Assembly: GCF_023078835.1 (NCBI RefSeq)
Contig: NZ_CP090898.1
Location: forward strand, 558,001 to 622,000
Direction: 5' to 3'
Origin: Synechococcus sp. NB0720_010
GTDB lineage: Bacteria > Cyanobacteriota > Cyanobacteriia > PCC-6307 > Cyanobiaceae
DNA length: 64,000 bases
The position numbers and the translations under genes are program-made. Below are positions 1 to 64,000 of the stretch, one piece after another. Positions within the stretch are counted from its first letter, which is position 1. Every line of letters starts with the position of its first letter. The notes under the pieces are model-generated. The model was not told where the DNA came from, made no database searches, and was given only the letters and a program-made list of their open reading frames with translations.

Positions 1-3000
1 GTCGAGGTCGATCCCGTGATCACTCCTCCTTCCTCATACAGACGGATCGCAACACCTCCACTCTCCAATCCAGATGCAGAGCCCTCCGGATAGGCACTGT
101 CCAGGCTCAGCTCATAACTCACACTGCTTCCCACTCCAGCTCCGTCCGCTCCGTAATCACTCAGATTCCCGGTCGTAAACGCTCCCGAATAATCAACACT
201 CGCAATCAACGCACTCGCATTCGTGTCGCCAGCTCCCTGATCGCCGACGAAATTGCCATCGCTTAAGCCGCCGTCAAACGTCAGCAGCACTGGCTCCGTT
301 CCGCTCACAGTCACACTTGGATTACCTGGTCCGTCATCTCCAAACTTGACGTTCCCTCCTAAATCCAACGTCGCACTCGATCCGCTCGATACATCTCCTT
401 CCGAATCACTCGTCGCTGACACACTCGCTCTCAGCTCCACAAGATCATTCGCAAGCACTGCTAGATCTTCGATATACGCTCCGTCATACGTATCCATCTG
501 GCTGTGGTCGATCGCCATCGACTGCGTCAGCGTCACTACTCCGCTCGTGCTATTCACCTCAATCGTGAACGCCGTATTCCCTGCTGTAATGCCACCTTCT
601 GTCGTCGAGGTCGATCCCGTGATCACTCCTCCTTCCTCATACAGACGGATCGCAACACCTCCACTCTCCAATCCAGATGCAGAGCCCTCCGGATAGGCAC
701 TGTCCAGGCTCAGCTCATAACTCACACTGCTTCCCACTCCAGCTCCGTCCGCTCCGTAATCACTCAGATTCCCGGTCGTAAACGCTCCCGAATAATCAAC
801 ACTCGCAATCAACGCACTCGCATTCGTGTCGCCAGCTCCCTGATCGCCGACGAAATTGCCATCGCTTAAGCCGCCGTCAAACGTCAGCAGCACTGGCTCC
901 GTTCCGCTCACAGTCACACTTGGATTACCTGGTCCGTCATCTCCAAACTTGACGTTCCCTCCTAAATCCAACGTCGCACTCGATCCGCTCGATACATCTC
1001 CTTCCGAATCACTCGTCGCTGACACACTCGCTCTCAGCTCCACAAGATCATTCGCAAGCACTGCTAGATCTTCGATATACGCTCCGTCATACGTATCCAT
1101 CTGGCTGTGGTCGATCGCCATCGACTGCGTCAGCGTCACTACTCCGCTCGTGCTATTCACCTCAATCGTGAACGCCGTATTCCCTGCTGTAATGCCACCT
1201 TCTGTCGTCGAGGTCGATCCCGTGATCACTCCTCCTTCCTCATACAGACGGATCGCAACACCTCCACTCTCCAATCCAGATGCAGAGCCCTCCGGATAGG
1301 CACTGTCCAGGCTCAGCTCATAACTCACACTGCTTCCCACTCCAGCTCCGTCCGCTCCGTAATCACTCAGATTCCCGGTCGTAAACGCTCCCGAATAATC
1401 AACACTCGCAATCAACGCACTCGCATTCGTGTCGCCAGCTCCCTGATCGCCGACGAAATTGCCATCGCTTAAGCCGCCGTCAAACGTCAGCAGCACTGGC
1501 TCCGTTCCGCTCACAGTCACACTTGGATTACCTGGTCCGTCATCTCCAAACTTGACGTTCCCTCCTAAATCCAACGTCGCACTCGATCCGCTCGATACAT
1601 CTCCTTCCGAATCACTCGTCGCTGACACACTCGCTCTCAGCTCCACAAGATCATTCGCAAGCACTGCTAGATCTTCGATATACGCTCCGTCATACGTATC
1701 CATCTGGCTGTGGTCGATCGCCATCGACTGCGTCAGCGTCACTACTCCGCTCGTGCTATTCACCTCAATCGTGAACGCCGTATTCCCTGCTGTAATGCCA
1801 CCTTCTGTCGTCGAGGTCGATCCCGTGATCACTCCTCCTTCCTCATACAGACGGATCGCAACACCTCCACTCTCCAATCCAGATGCAGAGCCCTCCGGAT
1901 AGGCACTGTCCAGGCTCAGCTCATAACTCACACTGCTTCCCACTCCAGCTCCGTCCGCTCCGTAATCACTCAGATTCCCGGTCGTAAACGCTCCCGAATA
2001 ATCAACACTCGCAATCAACGCACTCGCATTCGTGTCGCCAGCTCCCTGATCGCCGACGAAATTGCCATCGCTTAAGCCGCCGTCAAACGTCAGCAGCACT
2101 GGCTCCGTTCCGCTCACAGTCACACTTGGATTACCTGGTCCGTCATCTCCAAACTTGACGTTCCCTCCTAAATCCAACGTCGCACTCGATCCGCTCGATA
2201 CATCTCCTTCCGAATCACTCGTCGCTGACACACTCGCTCTCAGCTCCACAAGATCATTCGCAAGCACTGCTAGATCTTCGATATACGCTCCGTCATACGT
2301 ATCCATCTGGCTGTGGTCGATCGCCATCGACTGCGTCAGCGTCACTACTCCGCTCGTGCTATTCACCTCAATCGTGAACGCCGTATTCCCTGCTGTAATG
2401 CCACCTTCTGTCGTCGAGGTCGATCCCGTGATCACTCCTCCTTCCTCATACAGACGGATCGCAACACCTCCACTCTCCAATCCAGATGCAGAGCCCTCCG
2501 GATAGGCACTGTCCAGGCTCAGCTCATAACTCACACTGCTTCCCACTCCAGCTCCGTCCGCTCCGTAATCACTCAGATTCCCGGTCGTAAACGCTCCCGA
2601 ATAATCAACACTCGCAATCAACGCACTCGCATTCGTGTCGCCAGCTCCCTGATCGCCGACGAAATTGCCATCGCTTAAGCCGCCGTCAAACGTCAGCAGC
2701 ACTGGCTCCGTTCCGCTCACAGTCACACTTGGATTACCTGGTCCGTCATCTCCAAACTTGACGTTCCCTCCTAAATCCAACGTCGCACTCGATCCGCTCG
2801 ATACATCTCCTTCCGAATCACTCGTCGCTGACACACTCGCTCTCAGCTCCACAAGATCATTCGCAAGCACTGCTAGATCTTCGATATACGCTCCGTCATA
2901 CGTATCCATCTGGCTGTGGTCGATCGCCATCGACTGCGTCAGCGTCACTACTCCGCTCGTGCTATTCACCTCAATCGTGAACGCCGTATTCCCTGCTGTA

Positions 3001-6000
3001 ATGCCACCTTCTGTCGTCGAGGTCGATCCCGTGATCACTCCTCCTTCCTCATACAGACGGATCGCAACACCTCCACTCTCCAATCCAGATGCAGAGCCCT
3101 CCGGATAGGCACTGTCCAGGCTCAGCTCATAACTCACACTGCTTCCCACTCCAGCTCCGTCCGCTCCGTAATCACTCAGATTCCCGGTCGTAAACGCTCC
3201 CGAATAATCAACACTCGCAATCAACGCACTCGCATTCGTGTCGCCAGCTCCCTGATCGCCGACGAAATTGCCATCGCTTAAGCCGCCGTCAAACGTCAGC
3301 AGCACTGGCTCCGTTCCGCTCACAGTCACACTTGGATTACCTGGTCCGTCATCTCCAAACTTGACGTTCCCTCCTAAATCCAACGTCGCACTCGATCCGC
3401 TCGATACATCTCCTTCCGAATCACTCGTCGCTGACACACTCGCTCTCAGCTCCACAAGATCATTCGCAAGCACTGCTAGATCTTCGATATACGCTCCGTC
3501 ATACGTATCCATCTGGCTGTGGTCGATCGCCATCGACTGCGTCAGCGTCACTACTCCGCTCGTGCTATTCACCTCAATCGTGAACGCCGTATTCCCTGCT
3601 GTAATGCCACCTTCTGTCGTCGAGGTCGATCCCGTGATCACTCCTCCTTCCTCATACAGACGGATCGCAACACCTCCACTCTCCAATCCAGATGCAGAGC
3701 CCTCCGGATAGGCACTGTCCAGGCTCAGCTCATAACTCACACTGCTTCCCACTCCAGCTCCGTCCGCTCCGTAATCACTCAGATTCCCGGTCGTAAACGC
3801 TCCCGAATAATCAACACTCGCAATCAACGCACTCGCATTCGTGTCGCCAGCTCCCTGATCGCCGACGAAATTGCCATCGCTTAAGCCGCCGTCAAACGTC
3901 AGCAGCACTGGCTCCGTTCCGCTCACAGTCACACTTGGATTACCTGGTCCGTCATCTCCAAACTTGACGTTCCCTCCTAAATCCAACGTCGCACTCGATC
4001 CGCTCGATACATCTCCTTCCGAATCACTCGTCGCTGACACACTCGCTCTCAGCTCCACAAGATCATTCGCAAGCACTGCTAGATCTTCGATATACGCTCC
4101 GTCATACGTATCCATCTGGCTGTGGTCGATCGCCATCGACTGCGTCAGCGTCACTACTCCGCTCGTGCTATTCACCTCAATCGTGAACGCCGTATTCCCT
4201 GCTGTAATGCCACCTTCTGTCGTCGAGGTCGATCCCGTGATCACTCCTCCTTCCTCATACAGACGGATCGCAACACCTCCACTCTCCAATCCAGATGCAG
4301 AGCCCTCCGGATAGGCACTGTCCAGGCTCAGCTCATAACTCACACTGCTTCCCACTCCAGCTCCGTCCGCTCCGTAATCACTCAGATTCCCGGTCGTAAA
4401 CGCTCCCGAATAATCAACACTCGCAATCAACGCACTCGCATTCGTGTCGCCAGCTCCCTGATCGCCGACGAAATTGCCATCGCTTAAGCCGCCGTCAAAC
4501 GTCAGCAGCACTGGCTCCGTTCCGCTCACAGTCACACTTGGATTACCTGGTCCGTCATCTCCAAACTTGACGTTCCCTCCTAAATCCAACGTCGCACTCG
4601 ATCCGCTCGATACATCTCCTTCCGAATCACTCGTCGCTGACACACTCGCTCTCAGCTCCACAAGATCATTCGCAAGCACTGCTAGATCTTCGATATACGC
4701 TCCGTCATACGTATCCATCTGGCTGTGGTCGATCGCCATCGACTGCGTCAGCGTCACTACTCCGCTCGTGCTATTCACCTCAATCGTGAACGCCGTATTC
4801 CCTGCTGTAATGCCACCTTCTGTCGTCGAGGTCGATCCCGTGATCACTCCTCCTTCCTCATACAGACGGATCGCAACACCTCCACTCTCCAATCCAGATG
4901 CAGAGCCCTCCGGATAGGCACTGTCCAGGCTCAGCTCATAACTCACACTGCTTCCCACTCCAGCTCCGTCCGCTCCGTAATCACTCAGATTCCCGGTCGT
5001 AAACGCTCCCGAATAATCAACACTCGCAATCAACGCACTCGCATTCGTGTCGCCAGCTCCCTGATCGCCGACGAAATTGCCATCGCTTAAGCCGCCGTCA
5101 AACGTCAGCAGCACTGGCTCCGTTCCGCTCACAGTCACACTTGGATTACCTGGTCCGTCATCTCCAAACTTGACGTTCCCTCCTAAATCCAACGTCGCAC
5201 TCGATCCGCTCGATACATCTCCTTCCGAATCACTCGTCGCTGACACACTCGCTCTCAGCTCCACAAGATCATTCGCAAGCACTGCTAGATCTTCGATATA
5301 CGCTCCGTCATACGTATCCATCTGGCTGTGGTCGATCGCCATCGACTGCGTCAGCGTCACTACTCCGCTCGTGCTATTCACCTCAATCGTGAACGCCGTA
5401 TTCCCTGCTGTAATGCCACCTTCTGTCGTCGAGGTCGATCCCGTGATCACTCCTCCTTCCTCATACAGACGGATCGCAACACCTCCACTCTCCAATCCAG
5501 ATGCAGAGCCCTCCGGATAGGCACTGTCCAGGCTCAGCTCATAACTCACACTGCTTCCCACTCCAGCTCCGTCCGCTCCGTAATCACTCAGATTCCCGGT
5601 CGTAAACGCTCCCGAATAATCAACACTCGCAATCAACGCACTCGCATTCGTGTCGCCAGCTCCCTGATCGCCGACGAAATTGCCATCGCTTAAGCCGCCG
5701 TCAAACGTCAGCAGCACTGGCTCCGTTCCGCTCACAGTCACACTTGGATTACCTGGTCCGTCATCTCCAAACTTGACGTTCCCTCCTAAATCCAACGTCG
5801 CACTCGATCCGCTCGATACATCTCCTTCCGAATCACTCGTCGCTGACACACTCGCTCTCAGCTCCACAAGATCATTCGCAAGCACTGCTAGATCTTCGAT
5901 ATACGCTCCGTCATACGTATCCATCTGGCTGTGGTCGATCGCCATCGACTGCGTCAGCGTCACTACTCCGCTCGTGCTATTCACCTCAATCGTGAACGCC

Positions 6001-8807
6001 GTATTCCCTGCTGTAATGCCACCTTCTGTCGTCGAGGTCGATCCCGTGATCACTCCTCCTTCCTCATACAGACGGATCGCAACACCTCCACTCTCCAATC
6101 CAGATGCAGAGCCCTCCGGATAGGCACTGTCCAGGCTCAGCTCATAACTCACACTGCTTCCCACTCCAGCTCCGTCCGCTCCGTAATCACTCAGATTCCC
6201 GGTCGTAAACGCTCCCGAATAATCAACACTCGCAATCAACGCACTCGCATTCGTGTCGCCAGCTCCCTGATCGCCGACGAAATTGCCATCGCTTAAGCCG
6301 CCGTCAAACGTCAGCAGCACTGGCTCCGTTCCGCTCACAGTCACACTTGGATTACCTGGTCCGTCATCTCCAAACTTGACGTTCCCTCCTAAATCCAACG
6401 TCGCACTCGATCCGCTCGATACATCTCCTTCCGAATCACTCGTCGCTGACACACTCGCTCTCAGCTCCACAAGATCATTCGCAAGCACTGCTAGATCTTC
6501 GATATACGCTCCGTCATACGTATCCATCTGGCTGTGGTCGATCGCCATCGACTGCGTCAGCGTCACTACTCCGCTCGTGCTATTCACCTCAATCGTGAAC
6601 GCCGTATTCCCTGCTGTAATGCCACCTTCTGTCGTCGAGGTCGATCCCGTGATCACTCCTCCTTCCTCATACAGACGGATCGCAACACCTCCACTCTCCA
6701 ATCCAGATGCAGAGCCCTCCGGATAGGCACTGTCCAGGCTCAGCTCATAACTCACACTGCTTCCCACTCCAGCTCCGTCCGCTCCGTAATCACTCAGATT
6801 CCCGGTCGTAAACGCTCCCGAATAATCAACACTCGCAATCAACGCACTCGCATTCGTGTCGCCAGCTCCCTGATCGCCGACGAAATTGCCATCGCTTAAG
6901 CCGCCGTCAAACGTCAGCAGCACTGGCTCCGTTCCGCTCACAGTCACACTTGGATTACCTGGTCCGTCATCTCCAAACTTGACGTTCCCTCCTAAATCCA
7001 ACGTCGCACTCGATCCGCTCGATACATCTCCTTCCGAATCACTCGTCGCTGACACACTCGCTCTCAGCTCCACAAGATCATTCGCAAGCACTGCTAGATC
7101 TTCGATATACGCTCCGTCATACGTATCCATCTGGCTGTGGTCGATCGCCATCGACTGCGTCAGCGTCACTACTCCGCTCGTGCTATTCACCTCAATCGTG
7201 AACGCCGTATTCCCTGCTGTAATGCCACCTTCTGTCGTCGAGGTCGATCCCGTGATCACTCCTCCTTCCTCATACAGACGGATCGCAACACCTCCACTCT
7301 CCAATCCAGATGCAGAGCCCTCCGGATAGGCACTGTCCAGGCTCAGCTCATAACTCACACTGCTTCCCACTCCAGCTCCGTCCGCTCCGTAATCACTCAG
7401 ATTCCCGGTCGTAAACGCTCCCGAATAATCAACACTCGCAATCAACGCACTCGCATTCGTGTCGCCAGCTCCCTGATCGCCGACGAAATTGCCATCGCTT
7501 AAGCCGCCGTCAAACGTCAGCAGCACTGGCTCCGTTCCGCTCACAGTCACACTTGGATTACCTGGTCCGTCATCTCCAAACTTGACGTTCCCTCCTAAAT
7601 CCAACGTCGCACTCGATCCGCTCGATACATCTCCTTCCGAATCACTCGTCGCTGACACACTCGCTCTCAGCTCCACAAGATCATTCGCAAGCACTGCTAG
7701 ATCTTCGATATACGCTCCGTCATACGTATCCATCTGGCTGTGGTCGATCGCCATCGACTGCGTCAGCGTCACTACTCCGCTCGTGCTATTCACCTCAATC
7801 GTGAACGCCGTATTCCCTGCTGTAATGCCACCTTCTGTCGTCGAGGTCGATCCCGTGATCACTCCTCCTTCCTCATACAGACGGATCGCAACACCTCCAC
7901 TCTCCAATCCAGATGCAGAGCCCTCCGGATAGGCACTGTCCAGGCTCAGCTCATAACTCACACTGCTTCCCACTCCAGCTCCGTCCGCTCCGTAATCACT
8001 CAGATTCCCGGTCGTAAACGCTCCCGAATAATCAACACTCGCAATCAACGCACTCGCATTCGTGTCGCCAGCTCCCTGATCGCCGACGAAATTGCCATCG
8101 CTTAAGCCGCCGTCAAACGTCAGCAGCACTGGCTCCGTTCCGCTCACAGTCACACTTGGATTACCTGGTCCGTCATCTCCAAACTTGACGTTCCCTCCTA
8201 AATCCAACGTCGCACTCGATCCGCTCGATACATCTCCTTCCGAATCACTCGTCGCTGACACACTCGCTCTCAGCTCCACAAGATCATTCGCAAGCACTGC
8301 TAGATCTTCGATATACGCTCCGTCATACGTATCCATCTGGCTGTGGTCGATCGCCATCGACTGCGTCAGCGTCACTACTCCGCTCGTGCTATTCACCTCA
8401 ATCGTGAACGCCGTATTCCCTGCTGTAATGCCACCTTCTGTCGTCGAGGTCGATCCCGTGATCACTCCTCCTTCCTCATACAGACGGATCGCAACACCTC
8501 CACTCTCCAATCCAGATGCAGAGCCCTCCGGATAGGCACTGTCCAGGCTCAGCTCATAACTCACACTGCTTCCCACTCCAGCTCCGTCCGCTCCGTAATC
8601 ACTCAGATTCCCGGTCGTAAACGCTCCCGAATAATCAACACTCGCAATCAACGCACTCGCATTCGTGTCGCCAGCTCCCTGATCGCCGACGAAATTGCCA
8701 TCGCTTAAGCCGCCGTCAAACGTCAGCAGCACTGGCTCCGTTCCGCTCACAGTCACACTTGGATTACCTGGTCCGTCATCTCCAAACTTGACGTTCCCTC
8801 CTAAATC
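1..8807 (-). repeat. 14.6 tandem copies of a 603-bp unit, apparently identical
   Basis: The sequence repeats with period 603 from the left edge to 8807, where the next base breaks the match. All 14 complete units give identical translations in two different plus-strand frames covering the whole period, and the bases compared by eye show no substitution. The period is a multiple of three, so the minus-strand reading frame is kept. Counted from the LTFDGG border, units begin at 8726 and every 603 bases down to 284, with a partial unit to the edge. The array continues beyond the window, so the true copy number is unknown. Confidence 0.97.
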
Positions 8808-9794
8808 AATGGATGCCGTAGCGGATCGAACAATTCCCGATCCATAGTCATCGGTAACACTGACCAGGAGTTCCACTTGGCCATTAGCCAACAACGCCAA
8901 GTCCTCGATATAGGCTCCGTCATAGATATCCGTCTGGCTATGGTCGATCGGCTGCGACTGCGTCAGCATCAACACACCGCTGCTGCTACTGATCTCAATC
9001 GTGAATGTCGTATTACCCGCATTCACTCCACCTTCCGTCAATGACGTCGAACCCGTAATCACACCTCCTATCTCATAAAGACGGATCGGCACTCCAGCAC
9101 TCGTCAATCCAGATGGTGATCCTTCCGTATACGCACCATCCAATCCAAGCGCATAGACAATTGTTCGTGTAGCACCAGGTCCTGGCGCCGTAATCGTGAA
9201 ATTGGCGGCAAAATCAACACTGGCAACAACTGGACTGGCATTCGTATCACCAGCTCCCTGATCGCCGACGAAATTGCCGTCGCTTAAGCCGCCGTCAAAC
9301 GTCAGCGCTTCACCCAAGTCAGAAGCATCGATGGTCGGCGGATTGGGATCAACTGGAGGATCGAGTGGAGGATCGGATGATGGAGCCGCCTCAACCGCAT
9401 CGGCGGCAGCAGCTAAAGGCTGAAACGGTGTCGCTGCAACCCCCGTCGGTGGCTGACCAGGCGGCTGCTGCGGGACTAATGCCGGTTGGGACTCCTCAGT
9501 GGTGGTCGTGAGGAACAACGGGATGCCCCCACTGCTGCCCTGCGGTGCATACTGCGGACCAGGGATCGTGGGCTTGGCCACAACCTCTGGCGGTGGCGGC
9601 TGGTCCACCGTTTCCGGAATCCCTTCGTAGGGAATGTTCTGAAACGCCTCGGCCCCGCCTGGCAGAACAAACTCACCGTGTGGATCGGGCACCTTCCGGT
9701 CCTGGACATTGCCCGCCATGTCCCGATCGGTTTCTGCCGCCTGCGCGTCGCCACCGGGATTGAGAGCAAAACCGAGTCCTTCTTCTGCTGGCAT
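1..9794 (-). CDS. Giant repeat surface protein, type I secretion substrate (3' end outside window)
   Basis: Seen: one uninterrupted minus-strand frame runs from an ATG at 9794 to the left edge, at least 3264 codons. An in-frame TAG lies three codons upstream of the ATG, and an AGGG precedes it, so the 5' end is secure. Residues 1-163 are Pro/Ala-rich without a hydrophobic signal peptide (a run of DPP/DPNPP around 143-152). One diverged repeat follows (about 164-356), then at least 14 units of 201 residues starting LTFDGGLSDGNF and ending near FGDDGP...SGTEPVL. Family knowledge: the FxDDGP signature and the SGTEPVLL-like border are typical of DUF5801/T1SS-143 repeats of large RTX-type adhesins, which carry a C-terminal secretion signal; that end is outside the window. 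Neighbours: HlyD and two ABC subunits directly upstream on the same strand. Inferred role: secreted adhesin or cell-surface protein, comparable in design to LapA or to giant marine Synechococcus proteins such as SwmB. Codon choice is unlike the core genes. Confidence 0.88.
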   Translation of the reverse strand, partial: MPAEEGLGFALNPGGDAQAAETDRDMAGNVQDRKVPDPHGEFVLPGGAEAFQNIPYEGIPETVDQPPPPEVVAKPTIPGPQYAPQGSSGGIPLFLTTTTEESQPALVPQQPPGQPPTGVAATPFQPLAAAADAVEAAPSSDPPLDPPVDPNPPTIDASDLGEALTFDGGLSDGNFVGDQGAGDTNASPVVASVDFAANFTITAPGPGATRTIVYALGLDGAYTEGSPSGLTSAGVPIRLYEIGGVITGSTSLTEGGVNAGNTTFTIEISSSSGVLMLTQSQPIDHSQTDIYDGAYIEDLALLANGQVELLVSVTDDYGSGIVRSATASIDLGGNVKFGDDGPGNPSVTVSGTEPVLLTFDGGLSDGNFVGDQGAGDTNASALIASVDYSGAFTTGNLSDYGADGAGVGSSVSYELSLDSAYPEGSASGLESGGVAIRLYEEGGVITGSTSTTEGGITAGNTAFTIEVNSTSGVVTLTQSMAIDHSQMDTYDGAYIEDLAVLANDLVELRASVSATSDSEGDVSSGSSATLDLGGNVKFGDDGPGNPSVTVSGTEPVLLTFDGGLSDGNFVGDQGAGDTNASALIASVDYSGAFTTGNLSDYGADGAGVGSSVSYELSLDSAYPEGSASGLESGGVAIRLYEEGGVITGSTSTTEGGITAGNTAFTIEVNSTSGVVTLTQSMAIDHSQMDTYDGAYIEDLAVLANDLVELRASVSATSDSEGDVSSGSSATLDLGGNVKFGDDGPGNPSVTVSGTEPVLLTFDGGLSDGNFVGDQGAGDTNASALIASVDYSGAFTTGNLSDYGADGAGVGSSVSYELSLDSAYPEGSASGLESGGVAIRLYEEGGVITGSTSTTEGGITAGNTAFTIEVNSTSGVVTLTQSMAIDHSQMDTYDGAYIEDLAVLANDLVELRASVSATSDSEGDVSSGSSATLDLGGNVKFGDDGPGNPSVTVSGTEPVLLTFDGGLSDGNFVGDQGAGDTNASALIASVDYSGAFTTGNLSDYGADGAGVGSSVSYELSLDSAYPEGSASGLESGGVAIRLYEEGGVITGSTSTTEGGITAGNTAFTIEVNSTSGVVTLTQSMAIDHSQMDTYDGAYIEDLAVLANDLVELRASVSATSDSEGDVSSGSSATLDLGGNVKFGDDGPGNPSVTVSGTEPVLLTFDGGLSDGNFVGDQGAGDTNASALIASVDYSGAFTTGNLSDYGADGAGVGSSVSYELSLDSAYPEGSASGLESGGVAIRLYEEGGVITGSTSTTEGGITAGNTAFTIEVNSTSGVVTLTQSMAIDHSQMDTYDGAYIEDLAVLANDLVELRASVSATSDSEGDVSSGSSATLDLGGNVKFGDDGPGNPSVTVSGTEPVLLTFDGGLSDGNFVGDQGAGDTNASALIASVDYSGAFTTGNLSDYGADGAGVGSSVSYELSLDSAYPEGSASGLESGGVAIRLYEEGGVITGSTSTTEGGITAGNTAFTIEVNSTSGVVTLTQSMAIDHSQMDTYDGAYIEDLAVLANDLVELRASVSATSDSEGDVSSGSSATLDLGGNVKFGDDGPGNPSVTVSGTEPVLLTFDGGLSDGNFVGDQGAGDTNASALIASVDYSGAFTTGNLSDYGADGAGVGSSVSYELSLDSAYPEGSASGLESGGVAIRLYEEGGVITGSTSTTEGGITAGNTAFTIEVNSTSGVVTLTQSMAIDHSQMDTYDGAYIEDLAVLANDLVELRASVSATSDSEGDVSSGSSATLDLGGNVKFGDDGPGNPSVTVSGTEPVLLTFDGGLSDGNFVGDQGAGDTNASALIASVDYSGAFTTGNLSDYGADGAGVGSSVSYELSLDSAYPEGSASGLESGGVAIRLYEEGGVITGSTSTTEGGITAGNTAFTIEVNSTSGVVTLTQSMAIDHSQMDTYDGAYIEDLAVLANDLVELRASVSATSDSEGDVSSGSSATLDLGGNVKFGDDGPGNPSVTVSGTEPVLLTFDGGLSDGNFVGDQGAGDTNASALIASVDYSGAFTTGNLSDYGADGAGVGSSVSYELSLDSAYPEGSASGLESGGVAIRLYEEGGVITGSTSTTEGGITAGNTAFTIEVNSTSGVVTLTQSMAIDHSQMDTYDGAYIEDLAVLANDLVELRASVSATSDSEGDVSSGSSATLDLGGNVKFGDDGPGNPSVTVSGTEPVLLTFDGGLSDGNFVGDQGAGDTNASALIASVDYSGAFTTGNLSDYGADGAGVGSSVSYELSLDSAYPEGSASGLESGGVAIRLYEEGGVITGSTSTTEGGITAGNTAFTIEVNSTSGVVTLTQSMAIDHSQMDTYDGAYIEDLAVLANDLVELRASVSATSDSEGDVSSGSSATLDLGGNVKFGDDGPGNPSVTVSGTEPVLLTFDGGLSDGNFVGDQGAGDTNASALIASVDYSGAFTTGNLSDYGADGAGVGSSVSYELSLDSAYPEGSASGLESGGVAIRLYEEGGVITGSTSTTEGGITAGNTAFTIEVNSTSGVVTLTQSMAIDHSQMDTYDGAYIEDLAVLANDLVELRASVSATSDSEGDVSSGSSATLDLGGNVKFGDDGPGNPSVTVSGTEPVLLTFDGGLSDGNFVGDQGAGDTNASALIASVDYSGAFTTGNLSDYGADGAGVGSSVSYELSLDSAYPEGSASGLESGGVAIRLYEEGGVITGSTSTTEGGITAGNTAFTIEVNSTSGVVTLTQSMAIDHSQMDTYDGAYIEDLAVLANDLVELRASVSATSDSEGDVSSGSSATLDLGGNVKFGDDGPGNPSVTVSGTEPVLLTFDGGLSDGNFVGDQGAGDTNASALIASVDYSGAFTTGNLSDYGADGAGVGSSVSYELSLDSAYPEGSASGLESGGVAIRLYEEGGVITGSTSTTEGGITAGNTAFTIEVNSTSGVVTLTQSMAIDHSQMDTYDGAYIEDLAVLANDLVELRASVSATSDSEGDVSSGSSATLDLGGNVKFGDDGPGNPSVTVSGTEPVLLTFDGGLSDGNFVGDQGAGDTNASALIASVDYSGAFTTGNLSDYGADGAGVGSSVSYELSLDSAYPEGSASGLESGGVAIRLYEEGGVITGSTSTTEGGITAGNTAFTIEVNSTSGVVTLTQSMAIDHSQMDTYDGAYIEDLAVLANDLVELRASVSATSDSEGDVSSGSSATLDLGGNVKFGDDGPGNPSVTVSGTEPVLLTFDGGLSDGNFVGDQGAGDTNASALIASVDYSGAFTTGNLSDYGADGAGVGSSVSYELSLDSAYPEGSASGLESGGVAIRLYEEGGVITGSTS
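8727..9305 (-). repeat. Diverged first repeat unit (193 residues)
   Basis: This unit encodes the same module order as the identical array (LTFDGGLSDGNFVGDQ at its start, DHSQ-x-D-x-YDGAYIEDLA in the middle, DLGGNVKFGDDGP at its end) but differs in many codons and is eight residues shorter than the 201-residue units. Its last 27 codons are identical to the array, showing where the homogenised block stops. It probably preserves an older state of the repeat. Confidence 0.85.
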
Positions 9795-9919
9795 CGATCC
9801 CTACGCCGAAGCGCACATCTATTGCCAAGGTATTGACGTCGGTTGCCGCCGGAAGGGAAAGCAGTAGCGCAGGTGGTTAAGAATCAAGGCGAATCTAAAG
9901 GAGATGAAAAGAGGACTGC

Positions 9920-9946
9920 CAGATCCCGCATGTAGGGCGGGATCTG
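9920..9946 (-). terminator. Hairpin between hlyD-like gene and giant gene (attenuator or partial terminator)
   Basis: A 10-bp perfect inverted repeat (CAGATCCCGC / GCGGGATCTG) with a 7-nt loop lies in the 191-bp spacer between the adaptor gene and the giant gene. On the minus strand it is followed about ten bases later by only a short CTTTTC tract, so it is a weak terminator at best. It may lower read-through into the giant gene or stabilise the upstream mRNA end. Confidence 0.55.
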
Positions 9947-9985
9947 AAGGAAGATGATCAAACGAGACAAGCAGAAGAGAGGTCT

Positions 9986-11383
9986 TTAGCGACTCTCCCG
10001 TAGTGCTGAATCCATCGTCCGAGTGAACGGCTGGAAGAGATAACGCAGGACGCTGCGGCGTTGCCCCTGGATATCCGCAACCAGAGGCATCCCCGCTTGA
10101 ATCGGAAATGTCTTGCGGCGCTGATCCACAAACTGCCGGTCCAGCTCCACCCGTGCCAGGTAGTAGTAGGCACGGGTATCCGGATCTTGCACCGTGGTGC
10201 CTGCCAAACTCAGCACCTTGCCGGGCACAGAGCCATAAATGGTGGAATCAAACGGCTGGAGCTTCACGTCCACCCGCTGCCCCACCTTCACAAAGCCAAT
10301 GTCTTTGGATGGCACCCGCACCTCCACCAACTTCTTACTGCCAGTCGGAACGACCTGCAGAACCACAGCACCTGGACCCACCACAGCACCCGGGGCCTTG
10401 TAGCGCAGGTCGCTGATCACCCCACTGACCGGGGCCGTGACCTTGGTGCGCTCGAGCTGGTTGCGCACTTTTTTGATGTTTTCTGCCACCACAGCCTCTT
10501 CGCTCACCAACTCTGCGATTTGTGAGTTGTTCTCGAAATGCAGGCCGGATTCCACGCCCTTCAGGTTGGCTTGGGCCTGGCTCAAGGCCTTGCGCGCTTC
10601 ATTCCGCGCCCCCTTCATCTCCGCCAGCTGCGTCTTGGTATGGAGCAACTGCAACCTTGAGGCCCCGCCGGACTCCTGAAGCGACGCCCACATCGCAACC
10701 TGCTGGGTTTGGAGATTGATCTGCTCGTTCAACCCCTCGACTTCCGCCTGCTTCTGCTGCACCGTGGCCCGAGCAGCGGCCAGCTGATCAGCTCGATTGG
10801 CAAGGCGGCTGGTCAACAGCTGTTGCTGGGCAGCACTGACCTTGTTGCCCTGCTCGATCCCCTGGAGATCGCCAACCGAGAGGGTTGCGTCACCACGAAT
10901 CGCCGCCTGTAGTTGCTTTTGCTGCAGCAACAGGTTCTTGAGCTTCTGCTCAGCTGCGTCATATTCGCTGCCCACCAACTTGGGGCTGAGCTCCAGCAAC
11001 ACCTGTCCCTCTTTGACCTCCTGGCCATCGCGGACATCCACCTTGGAGACAATCCCTCCCTCCAAGTGCTGGACCACATTCACCGCTCCCTCTGGCACGA
11101 CCTCACCGGAAGCCTGAACGACCTGAGTCAACGGAGTCAGGGCCGCCCAGGGGACAAACAAAGCTGCTGCACCACCGAGGAAGTACAAGGACAGGCGCAG
11201 GTGACGGTTGTCCGGCTTTTGCTCGAGATCAAGGGCCTGGGATAAGCGCTGATGTCCAACCAACGCCGCCACGTCGGATTGATCCAAACCAGGAAGCTTG
11301 GCGAACCAGCCGGCAGAGGGGGGGGAGGATGCGCCCTCATCCTTGCTTGGCTCAGGGTTGGCGTTGACAGAGGAGGAAGTCAT
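9986..11383 (-). CDS. HlyD-family membrane fusion protein of type I secretion
   Basis: A 465-residue adaptor that would link the inner-membrane ABC exporter to an outer-membrane channel. Visible architecture: a cytoplasmic N-terminus of about 60 residues, one membrane segment at about 62-84, a biotinyl-lipoyl-like first half near residues 90-130 (GGIVSKVDVRDGQEVKEGQ), a long Gln/Ala/Leu-rich coiled-coil hairpin at about 140-290, the second lipoyl half (TKVTAPVSGVISDL), and a beta-barrel C-terminus. Length and order match HlyD/LapC/PrsE proteins. It starts 35 bases after the ABC gene stop, in the same operon, and precedes the giant substrate gene by 191 bases. No TolC homologue is present in the window, so the outer-membrane channel must be encoded elsewhere. 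Confidence 0.93.
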   Translation of the reverse strand: MTSSSVNANPEPSKDEGASSPPSAGWFAKLPGLDQSDVAALVGHQRLSQALDLEQKPDNRHLRLSLYFLGGAAALFVPWAALTPLTQVVQASGEVVPEGAVNVVQHLEGGIVSKVDVRDGQEVKEGQVLLELSPKLVGSEYDAAEQKLKNLLLQQKQLQAAIRGDATLSVGDLQGIEQGNKVSAAQQQLLTSRLANRADQLAAARATVQQKQAEVEGLNEQINLQTQQVAMWASLQESGGASRLQLLHTKTQLAEMKGARNEARKALSQAQANLKGVESGLHFENNSQIAELVSEEAVVAENIKKVRNQLERTKVTAPVSGVISDLRYKAPGAVVGPGAVVLQVVPTGSKKLVEVRVPSKDIGFVKVGQRVDVKLQPFDSTIYGSVPGKVLSLAGTTVQDPDTRAYYYLARVELDRQFVDQRRKTFPIQAGMPLVADIQGQRRSVLRYLFQPFTRTMDSALRESR

Positions 11384-11418
11384 GGCATGAAGAGAAAATG
11401 GTGAACGGTGGATTGGAT

Positions 11419-13563
11419 CTAGGGCCTGTTTTGAAGCCGTTGGCGTAACTCCTCGGGAGTGCCCTGGAAGGTGGTCACCCCTTTGTCGAGAATGCAGAGC
11501 TGATCGACCTTCTCAAGTAACAAGCGGTTGTCGGTGGCGATGACAACACTGCGCGGGTGGCCGCTGAAGAACGACACCCGAAAAGAGGGAAGGGCCTCGA
11601 GAAAGATTTGGAATTGATCCGGAGATAACCCCTGACTGAGGTCGTCGATCAACAGGATTGGGGTGTCTTTAATCAGGGCCTGCGCCAGGGAGAACAAACG
11701 CAATACCCCATGGGGCAGCTGATAAACAAATGCCTCATCCAGGGAGGTGTCGAGCCCGTCAGGCAATGATTCCAGATAGTCCAAGATCCCGATGCGTTCG
11801 CAAATCGAGCGCACGTGGGGTGGCGTCACGTCGGGATTCATCGCCATCAGGTTGGAGAGCACCGTCCCAGGCAGCAGCTCTGAGCGCTCCATCACGAAAG
11901 CGATGTTGCTTTGAATCAGATCAGGACTGAACTGGCGATAGTCAACACCGTCAAAGAGCAATGAGCCATTGGAGAGCGGATACAGCTGATCAATCACCCG
12001 CAACACCGCACTTTTGCCGCAACCGGCTTTCCCCGTCAGAGCCAGGATTTGGCCGGGTTCCACCGAGAGGGAGACCCGCGTCAAAGCCAAACTGCTGTCA
12101 CGACCCAATCGACAGGTGCCGGAATCCAAGAGGACCGAGCCATAGAGCCGATGATGCGGTGATTCAGCCGCCATCCGGGTGGATTGACGAAGCTTGAAAA
12201 ACTGATCCAGTTGAGCGAACTGCTTGCGCATCGAACTCAAACGCAACATCGCGTTCATCAACTGCTGGAAGGGTGTAAAGACCCTCCAGACGAAGAACAT
12301 TGCGGCAATCAGAGTGCCCATGGCAGCGGCACCCTCTTCGCTGTTCGAAGCGAGCCAAACGCCAAACGCCAGAGTCAACACCCCGGCCAGCTGAGAGGCG
12401 GTACTGACAACCACCTGCAGGCGCCCCAATTGGCGGTTGATCGTCAGTGCGCTACTGGTGCTCTGAGCCGAGAGACCACGCAAACGCTGCAGCCAGACCC
12501 ACTCCAAACTGGATTGCTTCACCTCCAAAAAGCGGCTCACCAACTCCTGCTGCGCCTGAGCAATTCCGATTTCACTGGAGAGGCTGAGATCAGCAGCGAC
12601 GCCGTAATAACGAGACATCACCAGGACCAAGATGGCGGTGATGCCCATCAAGACCAAGGGGATCAAGACCAAGGGGCCTGCGATCAGTGCAATCGCACCC
12701 AGATAGAGCAGGACAAAGGGAAAGTCCAGCAGGGCCAGGGCAAGTGGTCCTTGCAAATAGACCAATAGCGCATCGAGGTTGCGCTGCCGATTGCGGTAGC
12801 TGCGAGTCCCTAAGGTTTCAGTCTGGTTGGAGTCCAGTCCGATCGTCTTCTCAATCAGCTTCACGCCCAATAAGGCATCAAGGCGTGCCGCCAGCTGCGC
12901 CAACTGACTGCTTCTCCATTGACGTAGGGTCCAATCCAGACCAAACAACAACAAGACGCCAAGGAACAGCCAGGCTCCCGTGAAGAGGTTTTCACTGGGA
13001 ATCACGACGTTATAAACGGCCCGGATGTAAAAGGGCACGACCAGTGCCAATAGAGCAAGCGCAAAGCTGATTCCATAGAGCAGCGAAATGCGGTGACGGA
13101 AGCGATACAGAACCTGCTGCACCAAGGCCACGCGATCGCTGGGAGGCGCTTCGTAAAAAACAACCAGGCTGCCGCCGACCGGCACATCTGCAAGACCAAC
13201 GCGACCGTCAGGATTGGCAGCCAACAGGAGACCTTGCCCGTCCCGCGACAACACATAGGGGTGCTGCTCTGGTGTCAGATAAAGCGCAGGTAGGCCGTAA
13301 CCCTGTAACTGATCCCAGCTCTGAAGACGCTCCTGGGTGCTGCCGTAGCCCAACCGCAACAGCAGGTTCCGGGCTTCCACCAGGTCCATCTGACGGGGAT
13401 CAGGACCAAACAGCTCAAACAGCTGCTCTGACCGTCCCATCCACATCAACTGCTGCAACAACAGTCGCAGGCAAAAGGCCAACGGAGCTTCGGGACTGAG
13501 CGTCAGGTCGCGAATCAACTGAGCGGGACTGCTGGATTCAGAGCCATTGCGGGACAAAGTCAT
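11419..13563 (-). CDS. ABC half-transporter with C39-like domain and degenerate ATPase, type I secretion
   Basis: A 714-residue exporter subunit. Residues 1-140 resemble a C39-like domain without a recognisable catalytic Cys/His pair (GYGLPALYLTP near 88-98), as in exporters of large RTX adhesins that recognise but do not cleave their substrate. Membrane segments lie at about 160-310 and 385-430. In the ATPase, Walker A is intact (GKAGCGKS, 511-518), but Walker B ends LLIDD (Asp for the catalytic Glu), the signature reads LPHGV instead of LSGGQ, the Q-loop Gln is replaced (FVMER), and the switch His is missing (ATDNR). It can probably bind ATP but hydrolysis looks impaired. It overlaps the upstream ABC gene by ATGA and likely forms a heterodimer with it. 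Confidence 0.9.
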   Translation of the reverse strand: MTLSRNGSESSSPAQLIRDLTLSPEAPLAFCLRLLLQQLMWMGRSEQLFELFGPDPRQMDLVEARNLLLRLGYGSTQERLQSWDQLQGYGLPALYLTPEQHPYVLSRDGQGLLLAANPDGRVGLADVPVGGSLVVFYEAPPSDRVALVQQVLYRFRHRISLLYGISFALALLALVVPFYIRAVYNVVIPSENLFTGAWLFLGVLLLFGLDWTLRQWRSSQLAQLAARLDALLGVKLIEKTIGLDSNQTETLGTRSYRNRQRNLDALLVYLQGPLALALLDFPFVLLYLGAIALIAGPLVLIPLVLMGITAILVLVMSRYYGVAADLSLSSEIGIAQAQQELVSRFLEVKQSSLEWVWLQRLRGLSAQSTSSALTINRQLGRLQVVVSTASQLAGVLTLAFGVWLASNSEEGAAAMGTLIAAMFFVWRVFTPFQQLMNAMLRLSSMRKQFAQLDQFFKLRQSTRMAAESPHHRLYGSVLLDSGTCRLGRDSSLALTRVSLSVEPGQILALTGKAGCGKSAVLRVIDQLYPLSNGSLLFDGVDYRQFSPDLIQSNIAFVMERSELLPGTVLSNLMAMNPDVTPPHVRSICERIGILDYLESLPDGLDTSLDEAFVYQLPHGVLRLFSLAQALIKDTPILLIDDLSQGLSPDQFQIFLEALPSFRVSFFSGHPRSVVIATDNRLLLEKVDQLCILDKGVTTFQGTPEELRQRLQNRP

Positions 13564-15293
13564 GACCTGGCCTCCTGCAGGGCGGATTGGAGATCAAGTT
13601 GTTGATCAGCAAGCCCGGAGAGCACCAACCCCCGACCCGCAATCAACACGGTTAAGTGGCCGTGACAGCGGTGAAGGGCCCGTGTGAGTCCATCGATAAA
13701 AGCCTTCCCGTAGGAACAATCACTGAGATCAAGAAGCAGGAGGTGAGGATTACGAGTCAGAGCCGTCACCAGGTGCGCAAGGGCTTGAGCGTCACGCGAG
13801 AGGCCCGTTGGAAGCGTTCCACCCATGGCTGTTCCATAGCCGTGGGGCAAGGCACGAACCTGGTGATCCAAGCCAGTCAGGAAGGACCAGAACAAGGCTT
13901 TTCGCCTCAGGCGACTGGGCTGAAAACAGGTGATGTTCTCCAGCAACGTCCCCTGGAAAAAAGCGCGGGATGGATCGACGTAAGCAATGTCATCCCGTAG
14001 CTCAACGCGTCGATAGGACGCGATGGGCTCACCATCCAGGGACAACTCAGGGTTAGGGCTGACCTGAATTAACTCCAGAAACAACTGCCGTACATCAACG
14101 CCAAAACGCTGGTCCCGAAGCAACACAACAGAGCCTTTCTTCGCCTCGACCAATGGAGAACCGTGCCGCGAAATGGTAAGCAGACCCCCAGATGGAAGCT
14201 GCCGGCTGCCCCCAGGACCTTCGACAGGCAAGGCCATCAGTGCGTCGTATTCATCCCTCGAAAGGCTCAAGCGGCGATAGCTGTTCCATAGCCCCATCGC
14301 TTGCTGCCAAGGGGCGAGGATCTTGCCAAGCAACAGCAGAGCAGCCGCAAGGGCACCGACGAGTAGACGATCGTTCACGACCAACAGCGCACCCCAGGTG
14401 ACGCCAGCGGCAAACGTGATCTGTCCCATCAAGGAACCAAAAGCCTGGTACTGCCCAGCGAAGGTGTTGTGCAGCATCCGGTCATAGGCCTGCTCTTCTT
14501 GAAAGCGCTCACTAGCCACCAAGAACTTCGAACCGAGGCCATTGGATTTGATCAAATCCATGGCATCGACCAACTTGTCTTGATAGGTGCGGGTCTCAAG
14601 CTCGGTTTGATCCCGACGTCGTGAGAGCCGCTCGTAGTCCCGAGCGAAGGCCAGAGCGCGAAAGAGGTAGACAATGATCGCGAGAACAGCGACCACTCCA
14701 ACGCTGCCAGCGATCAAGAACAAGACGACCACAAACAACAGCGAGAAAAGCAAATCAATGGCAGTGGTCAGCGCCTGCAAAGCACTCTCATCGCGCAGAA
14801 GATTGATGCTGTTCAAACGCTGCAAATGCCGACCTGGGGATAGTGCCAAGAAATCCGGCAGTCCCAACTGCAAGAAATGGGACACAGCCTCGACCCGCTT
14901 CTGATGCTCGACGCGAGCTCCATCAGCACCGGTCAACACCAGACGCACACTTTTGAGCCAGCCCCCCAAGATCATCAACAGCACAACACCCACGCTCAAG
15001 ACCACCAAGCTCGACATCGAGCCAGATGGGAGGACTGAAGTGAAGACGATATTGATGTAGAGCGGGGAAGCAAGCTCGAGAATATTGATCAGCACTGAAG
15101 CCACCAAGATGGGCTTGAGCTGGTAATCCGACCACTGAACATATCGCAAGGACTGGAAGAAGCGATGGGACATCGCTTCTTCCAAGAGGTCAAGTGCAGC
15201 ATTCAGCGACTGTTTGCAGCGACGAATCGATGCCGAGAGAACATGCCGGAAGCTCTTGCGCGAAAGGACCGCCTCATCAAGGCTCGAAACCAT
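13560..15293 (-). CDS. ABC half-transporter with pseudo-ATPase domain, type I secretion
   Basis: A 577-residue ABC exporter subunit, first gene of the secretion operon. Membrane segments are visible from about 62 to 330. The nucleotide-binding domain keeps the fold landmarks (FFQGTLLENI, ALPHGYGTAMGG, LLLLDLSD) but lacks a Walker A: the position expected for GxxGxGKS reads LRDQRFGVDV (392-401). Walker B has Leu for Glu, the signature reads LPTGLSRD, the Q-loop Gln is Asp (YVDPSRAFF), and the switch His is absent (LIAGRGL). This half should not bind ATP in the normal way. The frame itself is intact, so it is not a decayed pseudogene. Its start faces an MshEN-like gene across a 193-bp divergent spacer. 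Confidence 0.88.
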   Translation of the reverse strand: MVSSLDEAVLSRKSFRHVLSASIRRCKQSLNAALDLLEEAMSHRFFQSLRYVQWSDYQLKPILVASVLINILELASPLYINIVFTSVLPSGSMSSLVVLSVGVVLLMILGGWLKSVRLVLTGADGARVEHQKRVEAVSHFLQLGLPDFLALSPGRHLQRLNSINLLRDESALQALTTAIDLLFSLLFVVVLFLIAGSVGVVAVLAIIVYLFRALAFARDYERLSRRRDQTELETRTYQDKLVDAMDLIKSNGLGSKFLVASERFQEEQAYDRMLHNTFAGQYQAFGSLMGQITFAAGVTWGALLVVNDRLLVGALAAALLLLGKILAPWQQAMGLWNSYRRLSLSRDEYDALMALPVEGPGGSRQLPSGGLLTISRHGSPLVEAKKGSVVLLRDQRFGVDVRQLFLELIQVSPNPELSLDGEPIASYRRVELRDDIAYVDPSRAFFQGTLLENITCFQPSRLRRKALFWSFLTGLDHQVRALPHGYGTAMGGTLPTGLSRDAQALAHLVTALTRNPHLLLLDLSDCSYGKAFIDGLTRALHRCHGHLTVLIAGRGLVLSGLADQQLDLQSALQEARS

Positions 15294-15486
15294 GTGCCCC
15301 CAAAATTGCCTGCCAAAAACATATGCAGCTCCAAGCCCGCTGAAGGCGCCAGGGGAACTCTTAACAAAGGGAATCGTTTCGCGTCGCTTTTCGAAATATA
15401 AGCATCAAGCAACCTTCATCAGCCGGCGACAGGATTCAATCTGATTAGTCTTCGGGACAACCAAGCAAAGCGGTGAGGACCAGCTC

Positions 15487-16167
15487 GTGTTTCGTTTTCA
15501 GCTATCCACTGAGCGCAATCAAGTGGAATTGATCGCCAATGGACAAGGACAATCCATACCCTTTCAGGTGATCGGTCCGGCGACCGAGATAGCTTTTGTT
15601 GAGGAGTTAGTCGAACAGCACTTTGGCTCATTGTGTGTCAAGCCAGGGGATCTACTGGACTTTCTCCAGAATGACCCCTGGATTCAAGAAACCTTTCAGA
15701 GCCCAACTGTGATCGAAGGAGAACTCGAAGCAGCCCTACTCGATGCTGAGGCCGAGAAAGACTTCTTTCAGACGAAGCCCCTTGGCCAAAAGTTGGTCAG
15801 TGCAGGAGTGATCAATCTGGACGAACTCGAGCAACTCCTATTGGATTATCAACCATTTGCTGCCAACCAGCGTTTGGGTGAATTCCTCAGGTTGAATCTT
15901 AAAGTCTCTGGACCGATGCTGGAATTACTAATTAATCCGTCGCTCTATGCCGATCGAGGCTTCAATGACCAGCGCCTCGGAGAACGCCTGAAAGAGCTAG
16001 AGCTCATCAGCGAGGACAGACTCAATCAAGCCCTGGCCAGCCAGCGGATGAATGGCAAGCGACTTGGAGAGATCCTGGCCAACCAAGGGGTGATTTCAGA
16101 GCAGATGGCCAAGTTCTTTAGTGAGGCTCAACTCACACCAGCCGGCGAGATTGAATTCGCGAGTTAG
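15487..16167 (+). CDS. Stand-alone MshEN-like protein, possible cyclic-di-GMP receptor
   Basis: A 226-residue soluble protein starting at GTG. Residues 98-215 contain four copies of the pattern RLGxx(L/I/V)(L/I/V)xxG(L/I/V)(L/I/V)xxxxLxxxLxxQ: at 98 (PLGQKLVSAGVI), 129 (RLGEFLRLNL), 163 (RLGERLKELELI) and 192 (RLGEILANQGVI). The last two are 24 residues each with a 5-residue spacer, the arrangement described for cyclic-di-GMP-binding MshEN domains; some Gly and Arg positions are substituted. The N-terminal 95 residues are not recognised. No ATPase follows, unlike MshE, PilB or GspE. It is divergent from the secretion operon and its stop overlaps folP by 4 bases convergently. Inferred role: cyclic-di-GMP-responsive partner or regulator of the exporter. 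The fold call is from motif pattern only. Confidence 0.7.
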   Translation: MFRFQLSTERNQVELIANGQGQSIPFQVIGPATEIAFVEELVEQHFGSLCVKPGDLLDFLQNDPWIQETFQSPTVIEGELEAALLDAEAEKDFFQTKPLGQKLVSAGVINLDELEQLLLDYQPFAANQRLGEFLRLNLKVSGPMLELLINPSLYADRGFNDQRLGERLKELELISEDRLNQALASQRMNGKRLGEILANQGVISEQMAKFFSEAQLTPAGEIEFAS

Positions 16168-16997
16168 GCCCAAAGCGCATCCGCCATGCGTGCCACCTGG
16201 ACAATGGCCGCTCCATCGTGAACACGGACCACATCCACACCAGCCGCGACGCAACGGGCAACGACAGCTGCAGTACCCCAGAGTCGAGCCTTAGGGCGGG
16301 GCTCATCCAAAACAGCTCCGATAAAGCGCTTGCGCGAAGGCCCAACGAGAAGCGGGATGCCATCCGCCTTGAGCTGCTCAAGTCCCTTGAGCAGCTCAAG
16401 ATTCTGTTCAGTGGTTTTGGCAAACCCCAAGCCTGGATCCCAAATCAAGCGCTCCATGCGAACACCCGCAGCAAGAGCGCGCTCGGTGGCATGCCGCAGC
16501 TCCCTGAGAACGACAGTAATCACACCCTCAGGGCCGTAGTCCGTCAACGAATCCATGGAGTGGCTGTCCCCTCTGGAGTGCATCAGCACATAGGGGCAGT
16601 CCGCTGCGGCGACAACAGCCAACAAATCGGGATCCCGAACGCCGCCGCTGATGTCGTTAATCCAATCCGCTCCAGCTTCAATGGCTCGCTGAGCGACGCA
16701 GGCCCGATACGTGTCCACCGAGATCAGCGGCTGACCCAATCCCGGCGGGAAGGCTGATCGAATCGCCTGGAGACTGGGGAGGAGGCGATTGAGCTCCTCT
16801 ACACCGCCGACATCCTCTGCACCAGGACGGGTGCTTTGGGCGCCAAGATCCAAAACCCCCACACCTGCTTTGACCAATGTCTTGGCCTGCCGCAAGGCCT
16901 GGTCTGGAGAGCGAAAGCGACCACCGTCACTGAAGGAATCGGGGGTGAGATTGATCACCCCCATCACCTGGGTTGGTTGGCCCAAGGGCCTTGCCAT
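16164..16997 (-). CDS. folP: Dihydropteroate synthase
   Basis: A 277-residue enzyme condensing p-aminobenzoate with the pterin pyrophosphate in folate synthesis; this is the sulfonamide target. Diagnostic motifs are GVINLTPDSFSDGG near the N-terminus, LDLGAQSTRPGA around residue 50, and DVVRVHDGA near the end (the RxH motif). The length is normal for the family and the protein is cytosolic. It overlaps tpiA by one base, so the two are translationally coupled in the same minus-strand run that begins with the GGDEF/lipoprotein pair. Confidence 0.96.
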   Translation of the reverse strand: MARPLGQPTQVMGVINLTPDSFSDGGRFRSPDQALRQAKTLVKAGVGVLDLGAQSTRPGAEDVGGVEELNRLLPSLQAIRSAFPPGLGQPLISVDTYRACVAQRAIEAGADWINDISGGVRDPDLLAVVAAADCPYVLMHSRGDSHSMDSLTDYGPEGVITVVLRELRHATERALAAGVRMERLIWDPGLGFAKTTEQNLELLKGLEQLKADGIPLLVGPSRKRFIGAVLDEPRPKARLWGTAAVVARCVAAGVDVVRVHDGAAIVQVARMADALWA

Positions 16998-17737
16998 CAG
17001 ACCGGCTGGTAGTTCGCAATGCGAGCGAAGCCCTCTGGATCCAGGGAAGCCCCACCCACGAGAACGCCGTCGATATCGCTCTGGGCCATCAACTGGTCAA
17101 TCGTTCCTGGATTCACAGAACCGCCGTACTGCACCACCACGTCGGAATAACCAACCCAGTCTCGAATCAGTCCGCAGATCCGATTGGCTTCAGCCGCTTC
17201 ACAGGTTTTGCCCGTGCCAATGGCCCAAATCGGTTCGTAGGCAATGATCAATCGGCTGTGATCCAAGCCATCCACCCCTTGCTGCACCTGGCGGCGGATC
17301 ACCTTCTCTGCTTCCCCTGCCTCCCGCTGCGAATCGCTCTCGCCAACGCACAGGATCGGGGTGATGCCGTGCTTCTGGGCACTACGGGCCCGAAGATTGA
17401 TTTGCTCGTCAGTCTCGCTGTAGTACTTGCGTGGCTCACTGTGGCCAACAATGGCGTGACTCACTCCATGCTCGAGGAGCATGCCGGCAGAGACCATCCC
17501 CGTAAAGGCGCCCTTCTCTTGCCAGTGGATGTTCTGAGCCGCAATCCGTATCCCACTGCCCGCCAGGGAACTGCTCAAGCTGGCGATGGCCGTAAAAGGA
17601 GGCGCCAGAACCACCTCACGATCGCTAGGAAGGCCGGCCACCAGAGGCTTGAAGCTCTCAGCAAAGGCCTGCGCTTCAGCGCAGGTCATATGCATCTTCC
17701 AATTGCCCGCGATGACAGCCTTCCGCACTGCGTTCAT
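16997..17737 (-). CDS. tpiA: Triose-phosphate isomerase
   Basis: A 246-residue enzyme interconverting dihydroxyacetone phosphate and glyceraldehyde 3-phosphate in glycolysis and the Calvin cycle. The catalytic Lys lies in GNWKMH (residue 13), the catalytic His in IVGHSEPR, and the catalytic Glu in [12 protein letters not shown]; the phosphate loop VQYGGSVN is also present. Full length, cytosolic. It is followed with a one-base overlap by folP and preceded 36 bases upstream by a small S4 protein gene. Confidence 0.98.
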
Positions 17738-17773
17738 AGGTCGACTAGCGATCCAACCTAAGGTCTGGGGTCC

Positions 17774-17998
17774 TCAGCGAAGGTCGAGCTGCTGAGGTAC
17801 GAGAACTGTCTGACCAGCGAACTCGACCCGGTCGCCGGCTTTCAGCTTCCGACCACGCTGGGTCTCCTGGAAGCCATTGACCCGGACCTCCCCGCCCTGA
17901 ATGCGCTGCTTGGCTTCACCGCCTGTGAAGACCAAGCCTTGCCATTTCAGAAATTGATCCAGGCGAATGGGCTCGGAGGTCCCCAGGGGTGTGGTCAC
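17774..17998 (-). CDS. Small S4-domain RNA-binding protein
   Basis: A 74-residue protein made of little more than one S4 domain: IRLDQFLKWQGLVFTGGEAKQRIQGGEVRVNG followed by a basic GRKLKAGDRVEF strand. This matches the YbcJ/RlbA-type single S4 proteins, which bind structured RNA, probably ribosomal. It lies 9 bases downstream of the GGDEF gene and 36 bases upstream of tpiA, so it is likely in the same transcript. Specific target unknown. Confidence 0.88.
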   Translation of the reverse strand: MTTPLGTSEPIRLDQFLKWQGLVFTGGEAKQRIQGGEVRVNGFQETQRGRKLKAGDRVEFAGQTVLVPQQLDLR

Positions 17999-18007
17999 GC
18001 TGTCAAC

Positions 18008-19261
18008 TCATGCCAGTTGCATTGTCCAACCCTGAGTCCCCGCCTCTTTTGGTGGAACCAGGTTGTTTCCACCATTGCCTTTAGCCGCATAGAGACCCAC
18101 GTCTGCAGCAGCCAAGAGCTCATCGATGTTGCAGACCCGTGCCAAACGTGAATCCGCCATGCCGATCGACAATGTGAACTGGACAAGAGACCCGTCATTC
18201 AGCCGCCAGGAACGGGCTGCAACCTGACGGCGTAAGGACTCCAGAACAGCAGCCGCTTCTTCAGCGGACTCCAGCATCAGAACAGCAAATTCATCGCCTC
18301 CGAGGCGACCAATCAGATCGCCAGAGGGAATCACGTCACGAAAGAGTGTGGATAACTGACAGATCACTTCGTCCCCGGCGGGGTGACCATAGGTATCGTT
18401 AATCGATTTAAAACGATCGATATCAATCAAAGCGACAACACATAGGCAGTGATTTTGGTTGAACTGTCCAATCTGCTGGGTAGCCATCTCAAAAAAGGAA
18501 CGACGATTAAAAACGCCAGACAAAGAATCGACTTGAGCCAATCCCAATAACTCAGGCAAAAGGCGGCGACGCAAAAAGAACACCAGCGCCGTTTCCGTCA
18601 GAAAGAGTGGTGCAAAGCCTGCAAGAAAAACGAGCGCAATCCACCGGGACCAGCGCTGAGTCACTGGAGACAGATCAAGCTCGAGCACCAATAGCCCACG
18701 GGTCCCGAGATCAGGCCGCCCCTCAATCGCCAAGGGAGTCGGAGCAATGTGGACCAGTCGCTCACCACCGAAGGCCGGGATGAATCCTAGAAACTGATTA
18801 ACCGGTTGAACAGAATGGCAAGCGGCAGCCGCATCTGCTGGACGAAGGCACGTCAACAAATCACTCGAGTTTTCTCCAAGCCTTATCCACCAGCTGAGGC
18901 CAAAGACTGAACTACCCAGCATCGTGTTGTCATTCGCGGCAATGACTCTTCCACCTGGACCGAGAAGAACAGCCGAGTGCAAGCCTCTAGAAGCGGCTTT
19001 GAGCTGGAGCTCTCGCTGGACTTCCTCGACGGGTTGATAACTGGTGACGCTACGAGCAAGGTCGTGCTCAATGGAGCGTGCCTGGAGTTCTGCCTCTCTC
19101 ATAGCGGCATGCACAACCAGAAATCCGCTAACCCCAACCAAAAGGCAAGATCCCAAAGCGGTCACAAGTAGGGACAGGAAGATCAATTCCTGATTCACCC
19201 GTTGATGCAGAAGACCCTTGGTTGAGGGAACCAGTCGCTGGACTGATCGGAGGTGACTCAT
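18008..19261 (-). CDS. Membrane-bound diguanylate cyclase (GGDEF)
   Basis: A 417-residue protein: membrane segment at about 26-48, an extracytoplasmic domain of about 155 residues, second membrane segment at about 207-229, and a C-terminal GGDEF domain with an intact GGDEF at 321-325 and the metal-binding stretch DIDRFKSINDTYGH. The predicted product is cyclic-di-GMP. The inhibitory RxxD site expected just upstream of GGDEF reads PSGD, so product inhibition through this site is unlikely. Its start overlaps the stop of the substrate-binding-like lipoprotein by 4 bases, so the two are probably a sensory pair in which the lipoprotein presents a ligand to the periplasmic domain, comparable to NspS with MbaA. 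The sensor domain family is not recognised. Confidence 0.93.
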   Translation of the reverse strand: MSHLRSVQRLVPSTKGLLHQRVNQELIFLSLLVTALGSCLLVGVSGFLVVHAAMREAELQARSIEHDLARSVTSYQPVEEVQRELQLKAASRGLHSAVLLGPGGRVIAANDNTMLGSSVFGLSWWIRLGENSSDLLTCLRPADAAAACHSVQPVNQFLGFIPAFGGERLVHIAPTPLAIEGRPDLGTRGLLVLELDLSPVTQRWSRWIALVFLAGFAPLFLTETALVFFLRRRLLPELLGLAQVDSLSGVFNRRSFFEMATQQIGQFNQNHCLCVVALIDIDRFKSINDTYGHPAGDEVICQLSTLFRDVIPSGDLIGRLGGDEFAVLMLESAEEAAAVLESLRRQVAARSWRLNDGSLVQFTLSIGMADSRLARVCNIDELLAAADVGLYAAKGNGGNNLVPPKEAGTQGWTMQLA

Positions 19262-20229
19262 TGTGCCGCTTCTACATACGTAGAAGTCACCTTCGGTATG
19301 ATCGAGCCTCGCGGAATGAGCTGCAGTTTCTCTTGCAAGTCACGCACCGCTTCAATATTGCGAGCGACCCGTCCCTCAGGCTGTAGCATTTCGACCTGAT
19401 CAGACAAGCTGAAATAACGCAGACCCTGTTCCGCTGCACGAAACTCATCGACGCTCAGGCGTTCCCGTTCAGCCAGTAGTGGAAGGGCTCTCTGAGGCCG
19501 TAGCCTGGCTTCAGCATGGGCTGCAGACCAAGACCTCAACAGGGAAACAACGCTGTTTTGGTTGAGTTTGAGAAAGTTTTTTTCAACCACCAAGACAGTC
19601 AGGATCTCCCCCGGAATGACTGCACTATTGAAGAGTGGGCGTAAGGGAGCGCCTCTTAAAATGACACGGCTGGAGGGAGAGGGAAGTACTGCTGCATCGA
19701 CAGAGCCAGTGAACAAGGCTTTTGGCATCAACCCAAGTTCCATCTTGCGCATCTTGATCTCACTGAGCGATAAACCATGAAGCTGAAGTGCCCGACCGAG
19801 GACAAACGGTCCAAAGTTGGAGCGCGAAACGGCAATCGACTTCCCCTTTAGATCTCGAATTGAGAGCAGTGACGGTACAGAAATAATCTGATCAGCCTCG
19901 ACTGACTCATCCAGAACCAAGATGACAACCGGGCATCGCTCAGGCACTCGAGCACAAAGCTCAACCAACTCGATAGTGGTTAATTGTGCTATCGGAAGTT
20001 CTGCCCTGAGATAAGCATGAACAATGGATTGAGGGTCCGGATACTGCCGAGGAAAGATCTCAATACCCTCGACCCGATCAAACCCCAACTCGTGAGCCAA
20101 ATAAAAGTACTCATAACCAGGCCAACTCGAAACAGGGACATCAATCGAGGGGCGACGTGAAGCGCAAGATCCGACGAACCAAACAAAGCAGGAAGCCAGC
20201 AGTAGGCCAGGAAGGGATCTCCGAGACAT
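19258..20229 (-). CDS. Periplasmic substrate-binding-like lipoprotein (NMT1/THI5/SsuA type)
   Basis: A 323-residue protein with a hydrophobic leader and lipobox (FVGSC) near residue 22, so it is a lipoprotein. The mature part has the periplasmic binding protein type II pattern of the NMT1/THI5-SsuA group: VSSWPGYEYFYLAHELGF, DLKGKSIAVSRSNFGPFVLGRALQLHGL, and a second lobe with VDAAVLPSPSS. No permease or ATPase gene is next to it; instead it overlaps a membrane GGDEF gene by 4 bases. That context points to ligand sensing rather than uptake. The ligand cannot be told from the sequence. Confidence 0.82.
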   Translation of the reverse strand: MSRRSLPGLLLASCFVWFVGSCASRRPSIDVPVSSWPGYEYFYLAHELGFDRVEGIEIFPRQYPDPQSIVHAYLRAELPIAQLTTIELVELCARVPERCPVVILVLDESVEADQIISVPSLLSIRDLKGKSIAVSRSNFGPFVLGRALQLHGLSLSEIKMRKMELGLMPKALFTGSVDAAVLPSPSSRVILRGAPLRPLFNSAVIPGEILTVLVVEKNFLKLNQNSVVSLLRSWSAAHAEARLRPQRALPLLAERERLSVDEFRAAEQGLRYFSLSDQVEMLQPEGRVARNIEAVRDLQEKLQLIPRGSIIPKVTSTYVEAAQ

Positions 20230-20464
20230 CCAAAGGGGCAGCCTGAGGCCAAGTTCAACCTAGTGACCAAGCCTGAGAAAAAAGCCTTTCACTCGAAGCA
20301 GATCTCACTCAGATCTGTGACTAGGGTTGAGCTGAAGAGTTGGTCCGTAGTGCCTTCTGTCCAAAGCAGTCAGTGATCCAGAGGCCATTCTTCAGCTGCT
20401 ACTGAATGCCGAGTACCACCTCAAACTTGGCTCCTGGCTCCAGAAGCATGGTGGCGATGGGTCG

Positions 20465-22117
20465 ATGCTCTGGTCGCCGCAGCTCTGTCAGATTCTTCGC
20501 TCGGAGGAAGGAGGTGGGCAGACCATGGACCAGTTACTCGCTGTCGTCGCCAAAGAAGATCGAGAGCGAGTCCGAACGGAACTCCAGCAATCGCAATTGA
20601 GCGGACAAGCCGGCCGAATCAGGCATCGACTTCGCTTGAAGGATGGCGATGAGTGCTTCGTCGATCATCGCTGCTTTACAAGCTATGACAACAAAGGACG
20701 CCCTCTCTACTCCATCGGGACCCTGCAGGAGTGCCCAGGAGTTCAAAGCACCAAAGGCGAAAGATTCGATCCAAACCAAACAGACAGGCTGACCTGTCTA
20801 CCCAATCGCGCAGCAACAGACATCTACATCAGTGAGCTCATCCGTGACGTCATCAGTGGAGTCAGCAAAAACACCAGGATCACAGTCACCTGCCTAGACA
20901 TCGATCACTTCCAAGAGATCAATGACACGTTTGGAATCGCCAATGGAAACAGACTTTTAGTCTGGATAGCGAGACATCTTCGCGATCAGATCACCCCGGA
21001 AGACTGGCTGGCAAGGCTCGAAAGCGACAGCTTTGTCATCATTCAGACAGACGGAATCCAGAGCACTCAGGACGCCATCCAGCATGGCAAACGGTTACAG
21101 AAGGGGCTTCGATTAACTTCGAGGAGCCTAGAAAAGCTGCCATCAATACACCTCAGTGCCTGCATTGGGATCAGCACTTGGCCTGGCATCACAACAGCCG
21201 ATGACGATCCGATTCAATCCGCCAGAACAGCGCTTGCCGCTGCCCAACGACGCGGGCCAGGAAAAGTTCAGGTGTATTCAGAATCCCTCAGCGCGACGAT
21301 TCGCGAGGCCCTTGACCTCGAGCAAAAGCTCTCGACTGCCATTGAAAGGAATGAACTCGAACTTCACTATCAGCTGCAGTTTGATCAGAGAGGCAGCCTC
21401 ATGGGAGCAGAAGCACTGCTTCGGTGGGACCGTCACGGGGAAGCCTTTATTCCATGTAAACGATTTATCCCTGTCGCCGAGCAGAGTGGATTAATCGAAG
21501 ACATTGGTAGCTGGGCTCTAAAGAATGCGGTTCAACAATTCGCCGAGTGGCAGCGCAACAACATCAACATCCCAAAACTATCAATCAACGTTTCAGCCGA
21601 ACAACTCAACCCCGATGCTGAGCCGCTCGATGAGTTAATAACCGAAATCTGTCACCTGGAAGGGCTTTCCCCCAGTCACATCGAGCTGGAACTCACAGAA
21701 ACTGCATTGCTCAAAAATCCCAATGACGCAGCAATGCGCCTTCAAAGGCTTCAAAAGCTAGGGGTTTGTCTTTGGGTTGATGATTTTGGCACAGGTTTTT
21801 CCAATCTGAAATCGTTGCAGAGACTGCCACTCAAGGGATTCAAGATCGACAAGAGCTTTGTGAGAGATATGGAGCAAGACCCTAATGATTATTCAATTGT
21901 TCGGGCCACAACCCAACTCGCCCATGGACTCGGATTGAAATCCCTAGCCGAAGGAGTTGAGTCGATCCAACAACTCCAGCAACTCAAGCGACTGGGATGT
22001 GATGGCTTTCAGGGCTTTCTTTTGGCAAAGCCGAAGAATGCCGAAGAGATGGCCAGAGAGCTCAACGACACCCTCAGCCATGCGAAGCGACTGTGCATGG
22101 CAGACGAGCCGGAATGA
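20465..22117 (+). CDS. PAS-GGDEF-EAL protein, likely cyclic-di-GMP phosphodiesterase
   Basis: From the first ATG the protein has 550 residues: remainder of a PAS domain (about 1-90), a GGDEF domain whose active site reads ESDSF (186-190) and so is likely inactive as a cyclase, and an EAL domain with EALLRW (316-321), ELTET, DDFGTGF (439-445), KIDKSF and AEGVE (495-499), the expected catalytic residues. Predicted activity is hydrolysis of cyclic-di-GMP. In-frame sequence continues upstream to 20351 (stop TAG at 20348) and encodes a plausible PAS N-terminus (NAEYHLKLGSW), but offers no ATG, GTG or TTG; CTG at 20357 or 20396 would be needed. Either a rare start is used or the 5' end is eroded. 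No membrane segment, so cytosolic. Confidence 0.88.
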   Translation: MLWSPQLCQILRSEEGGGQTMDQLLAVVAKEDRERVRTELQQSQLSGQAGRIRHRLRLKDGDECFVDHRCFTSYDNKGRPLYSIGTLQECPGVQSTKGERFDPNQTDRLTCLPNRAATDIYISELIRDVISGVSKNTRITVTCLDIDHFQEINDTFGIANGNRLLVWIARHLRDQITPEDWLARLESDSFVIIQTDGIQSTQDAIQHGKRLQKGLRLTSRSLEKLPSIHLSACIGISTWPGITTADDDPIQSARTALAAAQRRGPGKVQVYSESLSATIREALDLEQKLSTAIERNELELHYQLQFDQRGSLMGAEALLRWDRHGEAFIPCKRFIPVAEQSGLIEDIGSWALKNAVQQFAEWQRNNINIPKLSINVSAEQLNPDAEPLDELITEICHLEGLSPSHIELELTETALLKNPNDAAMRLQRLQKLGVCLWVDDFGTGFSNLKSLQRLPLKGFKIDKSFVRDMEQDPNDYSIVRATTQLAHGLGLKSLAEGVESIQQLQQLKRLGCDGFQGFLLAKPKNAEEMARELNDTLSHAKRLCMADEPE

Positions 22118-22251
22118 GTTGAGCCAGCCAGATCAAGAACCAATCGTGCAAGGCCCTAGGCCAGCAGCTCGACCAGCTTGCGTCGATACAACGACCAGCG
22201 ACCCTTTCTTCCAACGGCAGTCGTTTTAAAAAGCGCTGATAGCTTGCCCCG

Positions 22252-23988
22252 ATGCTTGCACCCTCATCGGCCGGCTTCCGGCGCCTGCTGCCGCTGCTGA
22301 AGCCCCACCGTCCCGCGCTGATCGCGGGTGGGGCCTGCATGCTCGTCTTTGTGGTCTGCTGGCCGCTCCTGGCCTGGTTGGCCGGTCAGCTGATTCCCGC
22401 GATCGGAGCCGGTGACTTCAACCGGGTGCTGCAGGTCATCGGCCTGGCCCTGACGGTCTTCATGCTGCAGAAGATCGCACAGTTTGGTCAGGACACCCTG
22501 CTGGCGGGACCGGCTCTGCAGGTCAGCCAGGAACTGCGCCGCCGGCTGTTCGCGCGGCTCCAACGTCTGGATTTCGGAGTGCTCGAGAAGCTCTCTGCTG
22601 GCGACCTGACCTACCGCCTGACAGAAGACGCCGATCGGGTGGGCGAGGTCATCTACAAGACGATCCAGGACACCACCCCCTCGGTGCTGCAGCTGGTGGT
22701 GGTCTTCGGCTACATGGTCTGGCTGGACTGGAAGCTCTCCATCGGCACCCTGCTGCTGGCCCCCTTGGTGGCCGTGCTGGTGAGCGTCTTTGGCGCCAAG
22801 GTCATGGGCGCCGCAGAAAAGAGTCAAAAACAGGTCAGCGAATTGGCCTCCCTGCTGGGAGAAGCGATCTCCGGACTCCCCCTGGTGCGGGCCTTTGCCG
22901 CTGAGCCCTGGCTGCAGCAGCGCTTTGAAGTTGAGATCGATCTGCATCGCAAGGCCCGCTACCGCACCCAGAAGCTGCTGGCCCTGCAGTACCCCGTCGT
23001 GGGCTTCCTGGAGGCCGCGGGCATCCTGGCGGTGCTGCTCATGGGCGCCGCCCGCATCCAAAGCGGTGACCTTGATGGACAGGGCTTCAGCAGCTACGTC
23101 GCCGCCCTGCTGATGCTGATCGACCCGATCAGCCACCTGACCACCAACTTCAACGAGTTCCAACAGGGCCAGGCCTCCCTCAAGCGCCTGCGGGAGATCG
23201 AGCGGGAAGCGGTCGAGCAACCCGATCGCCCGGACGCCCAACCCCTGGGGCGCGTCGCTGGCGAGCTGCTGCTCGAGCAGGTGAGTTTTGGCTACGACCC
23301 GCAGCAGCCCGTTCTGAAGAACCTCTCGCTCCAGGTCAAACCTGGCCAGGTCGTGGCCCTGGTCGGTCCCTCGGGGGCAGGCAAGAGCACCCTCTTTTCC
23401 CTACTGCTGCGCTTCAACACCGCCCAGGGCGGTCAGGTGCTGCTGGATGGGCGCAACCTGGCTGACCTCAAGGCCGCTGAGCTGCGCACGGCCGTGGCGC
23501 TGGTGCCTCAACAGAGCGCTGTCTTCTCTGGCACGGTCGCCGAAGCGATCGCCTTTGGCCGGCCGGCCACCCGGGAGCAGATCCAAGCGGCCGCACGCCT
23601 CGCCAATGCCGACGGTTTCATCGAGGCCCTTCCCGGCGGCTACGACGCCCGCGTCGAAGAGCGGGGCAGCAACTTCTCCGGCGGCCAACTGCAACGGCTG
23701 GCCATTGCCCGGGCGGTGCTCGGCAACCCGGCGGTGCTGCTGCTGGATGAGGCCACCAGCGCACTCGATGCCGAGGCAGAAGAAGCCGTGCAGAGGGGCC
23801 TCGATCAGGCCATGCAGGGCCGCACGGTTCTGGTGATTGCCCACCGCCTCTCCACCGTGCAGGAGGCCGATTCGATCCTGGTGCTCGAGAACGGCAAGAT
23901 CGTCGATCAGGGCAACCACGACCTGCTGATCAGCCGCCCTGGTCGCTATCGCGACCTCTGCGAGCGCCAGCTGATTCGCGGTGCTTAA
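22252..23988 (+). CDS. MsbA-type ABC exporter (fused permease-ATPase)
   Basis: A 578-residue homodimer-type ABC exporter with about six membrane segments in residues 1-310 and a complete ATPase: Walker A GPSGAGKST, Q-loop VPQQSAVFSGTV, signature NFSGGQLQRLAIARA, Walker B VLLLDEATSALD and switch AHRLSTV. It belongs to the lipid/multidrug exporter group and the substrate is unknown. The intact motifs contrast with the two degenerate ABC subunits of the type I locus. It is followed 9 bases later by a small conserved gene. From here on, GC-rich codons dominate. Confidence 0.93.
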   Translation: MLAPSSAGFRRLLPLLKPHRPALIAGGACMLVFVVCWPLLAWLAGQLIPAIGAGDFNRVLQVIGLALTVFMLQKIAQFGQDTLLAGPALQVSQELRRRLFARLQRLDFGVLEKLSAGDLTYRLTEDADRVGEVIYKTIQDTTPSVLQLVVVFGYMVWLDWKLSIGTLLLAPLVAVLVSVFGAKVMGAAEKSQKQVSELASLLGEAISGLPLVRAFAAEPWLQQRFEVEIDLHRKARYRTQKLLALQYPVVGFLEAAGILAVLLMGAARIQSGDLDGQGFSSYVAALLMLIDPISHLTTNFNEFQQGQASLKRLREIEREAVEQPDRPDAQPLGRVAGELLLEQVSFGYDPQQPVLKNLSLQVKPGQVVALVGPSGAGKSTLFSLLLRFNTAQGGQVLLDGRNLADLKAAELRTAVALVPQQSAVFSGTVAEAIAFGRPATREQIQAAARLANADGFIEALPGGYDARVEERGSNFSGGQLQRLAIARAVLGNPAVLLLDEATSALDAEAEEAVQRGLDQAMQGRTVLVIAHRLSTVQEADSILVLENGKIVDQGNHDLLISRPGRYRDLCERQLIRGA

Positions 23989-23997
23989 CCTGGTCCC

Positions 23998-24384
23998 ATG
24001 ACGGACCAGGGCCCCACCGCCAAGCCACTCGGTGAGATGCCCGTCTGGGAATACCGGGTCATCCACATCAATGTGGACAACAACAATCCCCCGGCGCCCC
24101 CAGACCCAAAGGTGGCCAGTGAGCGGATGGGCGGGAAGCTCAGCCCGGAGTTCATCAGCCGGGAGTTCCCCCAGCAGTACGGACCGGAGCAGCAGGCCAA
24201 GGCCAAGGCCGCCCCGAAGCACCCCGCTGAGCAACTGCAGCACTTCCTGAACCTGCTGGGGAAGGAGGGCTGGGAGCTCACCACCACCACCCAGGTCGGG
24301 CAGCTGCTGATGTTCTTTTTCAAGCGACCGCTGCGGCCCCTGCCCAAGCAAATTGCAGCGGCAGAGAGCAAGAAAGACCCGTAA
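23998..24384 (+). CDS. Conserved small cyanobacterial protein
   Basis: A 128-residue soluble protein beginning MTDQGPTAKPLGEMPVWEYRV. The WEYRVIHINV opening and the later GWELTTTTQVG...FFFKRP segment resemble the DUF4177-like pattern of a beta strand, a helix and then GWEL plus a hydrophobic strand. A Lys/Ala/Pro-rich insert lies in the middle. Function unknown. It is 9 bases behind the ABC exporter gene and probably co-transcribed with it. Confidence 0.8.
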   Translation: MTDQGPTAKPLGEMPVWEYRVIHINVDNNNPPAPPDPKVASERMGGKLSPEFISREFPQQYGPEQQAKAKAAPKHPAEQLQHFLNLLGKEGWELTTTTQVGQLLMFFFKRPLRPLPKQIAAAESKKDP

Positions 24385-24410
24385 GGTGACCCGGTCTACC
24401 GCCTTGTGTC

Positions 24411-24638
24411 GTGACCGACTCCGCCGCCCAGATCCCCCCCGTCCTGACCTTTGAGGGGAAGCGCTACGACCTCAACACCCTGCCTGAGGAGGTCAAGGAG
24501 CTGGTGCGCGGCATGCAGGTGGCCGATGCCCAACTGCGCATGCACGAGGACACCCTCAAGGTCCTGGCCGTTGGCCGTCAGTCCATGGCCATGCAGCTCA
24601 ACGACCGGCTGCAGGGCGTCACACCGATGGCGGACTGA
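24411..24638 (+). CDS. DUF6447-like small protein
   Basis: A 75-residue protein starting at GTG. The core LTFEGKRYDLNTLPEEVKELV...QVADAQLRMHEDTLKVLAVGRQSM matches my memory of the DUF6447 family, short cytosolic proteins common in picocyanobacteria. Function unknown. It ends one base before the convergent cysK stop. Confidence 0.8.
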   Translation: MTDSAAQIPPVLTFEGKRYDLNTLPEEVKELVRGMQVADAQLRMHEDTLKVLAVGRQSMAMQLNDRLQGVTPMAD

Positions 24639-25619
24639 TCAGGCGATCGGCAGACCGCGCTCGTTGAAGATCCCCTCGAACAGGACCGAGCTGAGATAGC
24701 GCTCACCGGAGTCCGGGAGGACCACAACGATCGTCTTGCCGGCATGGGCTGGATCCTTGGCCAGGCGCAGGGCTGCCACCGCGGCGGCCCCGCAGCTGAT
24801 GCCGGCCAGGATCCCCTCTTCTTTGGCGAGGCGCCGGGCCATCTCGACGGCCTCCTCATCGCTGACCTGCTCGACGGCATCGACCATGGCCAGATCCAGG
24901 TTGCCGGGAACAAAACCAGCACCGATCCCCTGAATCTTGTGGGGGCCGGGTTGCAGGGCATGGCCCCCCTTGGTCTGGCTGATCACCGGGCTGTTGATCG
25001 GCTCGACCGCCACCGTGTGCAGAGGCTTGGCCAGGGTGTTTTTGATGTAGCGGCTCACCCCGGTCAGGGTGCCGCCGGTGCCAACACCGGAGACGAAGAC
25101 GTCGACGTTGCCGTCGGTATCGCTCCAGATCTCAGGGCCGGTGGTGTCGTGGTGGATCTGAGGATTCGCCGGATTCACGAACTGCTGCAGCAGCACGTAG
25201 CGATCGGGATCACTTGCGGCGATCTCCTTGGCACGGTTCACGGCCCCCGTCATGCCCAGCCGGCCCTCGGTGAGCTCGAGGTGGGCCCCAAAGGCCGTCA
25301 GCAGCTTGCGCCGCTCCAGGCTCATCGTTTCGGGCATGGTCAAGGTGAGCTTGATGCCCTTGCTGGCGGCCACAAACGCCAGGGCAATCCCGGTGTTGCC
25401 ACTGGTGGGCTCAATCAGCTCCTTGCCGGGGCCAAGCAGACCGTCCCGTTCGGCGGCCGCCACCATCGCCGCACCGATCCGGCACTTCACCGAATAGGCA
25501 GGATTGCGGCCCTCGATCTTGGCCAGCACGCGCGCTCCGCAGCCCTCGGTGATGCGGTTGAGCTGAACCAGTGGGGTGCGCCCGATCGTGAGGCTGTTAT
25601 CGCTAAAGATCGCGGCCAT
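24639..25619 (-). CDS. cysK: Cysteine synthase A (O-acetylserine sulfhydrylase)
   Basis: A pyridoxal-phosphate enzyme making cysteine from O-acetylserine and sulfide. The PLP lysine is in SVKCRIG (residue 45 from this start), with [12 protein letters not shown] as the substrate loop and [10 protein letters not shown] as the phosphate-binding loop. The ATG at 25619 gives the usual [18 protein letters not shown] opening; an upstream in-frame ATG at 25640 would add seven residues (MCAAPSP) not expected in the family. Length about 326 residues, normal. Convergent with the gene before it. Confidence 0.96.
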
Positions 25620-25719
25620 GGGGCTCGGAGCTGCACACATAACGGTGGCCGCACCCTAAGAACTGGGCAGGCAAATAGGGAAAACGTTTCTAGGGTTCGG
25701 ATGATTTCGTAGTCCTGCT

Positions 25720-26211
25720 GTGGACCCCAAAAACCAGCGCCGCATCGCCGCCGTTCTGCTGGCTCTAGCGGGTGCGACCTCGATCGCACTGCCCTTCATT
25801 TCGGCCACGGCCCTGACCTTGAGCATCGGGGTGATCGCGGCGGTGGCTGGGGTCAGCCAACTGCTGCGCATCGGCCAAGCCGAGGACACCAAGGGCAAGG
25901 TCTTTCGCGGGCTCTCGGGTCTCTTCTATGTCGTAGCGGGCATCTGGGTCGTGGCCTACCCGGTTGAGAGTGAAATCAGCCTGACCCTCTTTGCCGGACT
26001 GCTGCTGATCTTTGAGGGGGTGATGGAGCTGGCCTCGGCCGCCGCCAGCCAAGCCCAGGCCCGCGGCCTGGTGCTCGCCGATGGCCTGATCACCGCCCTG
26101 CTGGGGGGGCTGCTCGTGGCGGAATGGCCCAGCGACAGCCTCTGGGCCGTGGGCACCCTCTTCGGGATCTCCCTGTTCTTCACTGGGTTCAGGCTGCTGA
26201 CGGCTGAGTGA
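25720..26211 (+). CDS. HdeD-family (DUF308) membrane protein
   Basis: A 163-residue integral membrane protein starting at GTG, with about six short hydrophobic segments and the paired pattern typical of DUF308 repeats (IALPFISATALTLSIGVIAAVAGVSQLL, then LTLFAGLLLIFEGVMEL). In enterobacteria HdeD is tied to acid resistance; the role in cyanobacteria is not established. Its stop overlaps the GTG start of the following flavoprotein gene by a few bases, so the two are translationally coupled. Confidence 0.9.
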   Translation: MDPKNQRRIAAVLLALAGATSIALPFISATALTLSIGVIAAVAGVSQLLRIGQAEDTKGKVFRGLSGLFYVVAGIWVVAYPVESEISLTLFAGLLLIFEGVMELASAAASQAQARGLVLADGLITALLGGLLVAEWPSDSLWAVGTLFGISLFFTGFRLLTAE

Positions 26212-27410
26212 CCCTCCCGCCCCGGTTCATCGTTGTTGGAGCGGGGCCCGCTGGATTGAGCCTGGCGCTCCAGCTCGCCGAAGGCGGAGCGCAGGTCGAG
26301 CTGATCGAAGCCAGTGAACGCTTTAGCCGGCAGTTCCGCGGCGATGCCCTGATGCCCAGTGGTCAGGAGGCCCTGGCCCGAATGGGACTGCTGCCGCTGC
26401 TGGAGCACCTGCCGCAGCGGCCCCTGGAGGGATGGAGCGTCTGGCTCGAGCGCCAGCGCCTCTTCCAGGTGGCAGAACCCCTGGGGTCGCTGCAACCCTG
26501 CCGGCTCGTACCTCAGCAGAGCCTGCTGGAGGCACTGCTCGAGCGAGCCCTGCGCTGCCCGACGCTGCGCTGGAGGCCAGGCCAGGCTGTCCGCCGGCTC
26601 CTCCGGTGCGATGGGCGCATCAGCGGCGTCGAGCTCAGCAACGGCGAGGCGCTGCAGGCGGATCTGGTCATCGGCTGCGATGGCCGCGGTTCACTGCTGC
26701 GTCAACAGGCCGGGATTCCACTGCGCCACTCGGGCAGTCCACTGGAGTTGCTCTGGTTTGCGCTGCCTGGACCGATCCCCAGCGACTGCGTCTGGGGTTT
26801 CCAGACCCTCGTGGCCGGCGGCCGCATCGGCAGTGCCTGCCTCAATGCCTCAGGGGATCTGCAACTGGCCTGGTTGCTCGAGCCCCAGGACAGCGCAGAG
26901 TCCCTCACCCCGCAGGAGTGGGCAGAGCGGTTGGCGGCGCTGGCACCGGAGCCCCTGGCCCATCTGCTGCAGGAGCGGGGGGAGAGGCTGAGCGCCCCCG
27001 TGCGGTTCAAGGTCCAGGTGGGCATGGCGGAGCGTTGGCAGCAACCGGGTTTGCTGCTGCTTGGGGATGCCGCCCACCCGATGAGTCCGGTTCGTGCCCA
27101 AGGCATCAACCTGGCGTTGCGGGACAGCTTGGTGGCGGCTGAGTTGCTGCTGGAGCGCTCCAGTGACCTCGATGGAGCAGCACAGGCCATTGAGAAACGC
27201 CGGCGGGCAGAGGTCAGCCAGATGCAGCAGCTTCAGCAGGCGGAAGCGAGGCAGGGCCATTGGCTTGGCCATCAGCGCATCCTCCGCACGGGACTGATAG
27301 GAGGACGCGCCATCACCGGGCCCTTGGCGCAACGGGTGTGGACCAACAGGCAAGGACCACTACGGGACGGTCGCTGGAACGCCTTGGCCGGGGCAAACCT
27401 TCAGCCCTAA
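26208..27410 (+). CDS. FAD-dependent aromatic-ring monooxygenase (UbiH/PHBH type)
   Basis: A 400-residue flavoprotein with the dinucleotide-binding motif VGAGPAGLSLALQLAEGG at residues 9-26, a DLVIGCDGRGSLLRQQAG motif around 150, and GDAAHPMSPVRAQGINLALRD around 285, all diagnostic for the single-component FAD hydroxylase family. The substrate is not readable from the sequence. It starts with GTG overlapping the DUF308 gene stop. The C-terminal 60 residues are Arg/Gln-rich and not conserved in my memory. Confidence 0.92.
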   Translation: MTLPPRFIVVGAGPAGLSLALQLAEGGAQVELIEASERFSRQFRGDALMPSGQEALARMGLLPLLEHLPQRPLEGWSVWLERQRLFQVAEPLGSLQPCRLVPQQSLLEALLERALRCPTLRWRPGQAVRRLLRCDGRISGVELSNGEALQADLVIGCDGRGSLLRQQAGIPLRHSGSPLELLWFALPGPIPSDCVWGFQTLVAGGRIGSACLNASGDLQLAWLLEPQDSAESLTPQEWAERLAALAPEPLAHLLQERGERLSAPVRFKVQVGMAERWQQPGLLLLGDAAHPMSPVRAQGINLALRDSLVAAELLLERSSDLDGAAQAIEKRRRAEVSQMQQLQQAEARQGHWLGHQRILRTGLIGGRAITGPLAQRVWTNRQGPLRDGRWNALAGANLQP

Positions 27411-27504
27411 GGATCAAGACAGGCCAGCGTCGCGCGATCTGCCTGGCCAAGCCCGGGGGTTGGAGCCAGAGTGTGATCAGCCGTCAGGAGATGGACGACC
27501 TGGG

Positions 27505-27732
27505 ATGTCCGACAACCTCCAAGACGAACGTTGGATCGAGATCTGCCCCCATTACGGCGGGCCGAACTGCAACGAGCACTGTGCGGCCCGGCTTCGGGAG
27601 GTGTTTAAGCACTACGACGTCAATATCCCCACCGTTGATCAGTTCTGCCCCCTGAAAGGGGAACCAACAACCTCACCGCCAGAGAAGCCGCGGGATCGCT
27701 TTGAAGTGATGCACGAGCAGCCGAGCGATTGA
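27505..27732 (+). CDS. Small four-cysteine conserved protein
   Basis: A 75-residue protein read from the ATG at 27505, which follows a GGGA-type ribosome site; an upstream in-frame ATG at 27460 would add 15 poorly conserved-looking residues. The core WIEICPHYGGPNCNEHCAARLREVFKHYDV...DQFCPL carries four Cys and two His in a compact arrangement that could hold a metal or form disulfides. I recognise the type from picocyanobacterial genomes but no function is known. It ends directly before the convergent P-type ATPase stop. Confidence 0.75.
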   Translation: MSDNLQDERWIEICPHYGGPNCNEHCAARLREVFKHYDVNIPTVDQFCPLKGEPTTSPPEKPRDRFEVMHEQPSD

Positions 27733-30399
27733 TCAACCCAAGGTGGCTGGGGACGGTCGCTCCATGGGATCCAACCACTCGGCACAATGCGTCACCGGAA
27801 TCATCAACAGCATTGGCAAGGCGCAAACCGCCAGCTGCGAGCCACTCAGCGGGCTTGTGCCGAAGAAGGCATTCATCCAACCGGCCTGACTGAAGAGCCC
27901 TTGCAGGGCGAACGTGGCCATCACTCCCAGGGGGACGGCAGGTGCCTGGCGCAGATCCTGCAAGCGGAACGGCCAGACCTGGCGCCAATGGCTAATGGCC
28001 ACGAGATACACCAAGTGCGACAGCACCAAACCCTGCACCGCCATCGTCCGGGCCAACGGAAGATCACCGAACTGATGCTGAGCCCAGAAGAACAGCCCGA
28101 AGATCACACACCAATTGAAGAGGGAGACCAGGATCACGCGTCGGATTAATGCCGGGTTCAAGAGGGGCTCTTCCGGCTGTCGCGGCGCCTGGTTCATCAA
28201 CGCGGGGCTCAGCGGTTCAAAGGCCAGGGCGATGGACATGGTCAGTGAACAAACCATGTTCAGCCAAAGCACCTGCAATGCACTGACGGGCAAGGGGGTC
28301 CCAAGCAGACCCGCCATCAGGATCGTCATGGAGGCGCCGCCATTCACCGGAAGGACAAAGGCCAGGGTCTTCCTCAAGTTGAGGTAGACCCCGCGACCCT
28401 CTTCCACGGCCGCCTCGATCGTGGCGAAGTTGTCATCGGTCAGCAGCATGTCGGCGGCCTGACGGGCCACCTCCGTCCCACTGCGTCCCATGGCGATGCC
28501 GATGTCCGCTTGCTTCAGAGCGGGAGCATCGTTGACGCCATCGCCGGTCATGGCCACCACTTCGCCGTTGGCCTGCAGTGCCTCAACCAGCTGAAGTTTC
28601 TGGGCTGGGGCAACACGGGCAAAGACATCAACGGAATCCACCACCTCCGCCAGGGCGTCGGAGCTCAGGGCTGCCAAGGCCGATCCATCCATGGCCTGAA
28701 CCTCTCCAGGGGAGCCAATTCCCATCAACCGAGCAATGGCGATGGCCGTTTGAATGTGATCGCCGGTGATCAACTTCACCTTGACCCCAGCGGCCCTGCA
28801 GGCGGCAACCGCTTGGATCGCCTCCGGTCGCGGCGGGTCCTGCATTCCTTGGAGCCCAAGAAAGGTGAAATCGCCGTTGAGGTGGTGGTGCTCAAGCCGC
28901 TGCTGCTGTGCACCCAGACCAATGGCAAACGCCAAAACCCGCTCGCCTTGGCCCGCCATGGCGGAGACCGCCGCCTGAATCGCCTCGGCATTGAGCACGC
29001 AACGCTGCCCCTGCGCGTCCAACGCATGACTGCAGCGCTGCAGAACAGCCTCCACGGATCCCTTCAGCAAGATGCGCTCGCTGCCGTGCAGGGTCGCCAT
29101 GTATTGCCGTTCGGACTCGAACGGCAATACATCGCGCCGCGGGTGCTGGTCATGGGCTGAGCGATGGTTCATCCCAACGGAATGTGCGGCCGCCAGCAGA
29201 GCCGTTTCGGTGGGATCGCCTACCCATTGGTCATCGCTACCGGCCTGTGCGTCGTTGCACAACAAGCCGGCCAGCAGGGTCTCCTGAAGAGCGAGATTGA
29301 CTCCCTTGCCCGCATCGTCCATGGGCCAGAGGTCCCGCAGTGGCTGGAGAACTCCGGCGGCATAGACATGCTCGACCGTCATCCGGTTCTGGGTGAGCGT
29401 CCCTGTCTTGTCTGAGCAGATCACGGTTGTACTGCCGAGCGTCTCCACGGCAGGCAACTTGCGGATGATCGCGCTGCGTTTGGCCATCCGATGAACGCCA
29501 ATGGCCAGGATGATCGTGACAATCGCCGGGAGTTCCTCTGGGATGGCACCCACGGCGAGGGCCACGGCGCCATCGAACATCTCGGCCCAATCTCGTCCCT
29601 TCGCCAGACCCACGACAAAGGTGAAGATCGCGAGCAGAACGATCAGTCGCAGCAGCGTGCGACTGAAGCCCACCAACTTGCGGGTTAAGGGGGTGGAGAG
29701 GCTGACCGCCTGATTCAGGGCCACCGAGATCTGCCCCACCTCCGTGGCATCGCCAGTGGTCACCACAACACCTGTGCCCTGCCCTGCGGTGACAAAACTC
29801 CCGGCGTAGGCCATGCAACTGCGCTCAGCGAGGGGAACCTCTAGCTGCAACGCTCCGGTGGATTTCTCGACGGGCACTGACTCCCCAGTCAGGGCAGATT
29901 CATCGGTGCGCAAGGAGCGGACCTGCAGCAGCCGCAGATCCGCTGGAACCTTGCAGCCAGCCTCGAGCTGCACGACATCACCAGGCACCAACGCCTCGGA
30001 ATCCAGCTGCAGGGCAGCGCCATCTCGGAGCACCAAGACATCGGTGCGGACGCTGTCGGCTAAAGCCGCAATCGCGCTCTCGGCTTTGCCTTCCTGAACG
30101 GTGCCGATCACCGCATTGATCACGGTGACGCTGATGATCACCAAGGCATCCTGCGGATCACCCATCGCGAGCTTGACGGCCCCGACGATCAGCAGGGTGA
30201 TCAGTAGGGGATTGTCGAACTGCTGAAGGAACCGAAGCCACAACGGCTTCAGCGGTTCTGGGCTCAGGCGATTCGTTCCGACTTGATGGACGCGCCGTTG
30301 CACTTCCGCAGGGGAGAGCCCCCGTTTCGCGTCGGTCTCGAGTGCAGCAACAACCTCACCCCCGCTTGAGACGTAAGCAGGGGTGAGAAGCGGCTGCAT
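27733..30399 (-). CDS. P-type cation-transporting ATPase (P2, PacL/PMA-like)
   Basis: An 888-residue P-type ATPase. Landmarks: actuator TGES at 171-174, PEELP in the fourth membrane helix (287-291), phosphorylation motif DKTGTLTQN starting at Asp330, [19 protein letters not shown] in the hinge, and about ten membrane segments with the six-helix C-terminal block. The N-terminus has the cation ATPase fold ([19 protein letters not shown]). Such P2 pumps move Ca2+, Na+ or similar cations out of the cytosol. PEELP in place of the Ca2+ pump PEGLP leaves the ion open. It stands alone on the minus strand, 37 bases downstream of glnN. Confidence 0.92.
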
Positions 30400-30436
30400 C
30401 GCAGGGGCATCGAGCTAGCCCTAGCGATAGCTCAAA

Positions 30437-32611
30437 TCAGCGGACGAAGAGCATCTCCTGGTAGGTGGGCAGCGGCCAGGCGGTGTCATCCACCAGACCC
30501 TCCAGGGCATCGGCGGCCTCCCGCAGTTCACCCATGCGGACCATCAGCTGGTCGGCACAGTGACGCATGTGGGCCTCGGAGCCGTGGGGCGCATTGCCCA
30601 GAGCGGTCTCCAGGGCGGCGGCACGGTCCAGCAGCTGCTGATTCAGGCCAGCGATTTGCTGGGCGAGCGCCTTGGAAGGATTCAGGCCGATGGCCTCCTG
30701 CTCCTGCAGCGATCCAGCCAGCTCGCCGAGGTAGGCGCTGACGGCGGGATAGAGCTGGGTGCGGGCGATCCGCACGGCCAGGCGGGCCTCCACCTCAATC
30801 GCCAGGCAGTACTGCTCGGAGTAGACCTCGTAGCGGCTCTCCAGCTCAACGGGGCTGAGCACGTTGTGGCGGGAGAACAGGTCGCGAATGGCCGGGCGCT
30901 GCAGCACCGGCAGGGCATCGGCGGTGGTGCGCAGGTTCTCCAGACCTCGCTCCTTGACGGCCAGCTCATGCCACTCGCTGGAGTAGCCGTCGCCGCCAAA
31001 GATCACGTTGCCGTTCTCCTGGGTGATCTGCTGCAGCACAGCCATGCTGGCCTTCTCGACGCTCTCGCCCTTGGCCGTGCGGGCCTCCAGCTGATCGGCA
31101 ATCCAGGCCAGGGAATCGGCCAGCACCGTGTTGAGGACCACCAAGGGACCAGCCACGGACTGGCCGGAGCCCACGGCGCGGAACTCGAAGCGGTTGCCGG
31201 TAAAGGCGAAGGGTGAGGTGCGGTTACGGTCGCCGGCGTCCTTGGGGAACTCCGGCAGGCTGTCGATGCCCAGACGCATCATTCCGCCGGTGGCCGAGCT
31301 CTTGAGCTGGCCGCCCTTGATCTGGTTGAAGACGTCCTCGAGCTGGCTGCCGAGGTAAACGGAGATGATCGCCGGAGGTGCTTCGTTGGCGCCCAGGCGG
31401 TGGTCATTGCTGGCGGTTGCAATCGCCGCACGCATCAGCGGGCCGTACTGGTGCACGCCGCGGATCACAGCCCCGCAGAACAGCAGGAACTGCATGTTCT
31501 CGTGGGGGGTGCTGCCGGGATCCAGCAGGTTGCCCTGGGTGCTGTTGCCGATCGACCAGTTGACGTGCTTGCCGCTGCCGTTGACGCCGGCGAAGGGCTT
31601 CTCGTGCAGCAGGCAGGTGAAGCCGTGCTTCTTCGCCGTGCTCTTGAGCACGGTCATGATCAGCTGCTGGTGATCGGTGGCGACGTTGGCCGCCTCGTGC
31701 ACCGGAGCGATCTCGAACTGGCCGGGAGCCACCTCGTTGTGACGGGTCTTGGCAGGAACGCCCAGGCGGTAGAGCTGGTCCTCCACGTCCTGCATGAACA
31801 CCTGAACCCGCTCGGGGATGGCGCCGAAGTAGTGGTCATCGAACTGCTGACCCTTGGCCGGGGGAGCACCAAAGAGGCTGCGGCCCGAGAGCTGCAGGTC
31901 CGGGCGGAGCGCCATCAGGGCGTTATCCACCAGGAAGTACTCCTGCTCAGCGCCGCAGCTGGAGTTGATCGGGGCGATCTCGGTCTCGCCCAGCAGTTGC
32001 AGCACCCGCTTGGCCTGGCGGTTGACCGCGGCATTGGAGCGCAGCAGCGGCGTCTTCTTGTCCAGGGCCTCACCGGTCCAAGAGACAAAGACCGTCGGGA
32101 TGCAGAGGGTGACGCCGTTGGGCGTGCGCATCAGCCAGGCGGGGCTGGTGGCATCCCAGGCGGTGTAGCCGCGGGCCTCGAAGGTGGAGCGCAGGCCACC
32201 GTTGGGGAAGGAGGAACCGTCGGGCTCACCCTGCACCAGCAACTTGCCGGTGAAGGCGGTGATGGCACGGCCATCACTCTTGGGGGTGATGAAGCCGTCG
32301 TGCTTCTCCGCGGTCAGGTTGGTGAGCGGGTAGAAGACGTGGGAGTAGTAGAGGGCGCCGCGGCTGGTCGCCCAGTCCTTCATGGCATTCGCCACGGAGT
32401 CGGCGATGGACGGGTCGATCGCACCACCTTCACGGATGGTTTTCTGAAGCGACTTGAACACCTGGCGAGGCAGGGCCTCCTTCATCCGAGCCAGGGTGAA
32501 GACGTCATCGGCCCAGATCTCATGCAGGGCCGAAGGCTTGGTCACCGCAGCGGGCTTACGCCGCTGAATGGTCTGCAGGGCAGCAAAACGCTCAGCGCTT
32601 GGCATGGCCAC
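30437..32611 (-). CDS. glnN: Type III glutamine synthetase
   Basis: A 724-residue enzyme, the length of GSIII, making glutamine from glutamate, ammonia and ATP. Recognisable segments are [50 protein letters not shown] and [20 protein letters not shown]. In cyanobacteria GlnN is usually induced by nitrogen starvation through NtcA; I saw no convincing GTA-N8-TAC in the short upstream space. A second ATG two codons later (32605) is an alternative start. Confidence 0.96.
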
Positions 32612-32653
32612 TTCGGTATCAGAGTGACACCATCATCGGGGACAGCAGGTCCG

Positions 32654-32896
32654 CTAACGCAGGGTGCGCCAGTCGCCACTGGGAGTCCGGCGCTCCAGGC
32701 CAATGAACTGAGTGATCAGTTGATCCTGCAGTTCTGAGGGGATCGCAGGATCGATCAGCCCTTGATGGACCAGCCAGGTCAGGGCCGCACTTTGGGCGAG
32801 CTCAAGGCTCTCAAAGCAGTCATCGAGGACTGGATGGGGTTCACCGCCACGGTCCGTCAAGCGGAATTCCACGGGGAAGGAATGGAGGAGTGTCAT
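32654..32896 (-). CDS. Small hypothetical protein
   Basis: An 80-residue protein upstream of glnN on the same strand. It opens MTLLHSFPVEFRLTDRGGEPHPVLDDCFESLELAQSAALTW with amphipathic character and ends ERRTPSGDWRTLR. I do not recognise a named family. Codon use is like its neighbours and it fills the space between pirin and glnN, so it is probably real. Confidence 0.6.
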   Translation of the reverse strand: MTLLHSFPVEFRLTDRGGEPHPVLDDCFESLELAQSAALTWLVHQGLIDPAIPSELQDQLITQFIGLERRTPSGDWRTLR

Positions 32897-32961
32897 CAGC
32901 CCAAGCCTGGCGGCAACGGCGCAGCCGTGCGGCAGCGCAGGACACAGCTTCCGGTAGTCCG

Positions 32962-33654
32962 CTAGCTCAGCTCAAACAGCAGCAGATCCACCCCATCGGC
33001 TCCAGCCTGAGCAGAAGCCGGAGCCTCGCCGGCAGCCAGTCCCAGGCCATCACCCCGGGCCAAGGGCTGGGGCAGGGCCAAGCCACCCGTGATGATCTGC
33101 AGCCAACTGGCGCAGCGATCGGAGGCCGGCCAGGCCAGCTCGGTCCCCGCTGGGACCTGGGCGCGCCAGAGCCGCACGGAGCGATGAATCGCCATAGCCC
33201 CGTCTGCGGCCTGGGGGTCGATCAGGGGCGTCCAGCCCTCGGCCAAGGCGAAGGGCTTCTGTTCGTAGTCAGGCGGGATCCCCGCTGAGGCGGGTTCAAT
33301 CCAGATCTGCAGCAGGCGGCAGGGGGCCTGGCCGCCATTGACCTCGCTGTGGACCACACCGGTGCCAGCGCTCATCCGCTGCACCTCCCCAGCCCGCAGC
33401 ACCTCGGCATGGCCCATGGAATCGCGGTGGTGCAACTCCCCCTCGACCATCACCGTGATGATCTCCATGTCCCGGTGCGGGTGCATGCCAAAGCCCTTGC
33501 CGGCGGCAATGACGTCGTCATTGATGACCCGCAGCGGACCGAAGCCCATCCAGGCCGGGTCGTAATGACTGGAGAAGGAAAAGCTGTGCCAGCTGTCGAG
33601 CCAATCGAGCTGGCTATGGAAACGCTCAGCTGCGGGACGCAACAGCGGGGGCAT
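32962..33654 (-). CDS. Pirin-family protein (YhaK/quercetinase type)
   Basis: A 230-residue bicupin protein. The metal site residues are seen in GFGMHPHRDMEIITVMVEGELHHRD and the later HSEVN; the N-terminal half is best conserved, as in bacterial pirins. Some members have quercetin 2,3-dioxygenase activity and others act as redox sensors. Its start overlaps the stop of the FMN reductase gene by one base, so it is the third gene of an SQR-like/FMN reductase/pirin operon. Confidence 0.92.
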   Translation of the reverse strand: MPPLLRPAAERFHSQLDWLDSWHSFSFSSHYDPAWMGFGPLRVINDDVIAAGKGFGMHPHRDMEIITVMVEGELHHRDSMGHAEVLRAGEVQRMSAGTGVVHSEVNGGQAPCRLLQIWIEPASAGIPPDYEQKPFALAEGWTPLIDPQAADGAMAIHRSVRLWRAQVPAGTELAWPASDRCASWLQIITGGLALPQPLARGDGLGLAAGEAPASAQAGADGVDLLLFELS

Positions 33655-34163
33655 TACTCGGGAGCTTGAAGCCGCTGCAGTCTGGCGAGCAGGTCCGCGA
33701 TGCTGTCGTCCTTGGCCGGATGGCTGCCGTTGCTCACCAGCTGACGACCCACGACATGGGCGCCCAAGTGCGCCAATTGCAGCCGCAGGGCGGTCATCAC
33801 CGTGTAGCCACCGCCGCCCGAGTGGGTCGCGATCACAACGGGCCGGCCATTGAAGAGGGCCCGGAAGTCGCTGCCCTGCACCGACAGCCAGGCGATGGCG
33901 CTGGTCAGCACCGGCGGGATCGAGCCGTTGTATTCCGGAGCACAGATCACCCAGCGGGGCGTGTCCATCAGCTTCTGCTGCAGCCCGGCGAGAGCGGCCG
34001 GGGGGCCCTGCTCCTGGGCGCGGGGCGTGAAGAGCGGCAGGTCAACGGCGGTGAGATCCAGCACCTCAGCACTGCTGCCTTGGCTCTGGGCGGCCGCCGC
34101 AAAGCGGTCGGCCAGCTTGAGGTTTTCGCCATTGCTGGCGCTCAGGACGAGAACGTCAGCCAT
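33654..34163 (-). CDS. NAD(P)H-dependent FMN reductase family protein
   Basis: A 169-residue flavodoxin-fold protein. Visible elements are VLVLSASNGENLKLADRFAAAA at the N-terminus (phosphate-binding loop), WVICAPEYNGSIPPVLTSAIAW (the PEYNGS motif of the family) and FNGRPVVIATHSGGGG. It probably reduces FMN or quinones using NAD(P)H. It is sandwiched with one-base overlaps between the SQR-like gene and the pirin gene. Confidence 0.93.
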   Translation of the reverse strand: MADVLVLSASNGENLKLADRFAAAAQSQGSSAEVLDLTAVDLPLFTPRAQEQGPPAALAGLQQKLMDTPRWVICAPEYNGSIPPVLTSAIAWLSVQGSDFRALFNGRPVVIATHSGGGGYTVMTALRLQLAHLGAHVVGRQLVSNGSHPAKDDSIADLLARLQRLQAPE

Positions 34164-35389
34164 TACTTCACACCAGGGATAAAACGACGCTCGTGGTCAC
34201 CGCCTTTGAGCATCCGGTTCCAATAGACCCAGGGCAGCACCACGCTCTTCATGATCCACATGCTCCAGCGCTCCTTGGTGGGATCCAGGGGGAAGGAGGG
34301 GGTGGGCTGCTGCTCGTAGTTGAACTCGGCCATGATCGTCTTTCCGTAGCCGGTGATCAGCGGGCAGCAGCTGTAGCCGTCGTAGGACCCCTGACCCTGG
34401 CCGCCCTCAAGCTGAGCCAGCAGGTTGGTCACCAGGACCGGGGCCTGACCGCGCACCGCGGCGGCGGTCTTGGAGTTGGGCATGCCGCCCACATCACCGA
34501 TGGCAAAGACGTTGGGGAAGCGCACGTGCTGGAGGTTGTGCATGCCCACCTCGACAAAGCCACTAGCGGCAGCCAAGGGGCTCTGAGCCACGACGTCCGG
34601 GGCCGCCATCGGCGGGGTGACGTGCAGAAGCTCGTAGTTGATGACCTCCTCGCGGGGCTCCTCGCCCTCTTTGCTGACCTTGAAGACCGCCTCTTTGCTC
34701 GCCGGCCTGACCTCGATCAGGGTGTGGGAGTAGCGGGCATCGATGCCCTTGCGGGCCACCACCTCCCGCAGGGGCGCGGCATAGGTGGGGACGCCAAAGA
34801 TTCCAGGGGTGGCCGTGGCGTAGATGACCTTGCTCTTGGCCGCTATCGCGGGATCGCGCTTGATCGCGTCATCGGCCAGGTAGGCGATCTTTTGCGGCGC
34901 ACCGGGGCACTTGATCGGCATGGGCGCGCAGGTGAAGACCGCGTTGCCGCCCTTGAAGTTCTGGATGCATTCCCAGGTGTAAGCAGCAAAATCCTTGGAG
35001 TAGTTGCTGCAGACCCCGCCTTTGCCCAGGGCCTCGGGCAGGCCCTTGATGGCCTCCCAGTTGAGCTTCATCCCGGTGGCCACCACCAGGGCGTCGTAGG
35101 TCAGGGTTTGACCAGCGCTGGTGCTGACGCTGTTGCTCTCGGGGGTGAAGCCCGCAGCGGACTCACGGATCCAGGTGACACCCGCGGGAATCAGGCTGGC
35201 CTCGTTGCGGCGGGTCTGCTCCAGGCTGAAGACCCCGCCACCGACCAGCGTCCAACCCGGTTGGTAGTAGTGGTCGCTCGAGGGCTCAAGGATCGCGATG
35301 TCCAAGGCCGGACGGGCCTTCTTCAGGCGAGCCGCCACCGTGATTCCAGCGGCGCCGCCGCCCACGATCAATACCTGGTGATGGCCCAT
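34163..35389 (-). CDS. Sulfide:quinone oxidoreductase-like flavoprotein
   Basis: A 408-residue FAD protein of the SQR/FCSD family. FAD motif VLIVGGGAAGITVAARLK at the N-terminus; conserved Cys in GGVCSNYS, APMPIKCPGAPQK and YSCCPLITGYGK; the FAIGDVGGMPNSKTAAAVRGQ motif near 310; an amphipathic C-terminus for membrane association. It would oxidise sulfide and pass electrons to quinones, detoxifying sulfide. It leads the operon with the FMN reductase and pirin genes and is divergent from rubrerythrin across about 200 bases, suggesting a redox-stress unit. Confidence 0.9.
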   Translation of the reverse strand: MGHHQVLIVGGGAAGITVAARLKKARPALDIAILEPSSDHYYQPGWTLVGGGVFSLEQTRRNEASLIPAGVTWIRESAAGFTPESNSVSTSAGQTLTYDALVVATGMKLNWEAIKGLPEALGKGGVCSNYSKDFAAYTWECIQNFKGGNAVFTCAPMPIKCPGAPQKIAYLADDAIKRDPAIAAKSKVIYATATPGIFGVPTYAAPLREVVARKGIDARYSHTLIEVRPASKEAVFKVSKEGEEPREEVINYELLHVTPPMAAPDVVAQSPLAAASGFVEVGMHNLQHVRFPNVFAIGDVGGMPNSKTAAAVRGQAPVLVTNLLAQLEGGQGQGSYDGYSCCPLITGYGKTIMAEFNYEQQPTPSFPLDPTKERWSMWIMKSVVLPWVYWNRMLKGGDHERRFIPGVK

Positions 35390-35592
35390 GGCCGCTGAAT
35401 CAAGACGCGCTTACCCCAGATCTAACCAGAAGGGGACCAACCCGGCAGCCCCGCCGCAGGATTCCAGACGGCAATGGACAAATAAAGAAGGACTCGGCCG
35501 CAATGAGGCCTAAGCAGAAATACTCAAAACCTATCCCGTACTCATAACGACTACGACTTAGCCCTTATGCTGGCCGCAGTTGATGCGAGTCG

Positions 35593-36288
35593 ATGAACAC
35601 CAGCAATCCCGGCACCCTCCAGAACCTCGAGGCGGCTTTTGGCGGCGAGAGCATGGCCAACCGCAAGTACTTGTTTTTCGCCGATCTGGCCAAGCAACTC
35701 GGCCATGGCGAACTGGCGCGGCTGTTCCGGGAGACCGCCCAGCAGGAAACCGAGCACGCCTTTGCCCACTTCCGCCTGCTGCACCCCGAATTAGTAGTGG
35801 AGAACCCTGAGGCCCTGAGCCAGGACGCCAAGGACGCACTACTGGCGCGCTGCCTCGAGCTGGCCATCGAAGGGGAGACCTACGAGTTCGAGGTGATGTA
35901 CCCCGAGTTCGCCGCCCAGGCGCAGCGAGACCGCGACCAGGGAGCCGTGGCGGAATTCAACGAGCAGATCGATGAATCCAAGGAGCACGCCGGCGTCTTC
36001 AGAACCGCCGCCCGCAACTTCGGACTGCTGGCCCCCGTGGAGCAGCACCACGCCGGCCGCTACAGCCAGGCCCTGCAGTCCCTCACCGGCGCCGGCAGTG
36101 GAGGCAACAGGGCAACGCCCACCGCAGGGCGCTGGATCTGCAAGGTCTGCGGTGTGATCTACGACCCCGCCCAAGGGGACCCCGATTCAGGCATCGCCGC
36201 CGGCACACCCTTTGAGGCGATTCCCGAGGACTGGAGCTGCCCCATCTGCGGGACCCGCAAGGGGAACTTTGTGCCTTACCAGGGCTAG
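35593..36288 (+). CDS. Rubrerythrin
   Basis: A 231-residue peroxide-reducing protein. The four-helix diiron domain (1-160) carries the expected Glu and His residues in [17 protein letters not shown] and EQHHAGRY, and the C-terminal rubredoxin domain has both CxxCG knuckles ([10 protein letters not shown] and CPICGTRKG). It probably removes hydrogen peroxide with electrons from NADPH-linked partners. It is divergent from the SQR-like operon. Confidence 0.95.
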
Positions 36289-36290
36289 GG

Positions 36291-36881
36291 CTAGTCGTTC
36301 GGAGAAATCTCGATCACCCAGCTTCCGAGATAACCGGACACAGGACTATCTCCAGGGGCCTGACCGAGGGCATTGAACTGGTACATCCCCGCATCGGGGT
36401 TGAAGATCTGCAGGTGCAGACCAATGGTGCCGCCCACCGGAACGGGCCTTTGGGGGAACACCTCAATCGCAGAGCCATAGCCGGTCACCTCCACCGCAGC
36501 AGGAATCACCTCAAGGCAACGGGTCTTTCTGAGGGAGCCACCACGCTCCATCACGCAGAGCTCCACGTTTTCTGGCTTGATTTCAGCGTTGAAATAGTCA
36601 GGCACGGAGACCGCCAACTTGATCAAAGCGGTCTTGCGGTCTTTGGGGCCCAGAACCAGGTAGTAATCGGCACGGCCCGAAGCGCGGCCTGAAGAGGCGT
36701 AGTAATAGAGCTTGCGAAAATCGCTGTTGTTGTCCCAGCGAAACTCAAAGCCGGAGCTGCTCGAACCCTGAGCCAGCGCTGGACGCAGACCCATCGGAGA
36801 ACTGAAGACGCCCAGAGCCGATGCCAGCCCGACGGCACTCCACTTCAGTGCAGACTTCATCCAAGCGAATTTTTTCATCAC
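36291..36881 (-). CDS. DUF2808 secreted protein
   Basis: A 196-residue protein with a signal peptide (two Lys-rich starts, hydrophobic stretch, cleavage near ALAQ at about 38) and a C-terminal domain of the cyanobacterial DUF2808 family: RWDNNSDFRKLYYY, YYLVLGPKDRKTALIKLAVSVPDYF and GSAIEVFPQRPVPVG. Function unknown; members are exported. It is divergent from the SLH porin gene, with a Pho-box-like element between the two. Confidence 0.85.
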   Translation of the reverse strand: MMKKFAWMKSALKWSAVGLASALGVFSSPMGLRPALAQGSSSSGFEFRWDNNSDFRKLYYYASSGRASGRADYYLVLGPKDRKTALIKLAVSVPDYFNAEIKPENVELCVMERGGSLRKTRCLEVIPAAVEVTGYGSAIEVFPQRPVPVGGTIGLHLQIFNPDAGMYQFNALGQAPGDSPVSGYLGSWVIEISPND

Positions 36882-36968
36882 TAGATTTTAGTAGGCAAGA
36901 TCATCAACGCCTGCCAGCACTGCTTTTCAGGAGCCTGAGCGAGATAACAGCACCCAATCTCCAAGCGC

Positions 36969-36986
36969 AATTAAGAACAGGTTAAG
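36969..36986 (-). promoter_or_regulatory. Pho-box-like direct repeat
   Basis: On the minus strand this reads CTTAACC-TGTT-CTTAATT, two 7-base half-sites 11 bases apart. It is close to the CTTAACC direct repeats described for cyanobacterial PhoB/SphR. Orientation points to the DUF2808 gene (start 88 bases away); the porin start is 160 bases on the other side. phoB lies 2 kb to the right. Confidence 0.5.
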
Positions 36987-37145
36987 AGCACCTAAAGAAT
37001 GAGTTATGCCCTATATATCCTCATTCAGCTACATAGTGCTGCAGCACACATAGCGATGAAATGAATCACACAAAGTGGTAGGTTTTTGCTGGTTAGTGTT
37101 TAGCCAGCCCGTTTGGGCTTCTCTCCTCTTTCGGTGTGAGGACCA

Positions 37146-38843
37146 ATGAAACTGTTCCAGAAGCTTCTTCTGGCGCCTGCAGCTCTGGGCCTTCTGGCTC
37201 CTGTTGCTGCAAACGCCGCTGATGTCAACATCGCTGGCCTGAGCGCTTACAGCACCCAGGACCAGGTCACCTCGATCACCCAGTTCTCTGATGTGCAGCC
37301 CACCGATTGGGCCTATCAAGCACTGAGCAACCTGATCGAGCGCTACGGCTGCGTCGCTGGCTACCCCAACGGCACCTTCCGTGGGAACCGTGCGATGACC
37401 CGCTATGAAGCGGCCGCACTCCTGAACGCTTGCCTCGACCGGATCACTGAGGTGACCGACGAGCTCAAGCGCCTGATGAAGGAATTCGAGCGTGAGCTCG
37501 CCATCCTCAAGGGCCGCGTCGATGGCCTTGAGGCCCGCGTGGGCGAACTGGAAGCCACCCAGTTCTCCACCACCACCAAGCTCCAGGGTGACTACTACTG
37601 GGCGATCGGTGCCGTGGTTCCAACCGCTGGCACCAGCAACGCCGCCGGTACCGGCAGCGCTGACTGGTACAAGAAGAACTACAGCGCCACCAACTTTGTC
37701 TACGACGCTCGTCTGAACCTCAAGACCAGCTTCACCGGCAAGGACCTGCTTTACACCCGCCTGCGCGCCGGCAACTTCGGCAGCAGCCCCTTCGGCGGCA
37801 AGGGCTACAACATCACCTACCTCGACCGCGCCGAGTCCTCGGACGGCGTCGTCAAGATCAACCGCCTCTACTACCGCTTCCCCCTCGGCAAGGGCTTCTC
37901 AGTCCAAACCGGTCCCATCTCACGTAACACCGAGTTCCTGGCCGTCAAACCCTTCTATTACGGCGACGACTTCAAGGGTCTGGACTTCTTCCAGCTGGGC
38001 GGTGCACCCGCGGTCTACAACAAGGCCACCGGCAGCATGCTGGGCTTCAAGTGGAAGCAAAAGGTCAAGAAGGGTCAGCCCTACTTCGCCGCGTCCACCA
38101 GCTACGTCGCACCGGACGGCAACACCGGCAACCCTGAAGACGGTGGCATCTTCACCAGCGGCAGCAAGGCCAGCTGGCTGACCCAACTGGGCTATCAAGC
38201 CCAGCAGTGGAAGGGCACCTTCGGCTGGAACTACGAACAGTGCGGCAGCAAGATGTCCCGCCGAGGCACTGAAGCTGCTGGCCGGGTCCAGAGCCAAGCC
38301 TGTGACTACAACGGCGTGAAGACCGGCGGTGAGCGCAACTCCTTCGCTGTGGCTCTGGCCCGTCGTCCCAAGAACGGCGGCACCCTGATGCCCGCTGTGA
38401 GCCTTGGCTGGGGTTATCAGGCTGTCTCCTACGACAACCTCAACTACACCAGCTCTAGCCGTAACCAGACCGGCGCCGCTCTGACCAGCGATGGCGCAAC
38501 CCAGATCGCTGGCAACCTCAAAGACGAAAACATCGCCGCCACCCAGTCCTGGACCGTCGCCCTCAAGTGGGATGACGCCTTCGTCAAGGGCAACAAGGCA
38601 GGCATGTCCGTGGGTCAGCCCACCTTCGTCACCAGCACCCGCAACGGCACCACCCCGTTCGACGCTGGTTACGTCTGGGAGTGGTGGTATCAGTTCCAGG
38701 TCAGCGACAACATCGCTGTGACCCCGATGCTGTTCTATTCCAGCAACCCCAGCTCCGCTGGCGCTGGCTACAGCCAGACCAGCACCCAGGGCGACAACCC
38801 CGGCGTGTTCGGCGGCATCCTGGCCACCCGCTTCAAGTTCTGA
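37146..38843 (+). CDS. SLH-domain OprB-type porin (SomA-like)
   Basis: A 565-residue outer-membrane protein. Signal peptide 1-24 (ending ANAAD), SLH domain at about 48-90 (FSDVQPTDWAYQALSNLIERYGCVAGYPNGTFRG), a short coiled coil at about 96-135, then a 16-18-strand beta barrel ending in a terminal Phe (RFKF). This is the major porin plan of unicellular cyanobacteria. The SLH domain binds peptidoglycan-linked polymers. The gene has a long leader of about 120 bases and a strong terminator behind it, and codons are those of a highly expressed gene. The Pho-box-like element upstream may put it under phosphate control. Confidence 0.93.
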   Translation: MKLFQKLLLAPAALGLLAPVAANAADVNIAGLSAYSTQDQVTSITQFSDVQPTDWAYQALSNLIERYGCVAGYPNGTFRGNRAMTRYEAAALLNACLDRITEVTDELKRLMKEFERELAILKGRVDGLEARVGELEATQFSTTTKLQGDYYWAIGAVVPTAGTSNAAGTGSADWYKKNYSATNFVYDARLNLKTSFTGKDLLYTRLRAGNFGSSPFGGKGYNITYLDRAESSDGVVKINRLYYRFPLGKGFSVQTGPISRNTEFLAVKPFYYGDDFKGLDFFQLGGAPAVYNKATGSMLGFKWKQKVKKGQPYFAASTSYVAPDGNTGNPEDGGIFTSGSKASWLTQLGYQAQQWKGTFGWNYEQCGSKMSRRGTEAAGRVQSQACDYNGVKTGGERNSFAVALARRPKNGGTLMPAVSLGWGYQAVSYDNLNYTSSSRNQTGAALTSDGATQIAGNLKDENIAATQSWTVALKWDDAFVKGNKAGMSVGQPTFVTSTRNGTTPFDAGYVWEWWYQFQVSDNIAVTPMLFYSSNPSSAGAGYSQTSTQGDNPGVFGGILATRFKF

Positions 38844-38878
38844 TCTTCAGAACCACTCCTCACGCACGAGACCAACGG

Positions 38879-38904
38879 CCCCCTGCTTCGGCAGGGGGTT
38901 TTTT
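38879..38904 (+). terminator. Rho-independent terminator of the porin gene
   Basis: Perfect 8-bp stem CCCCCTGC / GCAGGGGG with the stable loop TTCG, followed by six T. It lies 35 bases behind the porin stop. Confidence 0.95.
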
Positions 38905-38970
38905 CTTGCGCTTACCAACCACCAAGTGAACGCCGCCGCTTTAGTGTGGGTTTCAGAACAAACCGACGGC

Positions 38971-39141
38971 ATGGGGCCCGACAGCATCAGCCAGGACAGC
39001 CAGCAGCGCTCAGCCTCCAACACCAGCCTCAAATGGGGCAGCGATGGCGAGCTCTCTCCGGTGGATCTGCAGAAGGTGCTCGAGCGGCTGACCAACCCTG
39101 ATCTCACCCAGTGCGAGCTCGAGCAGCAAAACCAGAGCTGA
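38971..39141 (+). CDS. Small hypothetical protein upstream of phoB
   Basis: A 56-residue acidic, Ser/Gln-rich protein read from ATG at 38971; a GTG at 38926 would give 71 residues. The end SPVDLQKVLERLTNPDLTQCELEQQ looks like an amphipathic helix. No family recognised. It precedes the response regulator gene by 52 bases and could be co-transcribed with it. Confidence 0.5.
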   Translation: MGPDSISQDSQQRSASNTSLKWGSDGELSPVDLQKVLERLTNPDLTQCELEQQNQS

Positions 39142-39193
39142 TCCCGACAAGAAGGTGTCCTGGGCTACAGGGTCCGGCCGAGAGAATGGGCCC

Positions 39194-39898
39194 ATGACCA
39201 CGCCCTCACCAGCCAGCAACGCCGCGCGTCTGTTGGTGGTCGAAGACGACGACACCATCCGCGAAACCGTCTGCGAAGCGCTGGAGCTCGAGGGCTTTTC
39301 CGTCACCCCAGCCACCAACGGCCAGAGCGCCTGGGATCGGCTGAAACGGGACCCCTTCGAACTGATCGTTCTCGATGTGATGCTCCCTGGCATCAACGGG
39401 CTGGATCTCTGCCGCAAGTTGATTGATCTGCCGCAACGGCCCCTGGTGCTGATGGTGAGCGCCCGGGACACCGAAACCGATCGGGTGCTCGGCCTCGAGC
39501 TCGGGGCCGATGACTACCTGGTGAAACCCTTTGGCATCCGCGAACTCGTGGCCCGCTGCCGGGCGCTCCTGCGCCGCCACCAAGCCAGCGATCAACAGCC
39601 CAGCGAACTCAAAGCGGACAACCTCAGCCTCTTCCCGGCTGAATGCCGCGTCTGCCTCGATGGTCTTGAGCTGAAGCTCTCCCCCAAGGAGTTCAAGTTG
39701 CTCGAGCTCTTCATGCAAAACCCCAAACGCGTCTGGAGCCGCGAGCAACTAATTGAGCAGGTCTGGGGCTTCGACTACATCGGCGACAACAAAACCGTGG
39801 ATGTGCACATCCGTTGGTTGCGCGAAAAGATTGAAGAGGACCCCTCCAACCCGAGCAAACTGGTAACGGTGCGGGGATTCGGCTATCGCTTCGGCTAG
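39194..39898 (+). CDS. phoB: Phosphate response regulator PhoB/SphR (OmpR family)
   Basis: A 234-residue regulator: receiver domain with acidic pair EDDD, phospho-acceptor Asp61 in LIVLDVMLPG and the switch Lys in LVKPF, then an OmpR-type winged helix (LSPKEFKLLELF...RVWSREQLIEQVWG...VDVHIRWLREKIE...GFGYRFG). The ATG at 39194 was chosen because the receiver fold starts right after it; 39155 would add 13 unconserved residues. Assignment to PhoB rests on the adjacent histidine kinase plus the neighbouring ptrA and pstS genes, the order known in marine Synechococcus. It is expected to activate Pho-box promoters when phosphate is low. Confidence 0.9.
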   Translation: MTTPSPASNAARLLVVEDDDTIRETVCEALELEGFSVTPATNGQSAWDRLKRDPFELIVLDVMLPGINGLDLCRKLIDLPQRPLVLMVSARDTETDRVLGLELGADDYLVKPFGIRELVARCRALLRRHQASDQQPSELKADNLSLFPAECRVCLDGLELKLSPKEFKLLELFMQNPKRVWSREQLIEQVWGFDYIGDNKTVDVHIRWLREKIEEDPSNPSKLVTVRGFGYRFG

Positions 39899-39901
39899 GC
39901 G

Positions 39902-41041
39902 ATGACGATGCAGACCGCCCTACAGCTGGCCCTGGGTTTTGGGCTCGGCGCCCTCAGTGTGGGTCTCTGGCGCGAAGGGAATCGCAAAAAGAAGGTCATG
40001 GCCACCCGCCTGCGGCGGCGCCAACCGATCCCTGAACTGCAGTTGCGCGAATGGATCAGCGCCGCACCGCAGGGCTGGCTGGTGCTCGATGCCCAAAACC
40101 GAATCGAGATCATCAATGAGCGGGCTGAGTCCCTCTTGGTCAAAGAGAGTTCGCTCGCTCCCCAGCTCCAACACCTCAATGACCTGGAGCCCAGCGCCGA
40201 GCTGCTGCACCTGCTGGAGCTCAGCCGCAACACCCGCCTGGCCCAACGCGGGGAATGGAGCCTCGGGCGCAATGACCTCTCGGTGCGGGTGATGCCCGGC
40301 GAGAGGGGCTGGCTGGCCCTTCAGATCGACGGCAGCAATCCCCTGAAAAATCAGCTCAAGCAGCAGGAGCAGTGGGTCAGTGATGTGGCCCATGAGCTCA
40401 AAACCCCGATCACGGCCCTGCGGCTGGTCAGTGAGAGCCTGGCCCTCAGGGCCGAGGGCCGCCAGGCGGTCCTGGTGGAGCGACTGGAGAAGGAACTCGA
40501 GCGGTTGCAGCGGTTGGTGGGGGATCTGCTGGATCTCTCCAGACTCGACAACACCCTGGTGAGCCGCCGCAAGCGACCCGCCTGCATCGACCCAAGGGAT
40601 GTCGTTGGCCAGGCCTGGTCCACCCTGCAGGAACTGGCTCAGCCCCGGGGCATTGGCCTCAGCGTTCAGCCGACGCGCGATCAGGCCAGACAGGTGGCCG
40701 TCGATCCGGCTCGCCTGCACCAGGCCCTGTTCAATCTGATCGACAACGCCCTGCGCTACAGCCCCGATGGCAGCAGCATTGAGCTCTCGATCGAGGAGCG
40801 GGACCGCTGGTGTCTGATTGCCGTGCGCGACCAGGGCCCGGGGCTCAGCGAAGAGGACCTCGAGCGGATGTTCGAGCGCTTCTACAGAGGGGATCCAGCC
40901 CGGGCCAGAGGCCCAAGACACGGAAGCGGACTGGGGCTTGCCATCGTTCGCCAGATCGCCCTCAGCCAAGGGGGACTGGTGCGGGCCCGAAACCACCCGG
41001 AGGGAGGAGCGGTGATTGAGCTGCTCCTCCCCAAGGCCTAA
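39902..41041 (+). CDS. phoR: Phosphate sensor histidine kinase PhoR/SphS
   Basis: A 379-residue kinase. N-terminal hydrophobic segment at about 5-23, PAS-like region at about 50-140 (GWLVLDAQNRIEIINERAESLL), dimerisation helix with His164 in SDVAHELKTPITALR, and an HATPase with NLIDNALRYSP (N box), DQGPGLSEEDLERMFERFYRG (G1/F boxes) and GSGLGLAIVRQI (G2). It lacks a periplasmic sensor domain, as typical of PhoR. It lies 3 bases behind phoB, so the pair is one operon. Confidence 0.9.
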   Translation: MTMQTALQLALGFGLGALSVGLWREGNRKKKVMATRLRRRQPIPELQLREWISAAPQGWLVLDAQNRIEIINERAESLLVKESSLAPQLQHLNDLEPSAELLHLLELSRNTRLAQRGEWSLGRNDLSVRVMPGERGWLALQIDGSNPLKNQLKQQEQWVSDVAHELKTPITALRLVSESLALRAEGRQAVLVERLEKELERLQRLVGDLLDLSRLDNTLVSRRKRPACIDPRDVVGQAWSTLQELAQPRGIGLSVQPTRDQARQVAVDPARLHQALFNLIDNALRYSPDGSSIELSIEERDRWCLIAVRDQGPGLSEEDLERMFERFYRGDPARARGPRHGSGLGLAIVRQIALSQGGLVRARNHPEGGAVIELLLPKA

Positions 41042-41044
41042 GCC

Positions 41045-41683
41045 TTAGGCGGCTGCGCTGATCGGCAGGTTGCTAATCACCAGCTGCCGCTGGCTGCTGA
41101 GCTTCAGCCAACCCTCCTCCTTCAGCAGACCCAAGACCCGAGTCACCGTGACGCGGGTGGTGCTCAGGGCACCGGCAATGTCCTGGTGGGTCAGGCGCAG
41201 GTTCAGGCGTAGGCCGTCGTCGCAGGGTTGGCCATACTCTTCCGCCAGCAACTCCAGAAAGCCCCGGACCCGGTCTTCGACGCGGCGCAGACCCAACAGG
41301 GAAATGAGCGCCTCGGACTGACGGGTCCGGCTGATCAGCGCCAGCATCAAGGTGCTGGCCAGGTGGGGGGTCTGCTGGATCTCGTCCATCGAGAGGCAGA
41401 GCAGATCGCAATCGCTCAGCGTCGTGGCTTCGTAGAGATCCAGGTTGCTGAGCGGTTCACCGAAGGGTTCATTCGGTCCCGCCAGGCCCAGGAGAACATC
41501 TTCGCCCTGCTCATTCATCGAGCTCAGCTTGACCATCCCGCGGGCCACCAGCCAGACGTGGTGGCGAAGCATGGGCACGCGACTGCCAGCCGTCAGGCTG
41601 ACCAGATCGCGGCGCTGGAAGGTGTGTTCGAGGCTGCCGCGAAGACTTAAGGGCGGACTCGATGTCAAAGATATGGACGTCAT
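41045..41683 (-). CDS. ptrA: CRP-family regulator PtrA
   Basis: A 212-residue CRP/FNR-type protein: cupin-like effector domain (1-130) and a C-terminal helix-turn-helix (LTHQDIAGALSTTRVTVTRVLGLLKEEG). The cAMP-binding cassette residues are not obvious. In marine Synechococcus PtrA sits beside phoBR and pstS and relays the phosphate-stress response to later genes; that synteny plus the family gives this name. It is convergent with phoR (3-base gap) and downstream of pstS on the same strand, with a terminator between. Confidence 0.85.
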   Translation of the reverse strand: MTSISLTSSPPLSLRGSLEHTFQRRDLVSLTAGSRVPMLRHHVWLVARGMVKLSSMNEQGEDVLLGLAGPNEPFGEPLSNLDLYEATTLSDCDLLCLSMDEIQQTPHLASTLMLALISRTRQSEALISLLGLRRVEDRVRGFLELLAEEYGQPCDDGLRLNLRLTHQDIAGALSTTRVTVTRVLGLLKEEGWLKLSSQRQLVISNLPISAAA

Positions 41684-41735
41684 TGCATCAAGAGTGATTG
41701 GGAGTCTGTCAAGAACAATGCGTGCATTCAGATCA

Positions 41736-41762
41736 GAAAAAGGGCAGATCAGACCTGCCCTT
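41736..41762 (-). terminator. Rho-independent terminator of pstS
   Basis: Read on the minus strand: AAGGGCAG / CTGCCCTT, an 8-bp perfect stem with a 7-nt loop followed by TTTTC. It lies 22 bases beyond the pstS stop, separating it from ptrA. Confidence 0.85.
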
Positions 41763-41784
41763 GAACCATCTGGATCACACTGAA

Positions 41785-42765
41785 CTAACGAGAGATTTTG
41801 TTCACTGCAGCACGTGCCTTATTCAAGATTGAACCATTCAGAGGGACGAAGCCAAGGGCATCAGCCCTGGCCTGAGCCTGATCGCTCAGCATGTAATTGA
41901 AGGTCTTCTTGATGGTGTCGGTGTTGGCACCATTGCCCTTCTGATAAGCCAAAACCCAGGTCAGGGTCGCGATCGGGTAAGCACCCTTGGCGGTGGGGTT
42001 GGGGTTCGAGCCAGCCAGGTTCTGATCGAGCTTGATGCCGTTCAGGGCCTTGGCACCGGAGGTGTGGCTGGGCTTGATGAATTCACCCGACTTGTTCTGC
42101 AGCGCAGCGGCCTTGACAGCACCGCGGATGTACGACTGGTTGACGTAACCGATCGCACCCTGCTTGTTTTTAATCACACCAGCAACACCAGAGTTACCTT
42201 TAGCTCCAATTGAATTTGAGCCCGGCCAGCGGACGGATTTACCAGTCCCGAGCTTCCACTGTGGAGAAAAAGAAGCCAGGGATTCGGTGAAGGCTTTGGT
42301 GGTTCCAGAACCGTCCGAGCGGTGCACCCAGGTGATTGGACCAGCGGCGCAACCCAGGTCCTTCCAGTTGGTGATCTTGCCGATCGCCACTTGGACAGCC
42401 TGCTGCTGGGTGAGCTTCAGGTTGCAGCCGGGCTTGTTGTAACCGAAGGCGATGGTGCCGCCCACCATGGGGATCTGCACCAGACCGCGGGTCACCTTGG
42501 CGATGTCCTTGGCCTTCATCGGATCATCCGATGCACCGAAGTTGACGGTCTGGTCGATGAACGCCTTACGGCCAGAACCTGAGCCAACGGCTTGGTAGTT
42601 GACCTGGGGGCCACCGGCCTTCGCCAGATCAGCGAACCAACGCTGATAGATCTTGGCGGGGAAGGTTGCGCCAGCAGCACTGAGGCGATCTGCGGCGGAG
42701 GCGGACATGCCGGTGCCGACGGCCAGCAGGGAGCCGATCAGGAGGGCCTTCTTCGCGAAGGTCAT
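41785..42765 (-). CDS. pstS: Phosphate-binding protein PstS
   Basis: A 326-residue periplasmic protein, high-affinity phosphate receptor of the Pst ABC transporter. Signal peptide to about residue 26 (SASAAD), then LSAAGATFPAKIYQRWFADL, VNYQAVGSGSGRKAFIDQTVNFGASDDP and VHRSDGSGTTKAFTESL, which hold the phosphate-coordinating residues. The ATG at 42765 starts directly before the KK and hydrophobic core; 42792 would add nine residues. No pstCAB genes follow, so the membrane part is elsewhere; stand-alone pstS copies are common in marine Synechococcus. A Pho box lies 52 bases upstream. Confidence 0.95.
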   Translation of the reverse strand: MTFAKKALLIGSLLAVGTGMSASAADRLSAAGATFPAKIYQRWFADLAKAGGPQVNYQAVGSGSGRKAFIDQTVNFGASDDPMKAKDIAKVTRGLVQIPMVGGTIAFGYNKPGCNLKLTQQQAVQVAIGKITNWKDLGCAAGPITWVHRSDGSGTTKAFTESLASFSPQWKLGTGKSVRWPGSNSIGAKGNSGVAGVIKNKQGAIGYVNQSYIRGAVKAAALQNKSGEFIKPSHTSGAKALNGIKLDQNLAGSNPNPTAKGAYPIATLTWVLAYQKGNGANTDTIKKTFNYMLSDQAQARADALGFVPLNGSILNKARAAVNKISR

Positions 42766-42816
42766 GGATAAAACCTTGTGGTTCCCATCCATCTACGCAA
42801 GTGATGATCCGTCCTG

Positions 42817-42834
42817 CGTTAGGGGCTGGTTAAG
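42817..42834 (-). promoter_or_regulatory. Pho box of pstS
   Basis: On the minus strand CTTAACC-AGCC-CCTAACG, two half-sites 11 bases apart in the orientation of pstS, with about 50 bases to its start. It matches the cyanobacterial PhoB/SphR repeat. Confidence 0.75.
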
Positions 42835-42855
42835 GCCTCGTGAACGTTGCGTGAA

Positions 42856-43152
42856 TCAGCAGCAGGACTGGGCTTTGAGGGGCCTACTGGTCTGCAAACG
42901 CTGAAGCCAATCACTCAATTCGGCCAGGGCCTGAGGGCTCAGGCGGTAGTAGACCCAGCGCCCCTGAACCCGGGACTCCAGCAGGCCCGCCTCGCGCATC
43001 ACCTTGAGGTGAAAGGAGAGCTTGGACTGGGCCAGGCCCATCTGCTCGGTCAGCTCACAGACGCAGCGCTCACCCCCCGCCAGCGCCAGGGCCACCTCCA
43101 GGCGATGGGGATCCGCCAGGGCCTTGAACAACGCGCTGAGGGCTTTGGACAC
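42856..43152 (-). CDS. arsR: ArsR/SmtB-family arsenic-responsive repressor
   Basis: A winged-helix repressor of about 98 residues from GTG at 43152 (110 from a TTG at 43185). Core: FKALADPHRLEVALAL, ERCVCELTEQMGLAQSKLSFHLKVMREAGLL, VQGRWVYYRL. The CVC pair in ELCVCDL-type position is the arsenite-binding site of classical ArsR, and a CC pair ends the protein. It is divergent from gap-arsJ, whose promoter carries two ArsR-type operators. The shorter start leaves the Pho box and operators outside the coding region. Expected to release DNA on binding As(III). Confidence 0.9.
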   Translation of the reverse strand: MSKALSALFKALADPHRLEVALALAGGERCVCELTEQMGLAQSKLSFHLKVMREAGLLESRVQGRWVYYRLSPQALAELSDWLQRLQTSRPLKAQSCC

Positions 43153-43165
43153 AGCTCGGAGCAGG

Positions 43166-43183
43166 CCTAACCGCACCTTAACC
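43166..43183 (+). promoter_or_regulatory. Pho box upstream of gap-arsJ
   Basis: CCTAACC-GCAC-CTTAACC on the plus strand: two half-sites 11 bases apart, the best match in the window to the CTTAACC direct repeat. It lies 54 bases upstream of the gap ATG and directly beside the first ArsR operator. Confidence 0.7.
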
Positions 43184-43184
43184 A

Positions 43185-43218
43185 ATCAAGAAACCTTGAT
43201 GCATCAAACTTTGTTGAT
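43185..43218. promoter_or_regulatory. Two ArsR operators ATCAA-N6-TTGAT
   Basis: ATCAA-GAAACC-TTGAT at 43185-43200 and ATCAA-ACTTTG-TTGAT at 43203-43218, both exact matches to the inverted pattern reported for the cyanobacterial ArsR of Synechocystis, in tandem 18 bases apart. They fill the space between arsR and gap. Confidence 0.85.
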
Positions 43219-43236
43219 CAGTTGATGGGGTTGGTC

Positions 43237-44250
43237 ATGCGGATTGGCATCAACGGCTTCGGACGCATCGGACGACTGGTCTGCCGCGCCCTCTGGGGAC
43301 GGCCAGGCATTGAGATCGTTCAGATCAACGACAACCAGGCCACGGCTGAATCAGCCGCCCACCTGCTCTGCTTTGACTCAGTCCATGGTCGCTGGGATCG
43401 CCAGGCCGAGGCCCTCAGCGAGAGCGAGCTGCTGATCGATGGGCGGCGCCTGAACTTCAGCCGCAACGGCACCCCCGCCGAGGTGACCTGGTCTGCCGCA
43501 GGTGTGGAGATGGTGCTCGAGTGCAGTGGCCGCTTCAAGACCACCGAGGCCCTCGAGCCCTACTTCAGCCAAGGCGGCATCCAGCGCGTGGTCGTGGGCT
43601 GCCCCGTCAAAGACGCACTGAACATCGTCTACGGGATCAACCATGACCTCTATGACCCCAACCAGCACCGGCTGGTGACCGCGGCGTCCTGCACCACCAA
43701 CTGCCTGGCCCCGATCGTGAAGGTCGTGCATGAGCAGTTCGGCATCCGCCATGGCTCGATCACGACCCTGCATGACGTCACCAACACCCAGGTGGTGGTC
43801 GACGCCTTCAAAAGCGACCTGCGGCGCTCCCGCTCCTGCCTGCAATCGCTGATCCCCACCACCACCGGATCAGCCAAGGCCATCGCCATGATCTTCCCGG
43901 AGCTCGAGGGCAAGCTCAACGGCCATGCCGTTCGTATCCCCCTGCTGAATGCCTCCTTGACCGATGCGGTCTTTGAGCTCGAGCGACCCACCAGCGCAGA
44001 GGCAGTCAACCAGGCCTTCCAGCAGGCTGCGCAGGGGCCCCTCCAGGGAATCCTGGGCTACGAAACCCGGCCGCTGGTCTCCATCGACTACGTCAACGAC
44101 AACCGCAGCGTGGTCATCGATGCCCTCTCAACGATGGTGGTCGACGGGACCCAGCTGAAGGTCTACGGCTGGTACGACAACGAGTGGGGCTACAGCTCCC
44201 GCATGGCCGATCTGGTCAGCCATCTCGTCCAGCTGGAGTCCCAAGGATGA
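43237..44250 (+). CDS. gap: Glyceraldehyde-3-phosphate dehydrogenase linked to arsenate detoxification
   Basis: A 337-residue GAPDH. NAD(P)-binding [14 protein letters not shown], catalytic Cys152 in [12 protein letters not shown] and [14 protein letters not shown] near the end. The ATG at 43237 is preceded by a GGGG ribosome site; earlier in-frame TTG and ATG at 43222 and 43225 would overlap the operator. Directly followed by arsJ with an ATGA overlap. In gap-arsJ pairs this enzyme uses arsenate in place of phosphate to form 1-arseno-3-phosphoglycerate, which ArsJ expels. The operator set in front (Pho box, ArsR sites) supports this special role over the central-carbon enzyme. Confidence 0.92.
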
Positions 44251-45470
44251 GCGGACTCTCCGCCCTACAGCAGTACCAGCGGGTCACCGCCAATTACTGG
44301 GCCTTCACCCTCACCGATGGGGCCCTGCGGATGCTGGTGGTCTTCCACTTCCATCAGCTGGGCTACACCAGCCTGGAGATTGCCTTTCTCTTTCTCTTCT
44401 ATGAGTTCTTTGGGATCCTGACCAACCTCTACGGCGGATGGCTTGGGGCCCGCTTTGGCCTGCGGCTGACGCTTTGGCTCGGCACCTGGATGCAGATCGG
44501 CGCCCTGCTGATGCTGATTCCGGTGGCGGACTCCTGGCCGAAGTGGTGGAGCGTTGCCTACGTCATGGCCGCCCAGGCCCTGAGCGGGATCGCCAAGGAT
44601 CTCAACAAGATGAGCGCCAAAAGCGCGATCAAAACCGTCGTCAAGAGCCATGACGGTGACCAGCAACTCTTCCGCTGGGTGGCGATCCTGACCGGCTCCA
44701 AAAATGCCCTCAAGGGCGTTGGTTTTTTCCTGGGGGGCGTCCTCTTGACCGCCCTGGGCTTTAACGCGTCGGTGGGCGTGATGGCGGCGGGTTTGACCTT
44801 GGCCTTTCTGGTCACCCTGGGGCTGCCGGCCGACATGGGACAGATGAAACGCAAGCCCAAAGTCCACTCCCTGTTCTCCAAAAGCGAGGGCATCAACGTG
44901 CTCTCACTGGCACGGATGTTCCTCTTTGGGGCTCGGGATGTCTGGTTTGTGGTCGCTTTACCGGTCTTCCTGGAGACGACCCTGAACTGGCGCTTCTGGG
45001 AAGTGGGCAGCTTCATGGGCCTCTGGGTGATTGGCTACGGAATCGTTCAGGGATCCGCTCCGGCCCTGCGGCGCAGCTGGGGGCAAACCAGGTCCCCTGG
45101 CGCATCGGCCGTGCAGTTTTGGAGCGCCCTGCTGACGGCGATTCCCGCCTTGATTGCCATTGCCCTATGGCGACAGGTCGCCGATCCAGGTCTGGTGGTG
45201 GTGGCAGGTCTAACCGCCTTCGGGGTGGTCTTTGCGATGAACTCCTCGATTCACAGCTACATGGTTCTCGCCTACAGCGACGGCGAAGCAGTGAGCCTGG
45301 ACGTGGGCTTCTATTACATGGCCAATGCCGCAGGACGGCTGCTTGGCACCCTGCTCTCGGGAGCGATCTTTCTGATCGGCGGGCTCCAGGCCTGTCTCTG
45401 GTGCTCGGCGTTGATGGTGGGACTGGCCTGGCTGTTCAGCCTGAAGCTGCCGCCAGTGCGAAGCGCCTAG
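44247..45470 (+). CDS. arsJ: Organoarsenical efflux permease ArsJ (MFS)
   Basis: A 407-residue major facilitator with about 10-12 membrane segments. The start [49 protein letters not shown] is characteristic of ArsJ, as is the [13 protein letters not shown] loop. It exports 1-arseno-3-phosphoglycerate, which then breaks down to arsenate outside the cell. Start at 44247 overlaps the gap stop by ATGA, so both proteins are made together. It ends 4 bases into a convergent small gene. Confidence 0.9.
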
Positions 45471-45820
45471 CGCTGAAACAGCGCACGGATCTGCGGGCTG
45501 CGCTCCGGGCAGAGCATCGGCGTGTAATAGCGAACGGCGGCAGTTTCCACCTCCTCAGGCAGGATCCCGGCAAAGGACACCCCCTCCCGCTCAAAGGCCT
45601 CGCTGAGGCGCTGTTGCTGGGCCAAGAGCAGCGCGGGCTGATCAAACGAGTCGCAGAGCAGCTGGGCATAGAGCCGCGCTGCACAGCCGGTGTGGCCAAA
45701 GCGCCGCACGCAATCGCCCACAAGCTCTGGAGGCTGCGGCTGCGCCCAACCAGCACAGGGCCAAGCCAGCAGCAGCAAGGAGATCGCCTCCCCCAGGGGG
45801 GCACGCAGGCGGAATGCCAT
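45467..45820 (-). CDS. Small cysteine-rich exported protein
   Basis: A 117-residue protein with a signal peptide (LLLLAWPCAGWAQ, cleavage near residue 26). The mature part has five Cys (for example GDCVRRFGHTGCAARLYAQLLCDSF and MLCPER), suggesting disulfides in the periplasm. No family recognised. Its start overlaps the stop of the upstream lipoprotein gene by one base, so the two form an operon. Confidence 0.7.
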   Translation of the reverse strand: MAFRLRAPLGEAISLLLLAWPCAGWAQPQPPELVGDCVRRFGHTGCAARLYAQLLCDSFDQPALLLAQQQRLSEAFEREGVSFAGILPEEVETAAVRYYTPMLCPERSPQIRALFQR

Positions 45821-46341
45821 TAACGCTGGCGCTCCGCTGAGCAGGCCAGAAAGCGCTCCAACTCCTTGGTATCCAGGCTCGGTGGCTTGGCCTTGGTCAA
45901 CAGGGCTGGATGAATCGTGCGCAGTTGATCCGCAAGCTGATCGCGCTCGGTCACCGCTGCCTCCTGGCGCTGTTGCAGGGCCTCCTGCCAGACCAGCCGG
46001 CGCTTGGCTTCACTGCGCCGCCACTCCGCCACGGCCTGCTCGTACTGCTCCTGCTCGGTCTGCTGGTCGTAGATCGTCAGTAGACGTTGCTCTTCGGGGT
46101 CCAGGGGCAGGGGCGCCAATGCTGAGGTGAACGACTCTTCCTCAAGCGCCTTCAACCGCGACTCGGTCTCGCGGTAGCGCTCCACCAGCGGCGGCAGGCT
46201 CTCGCGATAGCGCCGGCATTGCACTAGGGCCTGGCGCTGCGCCTCGCTGTCCTGCTGAGGAGCGTTCTTGCTTGCGGGCCCTGAACAACCGGCCAACAGC
46301 AGCAACACAAGTACCGCGGCCCCTAGCCGAGGGTGAGGCAT
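45820..46341 (-). CDS. Lipoprotein with coiled-coil body
   Basis: Read from ATG at 46341: MPHPRLGAAVLVLLLLAGCSG is a clear lipoprotein signal (lipobox LAGC). The mature part of about 150 residues is rich in Glu, Gln, Arg and Ala with heptad-like character, containing YRETESRLKALEEESF and a last Cys near the end (FLACSAERQR). Other in-frame ATGs at 46350 and 46368 are possible. Function unknown. Translationally coupled to the small Cys-rich exported protein. Confidence 0.72.
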   Translation of the reverse strand: MPHPRLGAAVLVLLLLAGCSGPASKNAPQQDSEAQRQALVQCRRYRESLPPLVERYRETESRLKALEEESFTSALAPLPLDPEEQRLLTIYDQQTEQEQYEQAVAEWRRSEAKRRLVWQEALQQRQEAAVTERDQLADQLRTIHPALLTKAKPPSLDTKELERFLACSAERQR

Positions 46342-46366
46342 CCGAACCATCCGGACGAGTGCGCCC

Positions 46367-46678
46367 ATGCTCGCAGGACTCGAGCGACAACGACCCCATT
46401 TGGGGGTATCGAGGGACACGCGGCCAGATCTAGCTGTACACCGCAGCAAAGACCAGCTCTTGGACAGCATCGACGCCCACATCGCCCTGGACCGCAGCGA
46501 GCTGGAGAAAGCCCGCAACGAAGGCGACAAACCCAAGGCCGCTCACCTTGAAGCCGAACTCAAGGACCTCGAGACCTACAAGGCTCACCACCCCGGCGAG
46601 AGCAAAGACCCCAGCCCCATGGAGGTCTACTGCGACCTGAATCCTGAGGCGCCCGGCTGCCTCGTCTATGACGACTAG
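46367..46678 (+). CDS. CP12-like protein with only the C-terminal cysteine pair
   Basis: The C-terminal 30 residues (DPSPMEVYCDLNPEAPGCLVYDD) match the end of CP12, the small disordered protein that ties GAPDH and phosphoribulokinase together in the dark. The middle (LLDSIDAHIALDRSELEKARNEGDKPKAAHLEAELKDLETYKAHH) is helical as in CP12, but the first cysteine pair of canonical CP12 is absent. Start is uncertain: ATG at 46367 overlaps the divergent lipoprotein start region, and a TTG at 46400 is possible. A GAPDH gene lies 2.1 kb away, though tied to arsenate. Confidence 0.75.
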   Translation: MLAGLERQRPHLGVSRDTRPDLAVHRSKDQLLDSIDAHIALDRSELEKARNEGDKPKAAHLEAELKDLETYKAHHPGESKDPSPMEVYCDLNPEAPGCLVYDD

Positions 46679-46682
46679 TGCG

Positions 46683-46922
46683 ATGACCGCTACCGCGCCC
46701 CAACCACCCAGCATCACCATTGGTGAACTGGAGGCCAACTATCAGCTCTACTGCAAGGCACTGAAGATGCTGATTGCAGAGAAGCGCACCCTCAACAAGA
46801 TCCAAAAAACCGTGTGTTGGGGAAAATTGGCCACCCTCCACCACTGTCTTCCTAGGCAGTACAAATCACCCGATTACCTGTACGCCCAACTGCTCAAAGC
46901 ACAGTCCACACCTAAAGAGTGA
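46683..46922 (+). CDS. Small conserved picocyanobacterial protein
   Basis: A 79-residue basic protein from ATG at 46683 (an ATG at 46668 overlapping the CP12-like stop is equally possible). ITIGELEANYQLYCKALKMLIAEKRTLNKIQKTVCWGKLATLHHCLP has a helical look and three Cys. No named domain. A strong terminator follows 43 bases after its stop. Confidence 0.7.
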   Translation: MTATAPQPPSITIGELEANYQLYCKALKMLIAEKRTLNKIQKTVCWGKLATLHHCLPRQYKSPDYLYAQLLKAQSTPKE

Positions 46923-46964
46923 GACCGGCTTTGTGTTCGATCTTGCGACAGAGGTCAATCACTC

Positions 46965-46998
46965 AATCCCGCACAAAAGCGCTGTGCGGGATTTTTTT
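46965..46998 (+). terminator. Rho-independent terminator
   Basis: Perfect 10-bp stem AATCCCGCAC / GTGCGGGATT with a 9-nt loop, continuing into a T run. It ends the CP12-like and small-protein transcript. Confidence 0.93.
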
Positions 46999-47101
46999 GT
47001 TGAGCGCGCGATTGGATTAGACACGAAATAAGTCGAATTCACAGGATCCAACCGGCGGGGCCACCGCAGGTCGATGATGGATGCACCGCTCGGAGTGAGT
47101 G

Positions 47102-47788
47102 ATGGATCTCACCCCCTATCTGGAGACGCTGCAAGGAAGCAACCTTGATGAGGTCCTGCTCTCGGTTGCCGTCAGCGGGAAGGTTGCGCTGGCGATGAAA
47201 GGGCGCTTTTTTCTGCGCTGCCTCTGCGAGAGCTTCCGTGAGACCGAGCTCATCGGCTGCGCCGTCACCGATGAAGCGAGCTGCCTGAACTATCTGAGCC
47301 AAGAGCCCTACGAGCTGCTGATCTGCACCGACTTTCTTGAAAGCGGCAGCGGCTTCGATCTCGCCCGCAAGGCCAAGGCACTACAACCCCAGCTCAAGGT
47401 GGTGATGCTCGCCTTGGGGGATGCGATTCCGGTGGAACATGCCGAGGCGTCCTGGCTGGAGGCGGTCGTGGCCGAGGCGGACTTCATCGAAGACCAAAAA
47501 CCGCTGGAGGCTGCTGTCCTGGCGGTGATGGGCCATCACGCCTACCGCAGTCCCTCCCTGCGCTCTGGCCAGTTGCCGTACCTGAGCTGCCCGCGCCTGA
47601 CCCCAAGGGAATATGAAGTCCTGGACCTTTTGGCCAGCGGCCTGACGGACCGTGAAATTGCTGAACAACTGGTGGTCAGCGAGGAGACCGCGCGCACCTA
47701 CACCAAGCGGCTTCTGAAAACCCTGGAGGTCAACAACCGGGTTCAGGCGGTCCTGAAGGGAATGCGTTGCGGGATGGTGAAGATCTAG
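47102..47788 (+). CDS. LuxR-family response regulator with atypical receiver
   Basis: A 228-residue protein: an N-terminal receiver-like domain (about 20-130) with LLICTDFLESGSGFDLA at the phospho-acceptor position but without the usual acidic pair and with a changed switch region, then a LuxR helix-turn-helix (LTPREYEVLDLLASGLTDREIAEQLVVSEETARTYTKRLLKTLEV). The ATG at 47102 follows GGAG by seven bases. No kinase gene is adjacent. It is an orphan transcription regulator, perhaps not phosphorylated. Confidence 0.85.
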   Translation: MDLTPYLETLQGSNLDEVLLSVAVSGKVALAMKGRFFLRCLCESFRETELIGCAVTDEASCLNYLSQEPYELLICTDFLESGSGFDLARKAKALQPQLKVVMLALGDAIPVEHAEASWLEAVVAEADFIEDQKPLEAAVLAVMGHHAYRSPSLRSGQLPYLSCPRLTPREYEVLDLLASGLTDREIAEQLVVSEETARTYTKRLLKTLEVNNRVQAVLKGMRCGMVKI

Positions 47789-47833
47789 GCCAAAGCGTGG
47801 CTAGAACCCAACTATCTGATCGCGCCGCCTGCC

Positions 47834-48118
47834 ATGGCCAGCCACACCATCACGCTTGAGGCGGCTGGCTCCTTTCCCTGCAACAGCGAGCAGTACATCC
47901 TTGATGCGGCGGAGGCTGCCGGCATCGACCTGCCCTTCTCCTGCCGGGCAGGCGCCTGCAGCACCTGTGCTGCCCAAGTCCTGCAAGGGACAGTGGATCA
48001 AGCCGATCAGAGCTTCCTCGATGGGCCACAAATCGAGCAGGGCTATGCCTTGCTCTGCGTCAGCTATCCACGCAGCGACTGCCTCCTGCGCACGGACGTA
48101 GCCGCCGAGCTGAATTAA
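47834..48118 (+). CDS. Plant-type 2Fe-2S ferredoxin
   Basis: A 94-residue protein with the canonical four ligands: Cys37, Cys42, Cys45 ([10 protein letters not shown]) and Cys75 ([12 protein letters not shown]). It carries electrons from photosystem I or FNR to soluble enzymes. It is not necessarily the main photosynthetic ferredoxin. Eight bases separate it from the following exported protein gene. Confidence 0.95.
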
Positions 48119-48125
48119 CACCAAG

Positions 48126-48932
48126 ATGCGCCAAGCCATCCCGGGGAGTACGGCCATGGGCACCGCTCGCATTCTTCTATCTGCAGCACTGCTTGCCGGG
48201 GCAGTTCCGATGCATCCGCTTCAGGCCGCCGAGAGCCGTTGCCCGAGCAGTAGCGGACGCTTCGCCGTCTGGGGAGCTGGCGTGGTCACCACCAGCAAGA
48301 CCCCAACCGCTCGCCTCATGGAGGAGCGCTGGTTGCCCGGGGGGCAAGTCGAGGGCCTACTGGTGGAACGACTGGGCAGCGAAGAACGTCGCAGTGCCTA
48401 TCGGGGCCAGCGCAGGATCACGAACAACTGCGTGGCGGTGATCGAACGGCAACTGCCTTGGGGCATCGACCGCAGCGAGGTGGTGCTCGATGGTCGCGGT
48501 CGTCCGGTCTATGGCTTGATCCGCACCGAAGGCCGAGTGATCAGCAGCAGTTGGCTGCCCATGGCCACCGGGCGCTGCAACAGCGCCAACCTCAACGGCC
48601 TGGTGGTCAGCCGGCAGATGGGGCTCAGCCAAGTCCAAGGCGGCTGGAGTCCCAATGCCGTCGTGCAGCGCGAGCAGTGGAAAGACGGTCGGGTGGAGGG
48701 GCTGGCCCTCTCCAGCTATGGCGCTGACAGCGAAACCGCGCGCTACAGCGGCCAGCTCAGCCTCAACCCCAAGAGCTGCTGGGGCACCATCCAGGAAACC
48801 GACGAAAAGGGACGGGCCTACAACTACAGCGCCTTGATCGTGAATGGCCGCCGCAGCAATGGGGCCCGCGGCTACCTCTACCTCCAGCGCGATCCCGGGG
48901 ACCTCACGGTCGGTTGGCTGGTGCGCGACTAA
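48126..48932 (+). CDS. Exported hypothetical protein
   Basis: A 268-residue protein with a signal peptide; ATG at 48126, or at 48159 after a GGGGAG, which would begin right at MGTARILLSAALLAGAVP. The mature part has an internal repeat-like layout: two segments each with VVxERQLPWG / VVQREQWKDG and YRGQRRITNN / YSGQLSLNPKSC, suggesting a duplicated beta-sheet domain. No family recognised. It overlaps the convergent selD stop by 4 bases. Confidence 0.75.
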   Translation: MRQAIPGSTAMGTARILLSAALLAGAVPMHPLQAAESRCPSSSGRFAVWGAGVVTTSKTPTARLMEERWLPGGQVEGLLVERLGSEERRSAYRGQRRITNNCVAVIERQLPWGIDRSEVVLDGRGRPVYGLIRTEGRVISSSWLPMATGRCNSANLNGLVVSRQMGLSQVQGGWSPNAVVQREQWKDGRVEGLALSSYGADSETARYSGQLSLNPKSCWGTIQETDEKGRAYNYSALIVNGRRSNGARGYLYLQRDPGDLTVGWLVRD

Positions 48933-50983
48933 GCGATCAGCACCCTGGCGATCACCGCGGCCTGCGCAAAGCCCAACTGCCCCAGATGCTCCAGGGCTTC
49001 CTCAGCGCGGGAAGCCGGCAGAGCAGCCAACAGCGGACCGCAGGTCTGCGGGTCGATCCAGAGCTGCTGATCGACGGCGGAGGCTGGGGCGCTCAGACGC
49101 ACCCCACCCCCGGGATCCAGCTGGGCCAGGGCCCTGGCGTTGGAGGGGGCCAAGGTGCTGGCCTGTCCCTGTTCCAACAGGGTGCGGGCACCGGCCAGAG
49201 CAGGAATGGCCCCCGGGTCTAACTCCACCTCTTGGCCGGCGCCGAGCATTTCACCGAGGTGGCCGAGCAGACCAAAGCCAGTGATGTCGGTGCAGGCACT
49301 GCAGCCGTAGTGCTGCAACAACTCCACCAGGGGAGCCTGGCTTTGCTGCATCGTCTCCAGGGCCGCGTCAATCCACTGGGGTTTAGCAACCCCGGCCATG
49401 GCCGCCGCGAAGAGCACCCCGGTGCCGATGGGCCGGGTCAAGAGCAACACCTGATCGCTCTGCAGGGGCCCCTTGGGCCAATGCCGCTGCGGATCAACCG
49501 ATCCATTCACGCTCAGGCTCAAGGCCAAGCCCGCGCCATCGCGCCCCTCCAGGGTGTGACCACCCAGCAAGGGCACCCCCAGGGGATCAAGCACCGAACG
49601 CACCCCCGCCAGGGTCTGAAAGAGCAGCTCCTGTTGCAGCGGCGCGGCGGCCTCCGGCAGGGTCACCAGGGCCTGAACGCTCTGCAGCTGGGCGCCGCAG
49701 GCCCAGATGTCGCTGCTGGCATGCAGGGTGGTCAGCCGGGCATTGAGCCAGGGGTCATCCAGCAACGCTGGAAACCCATCGAGGCTTTGCAGCAACAACC
49801 CGCCGGTTGACGTGGCGGCCAGGACCGCGGCGTCCTCCGGCGGTGGGCAGTCCCCCCCCGGCTGCAGGCGGGCCAGTGCAGCCTCCAGCGGGTCGGCCGC
49901 AAGCTTGGCGGCGCAGCCACGGCAGGCCATCGCGGCCCCAGCGACCATGGCTCCGGTGCGGGCGAATCCGGCCATGAAGCGTCGGTCAATCGCCTCTTTC
50001 CAGCGCCAGAGCCAGCGGGAGGGACCCAAGGACCAGGGCCCGTAGAAGGCCACCGCCCGCCTGCGGCCATCGCCCAGCAACTGCAGGGCCCTGGCCTGGG
50101 GACGCCAAGGCCTCAGGGCTCGCTTGGGCTGCTCCAGGCTGCGTTTGAGGTTGATCGCCAGCAGCGGCGCCGCACGCACAGCCCAGACCCCGGAAGCCGG
50201 CCGAGGATCCCGGCGAATCAGCCCGCAGTCGCCGCTGGCAAAGATCCGGGGATGGCCCTCCACCGCCAGACTCGGCTCCGTCCAGATCCGCCCGGTCTGG
50301 GGATCGCAGGGCAGACCACTGGCCGCCAGCCAGGGCGGCGCCTCACTGCCGGTGCAGGCCAGATCCGCAGGCCGCTCGGGACCGACGCCGCGGTCCAGGG
50401 GGATGCCGGCCTCCGCCAACAGGCGCTCTCCGGCGCGGTTCGCCGCTGGCGATCCCAAGTGCAGCTGCTCACCGCGCAGCAGCAGCTCGGGCTGATGCCC
50501 CTGGGCCCGCAGGGCCAGGGCCACCTCCACCGCAGCGGCACCGCCCCCGCGGATGGTTAGCGACGGCGGTGCCTGCTTGAGCCACTGCAGGAAGGGCTCC
50601 AGCGGCTTCACCCCGAGTTGCCCCTCGGCGTGTTGGGTCTGACAGCCCAGATCCAGGCTGAGGCGATCGAACTGCAGCGGCGGCCGCCCGGCCAGCAGCA
50701 ACTGGGAGCGCGGCAGGTCGAGTCCCGTGATCTCAGCGCGCACGAAGGCCACGCCCGCCCGCTGGCAGAGATCGCGCAGATCAATGGCGCAGTCCTCTTG
50801 GCTGTAAAGACCGGCCACCAGCCCCGGCACCATGCCGGAATACAGGGCGGTGCTGGCCCGATTGACCAGCACCACGGCGGTGCGTTTGGGCTTGAGCTGC
50901 GGCCGCATCAACCAGCGCCGCAGCAGCAGGGCATGGCTGTGGCCACCCCCCGCCAGCAGCAGCAGCTGATCGGGACCGCTCAA
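48929..50983 (-). CDS. selD: NADH-dehydrogenase-like / selenophosphate synthetase fusion
   Basis: A 684-residue two-domain protein. Residues 1-340 are a pyridine-nucleotide-disulfide oxidoreductase of the NDH-2 type (LLLAGGGHSHALLLRRW at the start, FASGDCG around 248-253). Residues 345-684 are SelD, making selenophosphate from selenide and ATP; Cys357 and Lys360 in CRGCAAK sit where the catalytic Cys/Sec17 and Lys20 of E. coli SelD lie. Such fusions are known in cyanobacteria. No selenocysteine machinery is visible nearby, so the product may serve tRNA 2-selenouridine. Confidence 0.93.
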   Translation of the reverse strand: MSGPDQLLLLAGGGHSHALLLRRWLMRPQLKPKRTAVVLVNRASTALYSGMVPGLVAGLYSQEDCAIDLRDLCQRAGVAFVRAEITGLDLPRSQLLLAGRPPLQFDRLSLDLGCQTQHAEGQLGVKPLEPFLQWLKQAPPSLTIRGGGAAAVEVALALRAQGHQPELLLRGEQLHLGSPAANRAGERLLAEAGIPLDRGVGPERPADLACTGSEAPPWLAASGLPCDPQTGRIWTEPSLAVEGHPRIFASGDCGLIRRDPRPASGVWAVRAAPLLAINLKRSLEQPKRALRPWRPQARALQLLGDGRRRAVAFYGPWSLGPSRWLWRWKEAIDRRFMAGFARTGAMVAGAAMACRGCAAKLAADPLEAALARLQPGGDCPPPEDAAVLAATSTGGLLLQSLDGFPALLDDPWLNARLTTLHASSDIWACGAQLQSVQALVTLPEAAAPLQQELLFQTLAGVRSVLDPLGVPLLGGHTLEGRDGAGLALSLSVNGSVDPQRHWPKGPLQSDQVLLLTRPIGTGVLFAAAMAGVAKPQWIDAALETMQQSQAPLVELLQHYGCSACTDITGFGLLGHLGEMLGAGQEVELDPGAIPALAGARTLLEQGQASTLAPSNARALAQLDPGGGVRLSAPASAVDQQLWIDPQTCGPLLAALPASRAEEALEHLGQLGFAQAAVIARVLIA

Positions 50984-51066
50984 GGTCGCCCCTGGGCCGA
51001 GGCGCCCAGATCCATGCCCTTCGTTTCGCTGTAGGCCTGAACCTGGCGCGGTTGAGGGCTCTCCAT

Positions 51067-51810
51067 TTAGGCAATCTGGCTCAGGAATTGCCGGGTGCGC
51101 TCGTGTTGCGGCGCAGTGAAGAATTGCTCGGGCGGTGCCATCTCCACCACCTCCCCCTCGGCCATCAAGACCACCCGACTGGCCACCTGCCGGGCAAAGC
51201 GCACCTCATGGGTGACGACCACCATCGTCATCCCCTCGCGGGCCAACTCCTGCATCACCTCGAGCACCTCCTGCACCATCTCGGGATCGAGGGCACTGGT
51301 GGGTTCATCGAAGAGCAGCACCCGCGGTTCCATGCAGAGGGAGCGGGCAATCGCCACCCGTTGCTGCTGACCGCCGGAGAGCTGCCCGGGGTACTTGTGG
51401 GCCTGCTCGCGGATGTTGACCCGCTCGAGGAGCGCCAAGGCCTCCTGCTCCACCTCCGCCTTCTTCCGCTTGCGCACCAGCACCGGAGCGAGACAGAGGT
51501 TCTCCAGCACCGTGAGGTGGGGGAAGAGGTTGAACTGTTGGAAGACCATCCCCACCTCCCGGCGGATCGCATCGATGTTGCGCACGTCATCGGAGAGGGT
51601 CATCCCATCGACGACGATCGATCCCCCCTGGATGTCCTCCAGGGCATTGAAGGTGCGAATGAAGGTGCTCTTGCCGGAGCCGGAGGGCCCCATGATCACC
51701 ACCACCTCACCGCGGTAGACGTTCAGATCCACACCCCGCAGAGCGTGGTAGCCATTGGGGTACCACTTCTCGACCCCGCGGGCCTCGATCATCAGGTCAC
51801 GATCCGTCAT
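51067..51810 (-). CDS. Polar amino acid ABC transporter, ATPase subunit
   Basis: A 247-residue ATPase of the GlnQ/AapP group: Walker A GPSGSGKST, Q-loop VFQQFNLFPHLTVLEN, signature LSGGQQQRVAIARSL, Walker B VLLFDEPTSALDPEMV, switch VTHEVRFA. It is the last gene of a four-gene transporter operon (binding protein, two permeases, ATPase), 7 bases behind the second permease. Confidence 0.95.
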   Translation of the reverse strand: MTDRDLMIEARGVEKWYPNGYHALRGVDLNVYRGEVVVIMGPSGSGKSTFIRTFNALEDIQGGSIVVDGMTLSDDVRNIDAIRREVGMVFQQFNLFPHLTVLENLCLAPVLVRKRKKAEVEQEALALLERVNIREQAHKYPGQLSGGQQQRVAIARSLCMEPRVLLFDEPTSALDPEMVQEVLEVMQELAREGMTMVVVTHEVRFARQVASRVVLMAEGEVVEMAPPEQFFTAPQHERTRQFLSQIA

Positions 51811-51817
51811 GGGGGAC

Positions 51818-53029
51818 TCAGGCGGGTTGAGGGTTGGAGTTCAAGCGGGTTTCCAGGGCGCGGCTCCCCAAACCCAAGGCAGCGCAGCAGCACCAAAACA
51901 GCACCGCCAACACGAGATAGACCTCGGCGTCCTTGCCGAGGAACGCGGGATTGGCCATCACCGCCCGGGCCGTGCCCAGCAGCTCAAACAGACCAATCAG
52001 CGAGAGCAAAGTGGTGTCCTGCAGCAGGTTGATGAATTGCCCGACCATCGCCGGAAGGGCGACCCGGAGGGCCTGGGGCAGCACCACCTTGAGCATCGCC
52101 TGATGGACCGGCAAGCCCAGGGCGCGGGCTGCCTCCATCTGCCCCGGCGGCAACGCCACCAGACCAGAGCGGACGGCCTCGGCCACATAGGCCGCCGCAA
52201 AGAAGGTCAGCACCCAGGCCGCCCGCCAGACTCGATCCGGCGAGAAGCCACCGGGCAAGAGCAAGCCCAGGATGTTCTGCCCAAGGAACAGCAGGGTGAT
52301 CAGCGGTGCCCCGCGGATGAACTCGATGTAGAGCACCGAGAGCCAACGCAAGAGCGGCAAACGGCTGCGCCGCCCCAGGGCCAGCAACACCCCCAGGGGG
52401 AAGCAGAGCAGGATCGCGAAACTGGCCTCGATCAAGGTCAAGAGCAGCCCCCCCCAGCGAGAGGGGGAGACCACCGGGAGACCCAATCCCCCCGCAATCA
52501 GGGTCATCCCCAGCAGGTACAGCAGCGGCCAGATCACGGGCCAGCCGCGGCGGACGGCAGCGGGAAGAGCCGGGCCAACGCGCCCGGCCCACCAGCGGCA
52601 GGCCAACAGCAGCGCCGTGATCCCCCACCAACGCTGGCTGATGGCAGCACTGAGCTGAAGAAACAGGGGCAGGAGCAACGCCAAGCCGGCGAGCACTGCA
52701 GCGGCCAGGCGGTCGTTCGCCGGCCAAAGCAGTGCCCGGCGATCGGGGCGAGGGAAGGCCCGCAGCCATCCCCAGCTCAACCCCGTGGCTGCCGCCAGAA
52801 GAACGCTCAGTAGCCAGAGACGCCACTGCTGATCCAGGGGATAGCGGCCGATGGCGAACAGGGTGCTGTTGGCCTGAATCACCGCCCACTGGGCCTTGAA
52901 GACCAACCAGTGCAGCAGGGCCTGGCCGCCGGCCAGCAAGGCCGCCAGCAGCACCACAGTGATCAGCCCATCGAGGCGAGAGGCGAACAGGGCGGCCCGT
53001 AGCCGTTGCAGAGAAGAGGAGTGCTCCAT
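51818..53029 (-). CDS. Polar amino acid ABC transporter, permease subunit (AapM type)
   Basis: A 403-residue permease, larger than typical family members, with about eight membrane segments and the inner-membrane motif EAARALGLPVHQAMLKVVLPQALRVALPAMVGQFI near residue 320. Start set at ATG 53029, overlapping the stop of the partner permease (TGATG). Size and order match AapM/NatH of the general L-amino acid system. Confidence 0.92.
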   Translation of the reverse strand: MEHSSSLQRLRAALFASRLDGLITVVLLAALLAGGQALLHWLVFKAQWAVIQANSTLFAIGRYPLDQQWRLWLLSVLLAAATGLSWGWLRAFPRPDRRALLWPANDRLAAAVLAGLALLLPLFLQLSAAISQRWWGITALLLACRWWAGRVGPALPAAVRRGWPVIWPLLYLLGMTLIAGGLGLPVVSPSRWGGLLLTLIEASFAILLCFPLGVLLALGRRSRLPLLRWLSVLYIEFIRGAPLITLLFLGQNILGLLLPGGFSPDRVWRAAWVLTFFAAAYVAEAVRSGLVALPPGQMEAARALGLPVHQAMLKVVLPQALRVALPAMVGQFINLLQDTTLLSLIGLFELLGTARAVMANPAFLGKDAEVYLVLAVLFWCCCAALGLGSRALETRLNSNPQPA

Positions 53030-53985
53030 CAACGGCTCCTCAGCTGCACGGCGCGGTTCAGCGCATTCATCAGGGCAGAGATCACCAGGTCCATGGCCAG
53101 GTAGGCCCCCAGCAGGATCACCATTACCTCCACCGCCCGTCCGGTTTGGTTGAGGGTGGTCTCCGCCACCGAATAGAGATCGGCGTAGCCGCAGGCGATG
53201 GCGAGCGAGGAACTCTTCGCCAGGGAGATGTACTGGTTGTTCAAACCGGGAACGATCACCGGCAGGGCCTGGGGCAGGACCACCCGGCGCAGGGTTTGCA
53301 GGGGGCTGAAGCCCAGGGCACGGGCGGCCTCCCACTGCCCCTTGGGCACCGAAGCAATCCCGCCGCGCACCACCTCCGAGATGAAGGCCGAGATGTAGAC
53401 GATCAGACCGGTCAGCAGGGCCGCGAACTCAACACTCAGGCGAATCGGTGCCTGCCAGACCCCATTCACCAACTCAGGCATCCCCAGGTAGAGGCCCGAT
53501 TGGGCGAGGACGACGCCGGGCCACTGGATTGCCTGGGCACCACCCGGCAAGGAGAGGAAGACGACGAAATACCAAAACACCAACTGCAAGAGCAGAGGGA
53601 TGTTGCGGATCAGCTCGACGTAGACCCGCGCCAGGCCGCGCAGCAGAGCGTTGCCACTAAAGGAGGCCACGCCGACGGCGGTGCCGACGATCGAGGCGCC
53701 AATCAGACCGATGACGACAACCCGCAGGGTGTTGACCAGTCCCGCCAGCAGCGCCCACCAGTAGGGCTGATCGGCGCTGAAGGGCAACCAACTGCCGGCG
53801 ATGTCAAAACCGGCGGGGTTGCCGATCCAGCGCCAGGTCAGCAGCAACCCGGCCGCCGCCAGGTTCTGCACCAGGTTCCCCAGCAGGAAAGCCACCAGAA
53901 CCAGCACCAGCAGACCGACCGCGGCCTGCAGCAACCAGGGGATCAGGCGGCGGTTGCGCCACCAAGGGGTGACAGGCGGAGCCAT
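53029..53985 (-). CDS. Polar amino acid ABC transporter, permease subunit (AapQ type)
   Basis: A 318-residue permease with about six to eight membrane segments and EAARALGFSPLQTLRRVVLPQALPVIVPGLNNQYISLAKSSSLAIACGY as the ATPase-contact loop. Start set at ATG 53985, overlapping the stop of the binding-protein gene (TGATG); a farther ATG at 54027 would overlap that gene by 42 bases. Matches AapQ/NatG. Confidence 0.92.
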   Translation of the reverse strand: MAPPVTPWWRNRRLIPWLLQAAVGLLVLVLVAFLLGNLVQNLAAAGLLLTWRWIGNPAGFDIAGSWLPFSADQPYWWALLAGLVNTLRVVVIGLIGASIVGTAVGVASFSGNALLRGLARVYVELIRNIPLLLQLVFWYFVVFLSLPGGAQAIQWPGVVLAQSGLYLGMPELVNGVWQAPIRLSVEFAALLTGLIVYISAFISEVVRGGIASVPKGQWEAARALGFSPLQTLRRVVLPQALPVIVPGLNNQYISLAKSSSLAIACGYADLYSVAETTLNQTGRAVEVMVILLGAYLAMDLVISALMNALNRAVQLRSR

Positions 53986-55049
53986 CAGCGGAAGGGCGGC
54001 GAATAGATCAGGCCGCCATCGGTCCACTGGCGATTGGTGCCCCGCTCCAGGTTGATGCGGGTGTTCACGCCCAGGTTGCGCTCAAAGATCTCGCCGTAGT
54101 TGCCGACGGCCTTGATCACTTGAACGACAAAGTCAGCCGGCAATCCCAGCTGCTGCCCCAGCTGGCCATCGACCCCCAGGAAGCGCCGCAGATCCGCCTG
54201 GTTGCTGTCGGCCTGGGCCTCAGCGAGCTTGGCCTCGACGTTGGCCTGGGTGATGCCGGACTCTTCCGCCTGCATCAGGGCATAGGCGATCCAACGCACC
54301 GCATCGGCCCAGGACGGATCGCCGTTGACCGTGCCCATGGCCAAGGGTTCTTTACTCAGGTCACCGGCGAGCAGGACATGGGCCTTGGGATCGGGAAAGC
54401 TGCTGCGCTTGGCGGCCAGCAGCGCCCGGTCACTGGTGACCGCCACGCAACGGCCCTGGAGGTAGGCCCCATAGGTCTGACCATCGTTTTGGAACTTCAG
54501 CGGCATGTAGGCGGCGTTGAGCTCCCGCATCCGATCCGCCAGGTTCAGCTCGGTCGTGGTCCCAGTGGTCACACAGATCGGCTTACCGGCTAACTGCTTC
54601 AAGGAGGTGATGCCGCTGCCCGCGTTCACCATCACGGCCTGACCGCCATAGAAGTGAATCGGCGCAAAGCTGAGGGCATTGCCCCCTGCCGCATCGCGGC
54701 TGAGGGTCATGGTGGTGCTGCGGGAGAGCAGATCCACTTCACCGCTATTGACCGCCGCAAAGCGCTCGCTGGCGCTCAGGTCGCGGAACTCCACATTGGC
54801 GGGATCTGAGAGCACCCCAGCGGCGACCGCACGGCAGAGGTCCACCTCAAAGCCCTGGTAGCGGCCATCGGGAGCGACAAAACTGAAGCCCGGCAACTTG
54901 CCATCAACGCCGCAGACCAATTGCCCGCGGGCTTTCACCGCGGCCAGTTTTTGGCTTTGGGGCCCCGAGCCCTCCACAGCGCAACCGGTGAGGACGAGGC
55001 CAGCCAGCAGAGGAAGCGCTCGAAGGACCTTGCGGGGGGAAAAGGGCAT
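53985..55049 (-). CDS. Polar amino acid ABC transporter, binding lipoprotein (AapJ type)
   Basis: A 354-residue binding protein starting at ATG 55049 (MPFSPRKVLRALPLLAGLVLTGC), with lipobox LTGC at about residue 23. The mature part begins KLAAVKARGQLVCGVDGKLPGFSFVAPDGRYQGFEVDLCRAVAAGV and has the AapJ/BztA layout; Asp and Arg residues of the amino acid site are in FRDLSASERF and SRSTTMTLSRD. With the three downstream genes it forms a complete system for L-amino acids, probably acidic and neutral (NatFGH/BgtA in Anabaena). Confidence 0.94.
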   Translation of the reverse strand: MPFSPRKVLRALPLLAGLVLTGCAVEGSGPQSQKLAAVKARGQLVCGVDGKLPGFSFVAPDGRYQGFEVDLCRAVAAGVLSDPANVEFRDLSASERFAAVNSGEVDLLSRSTTMTLSRDAAGGNALSFAPIHFYGGQAVMVNAGSGITSLKQLAGKPICVTTGTTTELNLADRMRELNAAYMPLKFQNDGQTYGAYLQGRCVAVTSDRALLAAKRSSFPDPKAHVLLAGDLSKEPLAMGTVNGDPSWADAVRWIAYALMQAEESGITQANVEAKLAEAQADSNQADLRRFLGVDGQLGQQLGLPADFVVQVIKAVGNYGEIFERNLGVNTRINLERGTNRQWTDGGLIYSPPFR

Positions 55050-55195
55050 CAACCAGGGCTCATTTCGCGAATTGTGCCATCGGTTTTTAGGGCTGGGCCA
55101 TCGCCAATGAGGCCATGAAGCCCCCGATCGGAGCATCAAAACGCCGACGCGCTCTGCCTAGGGTCACCCCACCTATCGCTGAACGCAACGCGTCG

Positions 55196-55765
55196 ATGAG
55201 CTCCATCAAGCGCTTGAGCTGGGCCATTGAGAACGTCTTTGAGCGCTGGCTCTGGAAATTCCGTTTGATCGCGATCGTGCCCGTGGTGATGAGCCTGCTC
55301 GGCAGCGGGGCGACCTTCATCAGCGGCACCTCCGAGATCTGGCACTCGATGGGGCTGCTCCTCGATGCCTCGCCCGATGACAGCCGCACGGTGGCCCTAC
55401 TGCTGGGTGAACTGGTCGGCGGCGTCGATCTCTACTTGATCGGGATCGCCCTGATGATCTTTGGCTACGGCGTCTATGAGCTGCTGATCTCCGACATCGA
55501 AGCGGCGCGAAGCCCCGGAGCTGGTGGCAATGGGCTTCTGGACATCCGCAGCTTGGATGTGCTCAAGGAAAAGTTGGTGAAGGTGATCCTGGTGGCCTTG
55601 ATCGTGGCTGCCTTCAAGTCGATGTTGATCTTCCCGATCGACAACACCACCAACCTGCTGGTCTTCTCAGGCTCGGTGCTGCTCTTGGCCCTCTCGGCCT
55701 ATCTGGTCTCCGGCGGTCCCAACCGCTCCACCTGGAATCAGCCCCGGGAAACCCCCTTTGAGTAG
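55196..55765 (+). CDS. YqhA/UPF0114 family membrane protein
   Basis: A 189-residue membrane protein from ATG at 55196 (MSSIKRLSWAIENVFERWLWKFRLIAIVPVVMSLLGSG), with three or four helices: about 20-40, 80-100, 130-150 and 155-175. The ISDIEAARSPG...LDIRSLDVLKEKLVKVILVALIV block is the conserved family signature. Function unknown. Divergent from the amino acid transporter operon, and 27 bases in front of pyrC. Confidence 0.88.
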   Translation: MSSIKRLSWAIENVFERWLWKFRLIAIVPVVMSLLGSGATFISGTSEIWHSMGLLLDASPDDSRTVALLLGELVGGVDLYLIGIALMIFGYGVYELLISDIEAARSPGAGGNGLLDIRSLDVLKEKLVKVILVALIVAAFKSMLIFPIDNTTNLLVFSGSVLLLALSAYLVSGGPNRSTWNQPRETPFE

Positions 55766-55792
55766 GGCTCGCGCATTGTGTAAAACGAAGGG

Positions 55793-56893
55793 ATGAGCAG
55801 CACCCTCACGATCCGCACCCCGGATGACTGGCATCTCCACCTGCGCGATGGGGAGATGCTGCAGGCCGTGGTTGGACACACGGCGCGGCAGTTCGCCCGG
55901 GCGATCGTGATGCCCAACCTCAAACCGCCGGTGACGACGGTGGAGCAGGCACGGGCCTATCGAGAACGGATCACGGCCGCCCTGACAGCAAGCCAAGGGC
56001 CTGATGCCGCCGCGGCCTTCACGCCGCTGATGACGGCGTACCTGACCGAAACGATCGAGCCAGCCGAGCTGGAGCGCGGCTTCAGCGAAGGGGTCTTCAG
56101 CGCCGCCAAGCTCTATCCCGCCGGTGCGACCACCAACTCCGACGCCGGCGTGCGCGATCTCGCCCACATCAGCGCCGTGCTCGCCTGCATGGAGCGGATT
56201 GGCATGCCGCTGCTGATCCATGGCGAGGTCACCGATCCCGCCGTCGACATCTTTGATCGCGAGGCGGTCTTCATCGAACGGCAGTTGATCCCTCTGCTCC
56301 AGCGTCATCCGGCCCTGAAGGTGGTGCTGGAGCACATCACGACCGCCGACGCCGCCCAGTTCGTGGCGGAGGGTCCAGCCAACCTGGCGGCGACGATCAC
56401 CCCCCACCACCTCCACATCAACCGCAACGCCCTCTTCCAGGGGGGTCTGCGGCCGGACTTCTATTGCTTGCCCATCGCCAAGCGGGAGCGCCATCGCCTG
56501 GCCCTACGGGCCGCGGCCACCAGCAGCAGCACCAAATTTTTCCTGGGGACCGACTCCGCTCCCCACCCCAGGGGCTCCAAGGAATCGGCCTGCGGCTGCG
56601 CCGGGATCTACAACGCCCCCTTCGCCATTGAGAGCTACGCCCAGGTTTTTGAAGAGGAGGGCGTTCTCGATCGCCTGGAGAACTTCGCCAGCGTGCATGG
56701 GCCCAACTTCTACGGGCTGCCGCTCAACACTGGAACGATCCAACTGGAGCGCAGCAGCGACAGAGACTTCATCCCAGGGTTAATGGAACTGGAGAACGGC
56801 AGCAGCTCGCCGACAACCCTGGTGCCCTTTCACGCCGGGGAAACCCTGAATTGGCGCCTGAAGCAGGCGCAATGGCGCGCGTCAGCAGCGTAA
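55793..56893 (+). CDS. pyrC: Dihydroorotase
   Basis: A 366-residue zinc amidohydrolase of the E. coli PyrC type, closing the dihydroorotate ring in pyrimidine synthesis. Metal-site HLHLRDG near residue 17, the lysine that is carbamylated in [11 protein letters not shown], His in LLIHGEV and LEHITTADA, and the Asp in [10 protein letters not shown]. Full length, cytosolic. It follows the YqhA gene closely. Confidence 0.97.
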
Positions 56894-56990
56894 AGAGCTC
56901 GCAATCTTTCAACGACGGCTCAAAAGAATCCGCCTAATTTCCACGCGGCTGCGTGAATCACGCGCTTCTTCCATAGTCCGCCCGATCCAC

Positions 56991-58049
56991 ATGTCTCTTG
57001 TCATGGCGCCCGCTCTGGGTATCGAGAGGTTTGCAAACGGTCAGAACAAAGAACACAGGCAGCAGGCCTCCGATAGCGATAAGAGCACCATCATTCGTGC
57101 CGTCTACCAGCAGGTTCTGGGCGGTCAGCATGTGATGAAGAGCGATCGACTCGAAGGGACCGAGTCGCTCTTCCGCAACGGCTACCTGAACGTGCGCGAG
57201 TTCGTGCGCTTGGTGGCCAAGAGTGCCCAATACCGCGCTCGCTTCTTTGAGAGCTGCAACCCCTACCGCTTCATCGAGCTCAACCACAAACATCTGCTGG
57301 GCCGCGCTCCTCACAACAAAGAGGAGATGCTGCACCACTTCACGATCCTGCAGGAGCAGGGCTACGACGCGGAGATCGACTCCTACATCGATAGCGACGA
57401 ATACAGCCGCAACTTCGGCAATGACCGCGTTCCCCACATGCATGGTTGGAGCTATTCGGTTGGCCACGAAGGGCGTCAGTTTTCCTATCTGATGCAACTG
57501 GCCCGGGGCGCCGCCGCCTCGGTCAAGGGCGACCGCAACGGCAGCCAGTTCAAGCTGGGCCAAGCCCTGCACCAAAACCGCGCCATCCCGGTGCCCGGTG
57601 CTGGCGCTGCGGTCAGCGTGGCCCGCTACGCCCACATCAGCACCGATGGTCCCTTCAAGGCCTCGATGTCCAGCGGGAGCGATCTGCCCAGCGGTGATCT
57701 GCCCAGCGCCCGCCGCATCGACGGCAGCCCCGCCTACGGCTTCCGCAGCAACGAGTTGCTGGTCTCAGCACCGAACAGCGGTGCGGCAGAAGGCAGCCGG
57801 GTGGTCACGATCACCGCGACGGGCATCGCCAACAACCGCTTCATCCGCCACGGCGCCTACACCACCCGCGTGCCCTACAGCCGGATGAACGAGGCCCTGC
57901 AACGGGTCCTGCGCCAGGGCGGCCGCGTCGTCAGCGTCGTCGTCAGTGGCGACAGCGACATCTCCTCGGCACCCGCCCCCGCGCCGACTCCTGCTGCCGA
58001 CGAGCAACCCAAGGCCAAAGCCAAGGGCCGTGGCCGCTCCAAGGGCTGA
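56991..58049 (+). CDS. Phycobilisome rod linker (PBS linker plus CpcD-like domain)
   Basis: A 352-residue linker: PBS_linker_poly domain at about 25-175 (IIRAVYQQVLGGQHVMKSDRLEGTESLFRNGYLNVREFVRLVAKSAQYRARFF...KHLLGRAP...GYDAEIDSYIDSDEYSRNFG) and a CpcD-like domain at about 262-322 (VVTITATGIANNRFIRHGAYTTRVPYSRMNEALQRVLRQGGRVVSV). It joins phycobiliprotein hexamers in a rod. The plan is CpcC/CpeC-like, and which biliprotein it serves is not decidable here. The 30-residue end is Ala/Pro then Lys/Arg-rich (KAKAKGRGRSKG), unusual in canonical CpcC. A second ATG at 57003 is possible. Confidence 0.92.
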   Translation: MSLVMAPALGIERFANGQNKEHRQQASDSDKSTIIRAVYQQVLGGQHVMKSDRLEGTESLFRNGYLNVREFVRLVAKSAQYRARFFESCNPYRFIELNHKHLLGRAPHNKEEMLHHFTILQEQGYDAEIDSYIDSDEYSRNFGNDRVPHMHGWSYSVGHEGRQFSYLMQLARGAAASVKGDRNGSQFKLGQALHQNRAIPVPGAGAAVSVARYAHISTDGPFKASMSSGSDLPSGDLPSARRIDGSPAYGFRSNELLVSAPNSGAAEGSRVVTITATGIANNRFIRHGAYTTRVPYSRMNEALQRVLRQGGRVVSVVVSGDSDISSAPAPAPTPAADEQPKAKAKGRGRSKG

Positions 58050-58072
58050 TTAAACCCTTCTCCATGACCTCT

Positions 58073-58101
58073 GCCCCTGGCCAAACGGCCGGGGGCTTTT
58101 T
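58073..58101 (+). terminator. Rho-independent terminator of the rod linker gene
   Basis: Ten-base-pair stem GCCCCTGGCC / GGCCGGGGGC with one G-T pair and a 4-nt loop, followed by TTTTT; 24 bases after the stop. Confidence 0.94.
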
Positions 58102-58146
58102 ATTGCCAGTCCCCGCCAAGATGGGTCGACCTCTGCGTGAGCCACG

Positions 58147-59388
58147 GTGATCCTGCGGGGCCTTGCCACTGGATCGCTAACGCTCCTGCTCAGCCTGCTG
58201 CTTGGCGGCAACGGCTGGGCAAGCGAAGACAGCACAACACGCCCGAGCGAACAACCCCAACAGGCCTTCAGCCTGCAAGAGGCGCTGAAGCTGCCCGATT
58301 GGTTGTTGTTCTCGATCAGCTACACCGCCGAGCCCATGGCGAACCCCCTGGGAGGGGCTGCTCAAAGCTCGGCCTGGATCCAGGACACATCGCTTGATCT
58401 CCAACTGGGGACAGGTCTGAGCCGTGAGATCCAGGACTGGAGTGAGCCGGATCACTGGCACATCAACGCCAACATCAATCACGTCGCGGGCGATGTGAGC
58501 TATGGCACTCGCATTGGCGCGTTCTTATTCCCGCAAACCCTCGCGTACCCCGCTGGTTTCTATCCGACGGAACTGTCCTTGGAGCGCAGCGCCGGAGAGG
58601 GTTGGATCGGTGTCCGCGCTGGTGTGATTCCGATCAATGGTGATTTCGATGGAACGCTGCTGAGTGCGCCGATCCTCAACAACTACGTGCACTCGGCGTT
58701 GAACAACACCTACAACATCTTTGCCGGCAACCTACCGATCTCACCCTTTTCAAGCCTGGCCGCAAGGCTCGACATCCATCCCAACAAGGATGTTGACGTC
58801 TACTACGGCTGGTTTGATCTCACGACCGCCATCCCGATCATCCAAGCCTTCGGCGCGCCGGTCAACATCACGCCCACCAAGGTCGGAGACGCCCACATCC
58901 TGCAGCTGAACTACAGCCCTAAGCGCAGCCAGCCCGCAGGCAGCGTCCTACCCGGTGAGCTGTTCTCCATCGGCGGCTTCACCACGGACTACCAAGGCGA
59001 AGGACTGTTCGGCAGTGCGACCTGGAAAAGCGGTCTCCCCCTGGGCCTCGATGACCGGGTCTGGATCGGCGGGGCCTACTCGCCGGAGTTTGATCTCAAC
59101 CAGGCACCAAGCTTCCTCGGCGGCGGCCTGGTGATCCAAGGGGTCTTCCCCAAGCGCCCCCAGGACCTGCTGATCCTCGGTGGCGGGCACGCTGGTCTGA
59201 GCGCCGCGGCCCCACCGGGCTACCCCAACCAGCCCTACGAGGGCGTTCTGGAGCTGGGCTATCGCCTGCAGCTCAACCCCAATCTGAATCTGCAGCCCAC
59301 CCTGCAGTGGATCTTTAACCCCAGTGGCCGAGACATCCCCACACCGGGAATCCTGACCACCAGCGTCCAGATCAGTCTGAGCTTGTAA
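58147..59388 (+). CDS. OprB-type carbohydrate-selective porin
   Basis: A 413-residue protein starting at GTG, with a signal peptide (LLLSLLLGGNGWAS, cleavage near 25) and a beta-barrel of the OprB family: SAWIQDTSLDLQLGTGL, DVSYGTRIGAFLFPQTLAYPAGFYPTELSLER, and an end LTTSVQISLSL fitting an outer-membrane insertion signal. No SLH domain, unlike the porin at 37146. In OprB relatives the pore takes sugars. It overlaps the convergent DUF2252 gene by 17 bases. Confidence 0.85.
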   Translation: MILRGLATGSLTLLLSLLLGGNGWASEDSTTRPSEQPQQAFSLQEALKLPDWLLFSISYTAEPMANPLGGAAQSSAWIQDTSLDLQLGTGLSREIQDWSEPDHWHINANINHVAGDVSYGTRIGAFLFPQTLAYPAGFYPTELSLERSAGEGWIGVRAGVIPINGDFDGTLLSAPILNNYVHSALNNTYNIFAGNLPISPFSSLAARLDIHPNKDVDVYYGWFDLTTAIPIIQAFGAPVNITPTKVGDAHILQLNYSPKRSQPAGSVLPGELFSIGGFTTDYQGEGLFGSATWKSGLPLGLDDRVWIGGAYSPEFDLNQAPSFLGGGLVIQGVFPKRPQDLLILGGGHAGLSAAAPPGYPNQPYEGVLELGYRLQLNPNLNLQPTLQWIFNPSGRDIPTPGILTTSVQISLSL

Positions 59389-60754
59389 GCCGGCCGGAGG
59401 CCATGGCCTGCAGCAGCGCCCGATGGTCCTCTTCCACCTGATCGCTGTAGCCCAGGGCAAAGTTGGCCATGGCCCGATCAAAGCCCTTGTCATCCCCGAG
59501 GGCGCCATGGAGGGTTTGACGCTGACCACTGCGGGCGTGGGCCCGTGCCAAGACCATGGCGCAGAGCTTGGCGTAGGCCTTCAGGGAGGGGGGCTTCATC
59601 GAGGCGAGGGAGACCGAGGCCTTCCAGTCCCGCAGCTGCCGCCAGACCATCGGAATGCCTTTGGGCGTTGAGGTCCAGCCCAAGAAGGGATCGCAGACGC
59701 ACTGGATCAAACGCTGGCCTTCGACAACCCGCTGTCCCTGATGCCCCGCCTCATTCCCCAGTTGCTGGTCGATGCAGGACGGCAGGGCCTGCTTGCTTTG
59801 CAGCAACAACCAGTCCTCCGGATGGGGCCCCTTCATCAGGCCAATGGCACAGCGGGTGCCAACCGAACCCACGCCAACGGCTTTGAGGGCGGTGTCGACC
59901 AAGGCAAAGTCCTGCAATTGGTAGCGGCGGTGGGGTGGCAAGCTCTCGCGATACCCCGCCAGTAGGAAGGCGATCGCTTCGCTGTGGCTGGGGATGGACG
60001 CAGGATCCAGATCCGGCTCTGAGGCCCACAGGGCGGTGGGATCCAACAGGGCATGGCGCCAGACCAAGGGCGGCTGATGACGAATCTGAGCGGTTCCATC
60101 CGGCAGGAACTCACAGTGCTTCTGAATGGCCTGGCGTCCCGAGCGCCGCAGGGCTTGGGCCACCGCCGCCTCAAGGTGGGAGCGGAAGGCCGTGGCCGGC
60201 AGCTCCTCCACGAACCGCTCGACATGGAGCAGGCAGTTCCAGAGTTTCAGGGTGGGGAGGTTGGCGTACTCCGCCATCGCCTTGCGATAGGCCGCGGCCA
60301 CCTTGCGGGCGAGGCGGAACTGCTCCTCGCGATCCAGTTGCCACTGGCGTGCCACCAAGACGGCGCTGACCAGGAGGCGTTTGACATCCCACTCAAACGG
60401 TCCGGGTGCGGTCTCATCAAAGTCATTGATGTCAAAGACCAGGCTGCGCTCCGGCGAGGCATAAAAACCGAAATTCAGCAGGTGGGCATCACCACACAGC
60501 TGCACCCAATGGGGACTACGGGGCAAGGGCGCCAGATCGGCCGCCATCTGGGCCGCCGTTCCCCGGAACCAGGCGAAGGGACTCTCGGCCATGCGCCGAT
60601 GCCGCTCGGCGATCAACCAGGGCAAGCGGGTGCTGTTCTGTTCCTCGATTCGGCTGATCGGATCCCGCCGATCAAGCAGCGGTTGCCAGAGCGAGAGGTC
60701 CTCCCATCCAGCCGCGTTGGGGTCGCTCGCACGCAACGGTCCTGGGAGGTGCAC
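59372..60754 (-). CDS. DUF2252 family protein
   Basis: A 460-residue protein with the family pattern: RRMAESPFAWFRGTAAQMAADLA, VQLCGDAHLLNFGFYASPERSLVFDINDFDETAPGPFEWDVKRLLVSA (a kinase-like metal/nucleotide loop) and VGVGSVGTRCAIGLMKG. The GDAHLxNFG and DxNDFDE motifs resemble aminoglycoside phosphotransferase-type active sites, so an ATP-using phosphotransferase is plausible, but no substrate is known. It is divergent from the ATP-grasp ligase gene across 72 bases. Confidence 0.88.
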   Translation of the reverse strand: MHLPGPLRASDPNAAGWEDLSLWQPLLDRRDPISRIEEQNSTRLPWLIAERHRRMAESPFAWFRGTAAQMAADLAPLPRSPHWVQLCGDAHLLNFGFYASPERSLVFDINDFDETAPGPFEWDVKRLLVSAVLVARQWQLDREEQFRLARKVAAAYRKAMAEYANLPTLKLWNCLLHVERFVEELPATAFRSHLEAAVAQALRRSGRQAIQKHCEFLPDGTAQIRHQPPLVWRHALLDPTALWASEPDLDPASIPSHSEAIAFLLAGYRESLPPHRRYQLQDFALVDTALKAVGVGSVGTRCAIGLMKGPHPEDWLLLQSKQALPSCIDQQLGNEAGHQGQRVVEGQRLIQCVCDPFLGWTSTPKGIPMVWRQLRDWKASVSLASMKPPSLKAYAKLCAMVLARAHARSGQRQTLHGALGDDKGFDRAMANFALGYSDQVEEDHRALLQAMASGRLTSSD

Positions 60755-60826
60755 CTCCTACTGACTTAGCGAGCCGCCGGGCAAAACGGAAGAATCTCGC
60801 AAACATGGAGACAAGCGCCTCGCCCT

Positions 60827-62326
60827 ATGGCCCTCTCCTTTCGGGAACTCCAGGCTCAACTGCAGCCGGGCTGGGGCTGCGAGCACAGCGGCAAGGGCGG
60901 CCAGTTCGACGTGCTGGTGGTGCCCTCCCTGAGCATGGACAGGGCGCTGATGGCCCTGGTCACCGGTGCGCACCATTACGAGGAGCGGCAGCTGTTTTCG
61001 CTGATTCGGCTTCGGGATCCCGGGGTCAGGGCGATCTATGTCACCAGCAAGTTGCTGCCGGAGCTGGTGGTCGATGCGGTCCTCGAGCTTCTGCCCGGTG
61101 TCCCCACCTCCCATGCCCGCCGGCGTCTCCAGCTCTTCGACACCGACGACGCCTCCAACCGGCCCCTGACCGAAAAGTTGCTGGAGCGCCCCGCCCTGCT
61201 GGCCCGCATCAAAGAGCAACTGCGCCCGGGCCGCAGCTTCATCAGTTGCTTTGTCGTGACCGAGCTCGAGAAACGTCTCTCCGAAGCGCTGCAGATTCCG
61301 CTACTTGGCACCGACCCCGCCCTGGGCCACTGGGGCAGCAAAGCCGGCAGCCGTGAGCTCTTTGCCCGTTGCGGGGTGCCGCACCCACCTGGGAGTGATC
61401 TGGTCCACAACCTCGAGGACCTAGCCGAAGTCACCGCCACGCTCTGGGAAACGCACCCTGAGCTCAGGCGCTGCGTGGTCAAGCTCAACGAGGGGATCAG
61501 CGGTGAGGGTAATGCCGCCCTGGATCTCGCCCCGTTGCAACTGCGGGAGCTCTCTGCCGCTGCCCGGCGCCAGCGGCTGCGGCAAGAACTGGAGCGCCTG
61601 CCCATGCCCGCCCAAGGCTGGCTCACCCTGCTGGCGGAGCAGGGTGCCCTGGTGGAGGCTTGGCTGGAGGGGGGCGATCAACTCAGCTCCCCAAGCGTGC
61701 AAGGAACCATCCACCCCGGGGGGCGCGTTGAGGTGCTCTCCACCCACGAACAGATCCTGGGGGGCAGCAATGGGCAGACCTATCACGGCTGCCGCTTCCC
61801 AGCGGACAAGGACTATCGCCTCACACTGATGCGCCATGGCCAGGCCATTGGCGAGGCCCTGGGAGCCGAAGGGGCCCTGGAGCGCTACGCCGTCGACTTC
61901 ATTGCCCGCCTGATCGATGGGCAATGGGATCTACAGGCGATCGAGGTCAACCTCAGGCAAGGCGGCACCACCCACCCCTACATGGCCCTACGGGCCATCA
62001 CCACCGGCAAGCTCGATCAGGGAACGGGTGAGTTTCTCTCCCCCACCGGTCAGGCCCTGCACTACATGGCCACCGATAACCTCACGCATCCCAACCTGCG
62101 GGGGCTGCTGCCGGCGGACCTGATCGACATCGTCGCCGAAGCCGATCTGCACTACGACCCGGCACGTCTACGGGGCAGCGTCTTTCACCTGCTGGGATGT
62201 CTCTCGGAGTACGGAAAGCTGGGGATGACCTGCGTGGGTCGCAGCGCCGCGGAAGCCAAGCAGGTCTACGGGGCCACGGCGGGGCAACTGATCCAACAGG
62301 CCACCAGCGTCCAGGGCGGGGGCTAG
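60827..62326 (+). CDS. ATP-grasp ligase, PGM1-related peptide ligase type
   Basis: A 499-residue protein. N-terminal FDVLVVPSLSMDRALMALVTGAHHYEERQLFSLIRLRDP is typical of PGM1-related ligases; the ATP-grasp part has VVKLNEGISGEGNAALDL (nucleotide-binding Lys), SCFVVTELEKRLSEAL, and IEVNLRQGGTTHPYMAL as the metal-binding Glu/Asn motif. PGM1 forms peptide bonds in pheganomycin synthesis; the cyanobacterial substrate is unknown. The stop overlaps the convergent uspA gene by 4 bases. No precursor peptide gene is recognisable next to it. Confidence 0.88.
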   Translation: MALSFRELQAQLQPGWGCEHSGKGGQFDVLVVPSLSMDRALMALVTGAHHYEERQLFSLIRLRDPGVRAIYVTSKLLPELVVDAVLELLPGVPTSHARRRLQLFDTDDASNRPLTEKLLERPALLARIKEQLRPGRSFISCFVVTELEKRLSEALQIPLLGTDPALGHWGSKAGSRELFARCGVPHPPGSDLVHNLEDLAEVTATLWETHPELRRCVVKLNEGISGEGNAALDLAPLQLRELSAAARRQRLRQELERLPMPAQGWLTLLAEQGALVEAWLEGGDQLSSPSVQGTIHPGGRVEVLSTHEQILGGSNGQTYHGCRFPADKDYRLTLMRHGQAIGEALGAEGALERYAVDFIARLIDGQWDLQAIEVNLRQGGTTHPYMALRAITTGKLDQGTGEFLSPTGQALHYMATDNLTHPNLRGLLPADLIDIVAEADLHYDPARLRGSVFHLLGCLSEYGKLGMTCVGRSAAEAKQVYGATAGQLIQQATSVQGGG

Positions 62327-62793
62327 TCCTGCCCGCGGCCGGGATAGACCAAGACCGGCAACTCCGCGTGGGTCAGCACCCGTTGGGTTTCACTGCCGAG
62401 CACCAGGCCCGCCAAGCCGCGGCGGCCATGGGAGGCCATGAAGATCAGATCGCACTGGTGATCGCTGGCGGCCTCAAGGATCGCCTCATAAATCACGGCA
62501 TTCACCGAGGTCGCCCCATCCGCCTCCACCCCCTTGGCACTGGCCTTGGCCTTGGCCGCCCCCAGTACCGATTCGGCGTAGTCCGCATTGGCCTTGCTGA
62601 ACTGCTCGGTCATCAGCGGATCCAGGACCAAACCCTCGCCGTAGAGGGCTACATCGGGGCGACCGTAGTAGCTCGGTTGCACATGGAAAAAGGTGATCTT
62701 GGCGTCGATCTCACTGGCCATCTGCACCGCCTGATCCACCGCCAACTGGGACAGCTCCGAGCCATCGGTTGGCACCAGAAGATGACGAAACAT
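62323..62793 (-). CDS. Universal stress protein UspA family
   Basis: A 156-residue single-domain protein: HLLVPTDGSELSQLAVDQAVQMA at the start and CDLIFMASHGRRGLAGLVLGSETQRVLTHAELPVLVYP at the end, the ATP-binding HGRRG...LGS region of ATP-type UspA. Cytosolic stress protein. Unlinked to a known partner here; 33 bases downstream of the ParB-like gene on the same strand. Confidence 0.94.
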   Translation of the reverse strand: MFRHLLVPTDGSELSQLAVDQAVQMASEIDAKITFFHVQPSYYGRPDVALYGEGLVLDPLMTEQFSKANADYAESVLGAAKAKASAKGVEADGATSVNAVIYEAILEAASDHQCDLIFMASHGRRGLAGLVLGSETQRVLTHAELPVLVYPGRGQD

Positions 62794-62826
62794 CGGCTGC
62801 AGTCCTTTGCTCTACCCGAAAGCTAG

Positions 62827-63486
62827 TCAGGACGGCCCAATCCAACCGGCCAGCCGTGAGGCCGCCTGGGAGCGAGCCAAAGCCCGAGCCGCGGGCAGGG
62901 CCGGCTCCAGCTTTGCTGAGCTGAAGGGCGGCAGTTGGCGACTGCGCAACCAAGCCCCCCAGCGGAACTCATGAAAGGGAATCAAAGGCGCCGAGGTGAT
63001 CACCTTCTCCCGCTTCAACTTCCAGACCAGGCTGCGGTAGGGATCGTCCTGGGTTCCCAGCAGCGTGGGGGGCAAGACCGACGGATGCTGGGGCCCCAGG
63101 CCGCGACCGTCATAGAGGTAGAGCCATCCCCGGCGCTGCAATTCAGCCAGCACCACCGCAGGATCGGCGCTGTCCACCTCCAGCGCCACATAGCCGAAGG
63201 CCGTGGCCTGGGGATCCAGCTCAAGCAGGGCGCGCAGGCGATGGTGACGATCCACCATCCAGAGCTCACCGGCGGCTGAGCGCACCAGCGGCGTGGGTTT
63301 GCGCTTTAAGTACTGACGCTGCTCTTTGGGGTCATCCTCAGCAAAATCCCTTTGGCGGCTGACGATCTCCGCCATGCCCACGCAGAGCTGAGTCGGATGC
63401 AGATCCTGAATCGGAACCTCGAGCAGCGCGTTCTTTCCGCCCTTCGGGGGCGGCAAGGGATGAAACGGAGGCAAACGCAGGGCCAT
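62827..63486 (-). CDS. ParB-like superfamily protein (ParBc_2 type)
   Basis: A 219-residue protein with VPIQDLHPTQLCVGMAEIVSRQRDF and WMVDRHHRLRALLELD, the paired motifs of the ParBc_2 family (a ParB/sulfiredoxin-like fold with a DRHH active-site-like loop). It is not the chromosome-partition ParB. The C-terminus is Ala-rich. Function unknown. Divergent from the SnoaL-like gene, overlapping it at the 5' ends. Confidence 0.85.
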   Translation of the reverse strand: MALRLPPFHPLPPPKGGKNALLEVPIQDLHPTQLCVGMAEIVSRQRDFAEDDPKEQRQYLKRKPTPLVRSAAGELWMVDRHHRLRALLELDPQATAFGYVALEVDSADPAVVLAELQRRGWLYLYDGRGLGPQHPSVLPPTLLGTQDDPYRSLVWKLKREKVITSAPLIPFHEFRWGAWLRSRQLPPFSSAKLEPALPAARALARSQAASRLAGWIGPS

Positions 63487-63954
63487 GGACCGAACCTAAA
63501 CCGGGTTTTTCAACTGCTGCTGTCACTCTTGGCCGTTTTTTGTGTCGGCGTGAACAGTGCCTGGGCTGCGGATTCAACCAGCTGCCACACCCTCACGGAT
63601 CCCCAAGTAGCCGCTCTATTTGACCGCTGGAATGCGGCCCTGGCCACTGGGGATCCCGCCCAGGTCAGCGCCCTCTACCGCCCGGATGCGCTGCTGCTGC
63701 CCACCCTCTCGAACCAGGCACGCACCACGACGGCGGGAATCGAGGACTATTTCAAGGGTTTCCTGAGCAAACACCCCACCGGCCGCATTGATGAGCGGGT
63801 GATCCAAAGCGACTGCAACGTGGCCATCGACGCCGGCAACTACAGCTTTGAACTGGACGGTCAGGGCTGGGTTCGGGCCCGTTACACCTTTGTCTATGCC
63901 TACCAGGATGGAGCCTGGAGCATCGAGCACCACCACTCCTCGTTGCTTCCCTAG
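63460..63954 (+). CDS. Exported SnoaL/SgcJ-like protein
   Basis: A 164-residue protein read from ATG at 63460, overlapping the divergent ParB-like gene by 27 bases; upstream ATGs at 63352 and 63397 would overlap more. NRVFQLLLSLLAVFCVGVNSAWAADS is a signal peptide. The mature part VAALFDRWNAALATGDPAQVSALYRPDALLLPTLS...GRIDERVI...YSFELDGQG is a cystatin-like NTF2 fold as in SgcJ/EcaC or CaMKII-association-domain proteins. No catalytic role is readable. It ends at the convergent partial gene. Confidence 0.78.
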   Translation: MKRRQTQGHGPNLNRVFQLLLSLLAVFCVGVNSAWAADSTSCHTLTDPQVAALFDRWNAALATGDPAQVSALYRPDALLLPTLSNQARTTTAGIEDYFKGFLSKHPTGRIDERVIQSDCNVAIDAGNYSFELDGQGWVRARYTFVYAYQDGAWSIEHHHSSLLP

Positions 63955-64000
63955 GCCGCGGCCTTGAGCATGTGCCGCAGTTCGCCCTTGGGGAATTCCG
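63951..64000 (-). CDS. 3' end of a gene running off the right edge
   Basis: The minus strand is open from the right edge to a TAG at 63951-63953, ending EFPKGELRHMLKAAA. Too short to name. It is convergent with the SnoaL-like gene, overlapping its stop codon by 3 bases (63951-63954). Confidence 0.45.
   Translation of the reverse strand, partial: EFPKGELRHMLKAAA

Follow-up and report, generated by a model that had tools for sequence, protein, structure and literature searches.

The region upstream of gap-arsJ in Synechococcus sp. NB0720_010 is, on sequence comparison, a real and locally conserved composite element, in which a two-repeat Pho-box-like pair is followed directly by two ArsR operators. 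Dual control of gap-arsJ by the Pho system and by ArsR is probable; comparison of related promoters supports it, short of proof. The reading that we find reasonably likely is a two-input promoter with AND-like logic, in which PhoB (SphR) would activate gap-arsJ from the pair and ArsR would block it downstream.

The composite element and its surroundings

The element lies in the window (the whole stretch of DNA analysed, 64,000 nucleotides, whose coordinates are used throughout), in an island where a SomB-type porin gene, phoB, phoR, ptrA, pstS, arsR, gap and arsJ are found together within 8.3 kb. The features of the island are:

39155 to 39898, plus strand: phoB (sphR), response regulator; best NCBIfam match PhoB TIGR02154, 219.4 bits, below the cut-off of 296.2
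39902 to 41041, plus strand: phoR (sphS), histidine kinase adjoining phoB; best NCBIfam matches PnpS and PhoR, both below cut-off
41045 to 41683, minus strand: ptrA, Crp-family regulator; NCBIfam NF053664, 337.4 bits, cut-off 300
41785 to 42792, minus strand: pstS, phosphate-binding protein (start possibly 42765); NCBIfam TIGR00975, 234 bits, cut-off 205
42816 to 42845, minus strand: pstS Pho box, GTTCACGA-ggc-CTTAACCA-gcc-CCTAACGC; its better pair ranks fourth in the window at a matrix score of 11.91
42856 to 43152, minus strand: arsR, ArsR/SmtB-family repressor, divergent from gap; NCBIfam NF033788 HTH_metalloreg, 101.5 bits, cut-off 55
43166 to 43184, plus strand: two-repeat Pho-box-like element, CCTAACCG-cac-CTTAACCA; matrix score 14.48, rarity in the genome, invariant repeat columns
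43185 to 43200, no strand: ArsR operator 1, ATCAAGAAACCTTGAT, exact ATCAA-N6-TTGAT; arms invariant in the four nearest genomes
43203 to 43218, no strand: ArsR operator 2, ATCAAACTTTGTTGAT, exact ATCAA-N6-TTGAT; starts 18 bp after operator 1
43205 to 43210, plus strand: candidate gap -10, CAAACT, a tentative assignment; 20 nt after the Pho-like element, within operator 2
43237 to 44250, plus strand: gap, ArsJ-associated glyceraldehyde-3-phosphate dehydrogenase; NCBIfam NF033735, 543.8 bits, cut-off 450
44247 to 45470, plus strand: arsJ, organoarsenical efflux permease; NCBIfam NF033734, 587.7 bits, cut-off 400

The intergenic stretch measures 84 bases and is bounded by the GTG with which arsR starts (43152-43150, minus strand) and by the ATG of gap (43237, plus strand). 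The preliminary description had placed here a 53-base composite made of CCTAACC-N4-CTTAACC and two exact ATCAA-N6-TTGAT sites, with a single base between the pair and the first operator; letters, coordinates and spacing (43183 versus 43185) were borne out when checked on the sequence. The repeats CCTAACC (43166-43172) and CTTAACC (43177-43183) are separated by four bases and oriented toward gap, and two bases lie between the operators. From the pair to the arsR start codon the distance is 13 nt, which is also found to the arsR ATG of the relative L002. The arsR product carries a CVC motif (ERCVCEL), so that an As-type ArsR is encoded beside the operators. The gap stop codon is overlapped by the arsJ ATG (ATG/TGA overlap), and the two genes form a GAPDH-ArsJ pair.

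The operator of the cyanobacterial arsBHC ArsR was reportedly described by Lopez-Maury in 2003 as ATCAA-N6-TTGAT in two copies, and it is from this motif that we take the ATCAA-N6-TTGAT of the window to be an ArsR operator. With up to one mismatch the pattern is present seven times in the window versus 0.91 expected, a number reached in none of 100 shuffles, while the exact pattern is found at five places in the whole genome (backward control, three). The three exact matches outside the gap promoter (15518 in the window; 1514187 and 2135708 in the genome) lie inside long open frames and were rejected as operators.

The pair is rare. CYTAACC-N4-CYTAACC with up to one mismatch is found at three places in the 2.41 Mb genome, of which only the gap site matches exactly. 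The pstS Pho box, about 350 bp from the gap site, accounts for one of the two single-mismatch matches. The other single-mismatch match is at 1559099-1559116 (L228). For scoring, a Pho matrix was derived from Table 1 of Su et al. (2007; PMC1906773), which lists 30 cyanobacterial Pho boxes; 25 were used, omitting the rows Ava_3716 (sphX) and alr1094 (sphX/gap3) and three PCC6301 near-copies. The gap site scores 14.48, third of about 128,000 window positions; both higher-scoring positions overlap at a single further box (36968-36997), and next below the gap site comes the pstS box. By matrix rank and genome rarity, the pair thus matches the CTTAACCT-type Pho consensus above background. We rejected the operators alone as the cause of such scores, since simulated operators in random flanks of 60% GC reached 10.5 in 0.13% of 3000 cases.

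The box at 36968-36997 (minus strand), the strongest Pho-box match of the window, scores 19.66 for the pair and 23.55 for three repeats (CTTTAGGT-gct-CTTAACCT-gtt-CTTAATTG). It is located between a 196-aa frame (36291-36881, minus strand), at which it points, and the SomB porin gene (37146, plus strand).

The composite is also preserved locally. In the four nearest genomes (L001 to L004, L001 being that of the window) all 14 repeat columns and all 20 operator-arm columns are invariant, versus 19 of 42 other intergenic columns, two of four in the spacer of the pair and eight of 12 in the operator N6. Fisher's test gave p = 0.0003 for the repeats against the other intergenic columns and p = 0.0004 against these pooled with spacer and N6. 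The four genomes are close relatives, so the footprint counts as one lineage.

Gap promoters across the family

An ArsJ match at E <= 1e-30 was found in 234 of 300 family genomes. From the matches listed we took 110 gap loci in 109 genomes, the window's included; genomes with lower-scoring ArsJ, many of them small, are under-represented in this set. One locus with a truncated gap frame (L061) was left out of the tree and of all counts over 109 promoters. At that locus (G005:C16) the gap frame beside arsJ is only about 32 aa long and arsJ is retained.

A matrix score of at least 12 was obtained upstream of gap in 25 of the 110 loci on the gap strand and in one on the other strand, versus five of 660 random windows; these were taken from those loci, and some may contain promoters. 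Pairs were then called at a score cut of 10.5 and a position of -95 to -60 before gap; L026 and L092, which score above 10.5 outside this range, were counted as lacking a pair. By this rule 37 of 109 gap promoters, including that of the window, carry a Pho-like pair on the gap strand. An ArsR operator lies 0-2 nt away in 32 of them (hereafter dual promoters): it begins 0 nt past the pair in 6 loci, 1 nt past it in 13 and 2 nt past it in 13. The remaining five have no operator. With up to one mismatch allowed, the operator motif precedes gap in 104 of 109 loci, again with the window's; at least two matches are present in 34 of 110 loci, and the 18-bp spacing recurs in 30 of these 34. Operators alone are found in 72 of 109 promoters, and none has neither element. 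The preliminary description had pointed to other marine Synechococcus as the place to seek the same pairing. Conservation of the pair in relatives holds in part, for the 37 promoters that have it, and fails for the 72 that do not, which include all 14 loci of the genus with code g5. In L013 and L014 Pho-like pairs (13.9 and 11.5) were seen on the opposite strand, about 132-115 bp before gap and facing away from it.

The pair promoters fall into three classes. In class A (six loci including the window) CCTAACC-N4-CTTAACC or CTTAAAG is followed directly by two operators. In class B (26 loci), mostly CTTAACC-N4-CATAA- or CCTAACA, an operator follows after 1-2 nt; members include Cyanobium sp. CZS25K (MAG, L143), Synechococcus sp. 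CS-1332 (L144) and Aphanothece saxicola (MAG, L160). Class D (five loci, all of genus code g34) consists of CTTTAACC (TTTTAACC in one), N3 and TCTAAACA, and the operator is absent. An ArsR match at E <= 1e-6 was found in none of the five class D genomes versus 10 of 10 other genomes searched. In one class D locus (L077) gap adjoins ptrA (NF053664, 306.7 bits, cut-off 300), phoB and a SomB porin gene (282.9 bits, cut-off 100). ArsC-family matches were found in all eight class A and D genomes searched, and SBF/Acr3-superfamily matches in five of the eight. The putative ArsC would make As(III) production possible in all eight.

A quickly built phylogeny of the 109 gap proteins has support by SH-aLRT only, with 40 of 106 inner branches weak; on it the pair label requires at least nine changes, at least four of them forced by well-supported branches, versus a mean of 31 after shuffling. 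Such a low number of changes points to inheritance within clades with repeated gain or loss. The presence of phoB is uninformative as a test of the pair, since it was found in 107 of 109 genomes; of the two others, the pair is absent from G058 and present in G236, whose draft genome is 93% complete. Among the 64 loci with phoB and arsJ on one contig, the pair seemed at first associated with phoB within 25 kb of arsJ (17/22 versus 9/42, p = 3e-5), an association that was dropped because with four independent tree pairs it was not significant.

Two further arrangements were observed in the survey. In the Prochlorococcus-type promoters L162, L164-L169 and L171-L173 a CTTAAAT-N4-CTTAAAT-like pair is located about -97 from gap, upstream of two ArsR operators (one mismatched in some), with pstS some kb downstream. 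We did not retain these pairs, which are marginal against the AT-rich background (P 0.02-0.09 in the 10 loci), nor a further 12 Prochlorococcus loci among the matches listed, with P 0.295-0.85. In G121 (L038, L232) and G099 (L070, L231) there is no arsR in the 3.9 kb upstream of gap; the ArsR match is instead near phoB, at a distance of about 1.8 kb in G121 and 0.9 kb in G099, a further ars-pho linkage.

The pair compared with Pho boxes

The Pho box of Su et al. consists of CTTAACCT-like direct repeats of 8 bp that are joined by 3-bp linkers and precede the gene in sense orientation (PMC1906773). The window pair fits this format, with an 11-bp period. When 39 loci were chosen by one strong 8-mer, the best partner was at +/-11 bp in 28, of 16 offsets tried. 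The best period is 11 in 32 of the 37 pair loci, namely in all 32 dual loci. In class D a period of 10 fits better than 11 in 5/5 loci (14.5-15.2 versus 12.1), which weakens the class D pairs as Pho boxes.

For comparison 30 pstS promoters were fetched and 28 used; L132 and L139, with scores below 9, were left out. A TA exactly 20 nt past the last repeat is present in 20 of the 28 and at 19 nt in four more, and no other TA distance up to 31 nt exceeds six promoters. The pstS box of the window has TAGATG starting 20 nt downstream, and TA is found 20 nt past the pair in all five class D gap promoters. In the 32 dual promoters, the window's included, TA at 20 nt was found in none, and there is no TAnnnT word common to them at one distance. 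All 32 have a weak nAnnnT word at 19 or 20 nt, which in the window is CAAACT at 43205.

The lack of a third repeat sets the gap element apart from described cyanobacterial Pho boxes. Cyanobacterial SphR/PhoB boxes have been described with three or more repeats (PMC1906773, PMC11126600), and in Synechocystis PhoB bound less or no longer once any of the three TTAA cores was altered (PMC11126600). Unlike the Synechocystis box of at least three repeats (PMC1906773), the gap element has two good repeats, combined with ArsR operators. A score above 2 in the upstream slot was obtained in one of 37 gap pair loci versus 15 of 28 pstS loci (-8.7 at the gap site of the window), and in the downstream slot in none of the 37. 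By that feature, as read from sequence, the gap element is not a member of the three-repeat Synechocystis type. It does contain the two repeats that Su et al. quote as the minimum for E. coli PhoB. Caution comes from one study of phage promoters, in which sequence-predicted Pho boxes failed in EMSA and were judged unreliable (PMC10976474).

The missing third repeat lends some weight to the explanation that the repeats belong to a divergent arsR promoter or leader, or to a core promoter in which the class B CATAAA is the -10, with gap-arsJ under ArsR alone. We consider this quite improbable. It would fit the 13 nt between the arsR start codon and the pair, the class B second repeats (CATAA-, near a -10) and the 72 of 109 family promoters that have operators only; it does not readily fit the enrichment of pairs on the gap strand, the presence of the pair in class D, where there is no arsR, or the preference for period 11. 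Moreover, the final bases of several pstS boxes are CATAAC or CCTAAC, near the class B form, and the boxes with CATAAC in the slot of the last repeat have TA 20 nt further on, which argues against the class B CATAAA being a plain -10.

Sites of the OmpR/PhoB family are in general direct repeats near 10-11 bp. The pair could accordingly be bound by another OmpR-family response regulator instead of PhoB, an explanation to which the missing third repeat and the better fit of class D to 10 bp would also conform. It appears highly improbable to us, because the matrix derives exclusively from Pho-regulon genes and, apart from the gap site, ranks the 36968 box and pstS highest in the window, because the genes sit in a phosphate island, and because phoB is present in 107 of 109 genomes. 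Binding of PhoB to the pair is the reading that we prefer.

Control of gap-arsJ and related systems

At low phosphate, PhoB~P (SphR) bound to CCTAACC-N4-CTTAACC in the -35 region would recruit polymerase and activate gap-arsJ, and ArsR on the two operators between the pair and the transcription start would block the promoter until As(III) releases it. From the same operators ArsR would also control the divergent arsR. As the operators separate the activator from the start, ArsR repression would be expected to prevail, and full expression would thus need both low phosphate and arsenic (AND-like). Given the 13 nt that separate the pair from the start of arsR, bound PhoB could in addition reduce transcription of arsR. 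We infer the binding of PhoB and ArsR, the position of the -10 and the sign and logic of control. The preliminary description had proposed activation by PhoB together with derepression through ArsR. Matrix rank, footprint, the pairs in 37/109 promoters, the adjacency in 32/32 and the five pairs without ArsR speak for such a dual input; against it stand the 72/109 promoters that lack the pair and the two repeats in place of three. The adjacency of pair and first operator had been read as direct competition or AND logic, and its retention in relatives could possibly accommodate either.

Direct competition would lead to an OR gate, in which PhoB~P beside operator 1 displaces or outcompetes ArsR and phosphate starvation alone induces gap-arsJ as an anticipatory response. 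We regard this as unlikely. The OR gate agrees with the abutment of pair and operator 1 (0-2 nt in 32/32 loci), with the five relatives that retain the pair without operator or ArsR, and with the increase of gap in phosphate-depleted medium in Nodularia, in an account where added arsenic goes unmentioned in the relevant passages (PMC9846622); PhoB and ArsR could, however, equally bind side by side. In Nodularia, which is outside the family, the log2 changes upon phosphate depletion at days 7 and 14 were 1.57 and 2.41 for the ArsJ-GAPDH gene, 0.29 and 1.20 for ArsJ and -1.21 and -1.14 for arsR (columns assigned from the text), and its authors stated that most arsenate-related genes were unresponsive to phosphate depletion (PMC9846622).

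The proposed AND-like promoter, activated by PhoB and blocked by ArsR, would be a variant of already known kinds of control, and the relatives span operator-only, dual and pair-only forms. The region resembles the arsBHC operator in its two ATCAA-N6-TTGAT copies, its CVC-type ArsR and the As(III)-type inducer to be expected; unlike there, the operators stand before gap-arsJ and arsR and beside a Pho-like element. ArsR is the arsBHC repressor in Synechocystis and responds only to reduced forms (PMC4010505). Arsenate is taken up via phosphate transporters, which are induced under phosphate deprivation, and a review in which cyanobacterial arsR is noted together with genes for PstS, Gap3 and MFS suggested their co-regulation by arsenic (PMC4284471). 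In Agrobacterium tumefaciens 5A, as in the window, ArsR and the Pho system are found in one island; ArsR1 represses phoB1 and pstS1 there, and PhoB is needed for normal aioBA kinetics (PMC7965956, PMC3834237). In strain 5A it is ArsR that acts on Pho genes (PMC7965956, PMC3834237), whereas in our case an ars operon carries a Pho-like site, and the genes and motifs are different.

A parallel in gene content is the Nostocales arsR-sphX-gap-arsJ arrangement, in which gap and arsJ occur with arsR and a phosphate-binding gene (PMC1906773, PMC4284471, PMC3610870, PMC9846622), a Pho box has been predicted before sphX-gap3, and gap is up at low phosphate in Nodularia (PMC1906773, PMC9846622). Su et al. 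predicted this box before sphX-gap3 of PCC 7120 (alr1094) and before sphX of ATCC 29413 (Ava_3716) (PMC1906773). As a difference from the window, an exact ATCAA-N6-TTGAT is found inside both published predictions (PMC1906773, Table 1), and these predictions may therefore partly be ArsR sites; the passages of the paper covered here make no remark on an ArsR operator (PMC1906773). In the open-access literature, at the level of titles and abstract openings among the matches listed, and with subscription journals mostly outside this scope, no Pho box combined with an ArsR operator before gap-arsJ was found.

The relatives appear to keep, lose or trade the two switches independently, which suggests that both phosphate hunger and arsenic inform the defence. 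A broader proposal, which we make tentatively and hold to be possible rather than probable, is that phosphate starvation serves as an advance warning of arsenate: gap-arsJ would have been put repeatedly under Pho control via small changes beside the operator, and one lineage would have become wholly Pho-controlled and dropped ArsR. gap-arsJ would remove an arsenate product, which an As(III)-sensing ArsR would signal only after reduction. A promoter that reads both signals would link arsenate defence to the cause of exposure, and the dual, operator-only and pair-only relatives would offer a ready series for following the shift of an operon between a specific and a predictive signal.
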